Assembly (NCBI GenBank): GCA_020543525.1
Contig: JAHYIO010000003.1
Span: 2,418,001 to 2,482,000 of the forward strand
Origin: Coriolopsis trogii
Lineage: Eukaryota > Basidiomycota > Agaricomycetes > Polyporales > Polyporaceae
Direction: 5' to 3'
DNA: 64,000 nucleotides
Positions 1-64,000 of the stretch are shown piece after piece. The position numbers were made by a program, and so were the translations under genes. Below the pieces are notes generated by a model. It was not told where the DNA came from and made no database searches. It was given only the letters and a program-made list of their open reading frames with translations. Every line of letters begins with the position of its first letter. Position 1 is the stretch's first letter.

Positions 1-1422
1 CACTCCACACCATCAGTCAAGCCGACGCGTTGCAGAGCGGTTGTCTGATAATCCGCGGTTCATAATCGACAGAGCCGAAGCACATTCAATAGATACTCAC
101 CAAAGTCGAGAACGCCTCAGGGAAAAGGAACGCGCTTTGAAACACCGAAGGCGGGGGCAAGACAACGCTGTTCACCACATGGATCAGACCTAGTATGGTA
201 TAGAGGTCAGTGGGTTGGCAAACACACTCTGACTGCAGACGATGCCAGCAGTCACATATTGTTTCACGCACCGTTTGTGGCCTTGATGTTGCCCCTCACT
301 ATGGCAGACCAAAGGTTGACACCGAGGCGATGACCTAGACCAGTCCTCTGAATGCGGACACGAAGAGACTGTCCATCAAGGGATCCGTCGGAGAGTGCCA
401 GCGATGTGGGGTGTGTCAGGTTCTTCGCGAGCTCATAGGTGGGCAGATACGACGGTAGGATCTGGTATGAGAGAATATACTTGAGAATCTTCTTGATCAC
501 TTCCTTGTCCGGCTTGCTGCTCGTGTGGAGGAGACCCTCGACATTGGCGAGCATGTCGGCGACGTCTCCACCGGACTCGAAGGCACCCTCATAATCGAAG
601 GCTTCGCCATGCTTGAGGTGCCGAGGAGGCTTGGGGAACGCCCAGTTAGGTGTCGCCAAGAATGTGACACTGAAGACGATGGGGGGTAAGCAGGTGCTAT
701 GTTAGCCTCTCACTGCGATGAGTCATGACGTACTTCGCCGAAGAGTCATTCAGCGCCTTCGTGATCTCTTCCGTGAAGTTCACCAACTTGAATATGCGGG
801 AGAACCTGCGTTGGATTCACCACTCAGCATTGTGACTACTTGCAAAACGGAGCGATGGCCGAACTTACTGTGGGCTGCTCTCCAAGAATTCGTAAATCGT
901 CTTGTTCGGTGGAGCAGGGGGAGCGCCTGGAGGGGGGTGAGGGAATGGCCCGTGGCCGGGGCGTCCGGGAGGGTGGGAAGGAGGAGGCCCCCAAGGTCCG
1001 CGAGGAGGCTCATGCGGCGGGGGATCGGACGGCGGACGCTGCGGTGGTTTCGGGAAATGCTGCGGAGGCTTCGGCACCTCATCCCACGAGTCAGGGAACT
1101 TGTGCGGCGGCTCCGGAAACTCGTGCGGCGGCTCGGGACGTGGGACGTGGTACTCCGGGAAGTGCATCGGGTTCTGTATTTGTCCATTGCCGTAGTAGTA
1201 CGACCTGTATCCGGCATCTTTGATATGCTGAGGGACTTGAGGCTCGGGTACTTGCTCGAACCGCAACCCATCGCGGGCTTGTTGAGGGGCGTCGTTGTAG
1301 TAGTACTGGTAAGGGTCGTCAGATAACTCGGTGTCCTCGACGTCTCTGCCGCTCCCTGGTTCGGTAAGGGCGGAGACGAGGAGTCCCCCGTACACGACTG
1401 CCAACACAGTGTGCAGCAGCAT
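1..1422 (-). CDS. Secreted fasciclin (FAS1) domain protein, C-terminus beyond window
   Basis: Predicted extracellular or cell-wall adhesion-type protein. The start at 1422 begins a hydrophobic signal peptide (MLLHTVLAVVYGGLLVSA), followed by a Tyr/Asp-rich stretch and about 70 residues very rich in Pro, His and Phe (FPEPPHKF, PKPPQHFPKPPQ). FAS1 domain 1 begins with NKTIYEFLESSPQ, continues in a short exon (FSRIFKLVNFTEEITKALN) and a long one (ATPNWAFPKPP), and ends with the diagnostic NGLIHVVNSVVLPPP near 190-270. A second FAS1 domain starts at once (FLFPEAFSTL) and its next exon, 1-44 (TTALQRVGLTDGVE), runs off the left edge. At least four introns are visible. FAS1 proteins are usually surface adhesion molecules; the ligand is unknown. 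An alternative upstream exon with ATG near 1520 is possible but would bury the signal peptide. Confidence 0.85.
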
Positions 1423-1887
1423 TGGGGTTTGGGAGACAAGAGCTGGAGGAGTGGCGTCAGGGACTCACGCAAGCCACGGGGTATATGTACGTCGGCAGAC
1501 GCTCTCGAGTTATGACGCTTCATTGCGGCCATGCCTGGTTAAGCAGACCGCAGTAAAGGCACACGCTATGACAGCCTCTCATATCCAGACCGGTCTTCGG
1601 CATGGCGCGATCGCTCATCCGCAGCACATGCGTTCTTCGCTCTTGAATCGAATTGTCTGAGCACGAGCAGATCGGACACACCAACGTCAAACCCACTGAA
1701 GGAGAGATAATAGCACGGTCGAAATATGAGCCGACATGACGCAGTAGCCAGGATGCTCAGCTCGTAGGCCTTAGGCTCAACGATTTAGCGCTAACAACAT
1801 GAACGTGCGGATGTAATATGGAAGGAAACGTTCGAACAAGCTAGTGCGACATACTGAAAACATGAGCGGGATGGGTATAGAGTCCGT
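1423..1887. other. Intergenic: fasciclin promoter / VMA1 3' flank
   Basis: No gene seen. Both neighbours lie on the minus strand, so this should hold the VMA1 3' untranslated region and the fasciclin promoter. Short open frames here overlap no recognisable domain. Confidence 0.5.
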
Positions 1888-4285
<2,398 letters not shown>

Positions 4286-4552
4286 GATGTGGGTGGAATG
4301 GGGAATGAGGAAAGCGCACTTAGCGATGGACGAGCGGAGGACTGACGACAGTCGCCCGCCTCGCCCAATCCGGCATTTCCCGGCCCCCTGCGTCAGAGCC
4401 TGCTGCCTCCAAATAAGGAGAGTTCCCCCACCGCGCGCTCACATGGGCGCCTACGCGTACACTGACGCGTCCTCTCGAGTGGCTTCTGACCAAGCGTGCG
4501 TACTTGCACACTCACCTTTCTACTCTGCTGCCACCACTGCCGCCAATACACA

Positions 4553-6458
<1,906 letters not shown>

Positions 6459-6701
6459 ATTAGTAGTAGTATACGCATTGCATGTCTTATATTCTGTCTT
6501 ATGCTATCGGACGCTTGGGGTTTTTCAGCATGCTATGTACGAAGTCAGGACCGTGTGTTTGACAATGTGGTGGCAGCGCGTCATCCGTCGAGTCGCGCGT
6601 CGTGTCCTCCAAGTTCCGCCCACCACCAGACCGCATGACATGAACCCCGCATCTCCGTTCTTCCCTCTCTTCTCGTCTCCTCAATCCATAACTCCTTTCG
6701 T

Positions 6702-8324
6702 ATGGCGACGCTGACCGCCATGTCGCGGCCTGTAGGCCGTTCAATCCCCTCTCGGTTTGCAGCTTCCTCTGCATATCGCATCCGGCACATTTCTAAATAC
6801 CACTCGTCTGTTCCTCGTCGACGATTCCCGTTCTCCTCGCAGGAGTCCAATGAGGGGTCTTTGTCTCCATCAGAGCTGTCGCAACTGATTGAAGAACATG
6901 CGAAACAACCGCCTCTTCCTCTCACACTCTCAAAGCTTCTATCTTTCGCTCGGCCACTCACCCCGGAGTCAGTCCTCGAATCCGTACGGTATGTGACTAC
7001 GGACATTCCACGTATGCTTGCGATGCGTGCGCGTTCCCTCGAAGCCCTTCCGTTCATTGTCGGGATGAACCCGTTCATCGCCCGGACTCTCCAAGCCCAC
7101 CGGAAGTCCTTCGAGTTCCTCATCACTCACCCGCCGGTCAAAACCCTCGAGCAGAACACGGTATTCATCGAGCGTTTGGCTGAGTTTGTACAGAGCCACG
7201 CCAACGATATACCGGCAATGGCGAGAGGGTGAGTGAGTTCGCGTACGGCTGTTCACCCGATATGTAACAACGGGTTGCCCTATAGCTTCCAGGAATGCCA
7301 AAGGTACATGACTCCTGAACAGATCAGCGAGTTCTTGGACAGCACCATCCGAAATCGCATAGCTGTCCGACTCATTGCAGAGCAGCACATCGCTATATCC
7401 CGTGACCTCGCGCACGGTGATGAGAGCAGTACCCACCTTGGTGTTGTGGACTTTGCTTGCTCCCCCAAGGAGTTGATCGGAATTTGCGGTTCGTTCGTGA
7501 GCGACTTGTGCGAAGCTACGTTGGGCGCAAGTCCAAGGATCATCATCGACGGGGATGCGGATGCCACTTTTGCGTGAGTGCTCGCCGCACCTGCTATCGC
7601 ATTGTACCCGTACTCATGCCGCTGCTACAACACAGTTATGTCCCCGTACATCTCGAGTATATCCTCACCGAGATCTTGAAGAACTCCTTCCGTGCGACCG
7701 TCGAGTGGCATCAGCGCCACCACCAGGCCTCCTCGACCACTCCCATACCTCCCGTGGTGATCACGGTCTCTAAACAGCCCCCTATCGACGAATCTCTCCC
7801 AGCCTCGTCGCACTTGTCCTCCTCCTCACCGTATACCCCGCCGTCACCGAACGCGACGCCTCGCTTCCTCTTCCTCCGCGTACGGGATCAAGGCGGAGGC
7901 GTACCGCCCGCGAACATGTCCCGTATCTTCTCGTACTCGTTCACGACTGCCGGCCGCGGCGCGGACGGGGAAGCGTCACCTTATGGCGATGACGACGTAG
8001 ACGGAGGGCCGTACGCCGCGCAACACATGAGTGGCGGTGGGGCCATCGACTCAGGCCCCGGCCAGAGCCTCTTCTCGGAGATGGTGGGACGTGGGGTCCA
8101 GATGGGTATGGGCACTATCGCTGGACTTGGGTACGGTCTGCCGATGAGCAGGCTGTACGCGAGATATTTCGGAGGCTCGTTGGATTTCAAGTCTCTGGAC
8201 GGTTGGGGTACGTCCACTGCGCGATACGGGGATACAGGAACTGACCATAGTGTGTTCCTTCACAGGTAGCGACGTGTTCATCAAGCTGCGATGTCTCGAT
8301 GACGGCGGAGACATAGAGATCTAA
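6702..8324 (+). CDS. Mitochondrial PDK/BCKDK-type protein kinase
   Basis: GHKL-fold kinase that phosphorylates and inactivates the pyruvate or branched-chain 2-oxoacid dehydrogenase complex in the mitochondrial matrix. The N-terminus is Arg/Ser-rich and acidic-poor, a likely presequence. The regulatory helical domain contains [20 protein letters not shown]. The N-box reads [17 protein letters not shown], the G1 box VRDQGGGVP and the G2 region [18 protein letters not shown], ending near [13 protein letters not shown]. Two Ser/Pro- and Gly/Asp-rich insertions (about 7780-7850 and 7955-8110) interrupt the ATPase domain, the second in the ATP lid. Three introns are visible. I cannot tell from sequence alone whether it acts on PDH or BCKDH. 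It converges with the DYRK-type kinase. Confidence 0.88.
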
Positions 8325-8776
8325 CCTAGCCTAGCCCGGATAATTGTACAGTACTTGTGACACACATTTTGTTGGAACAACCGTTGGTCCTTCTATTGAC
8401 GAGCGACTTTCGGAGAAGTGGGCTTGTAACGCTTGCTCGTTCTCACACGTCATGACATTCGCGAGACGAGCACCGCAAGGCGGCAAGATTATATTTGGCC
8501 AAAGTGATGTGCGATCGTGAATAATGAACTAACGGACACGCCGGAAGACAGTAACAACAACGCCGGATATGCGAGATTGGGATATGGAGAACGTGCTTGA
8601 GATGCGAGGGGAATAAAGTACACGGAACCGAATGGGTATTGATAGCAAGGACCAACTAGAACAGACCAGCTCGGGGGATTCGTCAGCATAGAGTAAATAT
8701 CATGGGATAGTCTGCAGAGGGATGCGATTAGGGTAGCAGGGGGTCGAGTCCGATGGAAGAGCCCAGGTCGTGGAGA
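8325..8776. other. Convergent intergenic region
   Basis: Tail-to-tail gap between the mitochondrial kinase and the DYRK-type kinase. It should hold both 3' untranslated regions. No gene or notable repeat is seen. Confidence 0.5.
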
Positions 8777-11700
8777 TCATCTTGTGGTCTGTCGCCGATG
8801 TCAGCGAACAATATGAACACCAGGAAAGGTTTCTTTGCTCACCATGGTTCGGCTTGAGTGATACGAAGAGATGGACTGGGTTTGTGAGGCCCGATATGAC
8901 CTCGAAGCCGAACCAAGGGTGCTGCTATGCATGCCACTGCTGCTCGGGGTGGTGGGTACAGCGAGCGAACGAGAGCTGCGAGCAGTGAGCGGGGTCGGGG
9001 CACTGATGAGGGACTTCTTCGGCGTCTCCGTGACCTTGGTGCTACGACTACCCAGGTTTGACGAAGCCGACTGCAGAAGGGTCTTGGCGGTACTCGGCGT
9101 CGGGTTGGGAACCTTGGACCGTCGTCCGGCCGTGATGTACGGATGGCGCAGGGCTGCTTGTGGCTTCAACCGTCGCTCCGGGTCCCAGACCAGACACTTC
9201 GCGATGAAGTCAACGAAGAGCTCGTCGGACGGGTTCTTCAACGCCTGCGCGAGCGTCTTGGTACCAGGTCGTCGCCGCTTGCCCTTTGAGTTAACGACCG
9301 GTCGTGGGGCACCGGTGTTGTCTGAGGCTTTCGTTAGCTGTAGGTCACTCGCTCAAACCCAACGGCGTCAACTTACCGAAAAAGAGTCTCTTACGTGAGC
9401 TGCGGTTCACAAAGTCCTTATCGGGGATACCAAGGACTTCCATGATACAAGCAAGCTGTTCCTGCTCATTTTCACCAGGGAAGATCGGGAAGCCGGTGTA
9501 GAGCTCGGCCATGATGCATCCAAGACTCCACATGTCTATGGCCATATGGTAGTTCATGCCAAGGATGACCTCCGGGGACCGGTAGAAACGACTCTGAATG
9601 TATGTGTAGACTGCACACAAAATCAGCGCCTGAATCGAACGAAGGTGTGGACAGACGCACCTTTCTCATGTTCGAAACAGCTGCTACCGAAGTCGATGAC
9701 CTTGATGGCGCTCTTGGCAGGATGACGCAGCAGGACGTTCTGGGACCGGCATCAGTCAGAGCGAGCAGGGACACATTCACGAACAAGACGTACCTCGGGC
9801 TTGAGATCGCAGTGGACGATGCGATGGTGGCGCATGAGCGCCAACGACTGCAACATCTGGCTCGTGAAGCGACGAATGAGACCTGTCGTAAACCCGTGGA
9901 AGTTGTTCGCCTTGATCAACTCGTAGAGATTGATGCTCAAGAGCTCCATCGCTATACAGAGATGGCCACGGAAGTAGAAGTGCTCGGTCATCTTGATAAC
10001 ATGATGCTTCTCATCGGAGTCCTGCCACAATCAACGAATAAGACAATCTACATCCACGAAGATGGAACCGAACGTACCCATGTCCGCAGGTTTTCAAGAA
10101 TCTTGATCTCGACCAGAGCTTGGTGGTGGAAGCGCTTCTTGTTCCGGATGATCTTGATCGCCACGGACTCCCCAGTGCAGTGGTCGCGGCAGTGCAGCAC
10201 CTGCCCAAAGGAGCCCTTACCAAGCGTGTCGATGACCTCGTAGCGGAAGGCCAAATGATCATGGTTAATGACTTGATAATCCCCACGTTCATCGTCGTAG
10301 CCATAGTTGTTCGTCGTGTTGTCCGGTGTCGCCATCTTTTTCTCGCTCCGAGCGCCAATGTAGTAGACCGACTCATAGTCAAGAATCTCCTTACGCTCAT
10401 AGTCGGACAACCAGCGCGCCTGCTCGCTCTTGAGAACTGCTGTTGAAAGGAATCAGAATAGGAAGAAGAAGTCAAAGGAAATAGTGGGTCTCACATTGTG
10501 GCGACAAGGCAGGGGCCGGAGGGATCGGTTCGGGGAAGCGGAGCATAGCGTCGAGGTCCTCCTGGCTAGAACCTGTCTGCAGCTTCTTTGCATGCTGTCG
10601 CTTGATGTATTGCATCATCTCCTCGTCCCCCAGGATTTCTTCCTCATCGATGGAGCTGGGGGCCGGAGACGGCGTTGACAACGACTGCCTGCTGCCAGAC
10701 GGAGAACCGATAGCCTGCTGGATACTCGGAGTCGAGGATGAGTTGTTGGACGAACGGGCAGTGGGAAGAGAGACCTTTGGACTGAGGAGCTTGAGCCCCT
10801 TGGAAGGCGACAAAGCCGAAAACCGATGATGAGAGTGAGCCGGCTGCTGTGGCTGGTCATGCGGAGCACCAGAGTTGGTCGACGTGACAGAGCTCGTGGA
10901 CGACTTGCGCAAGCCGGCAAAGGACAGAGAATCGCGATTCTTGCGGGCCGTGGTGCCATTCGTGGTGGAGGACACCTGGCGTGGCACGCGTGAAGACGTG
11001 GTCTGAGGTGAAGCGCGAACAGAGTGACGTGCCGTCTTGGTAACAGAAACCGGTCCATTCTCCAAGACGCCGAACTCGTTCATCGACTCGCTACCACCCG
11101 CCGGGGACGCTCCGCGCGACGACGCCAGGCCACTCGACGATCCTACGATCATGCTCGCCCTGCGGCTCGTTCCGTTCGTCTTCAATGTTGGCGAGTTGGC
11201 CGCAGACGATCGACTCGAGATCCGCGGGATCTTTGTCGGAGTTTCCTTGGAAAGCGTGCTCGCAGCGTTGAGCGCCGTGATCGGCGGTCCGTCTTTGCCG
11301 TCCCGCACGACAGGTTGAAGGCCACCGACAGACGGTGAACCAGCGATGGTGGGGAGCTGGTGTCGACGCAGCGACGTGTCCGAGTGTTTCTGCATCGAGC
11401 TGACCGTCTGTGCAGTGGCGCGGGAAGAGCCGGCCCTGACAGAACTAGAGTTCGACGCCAACGAGGACTGTGAGGAAGACTTGAGGTTAGCCACACGCTG
11501 AGCGGTAGACGGAGGCAAGGCCGAAATCTGCATGGGTGGCATAGGCACAGGCTCCGTCTTCTTGGGTGTCTGCTGGGCAGACGACAACGTCTGCGAGGAA
11601 GGGAGCGCGTAAACGTGGGGGGTGCGATATGGTCATGCAACGACAAACGCACCTTTCCTCGCTTTCTCCCCATAAGAACCGATATCCTGCTCTCGCTACG

Positions 11701-14700
11701 GTCTTTGTCATCCTTCTTTGACTTCTTCTCGTCAGACGACGTGAACCCGCCCTCTCGGCCACTCTTTGCATCGCTCTTCTCCTTGTCAGAGTGCAGGCTG
11801 CGTCTGGAGCTCGAACCTTTCAACAACGATGGCAAACCCAAGCTCAACACTGACGACTTCTTCGTTGATCCAGGCATTGTCGGTGACGGGAGGTTTGAGT
11901 CCTTGGTGGGAGACATCCCGCTTGGCGGGCGCAGGTGGGAGGATAAAGTGGGACCGGTAGAGAGCGTGGGTGATACAGAAGTGGGTGGGACGCTCGGAGG
12001 CGGCACTTGCATGGACTGCGACGAGGATCGCCGGAAGAAGGGTATCGAGGAAGGCGTAAGACGCTTGGTCGACGGATTCCGCCGCACCGATGCAGAGGGG
12101 CTCAGGGGCGCGGAGGGGGGCATAGGCGGGACGTTCGTGCTCGCGCTAGAGGCGGTCTCAGCACGGCTAGACACCAGACGATCTGGAGTCTTGGACGCAG
12201 CGATAGGGCGTGCAGGTGAACGTGAAGTATTCCCGGATCCCACGGACGACAAAGAGGCCAAAGACGTGGCGGAGGCCATGGCGTCGCGATGGACAGGCGA
12301 CCAATCCTCGGCTGAAGCCTTTGACGTTGACGACGGAGAAAGAGGCTTCTCCTTTGACATTGATTTACGGATCTGCTGCCCGAAAGACATAGCCCTTGGG
12401 CTGGTCGGCATCACAGGCGACTTTGCCTGTGCGGCATCCTTCATCGAGGACGTAGAGGGCGTCGAAGAGAGCTTCTTGCCCAACGCACTGGAGAAGCTCC
12501 ACTTCTTGGACGGCGTCTTGTGTAAATTAGTCGGGGTCGTCGACTTGGGCACCTGGAGGGAGCTGTGTTTGGACGGTGTCGTTGGGAACACGGGCGGCTC
12601 GATAGTAGAGGGGAAAGTCACATCGTTGAAAGTCTCCCGTCTGCTCCGATCTGGGACCTCGATGTAGTCGGTGGTGTGCGGGACGTTGACGCTGGGAGAT
12701 GCAAGAGGTGACTTGAATGTGGACAGTTCCTTGGGCAATGGAGGCACTGGTGGGACGTAACCCTCGTCAGCAGAGTCGGCAGCAGCGACGAGGGCAGCGG
12801 CACGGTCGCGCGTGGAGGAAGGATCGCCGCTGTGACCGATAGAGCTATCACTGCCTGCACTGTTCCGCCTCGCTTTCCCAGAAGACTGCCGGCCGGACGC
12901 TGCGGAGACAGACGTATTGCTCGTGGCTGCAGACAGCTGGGCAGAATCGCGTGAACTTGTCGTGGGAGTGCTTGCATATGTACCAGATGACGCGGAGCCC
13001 CTCTTCGGAGTGAAACTCGACCGAGCACTCGCTGACCCTGTCTTCCTGGACGACTTGTCTTGCAATGGAGAGTCGTGACGCTCTTCACCGCTGTTCACGA
13101 CGTGGTCTGCCTCCGCCGAACCCTCGAAGGAAGCAAGCGCGAGCCCAGACATGACGCGGTGAGCACTGTCCCTGTTCTTATCCTTCCCGCTCAACGAGGC
13201 ATGAATGCTCGTCCGTTTACTGCTCCTGTTACCCCCTTCTATGCCTTCCCATTGTGTCGTCGTGGCTTTGGCTGGCGTGCTGGGCCGACTGGAACTACCG
13301 ACCCTGCTGTGCCCGCCAATGCTCGAACGGGCGCGTGCTGTCTTCCCCGATAGACCATCCAGCTTCCTGAGCGCCTCCATCGTCGTCTGGTCGTCCAAAT
13401 CGGACCACCCTTCCTGCGTACCCCGCAGGAGCGAGTGGGCGACGTTTGAGGCCAGATGGGGCTGAGTCTGGAGAGGAGACGAGGCTGAACTGCTCGAGTT
13501 CCCGCTGTGCTTCAGGAATTGCTGGATCGAGGACGATGACGGTGATGGCGGGAGATGGGAGAAATCCGAGTTGTGCAATCGGCGAGTGTGGTGCGACTCA
13601 CCATGGCTCGAGGACCCCGAGCCCTGGCGCGAATGTCGTACGCTGACTGACAGGGTATCTCTCCTCCGATCCTTGACCTTCTCCTTGGGCGTCGCTGGCA
13701 TGCCAGAACCCAGGCTTCTGTGCCTTCGAGCTTTGTCCTTTTCCTTCGCCGTGCCAGGTGTGGCAGTCGTCGGTGTAGACTTCGGCACTAGCACACCATT
13801 ATCCATCTCAAACTCTTCTGAAGTCCGTTTCCTAGGACGTTGTTGTGGTGTTGTGAACGCACTAGGAGGCGAACCCGCTTCGGCCGCGCTAGCTGGACTA
13901 TCGATATCTGATTGAGGCTGCTCACGACCTCTGGGTAGAGCAGGGACCTCTCCAGGGTGGTGTTGAGGATGGCGAGGGTAGAGAATCTCTTCTCCACCAC
14001 TTTCGTCAGCGAGCGACCGTTGGTTACGCAACGAACGGTGAGGCTGCACCTCCAGAAGTTGCTGTGCGAGAGATGAGAAGGAGGAAGTACGAGACGAACG
14101 GGGAGTACGAACCTCGTGTTGGTCATCCTGTTCCCCATCAATGGCCTCGATGGTCCAAGGACTGTCCGACAGGTCCCTGTCGTCATCCTGCCTTTCGTCC
14201 TCCAACATGTCATCTTCGTTGACCTCGTCGACGGGCTCCTGTGCTACAACATCATGAATGTTGTTGCGGACACCCCGCGCCCAGCGAGGGGTAGCAAGCT
14301 CTCCGACGCCGATGAGTGTGCGTCGGTCTATCGTGGCAGGATCCCTTCCAGGGGTCACGGGCTCGTAGGAGTGCATGTCTGGGGTCTTTGGTAGGCTGGG
14401 TACGGGCGGGATGGGAGAATCGGACGGAGTGTGGGTCCCAAAGTAGTACGGGTCGAGTGAAGACGTGGCGGAGGCCGAGCGAGGGACCTCGGAGTCGACG
14501 TCGGTGGACTGGTGTTCAGCGGCGGTGACTTGAAGGAAGGGCTAGGAGATGGTGGTTAGTGGAGATCCGTGCCAACAGAGACAAGCCAACCGTGGCACCT
14601 TTCGGGAATCATTCGCAGCATCGCGGCCGTATCGTCCCTCGCCAGCCGAGGGCTGGTCCGGATTGGCAATGTCCAAGGCTGGCGGCCTGTCTCTCCTTTT

Positions 14701-14757
14701 CACGCGTCCTTTTTCATGAGCCATTGGACCGAGGGTGGGGGAAGGCGGGGCGGACAT
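8777..14757 (-). CDS. DYRK-family (Pom1-like) dual-specificity protein kinase, very large
   Basis: The catalytic half is plainly DYRK. It has the DYRK-homology box [18 protein letters not shown], glycine loop [23 protein letters not shown], the HCDLKPE form of the catalytic loop, [10 protein letters not shown], and the [17 protein letters not shown] activation loop whose YxY second tyrosine is autophosphorylated in this family. It is preceded by about 1,300 residues rich in Ser, Thr, Pro and Arg with no fold (about 10490-14757), as in fungal Pom1-type kinases, which set polarity and cell size at the cortex. I start at 14757 ([20 protein letters not shown]). That exon joins the long exon in frame at about 14541, through an acceptor just before [10 protein letters not shown]. 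At the 3' end a 52 nt intron with a CTGAC branch point gives a stop at 8777; without it the frame ends at 8801. It faces the Zn2Cys6 gene. Confidence 0.88.
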
Positions 14758-15698
14758 GGGAGAGAGGCTAAGGAGCGAAAGATCTGAAAAAGGAAAGACG
14801 AGAAGATGATGGAGAAAAACAGAGAAGAGAGGAGTGGGAGGTACAGAGAGGGAGCTGGGAGGCTCAGAACCAGCGAAGAGCTGGGTACCGACTGGCCGTT
14901 GGGCGCGACGAAGCCAGTTTGGATGAGTACGCTGTGCAAAGTGTGCTCGTCGCTGGGAGAGCCTCGTGTTATTTGGCGTTGTTTGTGTTGTGGCACCCAT
15001 TGTTCCACAGACGCTCAGACTGCTGCCTCAAACTTGGGCATTGTATCATTTGATTTGATCGACTAATAGTAACTAGGACAGTACACGATGCGAGAGACGA
15101 CGTCACGAGACGGTGGGAAGGAGGAGATGAAGCGGAGCAGGAAAGGGCGGAGGAGATAAGGGGCGGATACGGGGCGGTCGCGGAGTGGAAGCTCGGCTCG
15201 GCCGGGGGAGGGAAAGGCGGGGATGTATTATATATAAGTAGAACAGAGTTGTAAGACGACAAGCGTTACGTACAACGGGCGTGATAGGGGAGGGGCGGGG
15301 ATACTTATACGAATCCGCGAGGGCCTGCGCTGCCTTTCAATTCTCCCTCCCCCGCCTCATCCTCCGCTTTTCGGTCGGAGACGCCCCCCACACCGAGCCC
15401 AGCGAATCCGCTCATCAAACACAGGTCCGTCTCGTCTCGCCTCTCCCCACTCCGCCCGTCCTCGTTCTGACCGTCTGCCCTGCCCGATGAACAGACAGCG
15501 GACCCCTCCCTGTGCCCGGCGCAGGCTCGTCCCCCTGTGTCTCTCGCCCTGCGAGCCTTCGCACCACACGTGTCCTTTCACAGGCCCCCAACAGCGCCGA
15601 AGCCTCATTCAGTTCCCAGCCTGCTTCCCGGCTAGGCTCTATATCAGGACCGTCTTATCCTCCTTTCTGTCTCCCCTCTTGTCCTCCCCTCGGCCGCC
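14758..15698. promoter_or_regulatory. Long shared upstream region of the kinase and Zn2Cys6 genes
   Basis: A 0.94 kb head-to-head intergenic region, about four times longer than the other divergent gaps here. On the plus strand there is a TATA-like TATATAAG at 15231-15238, followed by several hundred bases rich in C and CT tracts that run into a strong GCCGCCATGG start context at 15693-15702. Long pyrimidine-rich leaders are common in strongly expressed fungal genes. No coding sequence was recognised. Confidence 0.5.
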
Positions 15699-16683
15699 AT
15701 GGGTGATTCCAACCCCGAGTCCGACGCCCACCAGCACTCTCCTCACTCCCCCGCCGACTCCGTCCAGCCACAGATGACGATTCATCCCATCACCTACTCG
15801 GGCATGCCCATGCACATGTACCCCTTCCCCCCGGGCATGGTCCCTGCTCAGCCCACTCGCACCAAGCGCCGCCAGGTCAAGAACGCCTGCACAAACTGCC
15901 AGAAGGCGTGCAAGAAGTGCGACGACGCCCGTCCCTGCCTCCGCTGCGTCAAGTATGGCATCGCCGAGGAGTGTGTCGATTCCCAGCGCAAGGAGCGGCA
16001 GAAAGGGATCAAGCGAGGGCCTTACAAGAAGCGCGATGGAAAGAGTGAGTCGCTTTGCTTTGTTCTCCCTTGTGCTGCGCCTGGTCGCCACTGCACCGTC
16101 CTAACCCACCGCTTGTCCTGCAGCCACCAACGTCGAGCAGCAGCAGGTCGACGTTGCAGTGCAATCACAGGCAATCCCACTTCCCCAAGTGGTCGCCGCC
16201 ACCGTGCCGAGCACCACACCCCCGATTCCCTACGTTGCACCGGTCACATACCCGCCGGGGCTCTACTCCCAGTACCCCGCCCCGCCTGCTGCCAAACCTG
16301 GGGAGACCCCCATGTACTACCCCCAGATCTACTTTGCGCCCATCCCTGCGCCTCCTCCGCCTCAAGGCCAGGACGGCGAGCCGGTGGGCTATCCGCCCCA
16401 GTCTTTCTACCCGGCTACGTTTATCGCGCCCTACCCGCCTCAGTACGCGGGCCCCTACATGATGCATCCTCATGCGCACCCTCACCCGCACGCGCGTCCG
16501 GACATGCCGATTCCCATGGCGCCTGCGCATCACTACGCACCGTACCCGCCTCAGATGTACGCCAAACCGCCGTCGAGGGGCCCGGAGATGGGAGCTCCGC
16601 CGATGGTGGTGGACACGAGGAGGGACGGGCGTATGGAACACGCCCGCATGGCCGAGCCTGTCGCCGGCGGCCAGGCCAAGTAG
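15699..16683 (+). CDS. Small Zn(II)2Cys6 transcription factor with Pro/Tyr/His-rich tail
   Basis: Fungal binuclear zinc cluster DNA-binding protein of about 301 residues in two exons (15699-16044 and 16124-16683). The cluster spans residues 64-92: C-x2-C-x6-C-x5-C-x2-C-x8-C, with one extra Cys at 71. It is preceded by basic TKRRQVKNA and followed by a very basic linker, RKERQKGIKRGPYKKRDGK. The C-terminal 180 residues are low complexity, dominated by Pro, Tyr, Ala and His (YPPQYAGPYMMHPHAHPHPH). There is no 'fungal-specific transcription factor' middle domain, which most Zn2Cys6 activators have, so this is a short-form member. The target genes are unknown. A 4 kb gene-poor stretch follows it. 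Confidence 0.88.
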
Positions 16684-19600
16684 GGGCGATATCGCCCACG
16701 ACGTCCCTCATCAGTACGTGAATTCATGCCTGACGTTCGGGCGTCCGGCTCAAGTCGCGTAAGTACCAGTCTTCCCGAAGGTATATCATATCTCGCTCCA
16801 TGCATTCCATCTGTCCGTGTCTACCACACTGTGCCTTCTTGCTTTCCCGTCTGTTGTGATCCTGTCGTTGTGAACTGTCTCGCCCATTGTACTATAGCCG
16901 GATCGTTCCCTCGGTCGCGCGCGCGCTCGTAGAGTCCTGGATGTTGTCTCTGTGCCCTCCCACCTGTGTATATCTGAACTTGTGCTGATACGATGTCTGA
17001 CCTCGACTGTGGATGTGGATTCCCCAAACATGTATGCTGACTTGCGATCATATATCTATTTGTTTCGGCGAGCGTAGGACGCGTGTGTACATGCAATGGT
17101 TGGCACTCTCATTAGCTCGATCGCTGATGACGCGGCGGACAGTGTGCGGGCCACGTCGGGACGTGTGCGGGGTAGAACAAGGCAACACGTTTCTGGAAAC
17201 TGTGACCGGCGCATCCATAATGAATATTCGACTCCGCGCGTGTTGAGGCCATTGTGCGAGAAAGCGGGGAAATGACTCCGTCAACAGCCGGGCCACATCA
17301 CGACCGCGGACCCGGGCGACTCCGCGACGAGGAGCCTCTGGGCCACGCTGAGCCGGCGGGATTGATCGGGGGCAGACGGGGTCACACCCACACGAGTCCA
17401 TAATTGTTCGCATGTGTCCGAAACGACCGTGCTCCGATTGTGCTCTGGGGGTCTGCAGCTCCGCCGGAGAGGCCGCTGGGAGGACCGATATGCTGTTTTA
17501 TGCGCGAGGTGGACGGCGCCACGACTGCCCCACTGTTCGGCTGAGAGCGAGGAGGACGCTGGGTGACTGACGTGCAGTATGAGGGCTTCGACGCCTTGGA
17601 AGGGATGTTCGTGCGTAGGCCCCCCCTCCCCCCTCTTGCGCCGCGACCGTGCTCGATGGTCGACGCTCTCGGCGTGGAGGCGATCATGAGGTCGTGGAGG
17701 GGACGCGTTCTGCGGCCTTCCCCGCGTTCGCTGCGTTCTCACACGAAGTCCGGGCGGGCGCATGACACGATCTTCGGAAAGCCAATCGCCGCCTGGAGGG
17801 CACGAGAGCCTGCGAGAGCATGGGCTGGGAGGAGGTGGGGACAGGGGCGAGTGCGTGTCGCGTCAGTCGCGGCTCCTGTCCCCTCCGGCTCCTCTGGGGT
17901 TCGAATACGAACAAGTGGCCGAGAAGACGTGACTGGAGCGTACGGGCGAGTGTCGGATCGAGACAAGTCGCCAGCGTCACCAGGCCTTGCGGAGGTCGTG
18001 AACGGCGAGAGGGCCGGCCGCGCGTCGAAGATCATGAGGGTCCCTGCGGATCTGCGAGGTGAGTCGAGCTGTACGAGCCAGTTACCACACAACGTCTATC
18101 GACCACACCAGGGGGTGGTCGCCGATGTGGGGCTTCGCGGACGCTGTTCCGAGCTGCCGTCACGTCGGTCGGCTCATGTTCGCGCATCCTGAAGGCCTGA
18201 CAGCGGGCGGTGCGTGTGGCCGCTGTTGCCCATCCACGGTCGGAGCCTCTTCTTGCCTCTTCTCGTCCGTTCTCGACACTCTCGAACCCCTGCGCTGAGG
18301 CGGCTGACGACGCCCATTCCCGATCGCGCCGATAGGCAGGGTGAATGCCGGCGACAAGGCACGTAACCACGTCCCGCGTTCTGTCCGACATGAAACTATC
18401 CGCTCTCCTTCCCGCCTTCTCGATGCTTGTCCCCATCCGCTCAGCATCCATCGGGTGGCTGGCCGTGCAGATATCGGGCGTACGTAACCACGCCGGGACT
18501 GGTCGCACCCAGTCGTTCCTGTGGGGTACACATCAGAATGGACGTCGACGGTCAAGGACGCCACGAAGGAGACGCGTTCTCACACCAACGATGGCACATC
18601 TGCCGGACAAGGCCGCGCATGCGAAGCAACGTGAACCGTATGACGCACGCAAAGAATAGCGCAGCGCTTCACATGGGCCCAGTGACATAGTGAGGACCCC
18701 CTCTGAGCAGCGAGGAAGTGCGAGCCGTGTGCGCGTGTTGCGCATATACGAGACCTCAAGTCTGTCTTCGATCACATTCCTGCCGTATTCTCCGCACACT
18801 GTCGACTGCCAGGCGGCGGGAAGCTGGCGTGACCGCGTCGGTGTATGGTCCGCGGGAGGCGGTCAGACCACACACACGCAAGGTGGTCCCATAATATGTA
18901 TTCCTTTGCATTTTCACAGGAGGGCGTTCTATCAGTCGTTCACGTCGTAATGCAGGGACGCAACAGCATGCGAATGTCCTGGGTGGGAGTCGGACGTCAG
19001 TGAACGCGAACAATGAGTGAATCGGGCAGTCCTCACCGTTGGCTCAGAATGGGATCTTGATCACAAGTGCCTCCAGTGAAGCTTTGTGCCTGGATATGAC
19101 GACCAAGGTTTCACTGCATTCGCGTCCATGAAGCCACAACGTACGTTGGATGGAGGACGTGGTGAGGCCTTGCATCGATGGTCCTGTACAGTCAGTCTGA
19201 TTGCCGTCTGCAGGGTGAGTACCAGCACGAGGAAACGAAGTCGGGCTGCTTCTCGACCATGCACGGCTGGGAGGCATGAAGCCGTAGGCTGCACGCTGTC
19301 GTCGGTCGGCTTCCCCATCAATGGGGTACCGAGGAGCAGTCTTCGGTTCGCGCGGATATATCGCAAGAAGGCGAAGAGATGATGCGTGTGGCATGTTCGT
19401 TACCTGAACAATGCCCAACAGGAGAGTACGTACCCATCACGCAACCCCTCCCCCACTTCTAGCGACCGCTGTGTGCCCGTCGGAGTAGAGTCTTCTCTTG
19501 TCTCCGACTGTGGGCAATGCTTGCGCGGTCGACGCGGATGGGGGAGAACTCGAAGCATTGGCGCGTTTCAACCACATCGGGATGATGCTACGGCTGCTGG

Positions 19601-20796
19601 CGGCGAAGGCGTGAAGTGGTGGGCATGCTCTGTCCTTTGTGGAGCGATGTCCCTGGTCGAAACATACGAGATGCTTCGCGCGGAAGAGGAGGGAGTCTGT
19701 TCACGATAGCCGCAGATTTGTACCGGAGCAGCGGTGGTGGTCTTCTTCCAAGAGCCCGCCGCGGGAGTCGCGCTTCACTGAAAAGGGCAGGCATCTTGCC
19801 AGTCTCAGCATCGCACGCGTCGCTGGCCATCGAACGGCTTCCGCGACTATCTACCCCGCTCTCCTCTCCGCTCTTACAATGCGCCGTTTGGAGCGGATAC
19901 AAGTCTATGGCAGAGCCAATGCTTGACTTGGTTGACGCTCTACACACGTTCCGCAACCCTGACCACCGTCATCGGTAACTTCCACCAACTTCTACCTTGC
20001 AAGCTTAGACATACCCAGTAGCAATTCAGCCAGTTTCGGACGGCATAGTAAAGCTAGCCCGCTGGACCTTGTCATTGAGTAGTGAGTGCCAGGTGGCTCC
20101 CACAAAGTGAGATAAAGTTCACACTGTAGCTCTACCATCTCACCCTGGCGATAGCTTGTCCGATTAGCACCGGACGGCAGGAGGTCGCCATGCAATCTGT
20201 ACCGCGTACGGAAATAGACACTGGTCAGGAGCAGACTGAGTCCGCCTATGTGTCAAACTCAAGGTTGTCGAGAGGGGCCGGGGGAACGTGTCTTGTAAGG
20301 TTGAGTTGAGTGACCATGTTCGTTCCTGTCTCCTGCGAATCCTTCGTCTTGTCGGCAAGGGCAACCATACTCTGTGTGGTAACTAGTGTCTCACACCAAT
20401 CGTGAGTATGCACATTCGTTGCTTTCGTTAAACCATACCGTTCAGTAGGCTCTTCATCGCCGCGCCGGTCGACGTCGCCCACTCGTGTTCAACTTCGGCT
20501 ACATGGACACGTGATACGCTCGGTTGTCTGCTTGAAGCTTGAAGCTTCTGTGCTTCTGACCACTCGCAACGACGGTGGCCGCACAGGCGAATGACCACAA
20601 GAGAATGTCTACACTGCACGACGGTGGAGGGTGAACGTTGAACTGTAACAAGCGCACAGATGAGCGCTCTCGACCAGTCGCGACACATGACTGGAGGAGA
20701 GCTGAGGGCGAGGGATGATATCATCTCATCCTCCTCGCATTGCTCCCACTCTCATCGTCGTCTCTGGCCGGTGAGTCGACGGGAACATCCAGACCG
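16684..20796. other. Gene-poor stretch, no supported gene
   Basis: About 4.1 kb on both strands with no recognisable domain, no convincing exon chain and no transposon protein. Open frames of 60-210 codons occur (for example 17563-18192 plus and 18032-18508 minus), but they overlap each other on both strands, are rich in Arg and Ser as expected of random GC-rich DNA, and match nothing I know. The region may hold a long 3' untranslated region, a noncoding RNA, the upstream region of the ArAE_2 gene or relic sequence. A CA-rich run lies near 18871-18882. Confidence 0.5.
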
Positions 20797-23700
20797 ATGA
20801 GCGACGATGGGCCTCAGAAAGGCAGGTCATCTCACATCCTACCCTTCCTCCTCTCAACCGTCCGCCAACTTCTCGTCAGGCGCTCACTCGCGAGATTCCT
20901 CTCCACCTTCCTATGTTCGCTCATTGTAGTCATCCGTCCCTTCTCTCGACTCGGCGGCCCATATGCATTCCTAGTTCTCGCCCTCAAAGAGCTCGTCTTC
21001 TCTGTCCAAGACAACCTCGCACAACAGCTAGAGCTGACATGCCTCAACATCCTCGGTGCTCTCCTTGGCATCGGTCTTTCCACTCTTGCCAAGTACATTG
21101 CATCGCTTGCTGGTCGTGACTCTCCAGGCGCTCGCGCAACTTGTGCCATCTTCCTCATCCTCATCAGCTTCATTGGTAGAGCATTCTCATTTTATTCTCA
21201 CTTGCTGTTTGCTGAGCTTTCTCTTCGTAGCGGGCATCGCGAAGAGCAGGCTCGTCCGCCTTCAGCTCTCGACCCGCATATCCTGTTTCATCTCCATATG
21301 GCTTCTCACCACTAACATTGGCGTTCCCGACGTGAGTTGCAATCCATCCACCTGTCCATCCACTGACACAGCATTTCCAGCGCGTCCTTTCCGACTCTGG
21401 TAACTTCCTATGGATAACCCTCTGCGCCGCTATAATATCTCTTTTCTCACTACTCGCCATGATGACCCTCTTCCGTGGTTCGTCCACCAGTTTTGAGAAA
21501 GAGACCGCTGCCACCTTCGGTGTCCTTCAGGAATGCTTGTCTTCCAGTCTATACCGCATCGGTGCACGGGAGACGCAAATGGACGCGTCTCATTATCGCC
21601 AGCTCCACCAGAGGCTGCTCCAGATGTCCATCAAGCTCAACGAGTCCTATTCTCAGGCCGCGTTCGAGATACGGATCGGACGCCTCAGCCGTACGTTGTT
21701 CGATGGATACCAATCTTCAGCTTACTGAAAGAAACGCATAGTACAGTCCATTCACCCCTTCGTGGGCTTTGTTGAATACTTGCGGCGAGAGCTTGCGTGG
21801 GGCATGTCCCCGGTCAAGCCTATGCGCACTTATCCTGGCACTCCTCGGTCACCTCCTGCCACAACTACTCAGTCGCCCCTTGGAACTCCCCGCTTCCCAC
21901 GCAGTCCCACCCCGAGCATCCACGAATATTTCTCTCGCGCGGACCACGAGCTCGCTTTCGTATCCATTATCGAACCACCCGCCCTCGACTTAGCCAACAA
22001 GATCCTGGACGCGATGAAGACAGTCCAGAATCTCATCACTGTGACTTTCCACGAACGTTCTGCGGGAGAGACCTCGGAAGCTGCACAGTCGATATCTGGC
22101 TCTCAAAAAGCGGCGGTGCACGTCTCCGAGAGGAACCTGATTACCGCGCGAGATAGCATGCGCGAAGTGCTCCGACACGTATTCGATCAAGTAGACATGC
22201 ATCAGCGGGCGGAGGGAAAGCAAGCGCACCTCCCAAAGGAGATCTTCGACTGCAGCCTTGCTGCTATCGCCTTGCTCCAGGTAGGCTCACGCGTGTCCCG
22301 TATTGCTTCGCCTGGAATACGAATTCCCTAATATGCGTGCCTTCTCAGATGGCGCAGGAGATGGGCAAGGCCTTGCAAGTCGCTCGCCAGGTGGCGACCC
22401 TGTACGAGGAGTCCAGCAGGCGCCTCTGGTACCCCCACATCTCCCTCCAATGGCTCGGCGTCCCCCCTGGGCCCTCCATCTCCGACGACAACGGTGATCT
22501 GGTCTTTGCTTCTGGCGGGACGATCGACGGCGGTATGACGACAGACGTGGGCGCGGACGAACGGCTGACGGTGATGGAGGCACGCCAGGGGCTCGCAGAG
22601 CGCGCGTACACGTTCACGCTCTCCAAGGGTCGTCCGGTCCCCGCCGGTGGCCTCGCGTCGCGCTACTATAAGGTGTACGCTGCTGGGTCGGCGAGCAGGA
22701 TGTCTCTGAAACTGAGCACGGCGAAGGTGTGGTCGTGGCAGTACTGGAAGAGCTGCATCGGCGCGCTGTGGTCGAGCGAGCGGATCATGCGCGGGCGAGT
22801 GTGGTTGTCCAAGGTGTACCGCGCGCTGCAGCACTCGAGTCATTGGAGACACGGGCTCAAGAACGCATTGGGCGTGGCTGTGTTGACGTTCCCTGCGTTC
22901 CTCCCGGAATCCTCGAGTGGTTGGTCAAGTTGCGGCCTTCTCTGTCGGTCACTGATCCTTCTACGCAGGTCGGCATTGGTTCCAGGAATGGAGGGGACAA
23001 TGGATGACCATCAGGTTGGTGTTCCGCAGTCTTTGCGAGTCATCACACCTCTCATTGTTCGGCAGCTATCTCTGGGTCCTGGAAACCAACACAGGCGCGA
23101 CATGGAGGACTGGGTACTTGCGTTTGGTAAGTAGAACCCGTGTCGTCAGTAGTCGCGATGAGAGCCTCCGTGCTTACATGGCACACAGTTTGGAACTTTG
23201 TTGGGAGCTGTCTACGCTTATGTTGTACGTGTGATCTTCGTGCAAAGGAAGGTGGCGCAAACTCACGCTTTCGCCGATAGGCCGGGATTATAACAAAAAC
23301 TAACCCCTATGGGATTGTGGCCTTCGTCACCGGAAGTGTATCTCTATGACACCTTCACGTCACGAACTAACGCGATAATACATCCAGGCGTTTGACGTAC
23401 CGATCACCTGGATCATTCTGAAGACGTCTGTTACGCCCTTGGCCGTCCCTGCGTGAGCAGCACCCTGATCTAGAACATGTCTTTCAGCGCTCAGCTCACT
23501 CTATGCGCCCAGATCCGTCACTCTTCCCCCCATTCTCTTCTCACAATATATCAGCCCTGACCCCACGACTTCTGTACTCAGTGGGTTACAGAGATAACGT
23601 TGCCGCATCGTATATACTGACGTGGTACAACAGAACTTGCCATCGTGCGAGCGGTCATGATCGCTGCAGGTATCGTAGCAGCATTGGTCGTCAATAGCGT

Positions 23701-24677
23701 CCTATTCCCGAGGCACTGCAGGGTACGTGTTCGAGACTCTGTCAAAGATATAGTCCGACTGACTGTCACGGAACAAACAAGGTTCTCTTCCTTTCTGACA
23801 CTAGCCGGACGTTAGGGCTACTCAGTAGCTTATACCTCACCCTGAGCCAGTGAGTGACAGCGGAGCAAGCGACCGTGTGTCCGAAGACTAAACGTCATCT
23901 CAATCCAGTGATATGTTCCGGGTCCACCGGACCCGCATGCACGAAGAGCGGAGGAAGACACTGAAGTTGGAACTCCAGATCCGGAGTGCCCTATCCCGCC
24001 TATCGGCACTGCTGAAGACCATGGATAACGAGCTGAGCCTTCTTCCGGTGAGAGGCACCGACCGGTGATATGTTTGTGTTCTTCCGCTGACATACGCTCC
24101 TTCGCAGAAACCGCTCCGCCATTATCGCGACATCGTCATCACGCTGCAAAAACTGCTGGATCTCATGACAGGCCTGCGGAAAATCAGGGAGAACATCCCG
24201 CGGAGAGAGACGGTGGCCAACGTCTTCAAAGAGAGACGGGAATTCGTACGTGACCGCTCGACGCGATCTGTCGCGCTCCCCCCACTCACGCACTCGGTCC
24301 TTACGGGCGCATAGATGTCTTGCGTCTGCATCACGCTGTACGCATGCCAAAACGCGTTCAGGGCCCGCGAACCGCTGCCACAGTTCCTCCCGTCAGCGCG
24401 CCACGCATTCGCGAATCTGGAGACACACGTGCAAGACTGCATTCGCAGAGCGCGAGAGGAGGAGCCACACGCGTTGGGCCTCTCGCTCGTGTACGCGTTC
24501 GCGGAGCAGGAGGTGTTACAAAACCTCGTCGACGCTCTCGAGGAGCTATTGAAGCAGACGGGGCGGCTGTTCGGGACGACGGCGTGGTTGACGCATGAGT
24601 CGCACTTCTCGAGGACGAGCACCATGGAGGAAGGCGGCGACCATGGGTGGTACAGTACTTTCAAGCTTGAGGAGTAA
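20797..24677 (+). CDS. ArAE_2 / Bre4-like multi-pass membrane protein
   Basis: Large fungal membrane protein of the putative ER transporter / aromatic acid exporter-like class (ArAE_2_N plus DUF2421), whose yeast relative Bre4 affects brefeldin A sensitivity. The N-terminal half has hydrophobic segments around FSRLGGPYAFLVLALKELVF, the Leu/Ile-rich stretch just after it, and CAIFLILISFI. A long cytosolic segment follows (FVGFVEYLRRELAWGM, then helical KILDAMKTVQNLITVTFHER). A second membrane block comes after 22850, and a helical C-terminus ends HGWYSTFKLEE. At least ten introns are visible, and the exons between 23000 and 23850 are short and only approximately placed. A Met at 20740 is in frame upstream; I prefer 20797 (MSDDGPQKGR). 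It converges with RecQ. The substrate is unknown. Confidence 0.82.
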
Positions 24678-24996
24678 TCTACACCGTGCAACGCTATAGC
24701 GGCACTCTAATTCATCGATAACCTACATGTTGTATAGCACTTGCATCGTTTCCACCCGCTCTTGCCTTGTTTTGCATGCGTCGTTATACATATCATCATT
24801 TTCGAGCATGGCTTCCAAGAAACTAGTCTGTGCATAGGCGTAGGCGGACGCCACAATATCTACATGAACATACAGATAGGTAACTACAAGCATGTACTTA
24901 TAAGCTGGCATGCAATACAGCAATGGTCAAGATAGGGGATTAGGGAGTGCACCTAGCGTAGTTTGGGTATCATAGAACGGCCAGCGGCAAAGGGGG
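24678..24996. other. Convergent intergenic region
   Basis: Tail-to-tail gap between the ArAE_2 and RecQ genes, AT-richer than its surroundings and likely both 3' untranslated regions. No gene is seen. Confidence 0.5.
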
Positions 24997-27900
24997 TCAA
25001 CCCCGTCGCATATGGTACTTGGTACACACACTCAAGAACTGCTTCTGCCAGACGCCCAAATTGTCCATCTCGAAGTCGACCATCTCGAAAGCCTGTCGAA
25101 GGGCTTGAATGTCTAGCAGATGCTTAGTTAGAGACGGAGCATTCATGGACGTGACCGGACGGCGACTGACCGTTGGGCATCATAGCAGCAAGCGTGCCGA
25201 TAACCTCCTCGTTCAATATCTCAGCCAGGTCGTAGTTGTCGGTTCGGATCTGCCGTCACACACTGTCAGTTACTAGTCTGGAACTCACAGAAGGGAACGG
25301 ACAGGACCGCACATGTTCTCGGAGGTGCTCCAATTCGTTTTTGCACTTCATGACGACATCTCCATAGTCCTCAATGTCCGCCTTCTCCACGATCGTGACC
25401 CTTGGCGCAGCCGGTACAGGTGGGTCGACCTCTTCGATGTCCGAGTCCATCCCTGCGAGGAGGGACTGTGACGCGGATGGCATCGTGCGCGTGCCCATGC
25501 GGCGGGGTGCGAGAACCGGGCTCGAAATCTCCTCGATGTCATCAAAGTCGGGATCTTCGATGGGATCATCTCGGTAGAGACTGAGCTTCTCCTCGTTGTC
25601 CTCCTCGAGTGGGGGAACGGCCCTACCCCTGCGAGCGCGGGACGGGCCGGCAGTAGAAGGCCCAGCAGAAGGTGAATCAACGCCTCCAAGAGCTGGCGCT
25701 GCTGCTTTGCTCCGTGGTTTGCGCTGGCGGCTGGTGACCTTGTTGGAGTCTGATGACCCAGAGGGAGTGCGCAACTCGATGTTGAGCTTCAGCTTGCCGG
25801 AGCGTAGGTGTCCGGCCTTGCTGCCAGCCTGACGAAACGCGTACGTCAGTGATCTAGCAAGAGTGTCAAGGCAGGTATACGGACAACAAGGTACGTCGTG
25901 CTGTATTCTCCGGTTTGAACCGTCTGGGTCGTAAAGATGCCTTCGATCAGCATCTCGTCCACTAGGCGTTCGACGACGTTCTGCGAAAGACTCTTGCACG
26001 GGCCGTAGCACGGATCCTTGTCCATCTTCTTCTCGATGAAGGCCTTAGCCTTACTGCCCCTCAATGCGCCCACGAGCATATTCCTCGTCAGGTGTAACCC
26101 GCTGCGCGTCAAGTTTTCTAAGAGTCGGAGAGCGTTTATCGCGTCTGCCGTGTAGTCGACGGACGTCGTCGGATTCTTGTTGCGGCAGTTGTTGCACAGG
26201 CCGGCGCAGAGGGCAGGATCGAACTTCTCCTCGAAGAAGGCGAGGACTTGTTCACGGCGGCAGCGCACGTCGTTGGTGCAGTAGCGTACAACATTCCAGA
26301 AGTCTTCTTCCATCCAGCGCTTCTCCTCGTCAGGTTTCTGCTCTTTGCGAATCATATCTATGCGGTTGTACACGTCGCCCTGAGTGTAGTCTGCAATACG
26401 TCAAAGGGAGTACTCCGCGGTGGTAAGCAAGACGTACAAAGAATGCACGTCGCGGGCAAACCATCTCTACCAGCACGTCCTGTCTCTTGGTAATAGCTGG
26501 GGACGGCGTTCGTGAGGTGTGCCTCTATCGTTGATATGTAGAACTTACTTGGCAAGAGTTGCTGGAAGGTTATAGTGGACGACAAAGCGGACTGGGAGGA
26601 AGGTGAGTCAGGGTACGGTCGGATAAGCGGCTGACATACCGTCAGGTTTGTCGATACCCATACCAAAGGCAATCTGCAACCCAAGTCAGGACTAGTGGAT
26701 TGAACTGAGAAGCAAGTAGCATACCGTTGCTACGATGATCTGTACTTCGCCTCTGTACCACTCATCCTGCACGCGCTCCCTGTCTCTTGCATCCATCATG
26801 GCGTGGTAGTGCTTCGCCTTCAAGTCATGAGTCTCGCGCAGTGACTTTGCCACCTCCTCGCAACTGTTTCGGGACAAACAGTACACGATACCCGTCTCAG
26901 ATGAGTGCTCGGCCTTGATGTAAGCCGCGATCTCGGCGATAGCTTCCGTCTTCTTCGACTTCTTGGGGCGGACTTCGTAATAGAGGTTTATGCGGTTGAA
27001 AGACAGCCGGAGACGGACACAGTCCTTCATACACAGGCGAGAAACAATGTCTTGTTCTACCTCGGGGTTAGCTGTTGCGGTGAGTGCGCTTATGGGCACG
27101 TTTGGATACAATTTCCTGATGTCCGTGAGTTGAGTGTACTGTGGTCAAGAGCGTATCAGCAAACAGCAGCAAGTATCGAAGTCTCTGGGACGAACGGAGT
27201 CACGGAACCGCCTGCCCCAGTCAGAGATGCAGTGCGCCTCATCAATGACGAAACGAGAGAGCTGATTATGAGTATAGAGCCATTCCAGGGTTGACCTCAT
27301 CCAGTTACTCATTTGCAGTTGCTCCGGTGTGATATATAGCAAGGAGGGCTTGTTCTTCCCCCGCAGTCGTTGCTTCACATCTTGCTTCTCAGGGTCGCGC
27401 ATGCTACCGCTCAATTGCACGACATTGACTCCGCGCTTCTGCAGTGCTCTTACTTGATCCCCCATGAGCGATACCAACGGGCTGATGACCACTGTCACAC
27501 CGTCCTGGCAGACAGCGGGAATTTGGAACGTTAAGCTCTTGCCACTGCCGGTCGGAAAGAGTACGAAGACGTCACGGCCATCCATCGCGGCGCAGACAGC
27601 TTCAAGCTGCTTCGGACGGAAGTCTTCTAGTCCAAACGTGATCTTGAGAGCTTTCATCACCTTGGGATAATATGCCCGCTGACGGAGCTCTTTGGGGTCC
27701 AACTCGGGAATCGGAGCGGGAGGTGGCGATCGGGGTTGCGTTGCAGGTGGTGTGGCTGGTATCAAGATACTCTCGTCCTCCATAGCATTCGTGAGGTCGA
27801 TGGGATCATCAGCGAAGGACTCCCAGAGTTGATCGTCAGCATCATTCGCTTCGACGACGGTGGATGGACCAGCAACGGGGACAGAAAACCCTGGGTCGCT

Positions 27901-29063
27901 GGGTGGGTGACTATAATCATGAGGAAGCGAAAAGTCGGTCAAGTCCGAGGGCGAATCGTGGCTACCACCAAGAGGGGTGCTGGTGCGAGTTGGTAGGATA
28001 GTGCCGGTAGTGCTAGTAGTGCTAACAACTCTAGCGTTTGCAGATCGCTCCCCGCGTTGGATAGCTCTGAGCTGGGCTCTGCTAGCGTTCTGCCTCCTCT
28101 CGAAGTAGTCGCTGATGTATGATGAGGCACGGAACGAGCGCGACGGGATAGGAAAGCAGCTTACCTCAAGGCGATGAGGAAGTCGAGGTCCCGCGGTTCG
28201 TTGGGATCTGCGCGAGCGGCTCCGATGAGCTTATCACACGCCTCGATGAGGTCCTGAGCTGTGTCACAAGAAGCACGAAGCTCTCTTTCGCTTTTCTGGA
28301 CGAAGAGTGAGCGATGGAAGGAGTATAACATAGAGGCGACGGCGCGCACCGCATGTAGATCGACGTCGGGCGAGAGTGCTTCGAAGGCAGCGCGTAGTGT
28401 GTTGGGGCACGATGTTGTGTCGGACGCGTTGGTCGCGTCAATTGGCACTGACAACACAGGTGCGGGTGCGACTACCTGTACAACAGAACGTGGAGCGTCT
28501 CGAGCACGCCCCTTGCCCTTGCCGCTGGGATCAAATATATTCTCCTTCTCCGTGACATGGGTGGTTTTAGGTCGCTTCGGAGGGAATATTTCCGGGAAGA
28601 GATCATCGGATGACCCAGAAGATAACCGCTTGACGGGAATGCTCGAGGTGGAAGTGTCAAGGATGCTGGATTCGGAAGCGGAGGAAATATTGATGTAAGA
28701 GACGCTGTTGTCGGCGGACGAAGGAGTCTTGAGGGGGGGTGGCTTGACCTTGTTCCAGCCCGGGGTGGAGAATGATGGGAGCTTTCGAGCTTGACAGGGA
28801 TATGGGAAGGAGATAGGGAGGAGTCGAGAGAGAGAGACTTACTCGGATTGGAAGGGGTAGAGGAGGTAGCGGGAATCGACTTTGCCGGCTTGAATTTTGC
28901 CTGACAAAGATGGATGAGCAGGGGCGCATGTCTGAGTTTATAGCAAGAACGAGACCTTGGTCGTGTTTCCATGAGGTGTGGACGGTTTCGATGGGCTAGA
29001 AGAGGATGAATGCAGGGCGTGTTTTCGCTTGAGCTCGTCCAGATTGTTGCGAGGACGCGACAT
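24997..29063 (-). CDS. RecQ-family DNA helicase (Sgs1/BLM class)
   Basis: 3'-5' DNA helicase for recombination and replication-fork repair. The N-terminus (MSRPRNNLDELKRKHALHSS from 29063) is disordered, basic and Ser/Pro-rich, with a helical segment DLIEACDKLIGAARADP. The helicase core has FGLEDFRPKQLEAVCAAMDG, Walker A PTGSGKS, DEAH box IDEAHCISDWG, SALTATANPEVE and motif VI YYQETGRAGRDGLPA. The RQC domain has zinc ligands around CRREQVLAFFEEKFD and CAGLCNNC, then a winged helix (SLSQNVVERLVDEMLIEGIF). An acidic linker leads to a weak HRDC-like tail (CKNELEHLRE, then DIQALRQAFEMVDFEMDNLG). About twelve introns are visible. It is shorter at the N-terminus than Sgs1 or BLM. Confidence 0.9.
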
Positions 29064-29369
29064 GGGGACGCGAGGGGGAGATGGCGGTGGCAAAGGAAGG
29101 GAGGGGACGGTCGAGAAGCAGGTTGGTTTGGAAGAGCAAAGGATGATTGAGGACGGGCAAGCGGGCCTGACCGCGACCGACGCGAGTGGTCAGCCCAGCC
29201 CAAGCCTTGGCCTCTGCGCGACGCGTTCCTGTCGCGAGTCACATGACCGCCTCGCGACTGACTCTCTGCCAGCTTCGAATTCAGGAATGGTGCGTCTCGT
29301 CTCATTGTGGTGTTCATGTACATGTAGGCTAGTCCATACTTTACTCCGCCCCATATCCCCCACTAACAA
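29064..29369. other. Intergenic: RecQ promoter / ISA2 3' flank
   Basis: Both neighbours are on the minus strand. No gene or element is recognised. Confidence 0.45.
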
Positions 29370-30215
29370 TCAGACCTTGAGCTCCCAACTGACACCGCAC
29401 CCGCACCCACTCCCTTTCGACTATCAGATACCCTCAGTACAGGTCTACATCCAGCCCGTCGAATGTTACAACATACCTGGGGATTGTCCACCACTCGGAA
29501 GCTACTCCCGATCAGCTCTGTGGCAAAGTCTACCGTCGACCCTTTGAGTAGGGTCATGGACACGGCATCCACATAGATGTTCGAGGGCTTTATACGAGGA
29601 TGCGAGAAGTGACTGCAACCAAGAACACGTTCAGCAATGAGCAGGGCGTGGCCCCATGGCGGCAAGCGTACTAGTCATCTGGCTCTCGTTTCCGAGCGAG
29701 CTCCATTTTATACTGATATCCATGGCACCCCCCGCTTTCTACCGCGACGCGTAGTGCAGCCTCTGCATTACTTTCCCGCTGTGCAATGGAACGCAATTGC
29801 TAATCGCAGCTTCAGCACTCCGAAAGGGGACAATATATGCAGGACGCACTTCGGCAGCTCTGTCTGTCAACTCCAGTCTTGCTTCCTCCGGGGGCACAAG
29901 CTCCAGTTCGGGATCATCTTCGTCAACCTCTTCCTGTTGTAGTGATGAGGAGGTGGGGTATGTGACAAGCTCTGCATGGTCTGCCTTGACACGTTGAGCT
30001 ACCGCCGCATATCGAGGACTGGAAGTGAGGAACGTCCTCCGGTTTGCGGGGTTATGCCGGGTACACACAGAACGAACAGCCGAAAGTCGGACATTGGAAG
30101 AGGTCAAGGTGACGACGCTCGAATATGACCTGTATATGGGTCTCGGACAACGTACGCAGCGTTCCGGGGCAGCAATGAACTGGCGCAAGAGGGAAGTGGT
30201 GGACTTTGGATGCAT
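29370..30215 (-). CDS. ISA2: Mitochondrial iron-sulfur assembly protein Isa2 (A-type carrier)
   Basis: A-type Fe-S protein needed with Isa1 to make mitochondrial [4Fe-4S] clusters (aconitase, lipoate synthase). The first ATG at 30215 starts a long basic, Ser/Thr-rich presequence (MHPKSTTSLLRQFIAAPERC), then an acidic linker. The domain begins LTDRAAEQLRSIAQRES, with the first cysteine in ESGGCHGYQYKMELA, then VDAVSMTLLKGSTVDFATEL, FRVVDNPQ and the C-terminal Cys pair in SKGSGCGCGVSWELKV. All three conserved cysteines are present. There are three introns: after RAAE, within the Tyr codon after REPDD, and after DNPQ. The family assignment is firm; Isa2 rather than Isa1 is favoured by the long acidic N-terminal region. 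It is divergent from the YCII gene. Confidence 0.92.
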
Positions 30216-30390
30216 GGCGGTCTGAGACGGGCAAGCTGCTGCTCCGCTGACCAACAGAAGCGCTCTGTATTACCCAGACGAAGGCTTCCCGGCCCGGAGA
30301 CGAAGCGCCAATTCTAATCAGCCTCTCCGAGCTCTCCGATCGCACCTCTCAGCGGACTTCGGGGCCAGGACTGAGGTGCCTCAGCCTGAG

Positions 30391-30400
30391 CATATATATA
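30391..30400 (+). promoter_or_regulatory. TATA-like element of the YCII gene
   Basis: CATATATATA lies about 70 nt upstream of the YCII start, in the 251 bp region shared with ISA2. Position and orientation suit a TATA box; this is inference. Confidence 0.45.
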
Positions 30401-30466
30401 CCTCGTATGTGAGCCGGAACCCACTCACGAAAGCTTCCCCACGTCTTCGTTCATCTTCAGCCCAGC

Positions 30467-30898
30467 ATGCCGTACTTTGCCGTCTATGCGCCGGACTACA
30501 CCGATGATGAGGCCATCCAACGTCGTCTGGCTGTTCGCGAGCAACATCTCGCGAATGCAGCAAAGAACTCGGCCATCAGTGAATGTCTTCTCTTGCAATG
30601 CTCCCGTGGAGACTGAGCACTCTCTTCCAGAGGTTGGAGGAGCCATGCTCTCGCCGAACGAGGCTCTTGATACCCCTGATGCTCCCAAGAAGATGATAGG
30701 CTCCCTGATCATCTTCGAAGCCAACACGTACGCGGAGGTGAAGGCTATGATCGAGTCTGACCCATATTGGGCTGGGAACGTGGTGCGTATCATTCTCTCA
30801 GACCTCAGTGACACCCACTCATTCTGTCTGTGTCGTGTATGCAGTGGGATAAGGAGAAGACGGTCATCACACCATGGATCTCGCCCAAACAGCTTTGA
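30467..30898 (+). CDS. YCII-domain protein
   Basis: Small dimeric alpha+beta barrel protein of about 105 residues. It starts MPYFAVYAPDYTDDEAIQRR, with the YCII hallmark Asp in the first strand-helix unit. It continues after a 59 nt intron as VGGAMLSPNEALDTPDAPKK and MIGSLIIFEANTYAEVKAMI, then the DPYWAGNVWDKEKTV signature and ends ITPWISPKQL. Two introns are visible (after AIS-type A at 30578 and after AGNV at about 30781). YCII proteins resemble muconolactone isomerases and some are enzymes, but most fungal ones have no known substrate. The start is the first ATG after a TATA-like element. Confidence 0.88.
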
Positions 30899-31299
30899 GG
30901 GTTCTTGTATACCTCGCGCAGCTGGGTGGAGGTGTATGTAGCGAAGAAGTGTACGAATCACTCGGATGAGTCAATGTATGAAGCCGGTCGAAATGACCCG
31001 ACCCTCAGATAGCCTCTACTCTCTTAGAGGCTGAGATGTCCTATGGTCGACATTTTGTTCTTGACGACTGCCCAGCTTGAAACATGCAAGTGTATCGGTT
31101 TCGAGCACTGTCGACCGTCGGCGAGCAATTTAGAGGTTACCGCATAGTTAGCCTGTCACTGCGCTAGTCAGCAAACCCGCGACGCGTTGGGCACGTGACG
31201 ACACGAAAGAAGAGGTTGAACGCGTCGCCGTCGCGTCGGTGGCTACTGCACTCTCTCCTCTCCCCACTCATCTTGTCCGTGCTGTGAACGTCGTCCGCA
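30899..31299. other. Intergenic: YCII 3' flank / NUF2 promoter
   Basis: Tandem plus-strand neighbours. No gene is recognised. Confidence 0.45.
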
Positions 31300-33060
31300 A
31301 TGTCAAGCAAGTTTTGGTTTCCGTCTATGTCCCCTGCGGAGATCGTGGATGCGTTCAACGGTTGGGGTTACTCTATAAGTCCGGAACAAGTTTCCCGCCC
31401 GACGTCCGACTTTGTTATTGGCGTGTACAGCGCATGCTTGGAACAAATCACTGGCATCACTCTCAACTCCCTCCAAGACGCTATCGACCAATCTCTGGCC
31501 TCCACCGAGAATCCGGTACGATCCCTTGGGCTCTATTGCGAGGCGCCATTCTCACTTGTTGCAGGATCTGTATACTCAAGCCCTCGCGCATAACCTCCTC
31601 CTCTTCCACTTGTAAGCTGCCAGAACGCGTCTCGTTGATTCTTGCATGACCTCGTCTAGTCAGCGCTTTGCAAATGCGGCAAAGATCAACGACTTCAATG
31701 CAAAAGACCTCTACTTCCCCGACCCCGATCGCACCCGCAGCATCTTCTCCGCCTTCATCAACTTCATAAAGTTCTCAGAGCAGAGCGAGGGCTTCATACA
31801 ACGCCTCAGGGAGCAGTCTACAGCAGTCATCCGGGAGCGTCAAGTGGTCACGGAGGAGACGATAGAGCTAGAGGAGAGGATGACAGAATTCAAGTGAGCC
31901 TGCTTCGCCTTCTTCCATCAACACCGAGGGAAACGAACAGCGCGACAGGATCAAGAGGGCCGAAGACGAGCCCAAGTGCGAAGCTCTCCGGCAGGAGAAC
32001 ACAGCACTCATGGAGCAGGTCATCTCATATAAGGAGACGCAGATGGGCTTCTTGCAGGACATTGAGGCACTCAAGCAGGAGAAGGCTGCGCTCGTCGCGG
32101 ATAAGGCATGTCCTCGTCTTCTCACTGTTGATCACATCCACCAAACATGCGCTATACCTGCAGGAGAAGGTCACGATGGAAATGTCCGTGGTGACCGACA
32201 ACATTGGCCGCACGAGGTCACGCATCGTGCAGTCCCCTGAGCGCATCAAGCGCAATATCGCCAGCATGGGCCACACCGCTACCGAAGACAAGCGGACAGT
32301 CGCTGCCAACGAGGCCAAGACGCGCGACCTGCAGACCAAGATCGCTGCGCTCCTCAACATTGAGAAGGTCTGTCAGGAGCACCTCGTCTGCTCATGGGTG
32401 CAGCGTTGATGGCGGTCTAGGATGTACGATCGTGTGTGGAACAGCTACAGACTATCGAGAGGGAGATGCGCGCACTCGACGCGGCGCAGAAAGAACTCAG
32501 TGACCTCCGAGACACGCTCGACCGGAAGAAGGGCGAACGTGCGGAGCTTGTCATGCGCCGCGAGGTGCGTCCCATCGTTCCGCGGTATATTGCCAGACTA
32601 AGCACATCTACATACCATACAGCGGGTCCACAAGCAGTTCACAAATGCGCAGGAGAAACTCGAGCGGGCGCAACGGCATGTCGAAGACAAACGATTGGCC
32701 AGTCAGCAGACGATCGAACGACTGCAGCGCGAATACGAGGAGATGTCGGTCGAACGGCGGGATAATGACCGTCAGGTTGAGGAGCTACGTGCCGAAGCAG
32801 ATGAGATTGAGCGCAAGGTACGGACTGCTCCTAGCTCAGGACATGGCACCCACTCAATAATGCCTATGGTGGCCAGATGGCCGAGCATATGAAGGTCAGC
32901 CAAGCCGAGTTGAACGAACTCCTGACCGAGTACTGGAAGCTCCGGCACGAGACAGGTATGCAGAGGATGCCTCATCGAAATTAGTATGCTGACCTGGGTT
33001 GCAGAGGTCTACATGGAGACGCTTGCAAACAAGCTTGGTATGCAGGTTCGGAGCACCTGA
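31300..33060 (+). CDS. NUF2: Kinetochore protein Nuf2 (NDC80 complex)
   Basis: Subunit of the NDC80 complex, which links kinetochores to spindle microtubules. The N-terminal calponin-homology region is present: FWFPSMSPAEIVDAFNGWGY, then PTSDFVIGVYSACLEQITGI and, two exons on, the Nuf2 signature INDFNAKDLYFPDPDRTRS followed by IFSAFINFIKFSEQ. The remaining two thirds is continuous coiled coil with Glu, Lys, Arg and Gln heptads (KRAEDEPKCEALRQENTALM; QLQTIEREMRALDAAQKELS). The last exon gives VYMETLANKLGMQVRST. At least eight introns are visible. Length is about 460 residues, as expected for Nuf2. It converges with the ING gene across about 155 bp. Confidence 0.93.
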
Positions 33061-33215
33061 GCACGACTTGTTCGAGATCTCTGTTTCACCAGAGTACAGT
33101 ATCATTATGCACCAAGGCCATGTTGTACAATATGCATCATCGGAGTATCACAAAGCCCCGGGAGTGGTGAGACGAAGCTGGAGAAGTACGGCCGAAGATA
33201 AGTACGGAACTACGC

Positions 33216-35082
33216 TCAACGCACCCTCTTCTTGCCCTTGCGTTTGTTGGATTCACACTCTCGACAGTACCATTTGCCCTTGGGAATCCTCTTCAACCCG
33301 ATACACCCTATGTGGAACTGCGAAGGCTAGGTGAGTGCGGGAAGGTGAGGCGGGGGCGTAACAGACCACGTACCCATTCCCTTGTGCATGTGGGATTGTC
33401 GCACGCAATCATCTGAGACATCCACTGTTGAGTAATTTGACACCACGCATGGAATCAGTACACGTACCTCGCCGTATGAGACCTGATTGCAGAAGCAATA
33501 GCGCGGCTCGTCAGGATCCACCATCTCAGTTTCCACTGGTGTTACGAGGTTCTGTGCCGGGATTCTGAGCGTGAGGGGCGGCTGAGGTGGAATCTGGTTC
33601 TCTTCGTCCTCTGGCTCAGGGGTGAGCGGGATCCCTGCATGAGCTGCGGCCTCCCGAGCTCGGGCAGACTTGCGCCTCTTTCTGCCTTTGCGCCTACCCT
33701 GCGGCGGCTCGGGTTCCGGCTCAGGCTGGGGAACCTCGACAGGTTCGGTCACCTCGAGAATTTCCACCTCTTCGTCTTCTCCAGATGGCAAGGGGGGTGG
33801 GGGCTCTTGCTCCTCTGTAGGCTCGATAATCTCTGGCTCGACTGACTCTAGCTCTTGCACCTGCTCTTGCTCTTGCTCTTGCTCTTGCTCCTGTCCTTGT
33901 TCAACTTCCTCTGGCTCTTCCTCCTGACCCTCCTCCAGCGCTTGCTCTTCTTGCTTGTGCCCTTCATTCTGGGTTTCTTCGACGGGTCCGGGGCCTAGGA
34001 CAGTACCTTCTTCATGCACCTCCTCCGGTGCCGGACTGCTGGCACCTCTGTTGCGGTGAGGCTTGGGAAGGACGAGTTCGGGAAGGATGATGGAGGCAGG
34101 GTGGGTGCCGGGACGCAGTCCGAGGGATATGGAGGCCTCCTGCTCTTTGATGGCGCGGTCCAAGTCACGAATGTAGCGGTCTACCTGCGATGTTTGAAGT
34201 CAGGCGATATTGATGGGCCAACGCTGGGTACATAGTGGGGGAAGGGAACGGAGACCGAGATCGACGGACGTACGAGATCATAGACGTGCCGGGAGAGGTA
34301 GTATTTCTCGTTCGAGGCCCGCGAGATCTCCTCTGCTGACTGCGCGATGGTAATGAGCAGCTCGCGCGTCGAGTCGGAGGACTGCGTGACGGAGGCGAGA
34401 GTTCTCGCGGGCAGGGGCGTGGTGCGACTCTTCGTGGAGGAAGGACCGGGAGTTGATGTGGGAGGAGGCGAGAGAGAGCTCCCAAGGGAGACTTGACCGG
34501 TCAGGCTGGCTGCGTCGGCCGCTTCGGTGTTTCGTTGTTCTTCTACTGGAGGATGTCCCTCTGCATTCGTAGGGTTGTCCTCCTGCTTCTTGTCTGCCTC
34601 CGCTATTGCTTTACGCAGCGAGACATACTTGTGTATCGCAGGGGCAAGATTCGAGATACGCTCTAGAAAGGCTCGCAATTTATTGGCAAGTGAGATGCTG
34701 ATGAATAGACGAACCTTGTGCGTGTTGGTCCAGCTCGTTGATCAGCGTGAATGCCCGGTGGAGTGACAGCGGCAGCTGTTCAAGCACTGACGAGCACGGC
34801 GTTCTCTCAGTACGAGCAAACAGTAGGAGGACAGTCACACGACGCACCTTCATACTGCTCCTCCCTGACGGCGTCCCAGATCTCCTGCTCCTTGGCCAAC
34901 GCTTCAATGTCAGACTCCTGAGTCGGCGCTTGCTGGAGAGGATCCGGGTCGGCGGCAGCCTGCGTGTCTGTCACCGTCTCCTTGGGGCCGCGCGACGGCG
35001 AGTCCGCGACTGCGAGTTGCTCTTCGAAGAGTGGAATAGCCTCTTTCTCAACGCGCCGTCGCTTGTGTCTGCGAGTAGACAT
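33216..35082 (-). CDS. ING-family PHD-finger protein
   Basis: Chromatin reader subunit of a histone acetyltransferase or deacetylase complex (yeast relatives Yng1, Yng2, Pho23). The start (MSTRRHKRRRVEKEAIPLFE) is basic. The ING N-terminal helical domain is spread over small exons (LEQLPLSLHRAFTLINELD; LRAFLERISNLAPAIHKYVS; VDRYIRDLDRAIKEQEAS). A very acidic 200-residue linker contains an EQ run, followed by a basic patch GRRKGRKRRKSARAREAA. The C-terminal PHD finger reads [20 protein letters not shown], a short His-containing exon (FHIGCIGLKRIPKGKWYCRE) and a lysine-rich polybasic tail. All C4HC3 ligands are visible. Which of the three yeast ING paralogues it matches cannot be told here. Confidence 0.9.
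33851..33900. repeat. Hexanucleotide repeat encoding Glu-Gln run
   Basis: GCTCTT units in tandem inside the ING linker exon give (EQ)n on the minus strand. This is a coding microsatellite liable to length change. Confidence 0.8.
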
Positions 35083-35563
35083 AGCGCGAAGAGGAGAGAG
35101 GGGGCGTTGTCGCGCACGCTCCCGTGCCGCGCACTCTCAGCACGACCTTGTCGCTGTCACGAGCAGTCACCTGTGACAAAGCGTGTGCCCGTGACGCCGC
35201 GCAGTTCAGTAGCAAGCAATGCGAGGCTGAGTCCGCATTGAGAGAATATATACAAGAGACCGAAGAGGTCCGTAGGTATAGCATTACATTCTTGCACACG
35301 GCGACTTGCCGATAAGTCTACAGAGTACATATGCAGGTCGTGACTGAATACTAGAAGAAGTTCCTGACAGAGATAGATGATAGAAATCGTGACGGATGTG
35401 GTGAGTTGTACAGTCGTCGATAGCAAGACAACGTAGCGATAGCATGAGCAGAATTCTAGCGAGTTCGTGAGTGATATGAGTGGGGGTATACAGAGGGGAG
35501 GGGCTTGTCCGAGTGGGGAAAGAAGGGATGTGGCTCCATACTATGTGTATGAGCATGGTGGAC
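35083..35563. other. Intergenic: ING promoter / paralogue A 3' flank
   Basis: No gene is recognised. A TATATA run near 35247, read on the minus strand, is a possible ING promoter element. Confidence 0.4.
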
Positions 35564-37083
35564 TCATGCCCAGAGTCTTGGACAAACTCCAGTACTAGGG
35601 ACTTGGTGATGGTCAGAGCCATCATCCGGAGGTACCCAATCGGAGTCCTTGGACCTACGGCAAACGAAAGATGAGATTCGTATGAAGTAGCAGAATGACC
35701 AACATACCCTAGGGTGTATAAGCTGCACGAGTAAGCATCAGCGATGTGGTGACAGTATCACCGAGATATTTCGCACCTCTGAAAAGCCCGATGTGCGGTC
35801 TTTGCATCCTCGTAAAGCGTTCTCAAGAGTCGCTTGTCATCGTGATTGAATCCGTCGCCGAGTGGGAGATCAAAGCCGAAAGCGTCTGCCGGTGTAAGCT
35901 CCCCATGGTTGAGGAGTCGGATCTGGTGCAGAACAGTGTCCTTCCAGAGACGCCATACATGCGTCTCGTTCGGAAGCAAGTCATCCAAGACTTTGCGCAA
36001 CATCTCGTCCTGGGGGATCTCCTGCTTTTCCGGAGATGAGAGGACAAGCAAGACGAAAACTGCCATGATGGTCCTCGTCCCTAGTTTGAACTTGCGCAAG
36101 TTGGGCGTTTTGAGCACTTCCTGCATGAGAATGCGGCGCTGGATGCTCTCCCGATCCAACGAGGAGAGGTAGGAGTTGTAAATCCAGGACACTGCCAAGG
36201 ACGTGAGGAACATGAACTGGCCAAAGTTTTCGCCCTGGGGTACGAGGAGAAGCTGAGCGAGAAACTGAAAGGTGAGGAGGAAGGACGAGGAGCCGATGTT
36301 ATGGTAATCAGGCTCGCTGGCGTACTGGAGGGAGAATCGACCTCTGGTGATGGGATTGATAGCACCCTCTGGGCCCAGCAAGACAACGATGTCGCTATCA
36401 GCCTCCAAGACGCCATGACCGGGAGGTGCACCCTCTGCAGGTTGGGGATATGTGAAGGTAAAGACACCCGTACCGATCACAAAGCATGAAAGACCACTGC
36501 TGACGATGCCGAGGACGATCATGGAGAAGCACCACCAGTCTTGGAAGATGGCACAGGCGACGGAGGTGGCGATAGATGCGGATATGGGGATGAAGGCGAG
36601 GAAACCAGTCGAGTCGCGGACAAGACGGGGATTGGCTTTTACAGGTGGCTGGAAGTGCAGATGAGCGACGGTGACACATACAGGTGTGGTCTCTCGCGTT
36701 TTGTCGAGTTGGTGAAGTTTGGTGATATCCCGACACTCTTGGAGGAAGAGGTGGGCGAGATGGCCGGTCCTGCGCATGACGGTGCCCGAGTGAACGGCAC
36801 GATACTTTGGACCGGGCTTTCCGTCCAGCTCGAAGAGGACGGCAGGGTCGACGTTGATGCCAGGGTAGAGACCGTCCCAGAAGCGTGTGCGACCGAGTTG
36901 GCCATATCGCTTGGCGATCTCGTAGCTCCCTGGAGAGTTGTACCAGCCTAGCCACTTCCTGCCTTGGTAGACATGGACGGTGGCCATGGCAGATACGGCG
37001 ACATCTCCACCGAAGAACCCGGCCACGCCGGAGATGTCGAGATTGATGTCCACACCGTCGAGAGGTATGGGAGGGATAGGCAT
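35564..37083 (-). CDS. Unassigned multi-pass membrane protein, paralogue A
   Basis: First of four tandem paralogues; I do not recognise the family. It has about 470 residues. A long first exon (35777-37083) is followed by two tiny exons (ending TLGSKDSDWVPPDDG and CPRLWA), with splice phases matching paralogue B. The first ATG in frame gives MPIPPIPLDGVDINLDISGV. Hydrophobic segments lie at residues about 160-180, 184-208, 264-283, 286-306 and 336-351, and a Gly/Ala-rich hydrophobic stretch at 16-36. Family motifs: WLGWYNSPGSYEIAKRYGQ, TGHLAHLF, PITRGRFSLQY, LLVPQGENFGQFMF, LGTRTIMAVFVLLVLSS, LLPNETHVWRLWK. No catalytic signature is seen. A shared membrane topology and a soluble C-terminal helical tail are inferred. 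Confidence 0.75.
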
Positions 37084-37424
37084 GGAGGACGTGAGAAGGC
37101 GTAAGGTGAATGGACGGAGGAAGGAGGAGCAATGCGGCGGATGAGAGGGGATGAACGCGCATTGTGACTTTGAGACGAGCTGTCCGAGCACGAGTACAAG
37201 GACGAGTGTGTTTGGCAAGTGTGTTGACGGCAGTCCGATATCGGCATCAGCACCAGAACAAGCCAAGACTCCCGCGGCGTCTGCTTAGCCGTCTTTACCT
37301 TCGCGGGAACAAATCAGTCTCGACAACATTGTTCGACTCGGCGAAGTAGATTGGATGTGACTAGAATTACATGCATGCTTTGAGGTACGACACATGGACT
37401 AAACATGAGGTCCTGGGGGAGCAA
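37084..37424. other. Intergenic between paralogues A and B
   Basis: Contains the upstream region of A (minus strand) and the 3' flank of B. No gene is seen. Confidence 0.45.
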
Positions 37425-39016
37425 CTATGCCTCAGTACCTTGCACTGGCACCTCGTTCACCACAGTCATCGGTATAGAATCGCCACTGACGCTGCTTTCG
37501 TCTGTTGACAACTTGGGACGATTGGACTCCAAGGACCTAGTGAAAGCAATGAGTTTGCAAGAGATATGTAGCTCAAAATTGATACGTACCCTTCGTGTCC
37601 TTTGCTCCTTGCACTGGATTTTCGCGCCCTAGTACATTGCAACAGCCATGAGTTGTCTGGAAAATTGCGCAAGCGTAGCATTACTCACTGGCAATATACG
37701 GAATAGGCCTTCCTCGCTGCTTCCGCATCCTTGTAGAGCGTGTCTAGCATTGTATCTTCTAGGGTGGAACCCGGCTCGCGCTCAAAGGGAGGTACGTCGG
37801 GAAATTCGGAGCCCTGAGCGGCCGTGGCCTCGAGACTGCTGAGAATGACGCTCTTCCACGACCGCCATGCTGGCGTGTTGTTTGGAAGAAGATCTTCGAG
37901 CATAGCACGTATCGCCTCGGGTTCGATGGCCTTGTCTTGGAAGGCAGACAGCACGAGAAGGACGAAGACGACCATCGTCGTCCTCGTGCCCAACATGAAT
38001 CGGTACATCGGAGGCCTCTCGAGGATCTTGTCGACGAGGATATGTCGTTGCAGACTCACGCGGTCGATCGAAGAGAGGTACGAGTTGTACGCCCACGAGA
38101 CCGCGAGTGAGCACAGGAACATGACCTGCCCAAAGATGCTCCCTTGGGGCACCGCTAGCAGTTGGACGAGGAATTGGCATGTGAGGAGTACGGAGGACCA
38201 GCCAATGGCCCGTATCGAGTGGCCTTCGTATTTGAGGGTGAATCCACCTCTGGTGATAGTGGTCACCATGGATTCCGTTCCCCGAACAATGATAATCTGA
38301 CTGCTATCATCGAGAATGCCGTTCGCGGGAGGTGCCCCAACGGCAGGTTTGGAATTGATGAAGACGAGTTCCCCCCAGCCAATCGCAAGGCATGAGAGAC
38401 CGTTCGCCAGCATACCCAGGGTGATCATGCTGACCACGAGGTTGTCGTTAGCGAAACCGCATAGCAAACTTGTGGCGACGGATGCGAAGATGGGGATTAG
38501 GGAAAGAAGGGTAGTGGCCTTGAAGTCCGGCAGCCGCCCTTTGCGGAGGGGCTCTTCACGCTCGTCTGGCGTCTTCTGACAGAGCTCGGCGATGGTAACT
38601 GAGACTGGAGACGTCACCCTGGTATCTTTATTGTCCCAAGTCTGTAACGGGAGGGTCTTGCAATGCTCAGCGAACAGGTATGCGAGATGACCTGTCTTGG
38701 CCATGATTGTCCCGGAGTGGAGGCCTCGGTACCTGGGACCGATCCCGCCGTCCAGTTCGAAGAGGACGGCAGGTTCCTGGCGGACCCCAGGGTAGAGGCC
38801 AGACCAGAGACGCGAGCGGACGAGCTGCCCGAACCGCTTCGCGATCTCGTAGCTGCCAGGGGAGTTGTACCAGCCCAGCCACTTCCGCGCTTTGTAGATG
38901 TGGACAGTGGCCATCGCGGAGACGGCAACGTCGCCGCCGAAGAAACCTGCGACACCGGATATGTCAAGGTTGATATCGGAGCCGCGAAGGGGGACGTGGT
39001 CCTGTGGGATGATCAT
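37425..39016 (-). CDS. Unassigned multi-pass membrane protein, paralogue B
   Basis: About 492 residues in three exons. The first (37689-39016) starts at the first in-frame ATG, MIIPQDHVPLRGSDINLDIS. The second joins through a Gln codon to ARKSSARSKGHEG. The third ends in an acidic Ser/Thr tail (DSIPMTVVNEVPVQGTEA). It shares with A the motifs GVAGFFGGDVAVSAMATVH, WLGWYNSPGSYEIAKRFGQ, TGHLAYLFAEH, ITRGGFTLKYEG, LLAVPQGSIFGQVMFL, LGTRTTMVVFVLLVLSAF and LLPNNTPAWRSWK, and the same hydrophobic profile. It sits in the left copy of a direct segmental duplication. If the last two introns are wrong the protein ends at 37685 after VYCQ. Function unknown. Confidence 0.77.
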
Positions 39017-40230
39017 ATCGAGGAGCGCGGTGGGGTAGTAGGTCGTTCGTCGCCGTTTGGGGGGAACGCAGGGAGAGGAGGAGTGAGGAAGTGAAGGCAA
39101 CAGCAGCGATGGTGTCCGGTGTGGATGGAGAAGCAGCGACGACTGAGCCAGATGGTATTTGAGGGAAGGGGCTCGTCCATGTGGTAGAGCCTCATGTTGG
39201 TGTATATCGGCGGTGCAAGTACGAGGGCACTCCCTGCCGCTGCTGGGGCGTCCAGGGTGCCATTACCCCCTGCACGTCCAGCTCTCGCGCACCGCCTTGT
39301 TCTTCATCGATCCGGGATTCCCAACGGGCAGGCAGTGTGAGCCATGCAAGGAAGAATAAGGACGGTGAGAGCGGCGCCAGAAGCCATTTGAGTTCCTTCA
39401 TCAAGCATTACGAGCGCCGGCGCTGTCACTCCAGTCCACAATGCAGCCTGTCGCGTGCACAACACTCACCGCTACCAGCCGACTCCTTGCTTTGTCCGCC
39501 ATGCACAGACGTCCGTCAGATAGAGCCCAAGACGACGTCTACCATTGTTCAGCAAGGTGCAGCGAATGAGCCGTCCTGGTCCAGGACAGCGCCGGCGTGT
39601 TTTCGTTGTGGGTCCTCGTGAGTAGATGGGCCGCACGAACGCTCGAGAATCTCGCGTGCCTCGTCTCATGCACGGACTTTGTGAGGTGGAGCGACCTGCA
39701 ACTCGGAACATATCGCACTTCCGTACTACCTCCTTGGCAGAGAGAACCCCTGAGCGGCCGACACGAGGAGGGTGCTTCTGAGGCACGATGCAATGGGCGG
39801 CAGGGTCGATGTCCTCTCTGGAAACCACAGAAGTACTACTGTTGAGCGCGATTGTCCAAAGGTGAGAGAGTAGGACATACTGCATGCTTGCGTCATCTCC
39901 AACACCACCTCAGTACGAGCGACTTTCATTTAAACCGATTCCTCGCTGCCAATCGTATTCTGCGTTGAGCTTATCAGAAAATGTGCATGACGGGGGTATA
40001 GAAGGTGACAGGGGATAGTGTCGCGCCAGTTATTGCGAGCGATGCTGATGAATGATACGTAAATCTCTTGACCTTGGGTCCCGAACGAGTGGCAACTTTG
40101 CCGCGGCGCAAGCATGATGTAGGAGTTACCAAGGGCTACTATACATCGATGCCACCGAGCACGCGCATACTCTCTTCATGGAAGGGACGGTAAATGTTGG
40201 ACGTGCATTGGACAGGCCCGATAATATGAG
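37612..40230. repeat. Segmental duplication, left copy (contains paralogue B)
   Basis: Direct repeat of 40813-43115. Similarity covers the 3' part of the gene from its penultimate exon, the whole coding body, and non-coding upstream DNA. Upstream it is seen at CACTCCAGTCCACAATGCAG (39428 and 42474), GACGACGTCTACCATTGTTC (39531 and 42592) and ACATCGATGCCACC (40143 and 42999). The right limit is near GGAAGGGACGG (40180 and 43068). Borders were judged by eye. Confidence 0.8.
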
Positions 40231-40257
40231 GGGCCGTTTGTACAAATATTGATTTCG

Positions 40258-40291
40258 CACGCACACACCCCGCGCGCACACACACGCGACG
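40258..40291. repeat. Alternating purine-pyrimidine tract, left arm of inverted pair
   Basis: CACGCACACACC then GCGCGCACACACACGCG. The reverse complement closely resembles the tract at 40650-40707, giving an inverted repeat with about 360 bp between the arms. Confidence 0.7.
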
Positions 40292-40649
40292 AAAGTCATA
40301 CAACTTGAAGGTTTCTCCGAAGTCTGAAGAGACTTGCCTTCTAAGGCCCTCCACACTCCCTAGTGGATGTCTAGATGATCTGATGGTTTTCCGAGGGCTT
40401 GTCAGACCCCGAAAGGGGTCGCAGGAGAACAAATGCCTGCTGTGGCTGAAGCTCATGTAACGCTCAATGGGCGCCTATTCGACTTGATCTCGACTTGACC
40501 AAGTCTAGACGCCCAGCTACAGTGGGTTTGAGCACTTTCCTGCGATTTACGGCCACTCGGGAAGCTACACTCAGATATGACTCAGGAGGGCCAAAAGGTA
40601 TTTTGGGGAATATTAGTCGGGAAAACTGAGAGAAGAGGACGGAGGCAAG

Positions 40650-40707
40650 GGTGTGTGTGCGCGCAGAATGCGTGTGTGCGTGTGCGCGCAGTGCGTGCGC
40701 GCTATAA
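40650..40707. repeat. Alternating purine-pyrimidine tract, right arm of inverted pair
   Basis: GTGTGTGTGCGCGCAG followed by GTGTGTGCGTGTGCGCGC and GTGCGTGCGCGC. It has high Z-DNA potential, is inverted relative to 40258-40291, and lies about 100 bp from the left border of the right duplication copy. Confidence 0.7.
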
Positions 40708-40799
40708 TCAATAAAGGTACAAAACGTCCATCATAGTGTATTAAACTAACTCGCGCAGACTCTGGCCATCTCGGTAGTGGGAAGAGGGTGTTGCGCTAA

Positions 40800-42215
40800 T
40801 CACAACGCATCCCCACTGGATTTCCGCGCCCTACATTGCAACAGCCATGAGTCGTCTGGAAGATTGCGCGAGCGCAGCAGTAGTACTCACTGGCAATATG
40901 CGGAATAGGCTTTCCTCGCAGCTTCTGCATCCTTGTACAACACATCCAGCAACATGGCATCCTCTGGGGTTGAACCAGGCTCGCGCTCAAAGGGAGGCAC
41001 GTCGGGAAATTCGGAGCCCTGAGCGGCCGTGGCCTCGAGGCCTCTAAGAATGACGCTCTTCCACGACTGCCATGTTGGCGTGTCGGGTGGAAGCAGGTCA
41101 TTGAGAATAGCACGTATCACCTCGGGCTCGATGACCTTGTCTTGGAAGGCAGACAGCACGAGAAGGACGAAGACGACCGCTGTCGTCCTCGTGCCCAAGA
41201 TGAATCGGTACATCGGGGGCTTCTTGAGGATCCTGTCGACAAGAATATGCTGTTGTAGGCTGGTACCATTGATCGGGGAGGCGTATAATAGGCACCAACT
41301 ACACCCCCATGAGATTGCAAGTGAGCACAAGAACATGATCTGTCCAAAGACACTCCCTTGGGGCACCGCTAGCAGTTGGACAAGGAATTGGCATGCGAGA
41401 AACATGCAGGACCAGCCAATAGCCCGAATCGAGCGACCATCGTATCTGAGGGTGAATCCGCCTCTGGTGATCGTGTTCACCATGGATTCCGTTCCCCGAA
41501 CAATGACAATCTGACTGCTATCGTCGAGAATGCCGTTCGCGGGAGGTGCCCCCGAGGCAGGTTGGGGATGGGTGAAGATAAGTTCTCCCCAGCCAATTGC
41601 GAGGCACGAGAGACCGTTCGCCAACATACCCAAGGCAATCATGCTGGCCACGAGGTTATCGCCAGCAAATGTGCATGTTAAAGCCGTGGCGACTGATGAC
41701 AGGATGGGGATGAGGGAGAGAAGGGTAGTAACCTTGAAGTCCGGCAGCCGCCCTTCGCGGAGCTCTTCAAACCAAAGTGGGACCTCTTGACGGAGCTCGG
41801 CGATGGTGACTGAGACTGGAGACGTCACCCTGGTATCTTCATCATCCCAAGTTTCTAACGGGAGGGTCTTGCAGTGCTCAGCAAACAGGTACGCCATATG
41901 ACCTGTCTTGGCCATGATGGTCTCAGAGTGGAGGCCTCGGTACCTGGGACCGATCCCGCCATCGAGTTCGAAAAGAGAGGCAAAATTAGGCGCATGGGGG
42001 GGCCCAGGGAAGAGGCTGGAGTGCTGGCCGAAGCGCTTCGCAATCTCGTAACTCCCAGGGGAGTTGTACCAGCCCAGCCACCTCCGTGCTTTGTAGATGT
42101 GCATAGTGGCCATTGCGGAGACAGCAACGTCGCCGCCAAGAAAACCTGCAACGCCGGATATGTCGAGGTTGATATGGGAATTGTGAAGGGGGATGCGATC
42201 GTCAGGGATGACCAT
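40800..42215 (-). CDS. Unassigned multi-pass membrane protein, paralogue C (3'-truncated duplicate)
   Basis: About 451 residues. The first in-frame ATG gives MVIPDDRIPLHNSHINLDIS, closely matching B throughout (WLGWYNSPGSYEIAKRFGQ, TGHMAYLFAEHCKTLP, ITRGGFTLRYDG, LLAVPQGSVFGQIMFLCSLA, LGTRTTAVVFVLLVLSAF). The intron after VYC-Gln has the same position as in B, but the next exon reads ARKSSGDAL and stops at once because the duplication ends there; the acidic terminal exon of A and B is missing. Two patches differ sharply from B: after FGQ (residues about 60-80, shortened) and SWGCSWCLLYASPING, where B has SWAYNSYLSSIDR. The frame is open, so it may be functional or drifting. Confidence 0.75.
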
Positions 42216-43115
42216 ATTCAAGAGCAGCGTGACGGTGGGGTGGCGAAGTTTCGTCGCGTAGGAAGATATGAAGAGAGGACGTGCGAAAGGAGGTAGTGAA
42301 GGCGGCGGCGCGAAAGCGTTGGCAATGGATGTAGGCAGCGATGGCTCACGGAGGAGGGGATTTGAAGGAGACTGTCCGCCCGGACGAGTCTCAAGTTGCT
42401 GTAGATCGGCAATGCAAGTCAATAGCGCCCCAGCGCGTGCAGAGAGCCCTTCAACGTGAGCGCGCCGCTGTCACTCCAGTCCACAATGCAGTCTGTCGCG
42501 CACGACGTTCCCCGCTACCAGCCGCTGCTAATCGATGTCTTCCTTTGTCCGCATTACACAGACGTCCCACTGTCTGCCAGATAGAGGTCAAGACGACGTC
42601 TACCATTGTTCCGCGAGGAGCCGTCCCTGGCAGAAAGAACCCCTGAGCAGCTGACACGAGGAGGGTGTAAGGCACGATGCAATGGGCGGCAGTGTCGATA
42701 TCCTTTCTCGAATCCGCAGAAGTATTGAGCGCGATTATGCGACTGTGCAGGAGAATGCTGGGACACATCGCACTTGCGTCAACTTCAATACGGCCTGAGT
42801 ACGAGCGACGTACGTTGTCTTCGAGCCAACAGCCGCGATACGCTGCCAGTCAGCGTGCATTGAGCTCACTAGCAAAAGTGCATGTATGATAGTAGGCGGT
42901 GTCGTGCGAGTTAATACAGCGATAATCTCGGCATCGGGCCCCGACCGAGCAGTGCGCCGCAATCCTCACTCTCCCGGGAGTTTCTAAGGATTAGTTAACA
43001 TCGATGCCACCACGAGTATGCGAAGGCCCACCCGTGACCTCACATGCGGATAAGCTCATCGCATCATGGAAGGGACGGCGAACGTTGGACGTACCTTGGG
43101 CGTGCCCCATGAGGC
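40813..43115. repeat. Segmental duplication, right copy (contains paralogue C)
   Basis: Direct repeat of 37612-40230, shorter by about 300 bp because of internal deletions in the upstream non-coding part. The left border is at CACTGGATTTCCGCGCCCTA, next to unrelated sequence that supplies the stop codon of paralogue C. Confidence 0.8.
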
Positions 43116-43897
43116 CTACTATAGGGAGGCCTGAGGCAGAGACGGTGCCGGGATGGAATAGGGGTTTACTCGCCGGGAGGCAGACCTTGTCTCCAAACTA
43201 TATGTCGAGCAGCCTCGTACCATCAGATCTGGCAGTACTGGGTACTTTCGTGGATAGACGCGTGAGATCGTCGCATCTGAGCATGTACTGCAAGCAAGTA
43301 CATAACACAGCATACGTGTGATGAGAACAAAGTGCGGGGAGTGTTCGAACGAGAAGATAGAGAGCAATATGGATCCGCGCAGCGAGTGTACGATTGCAAG
43401 ACGAAAGAAGACGACACACGGGCGCTACGCACGCCACTGTCGGATATCGACTTTCGGTGCGTAGCTGACCCCACTTCCCTCAGCCTGGTTTCATTGGCAA
43501 GCCTAAATTACCCCATTCACATGATTACCATATAGAGGACAAGATAGTACAAGGGTATGATGCAGCAGTAGCTTACTGCGCACAACAGCGACGGGTCCAG
43601 CGCACAGTAAATAATCGGATACATCAGAGTCAGGACGTAGCACTACAACTCGAGCCATATTGACAACCATGGGGATCTCTCATACACTCACGTTCAAAAG
43701 CAAGGTCACTGTCTAGAGATGAGTCAAAAAGAGATAGCACGATCTGAGACACAAGTCACACGTCCATGCACATGTTCCGATTGACAGTCTTTCCAGTCGA
43801 CGAGAAGCTCCTTTGACGTTTTCTATATATGCTGGTGAGACGGCGTAGCATAGAGGACGGTATAGTGCAGAACGAACTATATGTGTTCGCCAATTGA
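42216..43897. other. Intergenic between paralogues C and D
   Basis: Up to about 43115 this is duplicated upstream DNA. The rest, 43115-43897, is unique, AT-richer and without recognisable genes. A 3' exon of D could lie near 43756-43830 but is not supported by comparison with A or B. Confidence 0.5.
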
Positions 43898-45121
43898 TCA
43901 GTACTTCGCAGTAGCAAATTGGGCGAAGCCTGCGACTGCAGCCTGCGCATCCCCAAAGAGTGTCTTGAGCAGTTTGCTTTCATCGGCGTTGAAACCGCTG
44001 GTCTGGACACCGACAAAGTCCGGTGTCTCATCTCGCAATTTCTGGGCAACGGTTTGCCTCCAGAAGCGCCACACGGGTGTGTTGTTGGGAAGGAGAAGTG
44101 CGAGTTGTTCTTCCACGTTCGTCGGCTTCAACATCTGCATGAGGAAGACTGCGGCCGTGGTACGAGTACCCAGACTATAGCGCTCCATCGTGGGGGCTTT
44201 GAGCAGGTCCTCCAAAACGAGGCGCTTCCACGCGATCTCCTCTTGACGAGCAACATATGCGTTGTAAACCCATGCGACCACCATAGTCAGGAGGAAAATA
44301 CACCGGCCGATGAACGTTCCTTGAGGAACAAGGAGGAGCTGTATGAGACATTGCGCGCTGAGGAATTGGCCACAAGACTGCGTCCAAGTAAGGGTCGGCT
44401 TGTTCTTGTAGCGGAGAGTAAAGCGTCCACGCGTCACGGACGCAACAGCACCCTCTGAACCCTTGAGGACAATGATTTCGTTCCCCGCTTCCAGGTATCC
44501 ATCACCTGCAGGAACCCCGGGTGTAGTAAGAGGTCGAGTGAACGTGAGGTCGCCCTGTCGGAGAGCAACAGAAGACACGCCGCCAGCCACCATACCGAGG
44601 ATGATCATACTGAATGTGGTCCAGTCTCCGATGACACCGCACGCAGCGGCTCCGGCGGCGCTCGCGGCGATGGGTATGATGACAGGAGCATTCACTCTAG
44701 GAGCAGGGTGGACTTCGCTGTCGGGGGCATCCGGGAGCCGAACGACGGTGATAGAGGAGGGAGTGGTAGAGCGTCCTGCAATCGTTTTGATCGCCATTTG
44801 CCTGGAATGTTCAAGGAGGATATTGGCAAGAGGCCCTGTCGTCGGGATGATCGAGCCAGAGAAAGCACCAATATACTTTGGGCCGCTCCTGAGTGGGAGG
44901 CTGGAAGCGAGAGCAGCAGGGTCGACGCTGGCATGTGGACCATCGAATACATCGGACTTGCTCAACGCGACAAGCGCTTTCCCTGCACCGTAGCTTCCTG
45001 GGGAGTTATAGAGAGCGGGCAACGACTTGCGTCCCAAGGAGTACGACGTGGATGTGGCACTGAGGAGTTCCTCACTGCCGACAAAGCCTAGTAGCGAGCT
45101 TGTCAAAAGCGTGCTAGCCAT
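43898..45121 (-). CDS. Unassigned multi-pass membrane protein, paralogue D (most diverged)
   Basis: About 407 residues in a single open exon from the first in-frame ATG, MASTLLTSSLLGFVGSEELL. It keeps the family core: LYNSPGSYGAGKALVALSK, the GSIIPTTGPLANILLEHSRQ equivalent of the TGHLA motif, two hydrophobic segments (VIIPIAASAAGAAACGVIGD and FSMIILGMVAGGVSSVALRQ), IIVLKGSEGAVASVTRGRFT, LLLVPQGTFIGRCIFLLTMV, LGTRTTAAVFLMQML and LLPNNTPVWRFWRQTV. It lacks the DINLDISGVAGFFGGD block of A-C at the N-terminus and the additional 3' exons. It lies outside the B/C duplication and so is an older paralogue. Function unknown. Confidence 0.75.
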   Translation of the reverse strand: MASTLLTSSLLGFVGSEELLSATSTSYSLGRKSLPALYNSPGSYGAGKALVALSKSDVFDGPHASVDPAALASSLPLRSGPKYIGAFSGSIIPTTGPLANILLEHSRQMAIKTIAGRSTTPSSITVVRLPDAPDSEVHPAPRVNAPVIIPIAASAAGAAACGVIGDWTTFSMIILGMVAGGVSSVALRQGDLTFTRPLTTPGVPAGDGYLEAGNEIIVLKGSEGAVASVTRGRFTLRYKNKPTLTWTQSCGQFLSAQCLIQLLLVPQGTFIGRCIFLLTMVVAWVYNAYVARQEEIAWKRLVLEDLLKAPTMERYSLGTRTTAAVFLMQMLKPTNVEEQLALLLPNNTPVWRFWRQTVAQKLRDETPDFVGVQTSGFNADESKLLKTLFGDAQAAVAGFAQFATAKY

Positions 45122-46698
45122 GAGGTTTGCTGCGGCTGATGCAGGGGGTAATAAAGGCAAGGACAGAGGTAGACGGGTGCAGACAAGGGTCGCGAGATGC
45201 TGAAGTGAACAATATGTAACAAACTATTAGATTTGACGGTGGGCGAAGAGAGATGGCTGCGCCTTACCGCAGGCGGTATCCTTGTCAGTGCAGGGAGTGA
45301 GGGGAGAGGTGTGGGAACACGAGAGTGGCGGTGGCAGGAGGGAAGACTGTAAGTTGGTTGGTGGAGGAGCAGGGAGTCTTATACATGGTCCAAACCGATT
45401 GGGTTCATTGTGTATGAAGGGCTGTGCATGAGGGAAGCAGCTGACAGGCTGTCGTCCACCCAGCGCTGCACGGCCCATACATCCTGGGAATCGGAATGCA
45501 CGAAGCACAAAACGTTCCATTTGCGTTCGGTTCTCTCCACACACCTTATCCGTACAGCCCCCGCGAGCGGTTTGTCCTGTTGTCATTCAAGCACGTACGC
45601 GGCTGAGTTCTACCAGGACAATTGTGTCAATAGCCCAATAGTGTCAGAAGCGATGCAGAGACATACGGTCACAGCACCGGCACTCACACAACTGATCACC
45701 CGCGGCACGAAAGCCGTGCATGCGTGTTCGGAAAGACTCATAAAAGGCTGTCCTCTTCGTTGCCTGTTCCTTATATCCTCAACCCCCTGCCTGTCATATA
45801 TCTTCCACTACTTCCCTGATTCAGATACATCCATCCGGATTCGCAACCGCCTCCCGCCACAAATGCATCGCTTGGGAGCAGCGCTACCAGCCGTATCGCA
45901 GGCCACGGACTTCGATGCGGAGCACCAGCAGCATGAACCTTGTAGGCCGCGGTCCCGATATCGAACTGCGGCTTCTCCGCCCTAGACTAGCCCTCGAGCC
46001 GTCTGCCATCGCGATATGCTGCTACACGTCCGCGACGCGAAAGTGCTGGTGGATCCCCCAAGCAAATGGGGAAGGTATGAACCACAGTCATAATGTCCCA
46101 TAGATTCGCTTCGCCTCGCATTTCTCCTGCAACATTTGCGTAATCCGGTCTCGCGAACGGGAGCACCGCGACCCCGCTTGCAGAGGTGTATCTGTGTTCC
46201 TCCATGCAAGCGACCTCAGCGCCGGATTCTGCAGGGATCCCCTTCTGTTCGTCCGCTGCGCCTCCTTCTCTACACTGGGGACGGAGGCAGGAGAGCTGTC
46301 ACAGTCGATCAACTGAGGAGCGGGCTAGCGGGGAGGGATGGAAGGGGGTTAAGAGAGTAACCAGTCGTCCCCTGGGAGACTGCTTATGTCGACTGATTCG
46401 GTGAGCCATATGCGACAGATGAGGACAGGACGCACCAGGGTCACTCTGCATTGCGACTATGTAATGAACCTTGGTACAGCTGTTTGAAATTTTGAAACCA
46501 ACTCGTTCACGACGATCAGGAGTGCCTTGTTGTTTAAGAGGGTCTGAGTCTATATGTATATAGTATCCGACGGGAGATACACTGAGGGATGTGTCAGCAG
46601 ATGCTAAGCAAGATCTCTACTTCCATAGTCCTGAACTGAATACCACAAAACTATGCATACAAGACGTATATTCATACAAATTGGCGCGTACCGATACT
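45122..46698. other. Intergenic between paralogue D and YSA1
   Basis: About 1.6 kb with no supported gene. TATA-like CATAAAAGG occurs near 45740 on the plus strand, followed by small open frames (for example 45915-46103) with no recognisable product. Otherwise it should be the promoter of D and the 3' flank of YSA1. Confidence 0.45.
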
Positions 46699-47906
46699 TC
46701 ACGCTTGCGTTTGACGGAGCTTCTCTGCAAGCTCGAAACCTGAGGCTAGATGACTGAGACGTGCATCAATCACGAAACCCTTAGAAGACATATGAGCATT
46801 GAGTGGTGTGTGGGATAGACGACAAACCTTCTTCTCATACTCTGCAGCGTTTTGTCGGTCAGAACGACGGGTATGATGGCTATTGTGGAGTACTCACCTT
46901 TGAACTCGGCGCTCAACTTGGACAGCTCTACAATACGTGCCGTGATGAACTCTCCGGGGTCGAGCTTTTGAGTAGGCATCTCCAGTTTCTCAGGGAAGGG
47001 GACGTCAACGGTAACCAGTTTCATGTTGGCGTTCGTCATCCCTACAATGGGTCAGGAGCTTGTGTAGCGATAGATGGGGGAGCAAGCGAACCTGGATCGC
47101 ATACTAGGAGAGGCGATGTCTGGATGACACCCCTCGCCTTGAAGCCAGTCTCCTCCTCCAACTCACGAATGGCGGTGTCTTCTGCAGATTCGCCCTCACT
47201 GATGAGGCCTGTGAGACGCGGAGATGAATGGCACGGTGACGGGCGAAACTGCCGGATGGCCACACTGACCGGCAGGAAGCTCTGCACAAGTGCAAAGTCT
47301 ATAAGATGGCATTGACGACAGGGAGATAAGACGAACCAACAACGTAACGGTCGACGGGAGGCCGGAACTGCTCGATGATGATTGTGGACGGAGGAAAAGC
47401 ACCTGATTCTGAACGGAGCAGGGCGAGAATGGCCACGGCTATATGTGGCGTGCATCAATGAAGTTGTCGCCGAAACACAGACATGGCGGAACTTTACCGT
47501 CTATGCCGCCTGAAGAGCGCGTCGGACGTTCTGCGAACTCCCATAGTCGCTAGAGGATGTACGTCATACACATGGTCGGTGGCGACTTGATGAATTGGAA
47601 GAGGGCTGCTGAACGCACCTCTTTTCCAGTGGGATCACGGTAAGTGCACTTTTTGAGCTTGACCCATCTGGAACGTGAAAACACGGAGGTCCGGTTAGGA
47701 CAGGGAGAGTGGTCTGGAAATCAGCCGGAAGCTCACTTGGCCTCGGCGGTGTCGAGATCCTGGACTGCGACGACCTTGGATTCCTGCATGTTGGACGCGA
47801 ACGAGCTGAGATAGAGCGAGCGTCGGAGAAGAGGTGCACGGCTGAAGGAGGGGATAGAGGAGAGGCGGAGAGGGGACGCTGCGGTAGGGAGGAACTTGGA
47901 GGGCAT
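46699..47906 (-). CDS. YSA1: Nudix hydrolase, ADP-ribose pyrophosphatase (Ysa1-type)
   Basis: Hydrolyses ADP-ribose and related ADP-sugars to AMP and ribose 5-phosphate. The Nudix box is complete across an intron: GLISEGESAEDTAIRELEEE then TGF, fitting G-x5-E-x7-REUxEExGU. It is preceded by STIIIEQFRPPVDRYVVELP, characteristic of the ADP-ribose pyrophosphatase subgroup. The C-terminal part (KLVTVDVPFPEKLEMPTQKL, then GFVIDARLSHLASGFELAEK) forms the swapped lid. About six introns are visible. The start at 47906 (MPSKFLPTAASPLRLSSIPS) gives a basic Ser-rich N-terminus that could target mitochondria; an internal Met at 47789 (MQESKVVAVQ) would give a cytosolic form. Head-to-head with MDH, 164 bp apart. 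Confidence 0.88.
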
Positions 47907-48070
47907 ATAGTCGGTGTCGCGGACACGGACGCGGAGTCCGGACGCGGGGCTCCCGTTGCGGTCACGTGTGCGGGGATACATAGTGGCCATCGCCGACTGC
48001 GTTCTCCTCCTCCCTCTCGTCCCTCTCGCCTCCATCCCATCGTCCCCCATCAGCTTCTCTATCGCTCACA

Positions 48071-49576
48071 ATGGTCAAGGCAGTCGTTCTCGGTGCTGCA
48101 GGTCCGTCTCGTTCATCCACCTTCTCACCTCAATTGCTGATCGGCTACATCAGGCGGCATTGGCCAGCCCTTGTCTCTCCTCCTCAAGAACAACCTCGCA
48201 GTCACAGAGGTTTGTATCCCGATGTCGCGCATACATTCTCCTCACGAACCAGTTCACAGTTGAGCCTCTATGATATCGTCAACACACCTGGTGTCGCTGC
48301 CGATCTTTCCCACATCTCCACCCCGGCCAAGGTCACAGGCTTCCTCCCTCCGGACGATGGTCTCAAGAAGGCTCTTACTGGTGCTGACGTCGTTGTCATT
48401 CCCGCTGGTGTCCCCAGGAAGCCCGGGGTGCGTACCCAATCATGCCTTTGCTCCTTCCGGACCTAACGCGTTCATCTAGATGACGAGGTTAGACCACTTC
48501 GACCTGATTACTTTCATCGTACCACCGTTTCGCTGAACTTGTTGCTTTCTGCAGAGATGACCTCTTCAAGGTGAGCTCATGCGCATTACATAACTGCATT
48601 CCCGTCTCATGCAGGACAAGATCAACGCTGGTATCGTTCGCGATCTTGCGACCGGCATTGCTACCACTGCTCCCAAAGCATTTGTTTTGGTCATTTCCAA
48701 CCCCGTCAACTCGACTGTCCCGATAGTCGCCGAAGTCTTCAAGAAGCACGGTGTCTTTGATCCCAAGAGGTACATACCTAGTCCATGTGCCCCTATTTTC
48801 ACCCTTGACGGTGCCTTCGCAGGATCTTCGGTGTTACCACCCTTGATGTCGTCCGCGCATCCACTTTTGTTGCTGAGATCCTTGGCGACCTCTCCCTTGC
48901 ACCCAAAGTCGTGGTTCCGGTTGTCGGCGGCCACAGTGGTGTCACTGTGCGTTGTGTTTGCGTATCCAATCGCCATCGTCGGATTGCTGACAACATTCTT
49001 GCATAGATCGTTCCTCTTCTCTCGCAATCGTCCCACCCTCTACCATCCGGGTTTGCCCAAGATGAACTCGACAAGTTGACCAACCGCATCCAGTTCGGTG
49101 GTGACGAGGTCGTCAAGGCGAAGGATGGCGCAGGCTCTGCTACCCTCTCCATGGCTTACGCAGGTGCCGAGTTCGCCGCCAAGCTCATTCGTGCCGTAAA
49201 GGGCGAGAAGGGTATCGTTGCTCCAACATTTGTCAACTTGGCCGCAGACGCACAGGGTGGAGAATCGCTCAAGAAGGAGATCGGCCGTGACCTCGATTAC
49301 TTCTCGGCCCCCGTCGAGCTCGGCGTACGTAGTCCGCAAAATGCAAGTGGTTGACCTTACTGACGAGGCATTCCCTTTAGCCTGAGGGCGTTGTTGCCAT
49401 CAAGTCTCTCGGGAAGCTCACTGAGTACGAGTCAAGTCTCGTTCAGAAAGCGATCCCCGACCTTGCGACAAACATTGAGAAGGTACGTGAAAATAGATCA
49501 TGTGAGGAGGGATCAGTGGTGACTTACCGCCGTCTCTTCGAAGGGTGTCTCCTTCGTCGATTCGTCGAAGCTCTGA
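48071..49576 (+). CDS. MDH: NAD-dependent malate dehydrogenase with C-terminal SKL (peroxisomal)
   Basis: Interconverts malate and oxaloacetate. It starts directly with the Rossmann fold ([11 protein letters not shown] then GIGQP across an intron), so no mitochondrial presequence is present. Visible are [17 protein letters not shown], the substrate loop [52 protein letters not shown] and the catalytic His in [11 protein letters not shown]. After the last intron the final exon reads [14 protein letters not shown]. SKL is a canonical PTS1, so peroxisomal or glyoxysomal location is expected, serving the glyoxylate cycle or redox shuttling as yeast Mdh3 does. If the last intron is retained, an alternative open tail of about 60 residues without SKL results. 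About nine introns, two of them flanking a three-residue exon (MTR). Confidence 0.92.
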
Positions 49577-49733
49577 TCACGTCGTCTGGTTTAGCGGTGA
49601 GGAAAGGAAAAGAAGACGAAGACTGCTGTATGATCACGCATAGAATGTATCGCGTGTGCTAGGTTTCTGCCATATGGAAGGCAATGATAACGTGCAGATA
49701 TGCCCAATATGATACACCCGCGGCGCGGAGAGC

Positions 49734-52003
<2,270 letters not shown>

Positions 52004-52244
52004 GGTCGACGACGGTGGCAGCGGCCAAGATGGACTCGAGACTCTGACGCCGGACACAGGCGCTGCCCGGGATGCCGGACCGGACTGCGGGGAGAGGGAT
52101 GAGATCATTTCCCTTGCGCGTCGTCCATGCGAGCACGACGAGTCCGCCGGCCTGAAATGATGAGCCATGTGCATTATCCAAACATGATCGTCCTCCGTAC
52201 ATCTCTCATCCCACACACGCCCTTTCTCTTTCTTCCCGACCACC

Positions 52245-53650
<1,406 letters not shown>

Positions 53651-53762
53651 CGATGCGCATTGCAATGACCACGATAGAAGCAGCAGATGGACCGAATGTA
53701 CCCATATGATAAGAAAATGTACAAGCACGTCGATGCAAAGCCCATATTCGACGCGGGGCATT

Positions 53763-56443
53763 TCAATGATGTGCCTTCTTCGCTCGTTCGATATGTGCGC
53801 GTAACTTCTGCTGCTTGTCCCGCAACGATGCCTTCTTCTTACTCCGAACGGCACCACTGGCGAGAATCATCATCAGTGGCTTGTTGCGCGCCTTTTCCCT
53901 GTTGGTGGAACTGCTCGGTGCCGCCTTGTTCTTCTTCCCCTTCAGGGAGCCGAACTTCTCGCGACCTTCGCGACCCTTTTCGATGGAGGCTATACGCTCG
54001 GCATAGTCTGCTTTCGCCTTCTTGCGTGGTCCGAGGATGTCGTTCTCGGAGATGAACGTGTCTGCGAGGTTGCCGTCTGACGATGCAAGGAGAGTTTTCT
54101 TCTGAGACTCGAGCGTGGCGAGCTTGCGCTTGGCAGCGCTGCCTCCGCCCTTCTCTACTGCTTCAGCAGCAGCTTTGAGACGGAGGTCATTGAGAAGAGC
54201 GAAGTCGGCTGGTGTGAGAATCTGCGGGGGACACTATCGGTAAGGCGAAACGCAGTAGATACTACTCGCGCATACCTTGGTGGTTGCCAATGTCGATATC
54301 CGCTTCGCAGCTTCCTCTGCTGCCGCCTCGTTGTGGTCATCGTCATCATCGTTCGCCTTGGCCTTACCCTTGGCCTTGGGTTTCTTCGATTGTTTATCGT
54401 CTTCGTCCTCACTATCGCTGATATCGAGATCTTCGTCGCTGTCAGAGTTGACGCTGATCCATCCGTCAGACGATTCATCCGACGAGTCCGTCTCCACGTC
54501 CCAGCCCTCCCAGGCAGCAGCGTCGTCCTCTTCACCTTCCTCGCCAGAGGCGACCCCATCCTCTTCGCGTAACTTCTTGAGGTGGTCCTCCAGTAGCTGA
54601 TCATACGTGACTCAGCGGCTGGATAGGCAACGCAACGTGCAGAATGACTTACCACCAAGCCCTCGATGTCGACAGCGGCATCAGCGGTGTGGCCGAACGG
54701 CAACGGCTGACTGCCTTTCGCAATGCCCATGCTCGCGTCCTTGCCTCGCTCTCTTCTCTTCAGCATACCGGGGTTGACCTCTCGGAATAACTGCAGCAGT
54801 CCGCGAGCAGCAGCGGTGACAGCCTTGTCGCGACTCTTCCTGTACTCGATGAGGTCTCCAAGCAAGTCCTCCTCCATCGCCCACGGCTGTCTCCTGCACA
54901 CCTCGCGAATCGAGTTGATGCCGGCAGCAATCACTTCGCTGCCAACTCCGGGGTGCACGAACTCTTGCGCGATCTTTCTCACTACAGGGGTAAGTGCGTC
55001 CGGAGGCGTATACTCGTGCACGGACTGGGCGAGGGCGACGAGGATGGCAGGAATGCGGAGCTGATGGTATGTGAGGTACTTCATGATGTAAGTGTAGAAG
55101 CCGAGAACGCAGAGCTTGTGTCCGCCCATGACGCGGGAGAGAAGCTGCATAATGAGGATTTTGTGGTCGAGGGAGAAGCGCTTGTCATATTTGTTGAGGA
55201 TATCGTACAGCTTCTCGCCGAACGTCTGCGGGTCGTTGAGTAGCTGGATGGCGGGGAAGTTAGTGTTCAACGCTTCGGCTTTCTTCTTTTGCTTCTGTAG
55301 AATACTATGGGCAAACCGGAAGTATAATCAAGACTAGACCACCTACGGCCTTGACCGATTTCGCGATCTTCTGAAGCTTCTTGTCACCACTGCGAGTCTT
55401 CTTGTTGATCTCACGCCGATGCTGAAGAGCCTTGACATCGGGCATCTAGCAAAGAAAGGCCGGCTGAGCAGAGGCTAACGTCAGATGAGAAGAGCGAACG
55501 CACATCCTCGTCCTCATCATCGCTATCTTCCTTCTCTTCATCGCTTCCCAGGAAGAAATGTAGAGAGGCGCTCTGTACTTTGGTCACTGGATGGAAGCAT
55601 CCGAGGGCGATGATGGACACCGTTTTGGCGTCGTTCCTGCGTGAACATGAGATGCCGGCTTGAGAGATGAACAGCAGGCGAACGCACCAGATGCCCTTCC
55701 GCCAGAGCTCTTTGGTGAGGACTACTGCCCACATTGCCTCGTCACCGTTGTTTGCGGAGGGAGATGAGCCTGCTGCCGCCCTGAGCTTGCCCTTGTCTCC
55801 GACGACCTCTGCATCCATGCCTCGTTCAACCATGCCAAACAACATGGCTTGCACCGCACGATTCAGCTTGTGGTTTTTGGTACGGAGATTGGCGGTGCGT
55901 ATGTCGGAGAGAATGGTACGGCGTATGAATGCACGGAGGGAGGATGATGTAGTGCGGGGAAGGAGGGGGAAAAGAGTTTGGAGGAGGCTGAAGATAGGCA
56001 GGTTCAGGGAGAGAACGAGGGCACAGTGGGGCAGGCAAGGGACATACGTTATGGAAGTAATGACGTCCTTGTTACGCAACATGACCAAGTTCTGGACGAG
56101 AGACTTGCGGGTATCTGGCGAGAGCGTACCATAGCTCTCAAGGAGCAGAGAGGAGATCTGAGAAGGGAAATCCGCCGTCTCCTTGGGATAGCATTGGGAG
56201 ACCTGATGTACGGCATTTAAGATCATAATGAATTGTGGTTGCTGACTGACTGACCTGTGCGATGAAGGAAACAAGTTCCCTGAAATGCTGAGCATTTTCG
56301 TCTGGGTTGATCTGGAATATTTGGCGGATGCTGCTGTAGTGGTTCCACTGCTGGAGAAATTCCTCCTTGTATGCGGGAGGGTCACGTTTTATGAGATTCT
56401 GAAGCTGAGGAAGATTGGATGTGAGGAGTACGCCGCGACCCAT
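53763..56443 (-). CDS. SDA1: Sda1 homologue, 60S ribosome biogenesis
   Basis: Nuclear protein needed for 60S subunit maturation and export; the yeast gene was named for its effect on actin. Starts [20 protein letters not shown], then [19 protein letters not shown]. Middle helical repeats include [37 protein letters not shown] and the basic [20 protein letters not shown]. The second half contains [20 protein letters not shown] and [20 protein letters not shown]. An acidic region ([20 protein letters not shown]) is followed by a lysine-rich nuclear tail ending [12 protein letters not shown]. At least nine introns are visible. The order of conserved blocks fits Sda1 over its full length. Divergent from DHX35 with 200 bp between starts. 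Confidence 0.93.
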
Positions 56444-56643
56444 GGCGAAGGCGGATGATGAGGGGAAGAGAGAGGACCGGGCGTTGCTCGAGTCTCGCTC
56501 GTAGCGGCGAGTCGACCCAAGCGGGCGCTTGCAGAAAATGTGAGGAGTTACCCGGAGTCTCCGGGCCGTACATCCGACTGGTGTGGACGCTGGACTGGGC
56601 AGAGTGCTCGACCTGCGCTCTCGTCCACATCGTTCTATCCACG

Positions 56644-59565
56644 ATGAGCTCTCTTCAGTTCTGGAAACCTGGCACAGCTGGCCCCGGCAGCAACTTGGAC
56701 AGGGCAACAGAGACAGAAGACGTCGTCGCCCCCAGTGCTCCCTCCTCTTCTGCCCTCTCGCTTCAAGCAGCTAGGGAACGTCTTCCGATCTTCAAGCACA
56801 GCACGTCTCCACTCTATTCTGCATGAGCTCCTCGCCGACTCGTAACCATCTACAGGACAGAAGCTCCTGTATGCCATCGAGAACCACGGCGTCGTCATCC
56901 TCGTCGGTCAGACTGGCAGTGGCAAGACAACCCGTACGTCATGTTTCTCCCTCTCTATCTCCTACTTGGACCAACGCAGTCATACAGAGTTGCCCCAATA
57001 CCTCTATGAGGCGGGATGGGCTGCGGAAGGTAACATCATTGCTTGCACACAACCCAGGCGAGTCGCAGCTACGTCCGTGGCCGGCCGTGTTGCTGCAGAA
57101 GTCGGCACAACTCTTGGCGACGAGGTCCGTACGCTCTCGTCACGTCTCGGGCTGTACCCTCATACTCTCTTCAGGTCGGTTACACGATCCGCTTCGAAGA
57201 TGTTAGCGACAAAGAACGCACACGCATCCTGTACATGACTGACGGTATGCTCTTCCGCGAGACCCTAGTCGACCCTCTACTTAGCCGTTACAGCGTCATT
57301 ATGGTTCGTCCATTTGGTATACGCACGTCGATCGTGTGCTCACAAAAGGCCAATCCTCCCAGATTGATGAAGCCCATGAGCGGAGCGTGTATACCGACTT
57401 GCTCCTGGGTGTTCTCAAGAAGTACGCCTGTTCGATTGACTCGAACTTTCAAACCGTAATGTGCTCACTCAAGGATCCGCCGGAAACGCCCTTCTCTTCG
57501 TCTCGTAGTCTCTTCCGCTACACTCGATGCCACTGCCTTCCTCGACTACTTCCTCTCAGGTAACAGCCCGGACGAGGCGACGATCGTCAGCCTTGAAGGC
57601 CGTGCCTTCCCCGTCCAAATAGCATACCTCCAAGAGCCTGTTCCAGACTATGTGCAGAAAGCCGCGGAGGTTGTCTGGGGTATTCATTTGCAGGTCAGCT
57701 CTATCTCCTGTAACACTCCTGCAGAACCTAACGTGCACTTCCTTGCAGCAAACACCGGGTGACATTCTAGTCTTCTTGAGTGGTCGTGAAGAGATAGACC
57801 GTTGTTTGGAGATCCTATCCGAGATGTTGCCTACGTACGTTCGCCTCTTCGATGAGTTCATCTTGCTGCTGATGACATATCACAGGCTTCCGCGGCACGC
57901 CAAACGCATGTCGCTACTTGCGCTTCACGCCGGGCTGACTACCGACGAGCAGCTCCGAGTTTTCGAACCACCCGAGCGAGGTAGCAGGAAGGTCATCATT
58001 GCTACCAACATTGCGGAGGTACAGCGTTATCTTGAATGGTAGTGTACGCTGCTAACGTTCTATACATGGGCTAAGGCTAGCGTAACTATTGATGGAATCA
58101 AGTTCGTCATAGACTCGGGTTTTGCCAAGGTATGCTCTTAATATTGGGAACGATCCACTGCAGTTGATTTACAGCCTGCAGATACGCACCTATAACCCAT
58201 CAACTGCGATGTCATCTTTGTCCACCGCGCCCATATCACAAGCATCTGCAACTCAACGAGCAGGTCGTGCGGGCCGCACCTCGCCTGGCTTCTGCTATCG
58301 TCTATATACAGAGCGCGCCTTCGACCAGTTACGACAGACGACGCCGCCGGAGATTACTCGAACCGATCTCACAACCCCTATCATCCAGCTCAAGTCACTA
58401 GGAATCGACGATCTTATGAAGTTCGAGTGGGTTTCGTCCCCACCCGCTGAGAGCGTCCTCCGCGCACTGGAGGGGTTAGTTAACGCCGGCATGATCGGTG
58501 AGGATGGACGATTGACGGTTGTGGGCGAGAAAGTGGCAGAATGCCCTGTGGAAGTCAATATCGCTCGAATGGTAAGCCACTCGTTTTCATGCGGAACAGT
58601 CTGACTGTTGACACAATTGCAGCTGTTCTCGTCAAAGGACTACAAGTGCGGCGAGGAGATTCTGACAATCGCAGCTATGACCACCATCCAGGTACGCGGA
58701 TTGTGCAACGGCATTGTGATGAGGTACTCAGTCTCTGTGTAGGACGTTTTCATCATTCCTGAAGGTGCTCCTGGTGCCCTCGCGGAACTTGAGCGTAGGA
58801 AGTTCACTGCGGAAGAGGGGGTAAGCTCTGTCGCCATTCTTCTGTAGTGCATTGTGGATAACTAATGGCCTTGCACAGGACCATCTTACACTACTAAACG
58901 GTACGCTCATATTACTTTTAGCCAATTGCACATATCGACTCTTTGCAGCATACAATGCGTTCGTGAGGTACGGACGCTCCTCGTCGTGGTGCAAATCTCA
59001 TGCACTTTCGTTCCGTGCAATGTCTCGCGCTGTCTCGATTCGCTCGCAATTGAAGAAATATATGCAACGCTTCGGATTGCCACTAGAGAGTTGCGAAGGA
59101 GATGCCAAACGTCTTAGGAAGTGCTTGGTTACCGGATACTGGCGCAATGTTGCACGTTGGACAGCCGATGGTACCTATCGAGCCGTCCGGGGCGACACGG
59201 TGAGTGATATGTCTCGTCTGTTCAGAACGATCTCTGAAGGTTGACTTGTTGTCAGGTTCTCCACGTTCACCCGCATTCTGTGCTATTCACCAGGAAGCCT
59301 CGGTCAGGCTGGGTCATCTTCCACGAGATGGAGGAGACGAAGAAAACTCAGTGAGCTCGCCATCCTTGTGTGATGTTACCCTTCCGTCCACTCACGCGGA
59401 CTACCCATCCCATAGGATCCGCATTCTGACAGAGATAGAACCCGACTGGTGCGTCGGGTTTATATTACATCTACCTATGCGTGTGGCTCACGGTTGCACA
59501 GGTTACTGGAGCATGGGCACAAATATCACGATAAACGGTCGGGAGTCAGCGTGGCTTCTCAGTAG
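56644..59565 (+). CDS. DHX35: DEAH-box RNA helicase DHX35 homologue
   Basis: Spliceosomal DEAH helicase found in late splicing complexes. Short N-terminus [20 protein letters not shown], then Walker [56 protein letters not shown] box [70 protein letters not shown] and [20 protein letters not shown]. Winged-helix and ratchet segments follow, then the OB-fold part ([29 protein letters not shown]). The last exon ends [20 protein letters not shown]. The absence of a long N-terminal extension favours DHX35 over Prp2, Prp16 or Prp22. It is heavily split, with about fifteen introns and some exons under 30 nt. It converges with YJU2. Confidence 0.93.
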
Positions 59566-59762
59566 AGTGTTTGTGAATTGGCGCCACATACTTGACGAAG
59601 CAGGACGTAGGATAGCTGATAAGTTCATTTGGAGTTGCAACAAATTGCCCTGTTGAGGGCATTCCCAAGTGAACGACCAATGAGACCGATGACGAAAGTA
59701 TGTATCAATAATACAGTGATACGCCGAGCCCGAAGGAAGAGGCGAAGAGGGAATCCTCGGTA

Positions 59763-60801
59763 TTATACAGCTGCTTTCGCCTTCGTCTTGCCTTTCAATT
59801 TGATCCCAAGGGCATTCTTCCCTTCTACTTTCTTCTTCTTAACTGGAGGGGCACCGATAGATGACTTCACAGAGAGAAGAGCTCGGGCAGATTCCGGCAG
59901 GAGACTCTGCAGGTCAGGTTCTTCCGCGCCTGCCTTCCGCTTGACCGTGATAATGGTCTCGGATGCATCACCACTTTGACTCGACCCTGCCCCATTAGAA
60001 GAAGAGGGGCCAGGAGCGGGGACTTTGGCAAAGACTTCTCGCACCAGTTTCTCGTCCTCTTCCTCAGCAAGCTTCCGCTCCTTATCCTCCTCCGTCTCAA
60101 TCTCCTCGATGCCTATTCGCTCGAGCAGGTCGACGGACTGGCCGAGGCGCTCATTGCGCGCATTGCGCGCGCGGATGTCCTGGAGGGCGTCGAGGATGTC
60201 CATCTCGCGTTTCGAGTCGACGGTGCGGTTCTCGAGGGCTTTCATGGGGTTGTTCTCCTCCTCTTCGAGCTTCGCTAACCTGTCCTCTTCTTCTACCGCC
60301 TTCTCTTCCCGCCAAGGCTCAAAATTGCGAGAGGCACCATGTTCGGCGGCGTAGTCAGTGTTCTTGGGGTCGGTCTTGAACGTGATCTCGGCGGAACATA
60401 GTGTGCTGCGTACTTGTGATTAGGCATGCTCTATAGCATTCGGAGCACAACATGCTCACCATTTGATGTAGAAACGGAAGATCTTGATGCCATAATAATC
60501 TTCACCCTCGACTGTCTCCTTCCGTGCGTTGAATTTCTTGCCCTTGTATATGTATTCGCCACACGTGTTACAACGCCTGGAAGGAGTCAGATATGCAGTT
60601 GTGAGTATAGATACATCGGAGACGTACATGGAAAACGGGGCCATGAGACGAACAACTTGTTGGGAATTCTTGGGTTGCCTCCGACGAGGAATAAGAGACG
60701 GATCAAAATCCGGGGGGAAGTACTTGTTCAGGACTGAAAGACGGGTTAGGACGATCAAGTGTGCATGTCCAATTTCCACGCATACCTTTACGTTCAGACA
60801 T
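59763..60801 (-). CDS. YJU2: Splicing factor Yju2 (CCDC94 family)
   Basis: Step-one splicing factor that joins the spliceosome with the Prp19 complex and helps the branching reaction. Starts [20 protein letters not shown], then [20 protein letters not shown]. The zinc-binding CxxC pairs are in [20 protein letters not shown] and, across an intron, [37 protein letters not shown] follows, then a long charged coiled coil ([20 protein letters not shown]) and a basic tail ending [12 protein letters not shown]. Four exons are visible. Two other spliceosome genes in the window (DDX41, DHX35) are nearby, one of them its convergent neighbour. Confidence 0.94.
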
Positions 60802-61076
60802 CTCGTACTAGTGCGGATGGGGGACAGCGCAAGAGGACAGTGAATAGAGGAGGAGTTGGTAAGAGGAAGACTGTGTGTACAGCACTGGCTGTGGCAGCCA
60901 GAACGCCTTGCTTTGTCAGCAGCATTGACCATATACAGTATGTTCATGATTGCGGCCGCTCTCGAGTATAGTGAGAAAAACGGAGAAGAACGAGGAGCAG
61001 CGATCGACAACAAGATGAACATTAACGACAGCAAGGGGGAATACGACGTACATATTGATACATGGGTATATATCCA

Positions 61077-61976
61077 TCAGGCAGCAACAGCCCCAGTGGT
61101 CGCAGCGGGAGCCTCACTCGTTGCCCCAGCAGGCGTACCATCCTTCTTCTCCGGTTTCTCAGTCGTGGGGGATGTTACACCTCCTCCACGACCCCTTCCC
61201 CGACCCGCTCCGCGGCTGCCACCACGGACAGCGCCACGGATGTTGATAGACGGCTGAGGCTTCTTCTCGCCGTCTTCTGCGCCCTCTTCTCTCTTGGGCT
61301 TGTTCCACTCCCGCGCAGGTTTTCCAGAGTCCCACTCACGGCTCTGAATCTACGGAAATGGGCAAAATGTCGGTAAGGTCTGGGGGAGGACATACCTTGT
61401 CCAGCTTGCGGCGAGCGTTCTGCTCGCGGGCCTTGTCTACGCTCTCCTGGACCTTCTTCTGCTTAGCTACCTTAGCACGCTCTGCTTCCTGCTTCTTCTT
61501 GTACTCATCCTCGTCTGCTTGTACATCCTACGCGCGCGGAATGAGTTGGACAAGTGTGGTCGCGGGCATCAATATGTCCGTACCAGTCGCCGCTGCTTGA
61601 TCTTCTCGTTCTGTTCGCGAATGCGGACCATGCGCTCTGCAAGCTCCTCCTCGCTTGGCTTCTCCTGATGGGCTGTCAAGACAAGATGGGGAGGAAGGCA
61701 AGAGCGAGTACGCACCCGCTGCGCCCCGCCGGTCTTGACACGATCGGGGTTCACATATGGCTTCTTCTTGTCCCTGGAGTCCTTCTTCGCGTCGGTGCCA
61801 TCTTCCTTTGCGTCTCCTTCAGACTTTGAGTCTGTGACGACGGGCGACTTGGACGCGTCTTCGGGAGGAGAAGGATCCTGTGTCGCCGACTTGGCTGGAT
61901 CGTCGGAAATCTTGAGGGCGTCGAGGTCGAGGCCTAAGGAGTTCAAAGACTGTTCAGGTGGTGGATTGTCGGACAT
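61077..61976 (-). CDS. Low-complexity RGG-motif protein with conserved RIREQNEKIKQRR core
   Basis: I do not recognise a named family. About 230 residues. The N-terminus (MSDNPPPEQSLNSLGLDLDA) is acidic and Ser/Asp/Lys-rich, then YVNPDRVKTGGAQR. A compact helical core follows (EKPSEEELAERMVRIREQNE, KIKQRR), then a long Lys/Glu/Gln helix (AERAKVAKQKKVQESVDKAR), IQSREWDSGKPAREWNKPKR, an RGG/GRG patch (RGAVRGGSRGAGRGRGRGGG) and an Ala/Thr/Pro tail. The RGG patch and charge pattern suggest RNA binding, perhaps on ribosomes or mRNPs; a distant link to animal CCDC9 is possible but unproven. Four exons. It shares a 215 bp divergent promoter with PGK1, a usual position for well expressed genes. Confidence 0.75.
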
Positions 61977-62137
61977 GAATGGGACGTATGGGACGGTCTG
62001 CCTCGAATCGAGGTGCAGAGGGAGAAGAAGAAAGAAAGAGAGACAGACTGGGACGAGACTTGGCGAGACGCGAGCAGTCACGGGCGCTGCCGACGGGTGA
62101 CTTCATCGAACGAGCTGCGAGCGATTGAGGTGAGAGA

Positions 62138-62143
62138 TATAAG
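62138..62143 (+). promoter_or_regulatory. TATA box of PGK1
   Basis: TATAAG lies 54 nt before the PGK1 start. Between them is a CT-rich stretch (CCCTCTCTCTCTCCCAG) typical of transcription start regions of strongly expressed fungal glycolytic genes. Confidence 0.6.
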
Positions 62144-62191
62144 GCCGTCCCCAGCCATCCGCACTCATCGATCCCTCTCTCTCTCCCAGCC

Positions 62192-63826
62192 ATGTCCATC
62201 GCAAACAAGCTCTCCATTACCGACCTCGACCTCAAGGGCAAGCGCGTCCTCATCCGTGTGGACTTCAATGTCCCCATGGCCGATGGCAAGGTCACCAACC
62301 CCGCCGTGCGTACGATCTCGTCTTCATGAACATCTATCCGACTCACATCCGTCTATACAGCGTATCGTAGCCGCACTCCCGACCATCAAGTACGCCATCG
62401 ACAATGGTGTGTATGCCCTCTCCGTTCCCGAACGCACAACAACCTCACCATACACCCAGGTGCTGCAAAGGTCATCCTCATGTCCCACCTCGGCCGTCCC
62501 GACGGCAAGGTAAACCCCAAGTACTCCCTCGAGCCAGTTTCCAAGGAGCTTGAGAAGCACCTCGGCAAGTCCGTCATCTTCGTCAACGAATGTGTCGGCC
62601 CCGACGTCGAAAAGACCGTCGCCGAAGCTCCGGAGGGCTCCGTAATCCTGCTCGAGAACCTCCGCTTCCACATCGAAGAAGAGGGCTCGAGCAAGGACAA
62701 GGATGGTAAGAAGACCAAGGCCGATCCCGCCAAGGTCGCCGAGTTCCGCGAGGGCTTGACCAAGCTCGGCGATGTCTATGTCAACGACGCGTTCGGTACT
62801 GCCCACCGCGCCCACTCCAGTATGGTCGGCGTCAAGCTCTCCCAACGCGCCGCCGGTTTCCTCATGAAGAAGGAACTTGACTACTTTGCTAAGGCACTTG
62901 AGCACCCCGAGCGTCCCTTCCTTGCCATCCTCGGTGGTGCCAAGGTGTCCGACAAGATTCAACTGATCGAGAACATGCTCGACAAGGTATCTTGCATCTC
63001 CTCCACTGTTGCGAGCGATCTACAAGCCATGTGTACAGGTCAACTCGCTCATCATCTGCGGTGGAATGGCCTTCACCTTTAAAAAGACGCTCGAGAACGT
63101 CAAGGTATTCCATGAATTGATGTGATTGGCGTCATTCGCGAGGCTTACAAGATGGTCCGCAGATTGGACAGTCGCTGTTCGACGCGCCTGGATCCGAAAA
63201 GGTTGCTGCACTTATCGAGAAGGCCAAACAGCGTGGTATCAAGATTGTGTTCCCTGTGGACTACGTGACTGCCGACAAGTTCGACAAGGACGCGAAGGTG
63301 AGCTCAAATCACATGTTCGTGGTATAGCGTTGAGAGCGCTTCCCCAAATAGACCGGTCATGCCACCGACGCGGAGGGTATTCCCGATGACTGGATGGGTC
63401 TCGACGCGGGCCCGAAGAGTCGTGAGCTGTTCCGCGAGACTGTGCTGGAGTCGAAGACGATCCTTTGGAACGGGTGAGCGATGCTTTACGTGCTCTGAGA
63501 CGCAGATGCGTTCCTAACGCGGCAGCCAGTCCTCCTGGAGTGTTTGAGTTCCCTGCGTTCGCGGCTTCGTCAAAGGCGCTCCTCGATGCCACCATTGAGG
63601 CTGCGCAGAAGGGCGCTACCGTGATTGTGGGTGGTGGTGACACTGCGACTGTCGTCGCCAACTATGGTGCCGAAGACAAGCTGAGCCATGTCAGCACCGG
63701 TGGCGGAGCGAGTCTTGAGCTGCTTGAGGGCAAGGTGCGTACCAGCCAAAGGGAGTCTGTTCGTATTCGAACTGACCTGTCGTGTAGGTCCTGCCTGGTG
63801 TTGCGGAGCTGAGCGAGAAGCAGTGA
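62192..63826 (+). CDS. PGK1: Phosphoglycerate kinase
   Basis: Glycolytic ATP-producing step: 1,3-bisphosphoglycerate plus ADP to 3-phosphoglycerate plus ATP. Starts [20 protein letters not shown], with the PGK signature [17 protein letters not shown]. Substrate-side residues lie in [30 protein letters not shown] and [20 protein letters not shown]. The hinge and ATP side show [56 protein letters not shown] and [16 protein letters not shown]. It ends [12 protein letters not shown]. About eight introns are visible. Length is near the usual 415 residues. Head-to-head with the RGG-protein gene. Confidence 0.96.
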
Positions 63827-64000
63827 GTGCTAGGATGATATCAAGGTGCGGGAAGGATTTGAGAAGTCAACTGTTGTATCTGTAATAGGGCTTGGACAGT
63901 CAGGCTGTAATTGGTAGAGAGAAACGCATAGAGAGTCTTAGAGACTGAACGTGTGCCACGAGGGTGTGGGTGTTCCTGGATTCCTGGATTACGAAGTAAT
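63827..64000. other. PGK1 3' flank to window edge
   Basis: Probable 3' untranslated region of PGK1. Nothing else is seen. Confidence 0.5.

Follow-up and report, generated by a model that had tools for sequence, protein, structure and literature searches.

What are the four intact single-exon reading frames that lie side by side on the minus strand between 35.7 and 45.2 kb of the window (the whole 64,000-nucleotide stretch of Coriolopsis trogii DNA analysed here), how did they come to be neighbours, and what might their products do? The first-pass annotation had described four tandem genes of one family with a common set of motifs, and closer analysis bears out both points. The reading frames, in window coordinates, are as follows:

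35758–37083, minus strand: copy A, an intronless open reading frame of 441 amino acids, a predicted four-transmembrane (four-TM) member of the A-type group
37685–39016, minus strand: copy B, an intronless open reading frame of 443 amino acids, B-type
40887–42215, minus strand: copy C, an intronless open reading frame of 442 amino acids, a tandem duplicate of B
43898–45121, minus strand: copy D, an intronless open reading frame of 407 amino acids, of the D-type group

Relative to B, amino-acid identity is 54% for A, 80% for C and 35% for D, and a genome search with B as query returned E-values of 8.9e-138 (A), 1.4e-228 (C) and 3.0e-63 (D), so that the likeness within the array is not a matter of chance. 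All four belong, as paralogs, to a single integral-membrane-protein family, known so far from Agaricomycetes. Coordinates proposed earlier were correct for all four start codons (37083, 39016, 42215 and 45121) and for the downstream end of D; those of A, B and C had been set at 35564, 37425 and 40800, and the real stops lie at 35758, 37685 and 40887. Among the shared motifs, TG[HP][LM]A, TRG[RG]F, VPQG, LGTRT and W..W each occur in all four window copies, as does YNSPGSY, with small exceptions elsewhere: the longer YNSPGSYE is found in 3/4 (its final residue is G in D), and the LLPN-type motif takes the form LLPNNT in B and D, LLPNET in A and LLPPDT in C.

The surroundings of the array look like mostly housekeeping genes, judging from the Pfam matches obtained for 14 of 20 neighbouring ORF pieces tested. 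These comprise an AAA ATPase, HATPase_c, a DEAD helicase (which we take to be RecQ-like) and YCII on the low-coordinate flank, and, on the other, NUDIX, lactate/malate dehydrogenase, a helicase C-terminal domain, galactose-1-phosphate uridyl transferase, SDA1 (2 pieces), HA2_N, Saf4/Yju2 (2 pieces) and phosphoglycerate kinase. Minus-strand ORF pieces at 33327–34741 include a repetitive Glu/Gln-rich stretch and begin with what is presumably an ING-like PHD-finger (YCFCNQVSYGE); two of these pieces were tested and gave no Pfam match. No RNA family reached the Rfam gathering score in 34000–47000.

Searches with B, D and F agree that the 38.8-Mb assembly holds at least six members of the family, all of them open frames; a seventh place (E 0.165) was disregarded. 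The two members outside the array are:

contig C1, 4359353–4360759: copy E, an open frame with 60% identity to B
contig C33, 2739513–2740667: copy F, an open frame with 47% identity to B

Relationships were read from two trees, one built with care from 47 proteins and one built quickly from 102. In the 47-protein tree a long stem (0.57) leads to a group (100/100) consisting of B, C and E, and F groups with Amylocystis and Sparassis; in the 102-protein tree F joins a Suillus group whose branch is very long (1.29). The D-type group is supported at 100/100, the A-type at 84/94 and the B-type at 86/91 with Epithele or 99/91 without it, and a further group (100/99) unites second copies of Trametes and Cubamyces. 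Because the A-, B- and D-type groups each include proteins of the same five genera (Lentinus, Ganoderma, Dichomitus, Fomes and Daedaleopsis), the common ancestor of the sampled polypore genera probably already had all three types. The proposal that the family is expanding by local duplication thus applies to B and C, the A-, B- and D-types being older groups common to several polypore genera, and the array as a whole is mostly not a recent local expansion.

Computation further shows that these old gene types have mostly been kept linked. In 22 of 25 named assemblies (two of which are from Dichomitus squalens) a D-type gene and a non-D member lie on contigs of equal length, which was taken to mean one and the same contig; on megabase contigs this does not show adjacency. 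As for the remaining three, the members of T. cinnabarina are on different contigs, T. cubensis has no listed second member, and for G. boninense a contig is not listed. A D-type gene and a non-D member carry consecutive locus tags in two assemblies (GSI_13452/13453 and ACG7TL_002559/002560), and tags two apart in a third (V8D89_010766/010768).

Within the array only B and C are a young tandem duplicate, and the duplicated units, spanning 2.6 and 2.3 kb, consist of the genes together with pieces of upstream DNA:

37612–40222, minus strand: duplication unit with B and DNA upstream of it, matched piecemeal rather than end to end (37612–39220, 39412–39560, 39731–39923 and a weak 47-bp piece at 40176–40222)
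40814–43110, minus strand: duplication unit with C and DNA upstream of it, matched piecemeal rather than end to end (pieces 40814–42419, 42458–42621, 42624–42809 and the weak 47-bp piece at 43064–43110)

Between the two units, 3′ of copy C, lies a CA/GC-rich low-complexity stretch (40613–40720). Purifying selection between B and C is shown by computation, with dS 0.39, dN/dS 0.305 and a ratio below 1 in all ten 40-codon windows (400 of 436 codons; highest 0.86). Copy C has evolved faster than B: taking E as outgroup, 31 residues are unique to C and 11 to B (χ2 9.5), and taking A, 31 and 8 (χ2 13.6). This rate also fits relaxed constraint, C departing from the family at 10 of the 80 conserved columns defined below. 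Synonymous divergence is uneven (dS 1.39 in codons 281–320 and 0.11–0.15 in 321–400); gene conversion between the two was rejected, the clustering of synonymous differences lying within that of shuffles (longest run 22, P 0.71). At 41255–41311, the end of TM4, copy C carries a different, longer stretch where B reads YNSYLSSIDR, and it lacks six residues after position 64.

The first-pass annotation could match the proteins to no known family and called for a profile search and for Foldseek on predicted structures; in profile searches against Pfam, NCBIfam, PADLOC and PDB sequences, and in Foldseek and viral-fold searches of the models against the PDB and viral libraries, no match was accepted. 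Nothing was accepted from Pfam for the four copies (D gave one sub-threshold match to Mating_C, E 0.1), and NCBIfam and PADLOC returned no match for them. Across 73 members at E ≤ 10, in a scan whose HMMER filters remove most matches with E above 0.1, 15 Pfam families were listed, none in more than 3/73 and none accepted; the best, DUF6787 (E 0.0032, 2/73 members), was taken as chance. Against PDB sequence profiles the first family profile reached at best E 0.8 (CLIP-associating protein 2), with nothing accepted, and the two other profiles 0.53 (122-row alignment) and 0.25 (73-member alignment), to the L11 chains 9g6k_LM and 9i05_Af. This weak local likeness to the uL11 N-domain, over a helix-strand stretch (E 0.25–0.54), was rejected as chance, hhalign giving a probability of ~1% for the 122-row and 73-member alignments against 81 uL11 sequences. 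Foldseek of the two structure models against the PDB and the viral fold search yielded no accepted match, despite the confidence of the models. Searches of open-access literature by topic, locus tags and motif strings found no description of the family. We therefore class it among undescribed families of a kind already known (unannotated Agaricomycete membrane families), with a possible new fold.

Protein searches, each scoring ~8,000 candidates, gave 452 (E ≤ 1), 48 (E ≤ 1) and 591 (E ≤ 10) matches, of which the best 120, all 48 and the best 120, respectively, are listed, amounting to 202 distinct proteins. Of these, 109 are species-named, and all 109 are Agaricomycetes by name; the earlier view of the family as lineage-specific is supported among the species-named matches listed, to which this count is confined, any lower-scoring ones (for example from other Agaricales or Ascomycota) lying outside it. 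The species-named relatives listed are mostly Polyporales and Boletales, and Crucibulum is the only Agaricales genus among the matches listed, with most order placements presumptive and those of three species looked up. Prokaryote genomes gave 3 pattern matches and viral contigs 55, none confirmed as relatives. Visible record names among the matches listed are “hypothetical” or “uncharacterized”, with one exception. The D-type member of Ganoderma boninense (UniRef A0A5K1K321) is labelled alcohol oxidase in the public record, probably wrongly, as it has no listed Pfam domain.

Among published families the closest in kind is Snowball (SNB1), from the DUF6533 family of Agaricomycetes, which is reported to be required for fruiting-body patterning and predicted to have seven TM helices with the N-terminus outside, and which carries the DUF6533 domain (PMC10949477). 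Both are conserved, unannotated multi-pass proteins of mushroom-forming fungi with few copies per genome, whereas the array family has four TM-like helices and both ends predicted on one side. DUF6533 is absent from the 15 Pfam families listed for the 73 members and, given also the different number of TM helices, the array family is not a Snowball member. Many genes conserved in mushroom-forming fungi are without a name, a domain or a solved relative, and this family is another such.

Structure models of B and D are confident (pLDDT 91–92, pTM 0.90/0.86) and agree in the order of their elements, predicting four TM helices in two hairpins and a large cytosolic part of ~340 residues; the hairpins of A and C are placed by alignment and hydropathy. 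Those of B, with window positions obtained from residue numbers by arithmetic, are:

38378–38524, minus strand: hairpin 1 (TM1–TM2), residues 165–213, predicted from hydropathy, secondary structure and charges
38069–38224, minus strand: hairpin 2 (TM3–TM4), residues 265–316, predicted, containing Gln 281, 285, 291 and 297

The “about five hydrophobic segments” counted earlier accordingly reduce to four TM-like stretches, the fifth being a short stretch only (residues 345–358 of B). In the B model the turns comprise 3 residues (189–191) in hairpin 1 and 2 residues in hairpin 2, and they are conserved to an intermediate degree (means 0.55 and 0.71). Basic residues (K+R) average 1.25, 1.10, 2.75 and 2.94 per sequence at the four helix ends that face away from the turns, compared with 0.23 and 0.08 at the turns themselves; mean D+E at those four ends (1.48, 0.89, 1.16 and 3.01) balances the basic residues at most of them, so the predicted orientation rests on the turns being without basic residues. 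Both chain ends are predicted to share the side where these basic residues lie, taken as cytosolic.

We counted columns that are the same in at least 90% of the rows of a 122-row family alignment. The 80 such columns include 18 Gly, 10 Pro, 4 Gln and one Cys, with no His or Lys, and their composition makes Cys/His chemistry or a metal site appear unlikely, the pattern pointing to a structural or ligand-holding role instead. All four conserved Gln fall within TM3–TM4 (B positions 281, 285, 291 and 297), three of them (Q281, Q285 and Q297) belonging with S179 and C186 to the near-invariant polar residues of the membrane spans; a near-invariant Asp stands at the first turn, and inside the helices the conserved columns of this alignment include no charged residue. 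The conserved charged residues are R133, D232, E248, R256, R345 and D430. Departures from the 80 columns number 2 in A, 7 in B, 10 in C and 4 in D (median of the 122 rows, 2). D has Arg in place of the fourth conserved Gln, and B and C are without the near-invariant W192 and D232, which suggests, at the level of sequence, that these two have drifted in function. With W192 and D232 lost from B/C, and with B, C and E on a long stem, the array copies need not share one function.

We put at roughly 40% the probability that the family encodes a membrane-anchored cytosolic sensor or scaffold with four TM helices in two hairpins, probably oligomeric through the TM3–TM4 Gln. Each chain would cross the fungal plasma membrane or an endomembrane four times as two tight hairpins (~165–213 and ~265–316 in B), leaving the N-terminal ~160 residues, a linker of ~50 residues and the C-terminal ~125 residues on one side, taken as cytosolic, where these segments would carry small β-strands and helices. 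Packing of helices through the near-invariant Gln of TM3–TM4 would probably yield an oligomer, in which products of the linked A-, B- and D-type genes might be combined. Points in favour of a sensor or scaffold are the four copies in the array and two elsewhere, the agreeing models, the K+R pattern, the Gln residues, the linkage and the dN/dS.

The wealth of Gln in TM3–TM4 would suit a polar pore no less than helix packing, and the chains might instead form four-TM oligomers of a new type of channel or transporter, with the Gln lining a pore whose gate would be the cytosolic part. Many oligomeric channels are built from four-TM subunits with their ends in the cytosol; channels such as bestrophin combine four TM helices, cytosolic N- and C-termini and a cytosolic domain, as is predicted here, and the near-invariant polar span residues and the Asp at the first turn would suit such a role. 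We nonetheless judge it somewhat unlikely: the conserved columns inside the helices are free of charge, the two hairpins show no internal repeat by hhalign, and neither Pfam, the PDB sequence search nor Foldseek against the PDB gave a match. The bestrophin profile is absent from the 15 Pfam families listed for the 73 members; the bestrophin fold does not appear among the Foldseek and viral-fold matches listed, a listing that leaves room for it. A bolder version, in which the linked A-, B- and D-types are subunits of one hetero-oligomeric complex, specific to mushroom-forming fungi, linked since before the sampled polypore genera split and representing a new class of channel or sensor with a fold unseen in solved structures, is doubtful. 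Should the fold prove new and the linked paralogs indeed assemble into one complex, fungal membrane biology would gain a further class. Two confident models, the gene groups, the linkage and the near-invariant residues make it amenable to knock-out, localisation and cryo-EM.

It is quite unlikely that the family is a membrane-bound enzyme or lipid binder whose conserved cytosolic loops (NSPGSY, GDG, TRGRF, LGTRT and LPN-T-W-W) make up a site next to the membrane. In its favour stand the many Gly and Pro among the conserved columns and the six conserved charged residues, which could form an active site; against it, no His or Lys and a single Cys are conserved, and no enzyme family was accepted. 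Improbable, too, is a membrane-shaping role. Reticulon and REEP proteins have two hydrophobic hairpins with a cytosolic loop between them and both ends cytosolic, and the same two-hairpin plan, with a linker of ~50 residues and both ends on one side, is predicted for the array family (its orientation being a prediction only), so that the hairpins and loop might wedge and curve the ER. The array hairpins, however, could at ~49–52 residues span the membrane fully; three chain segments are predicted to build a large, ordered cytosolic part; and the reticulon profile is absent from the 15 Pfam families listed for the 73 members. Surface or self/non-self recognition with selected copy diversity, proposed in the first-pass annotation and favoured by several diverged copies lying adjacent and by the faster evolution of C than of B, is very improbable, failing mainly because almost nothing is predicted outside (the two short turns, in one prediction) and no B–C window has dN/dS above 1 (one pair), with the types also kept in several genera. 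In three relatives, from Suillus and a metagenome, a long stretch is inserted between the strand-rich linker and TM3.
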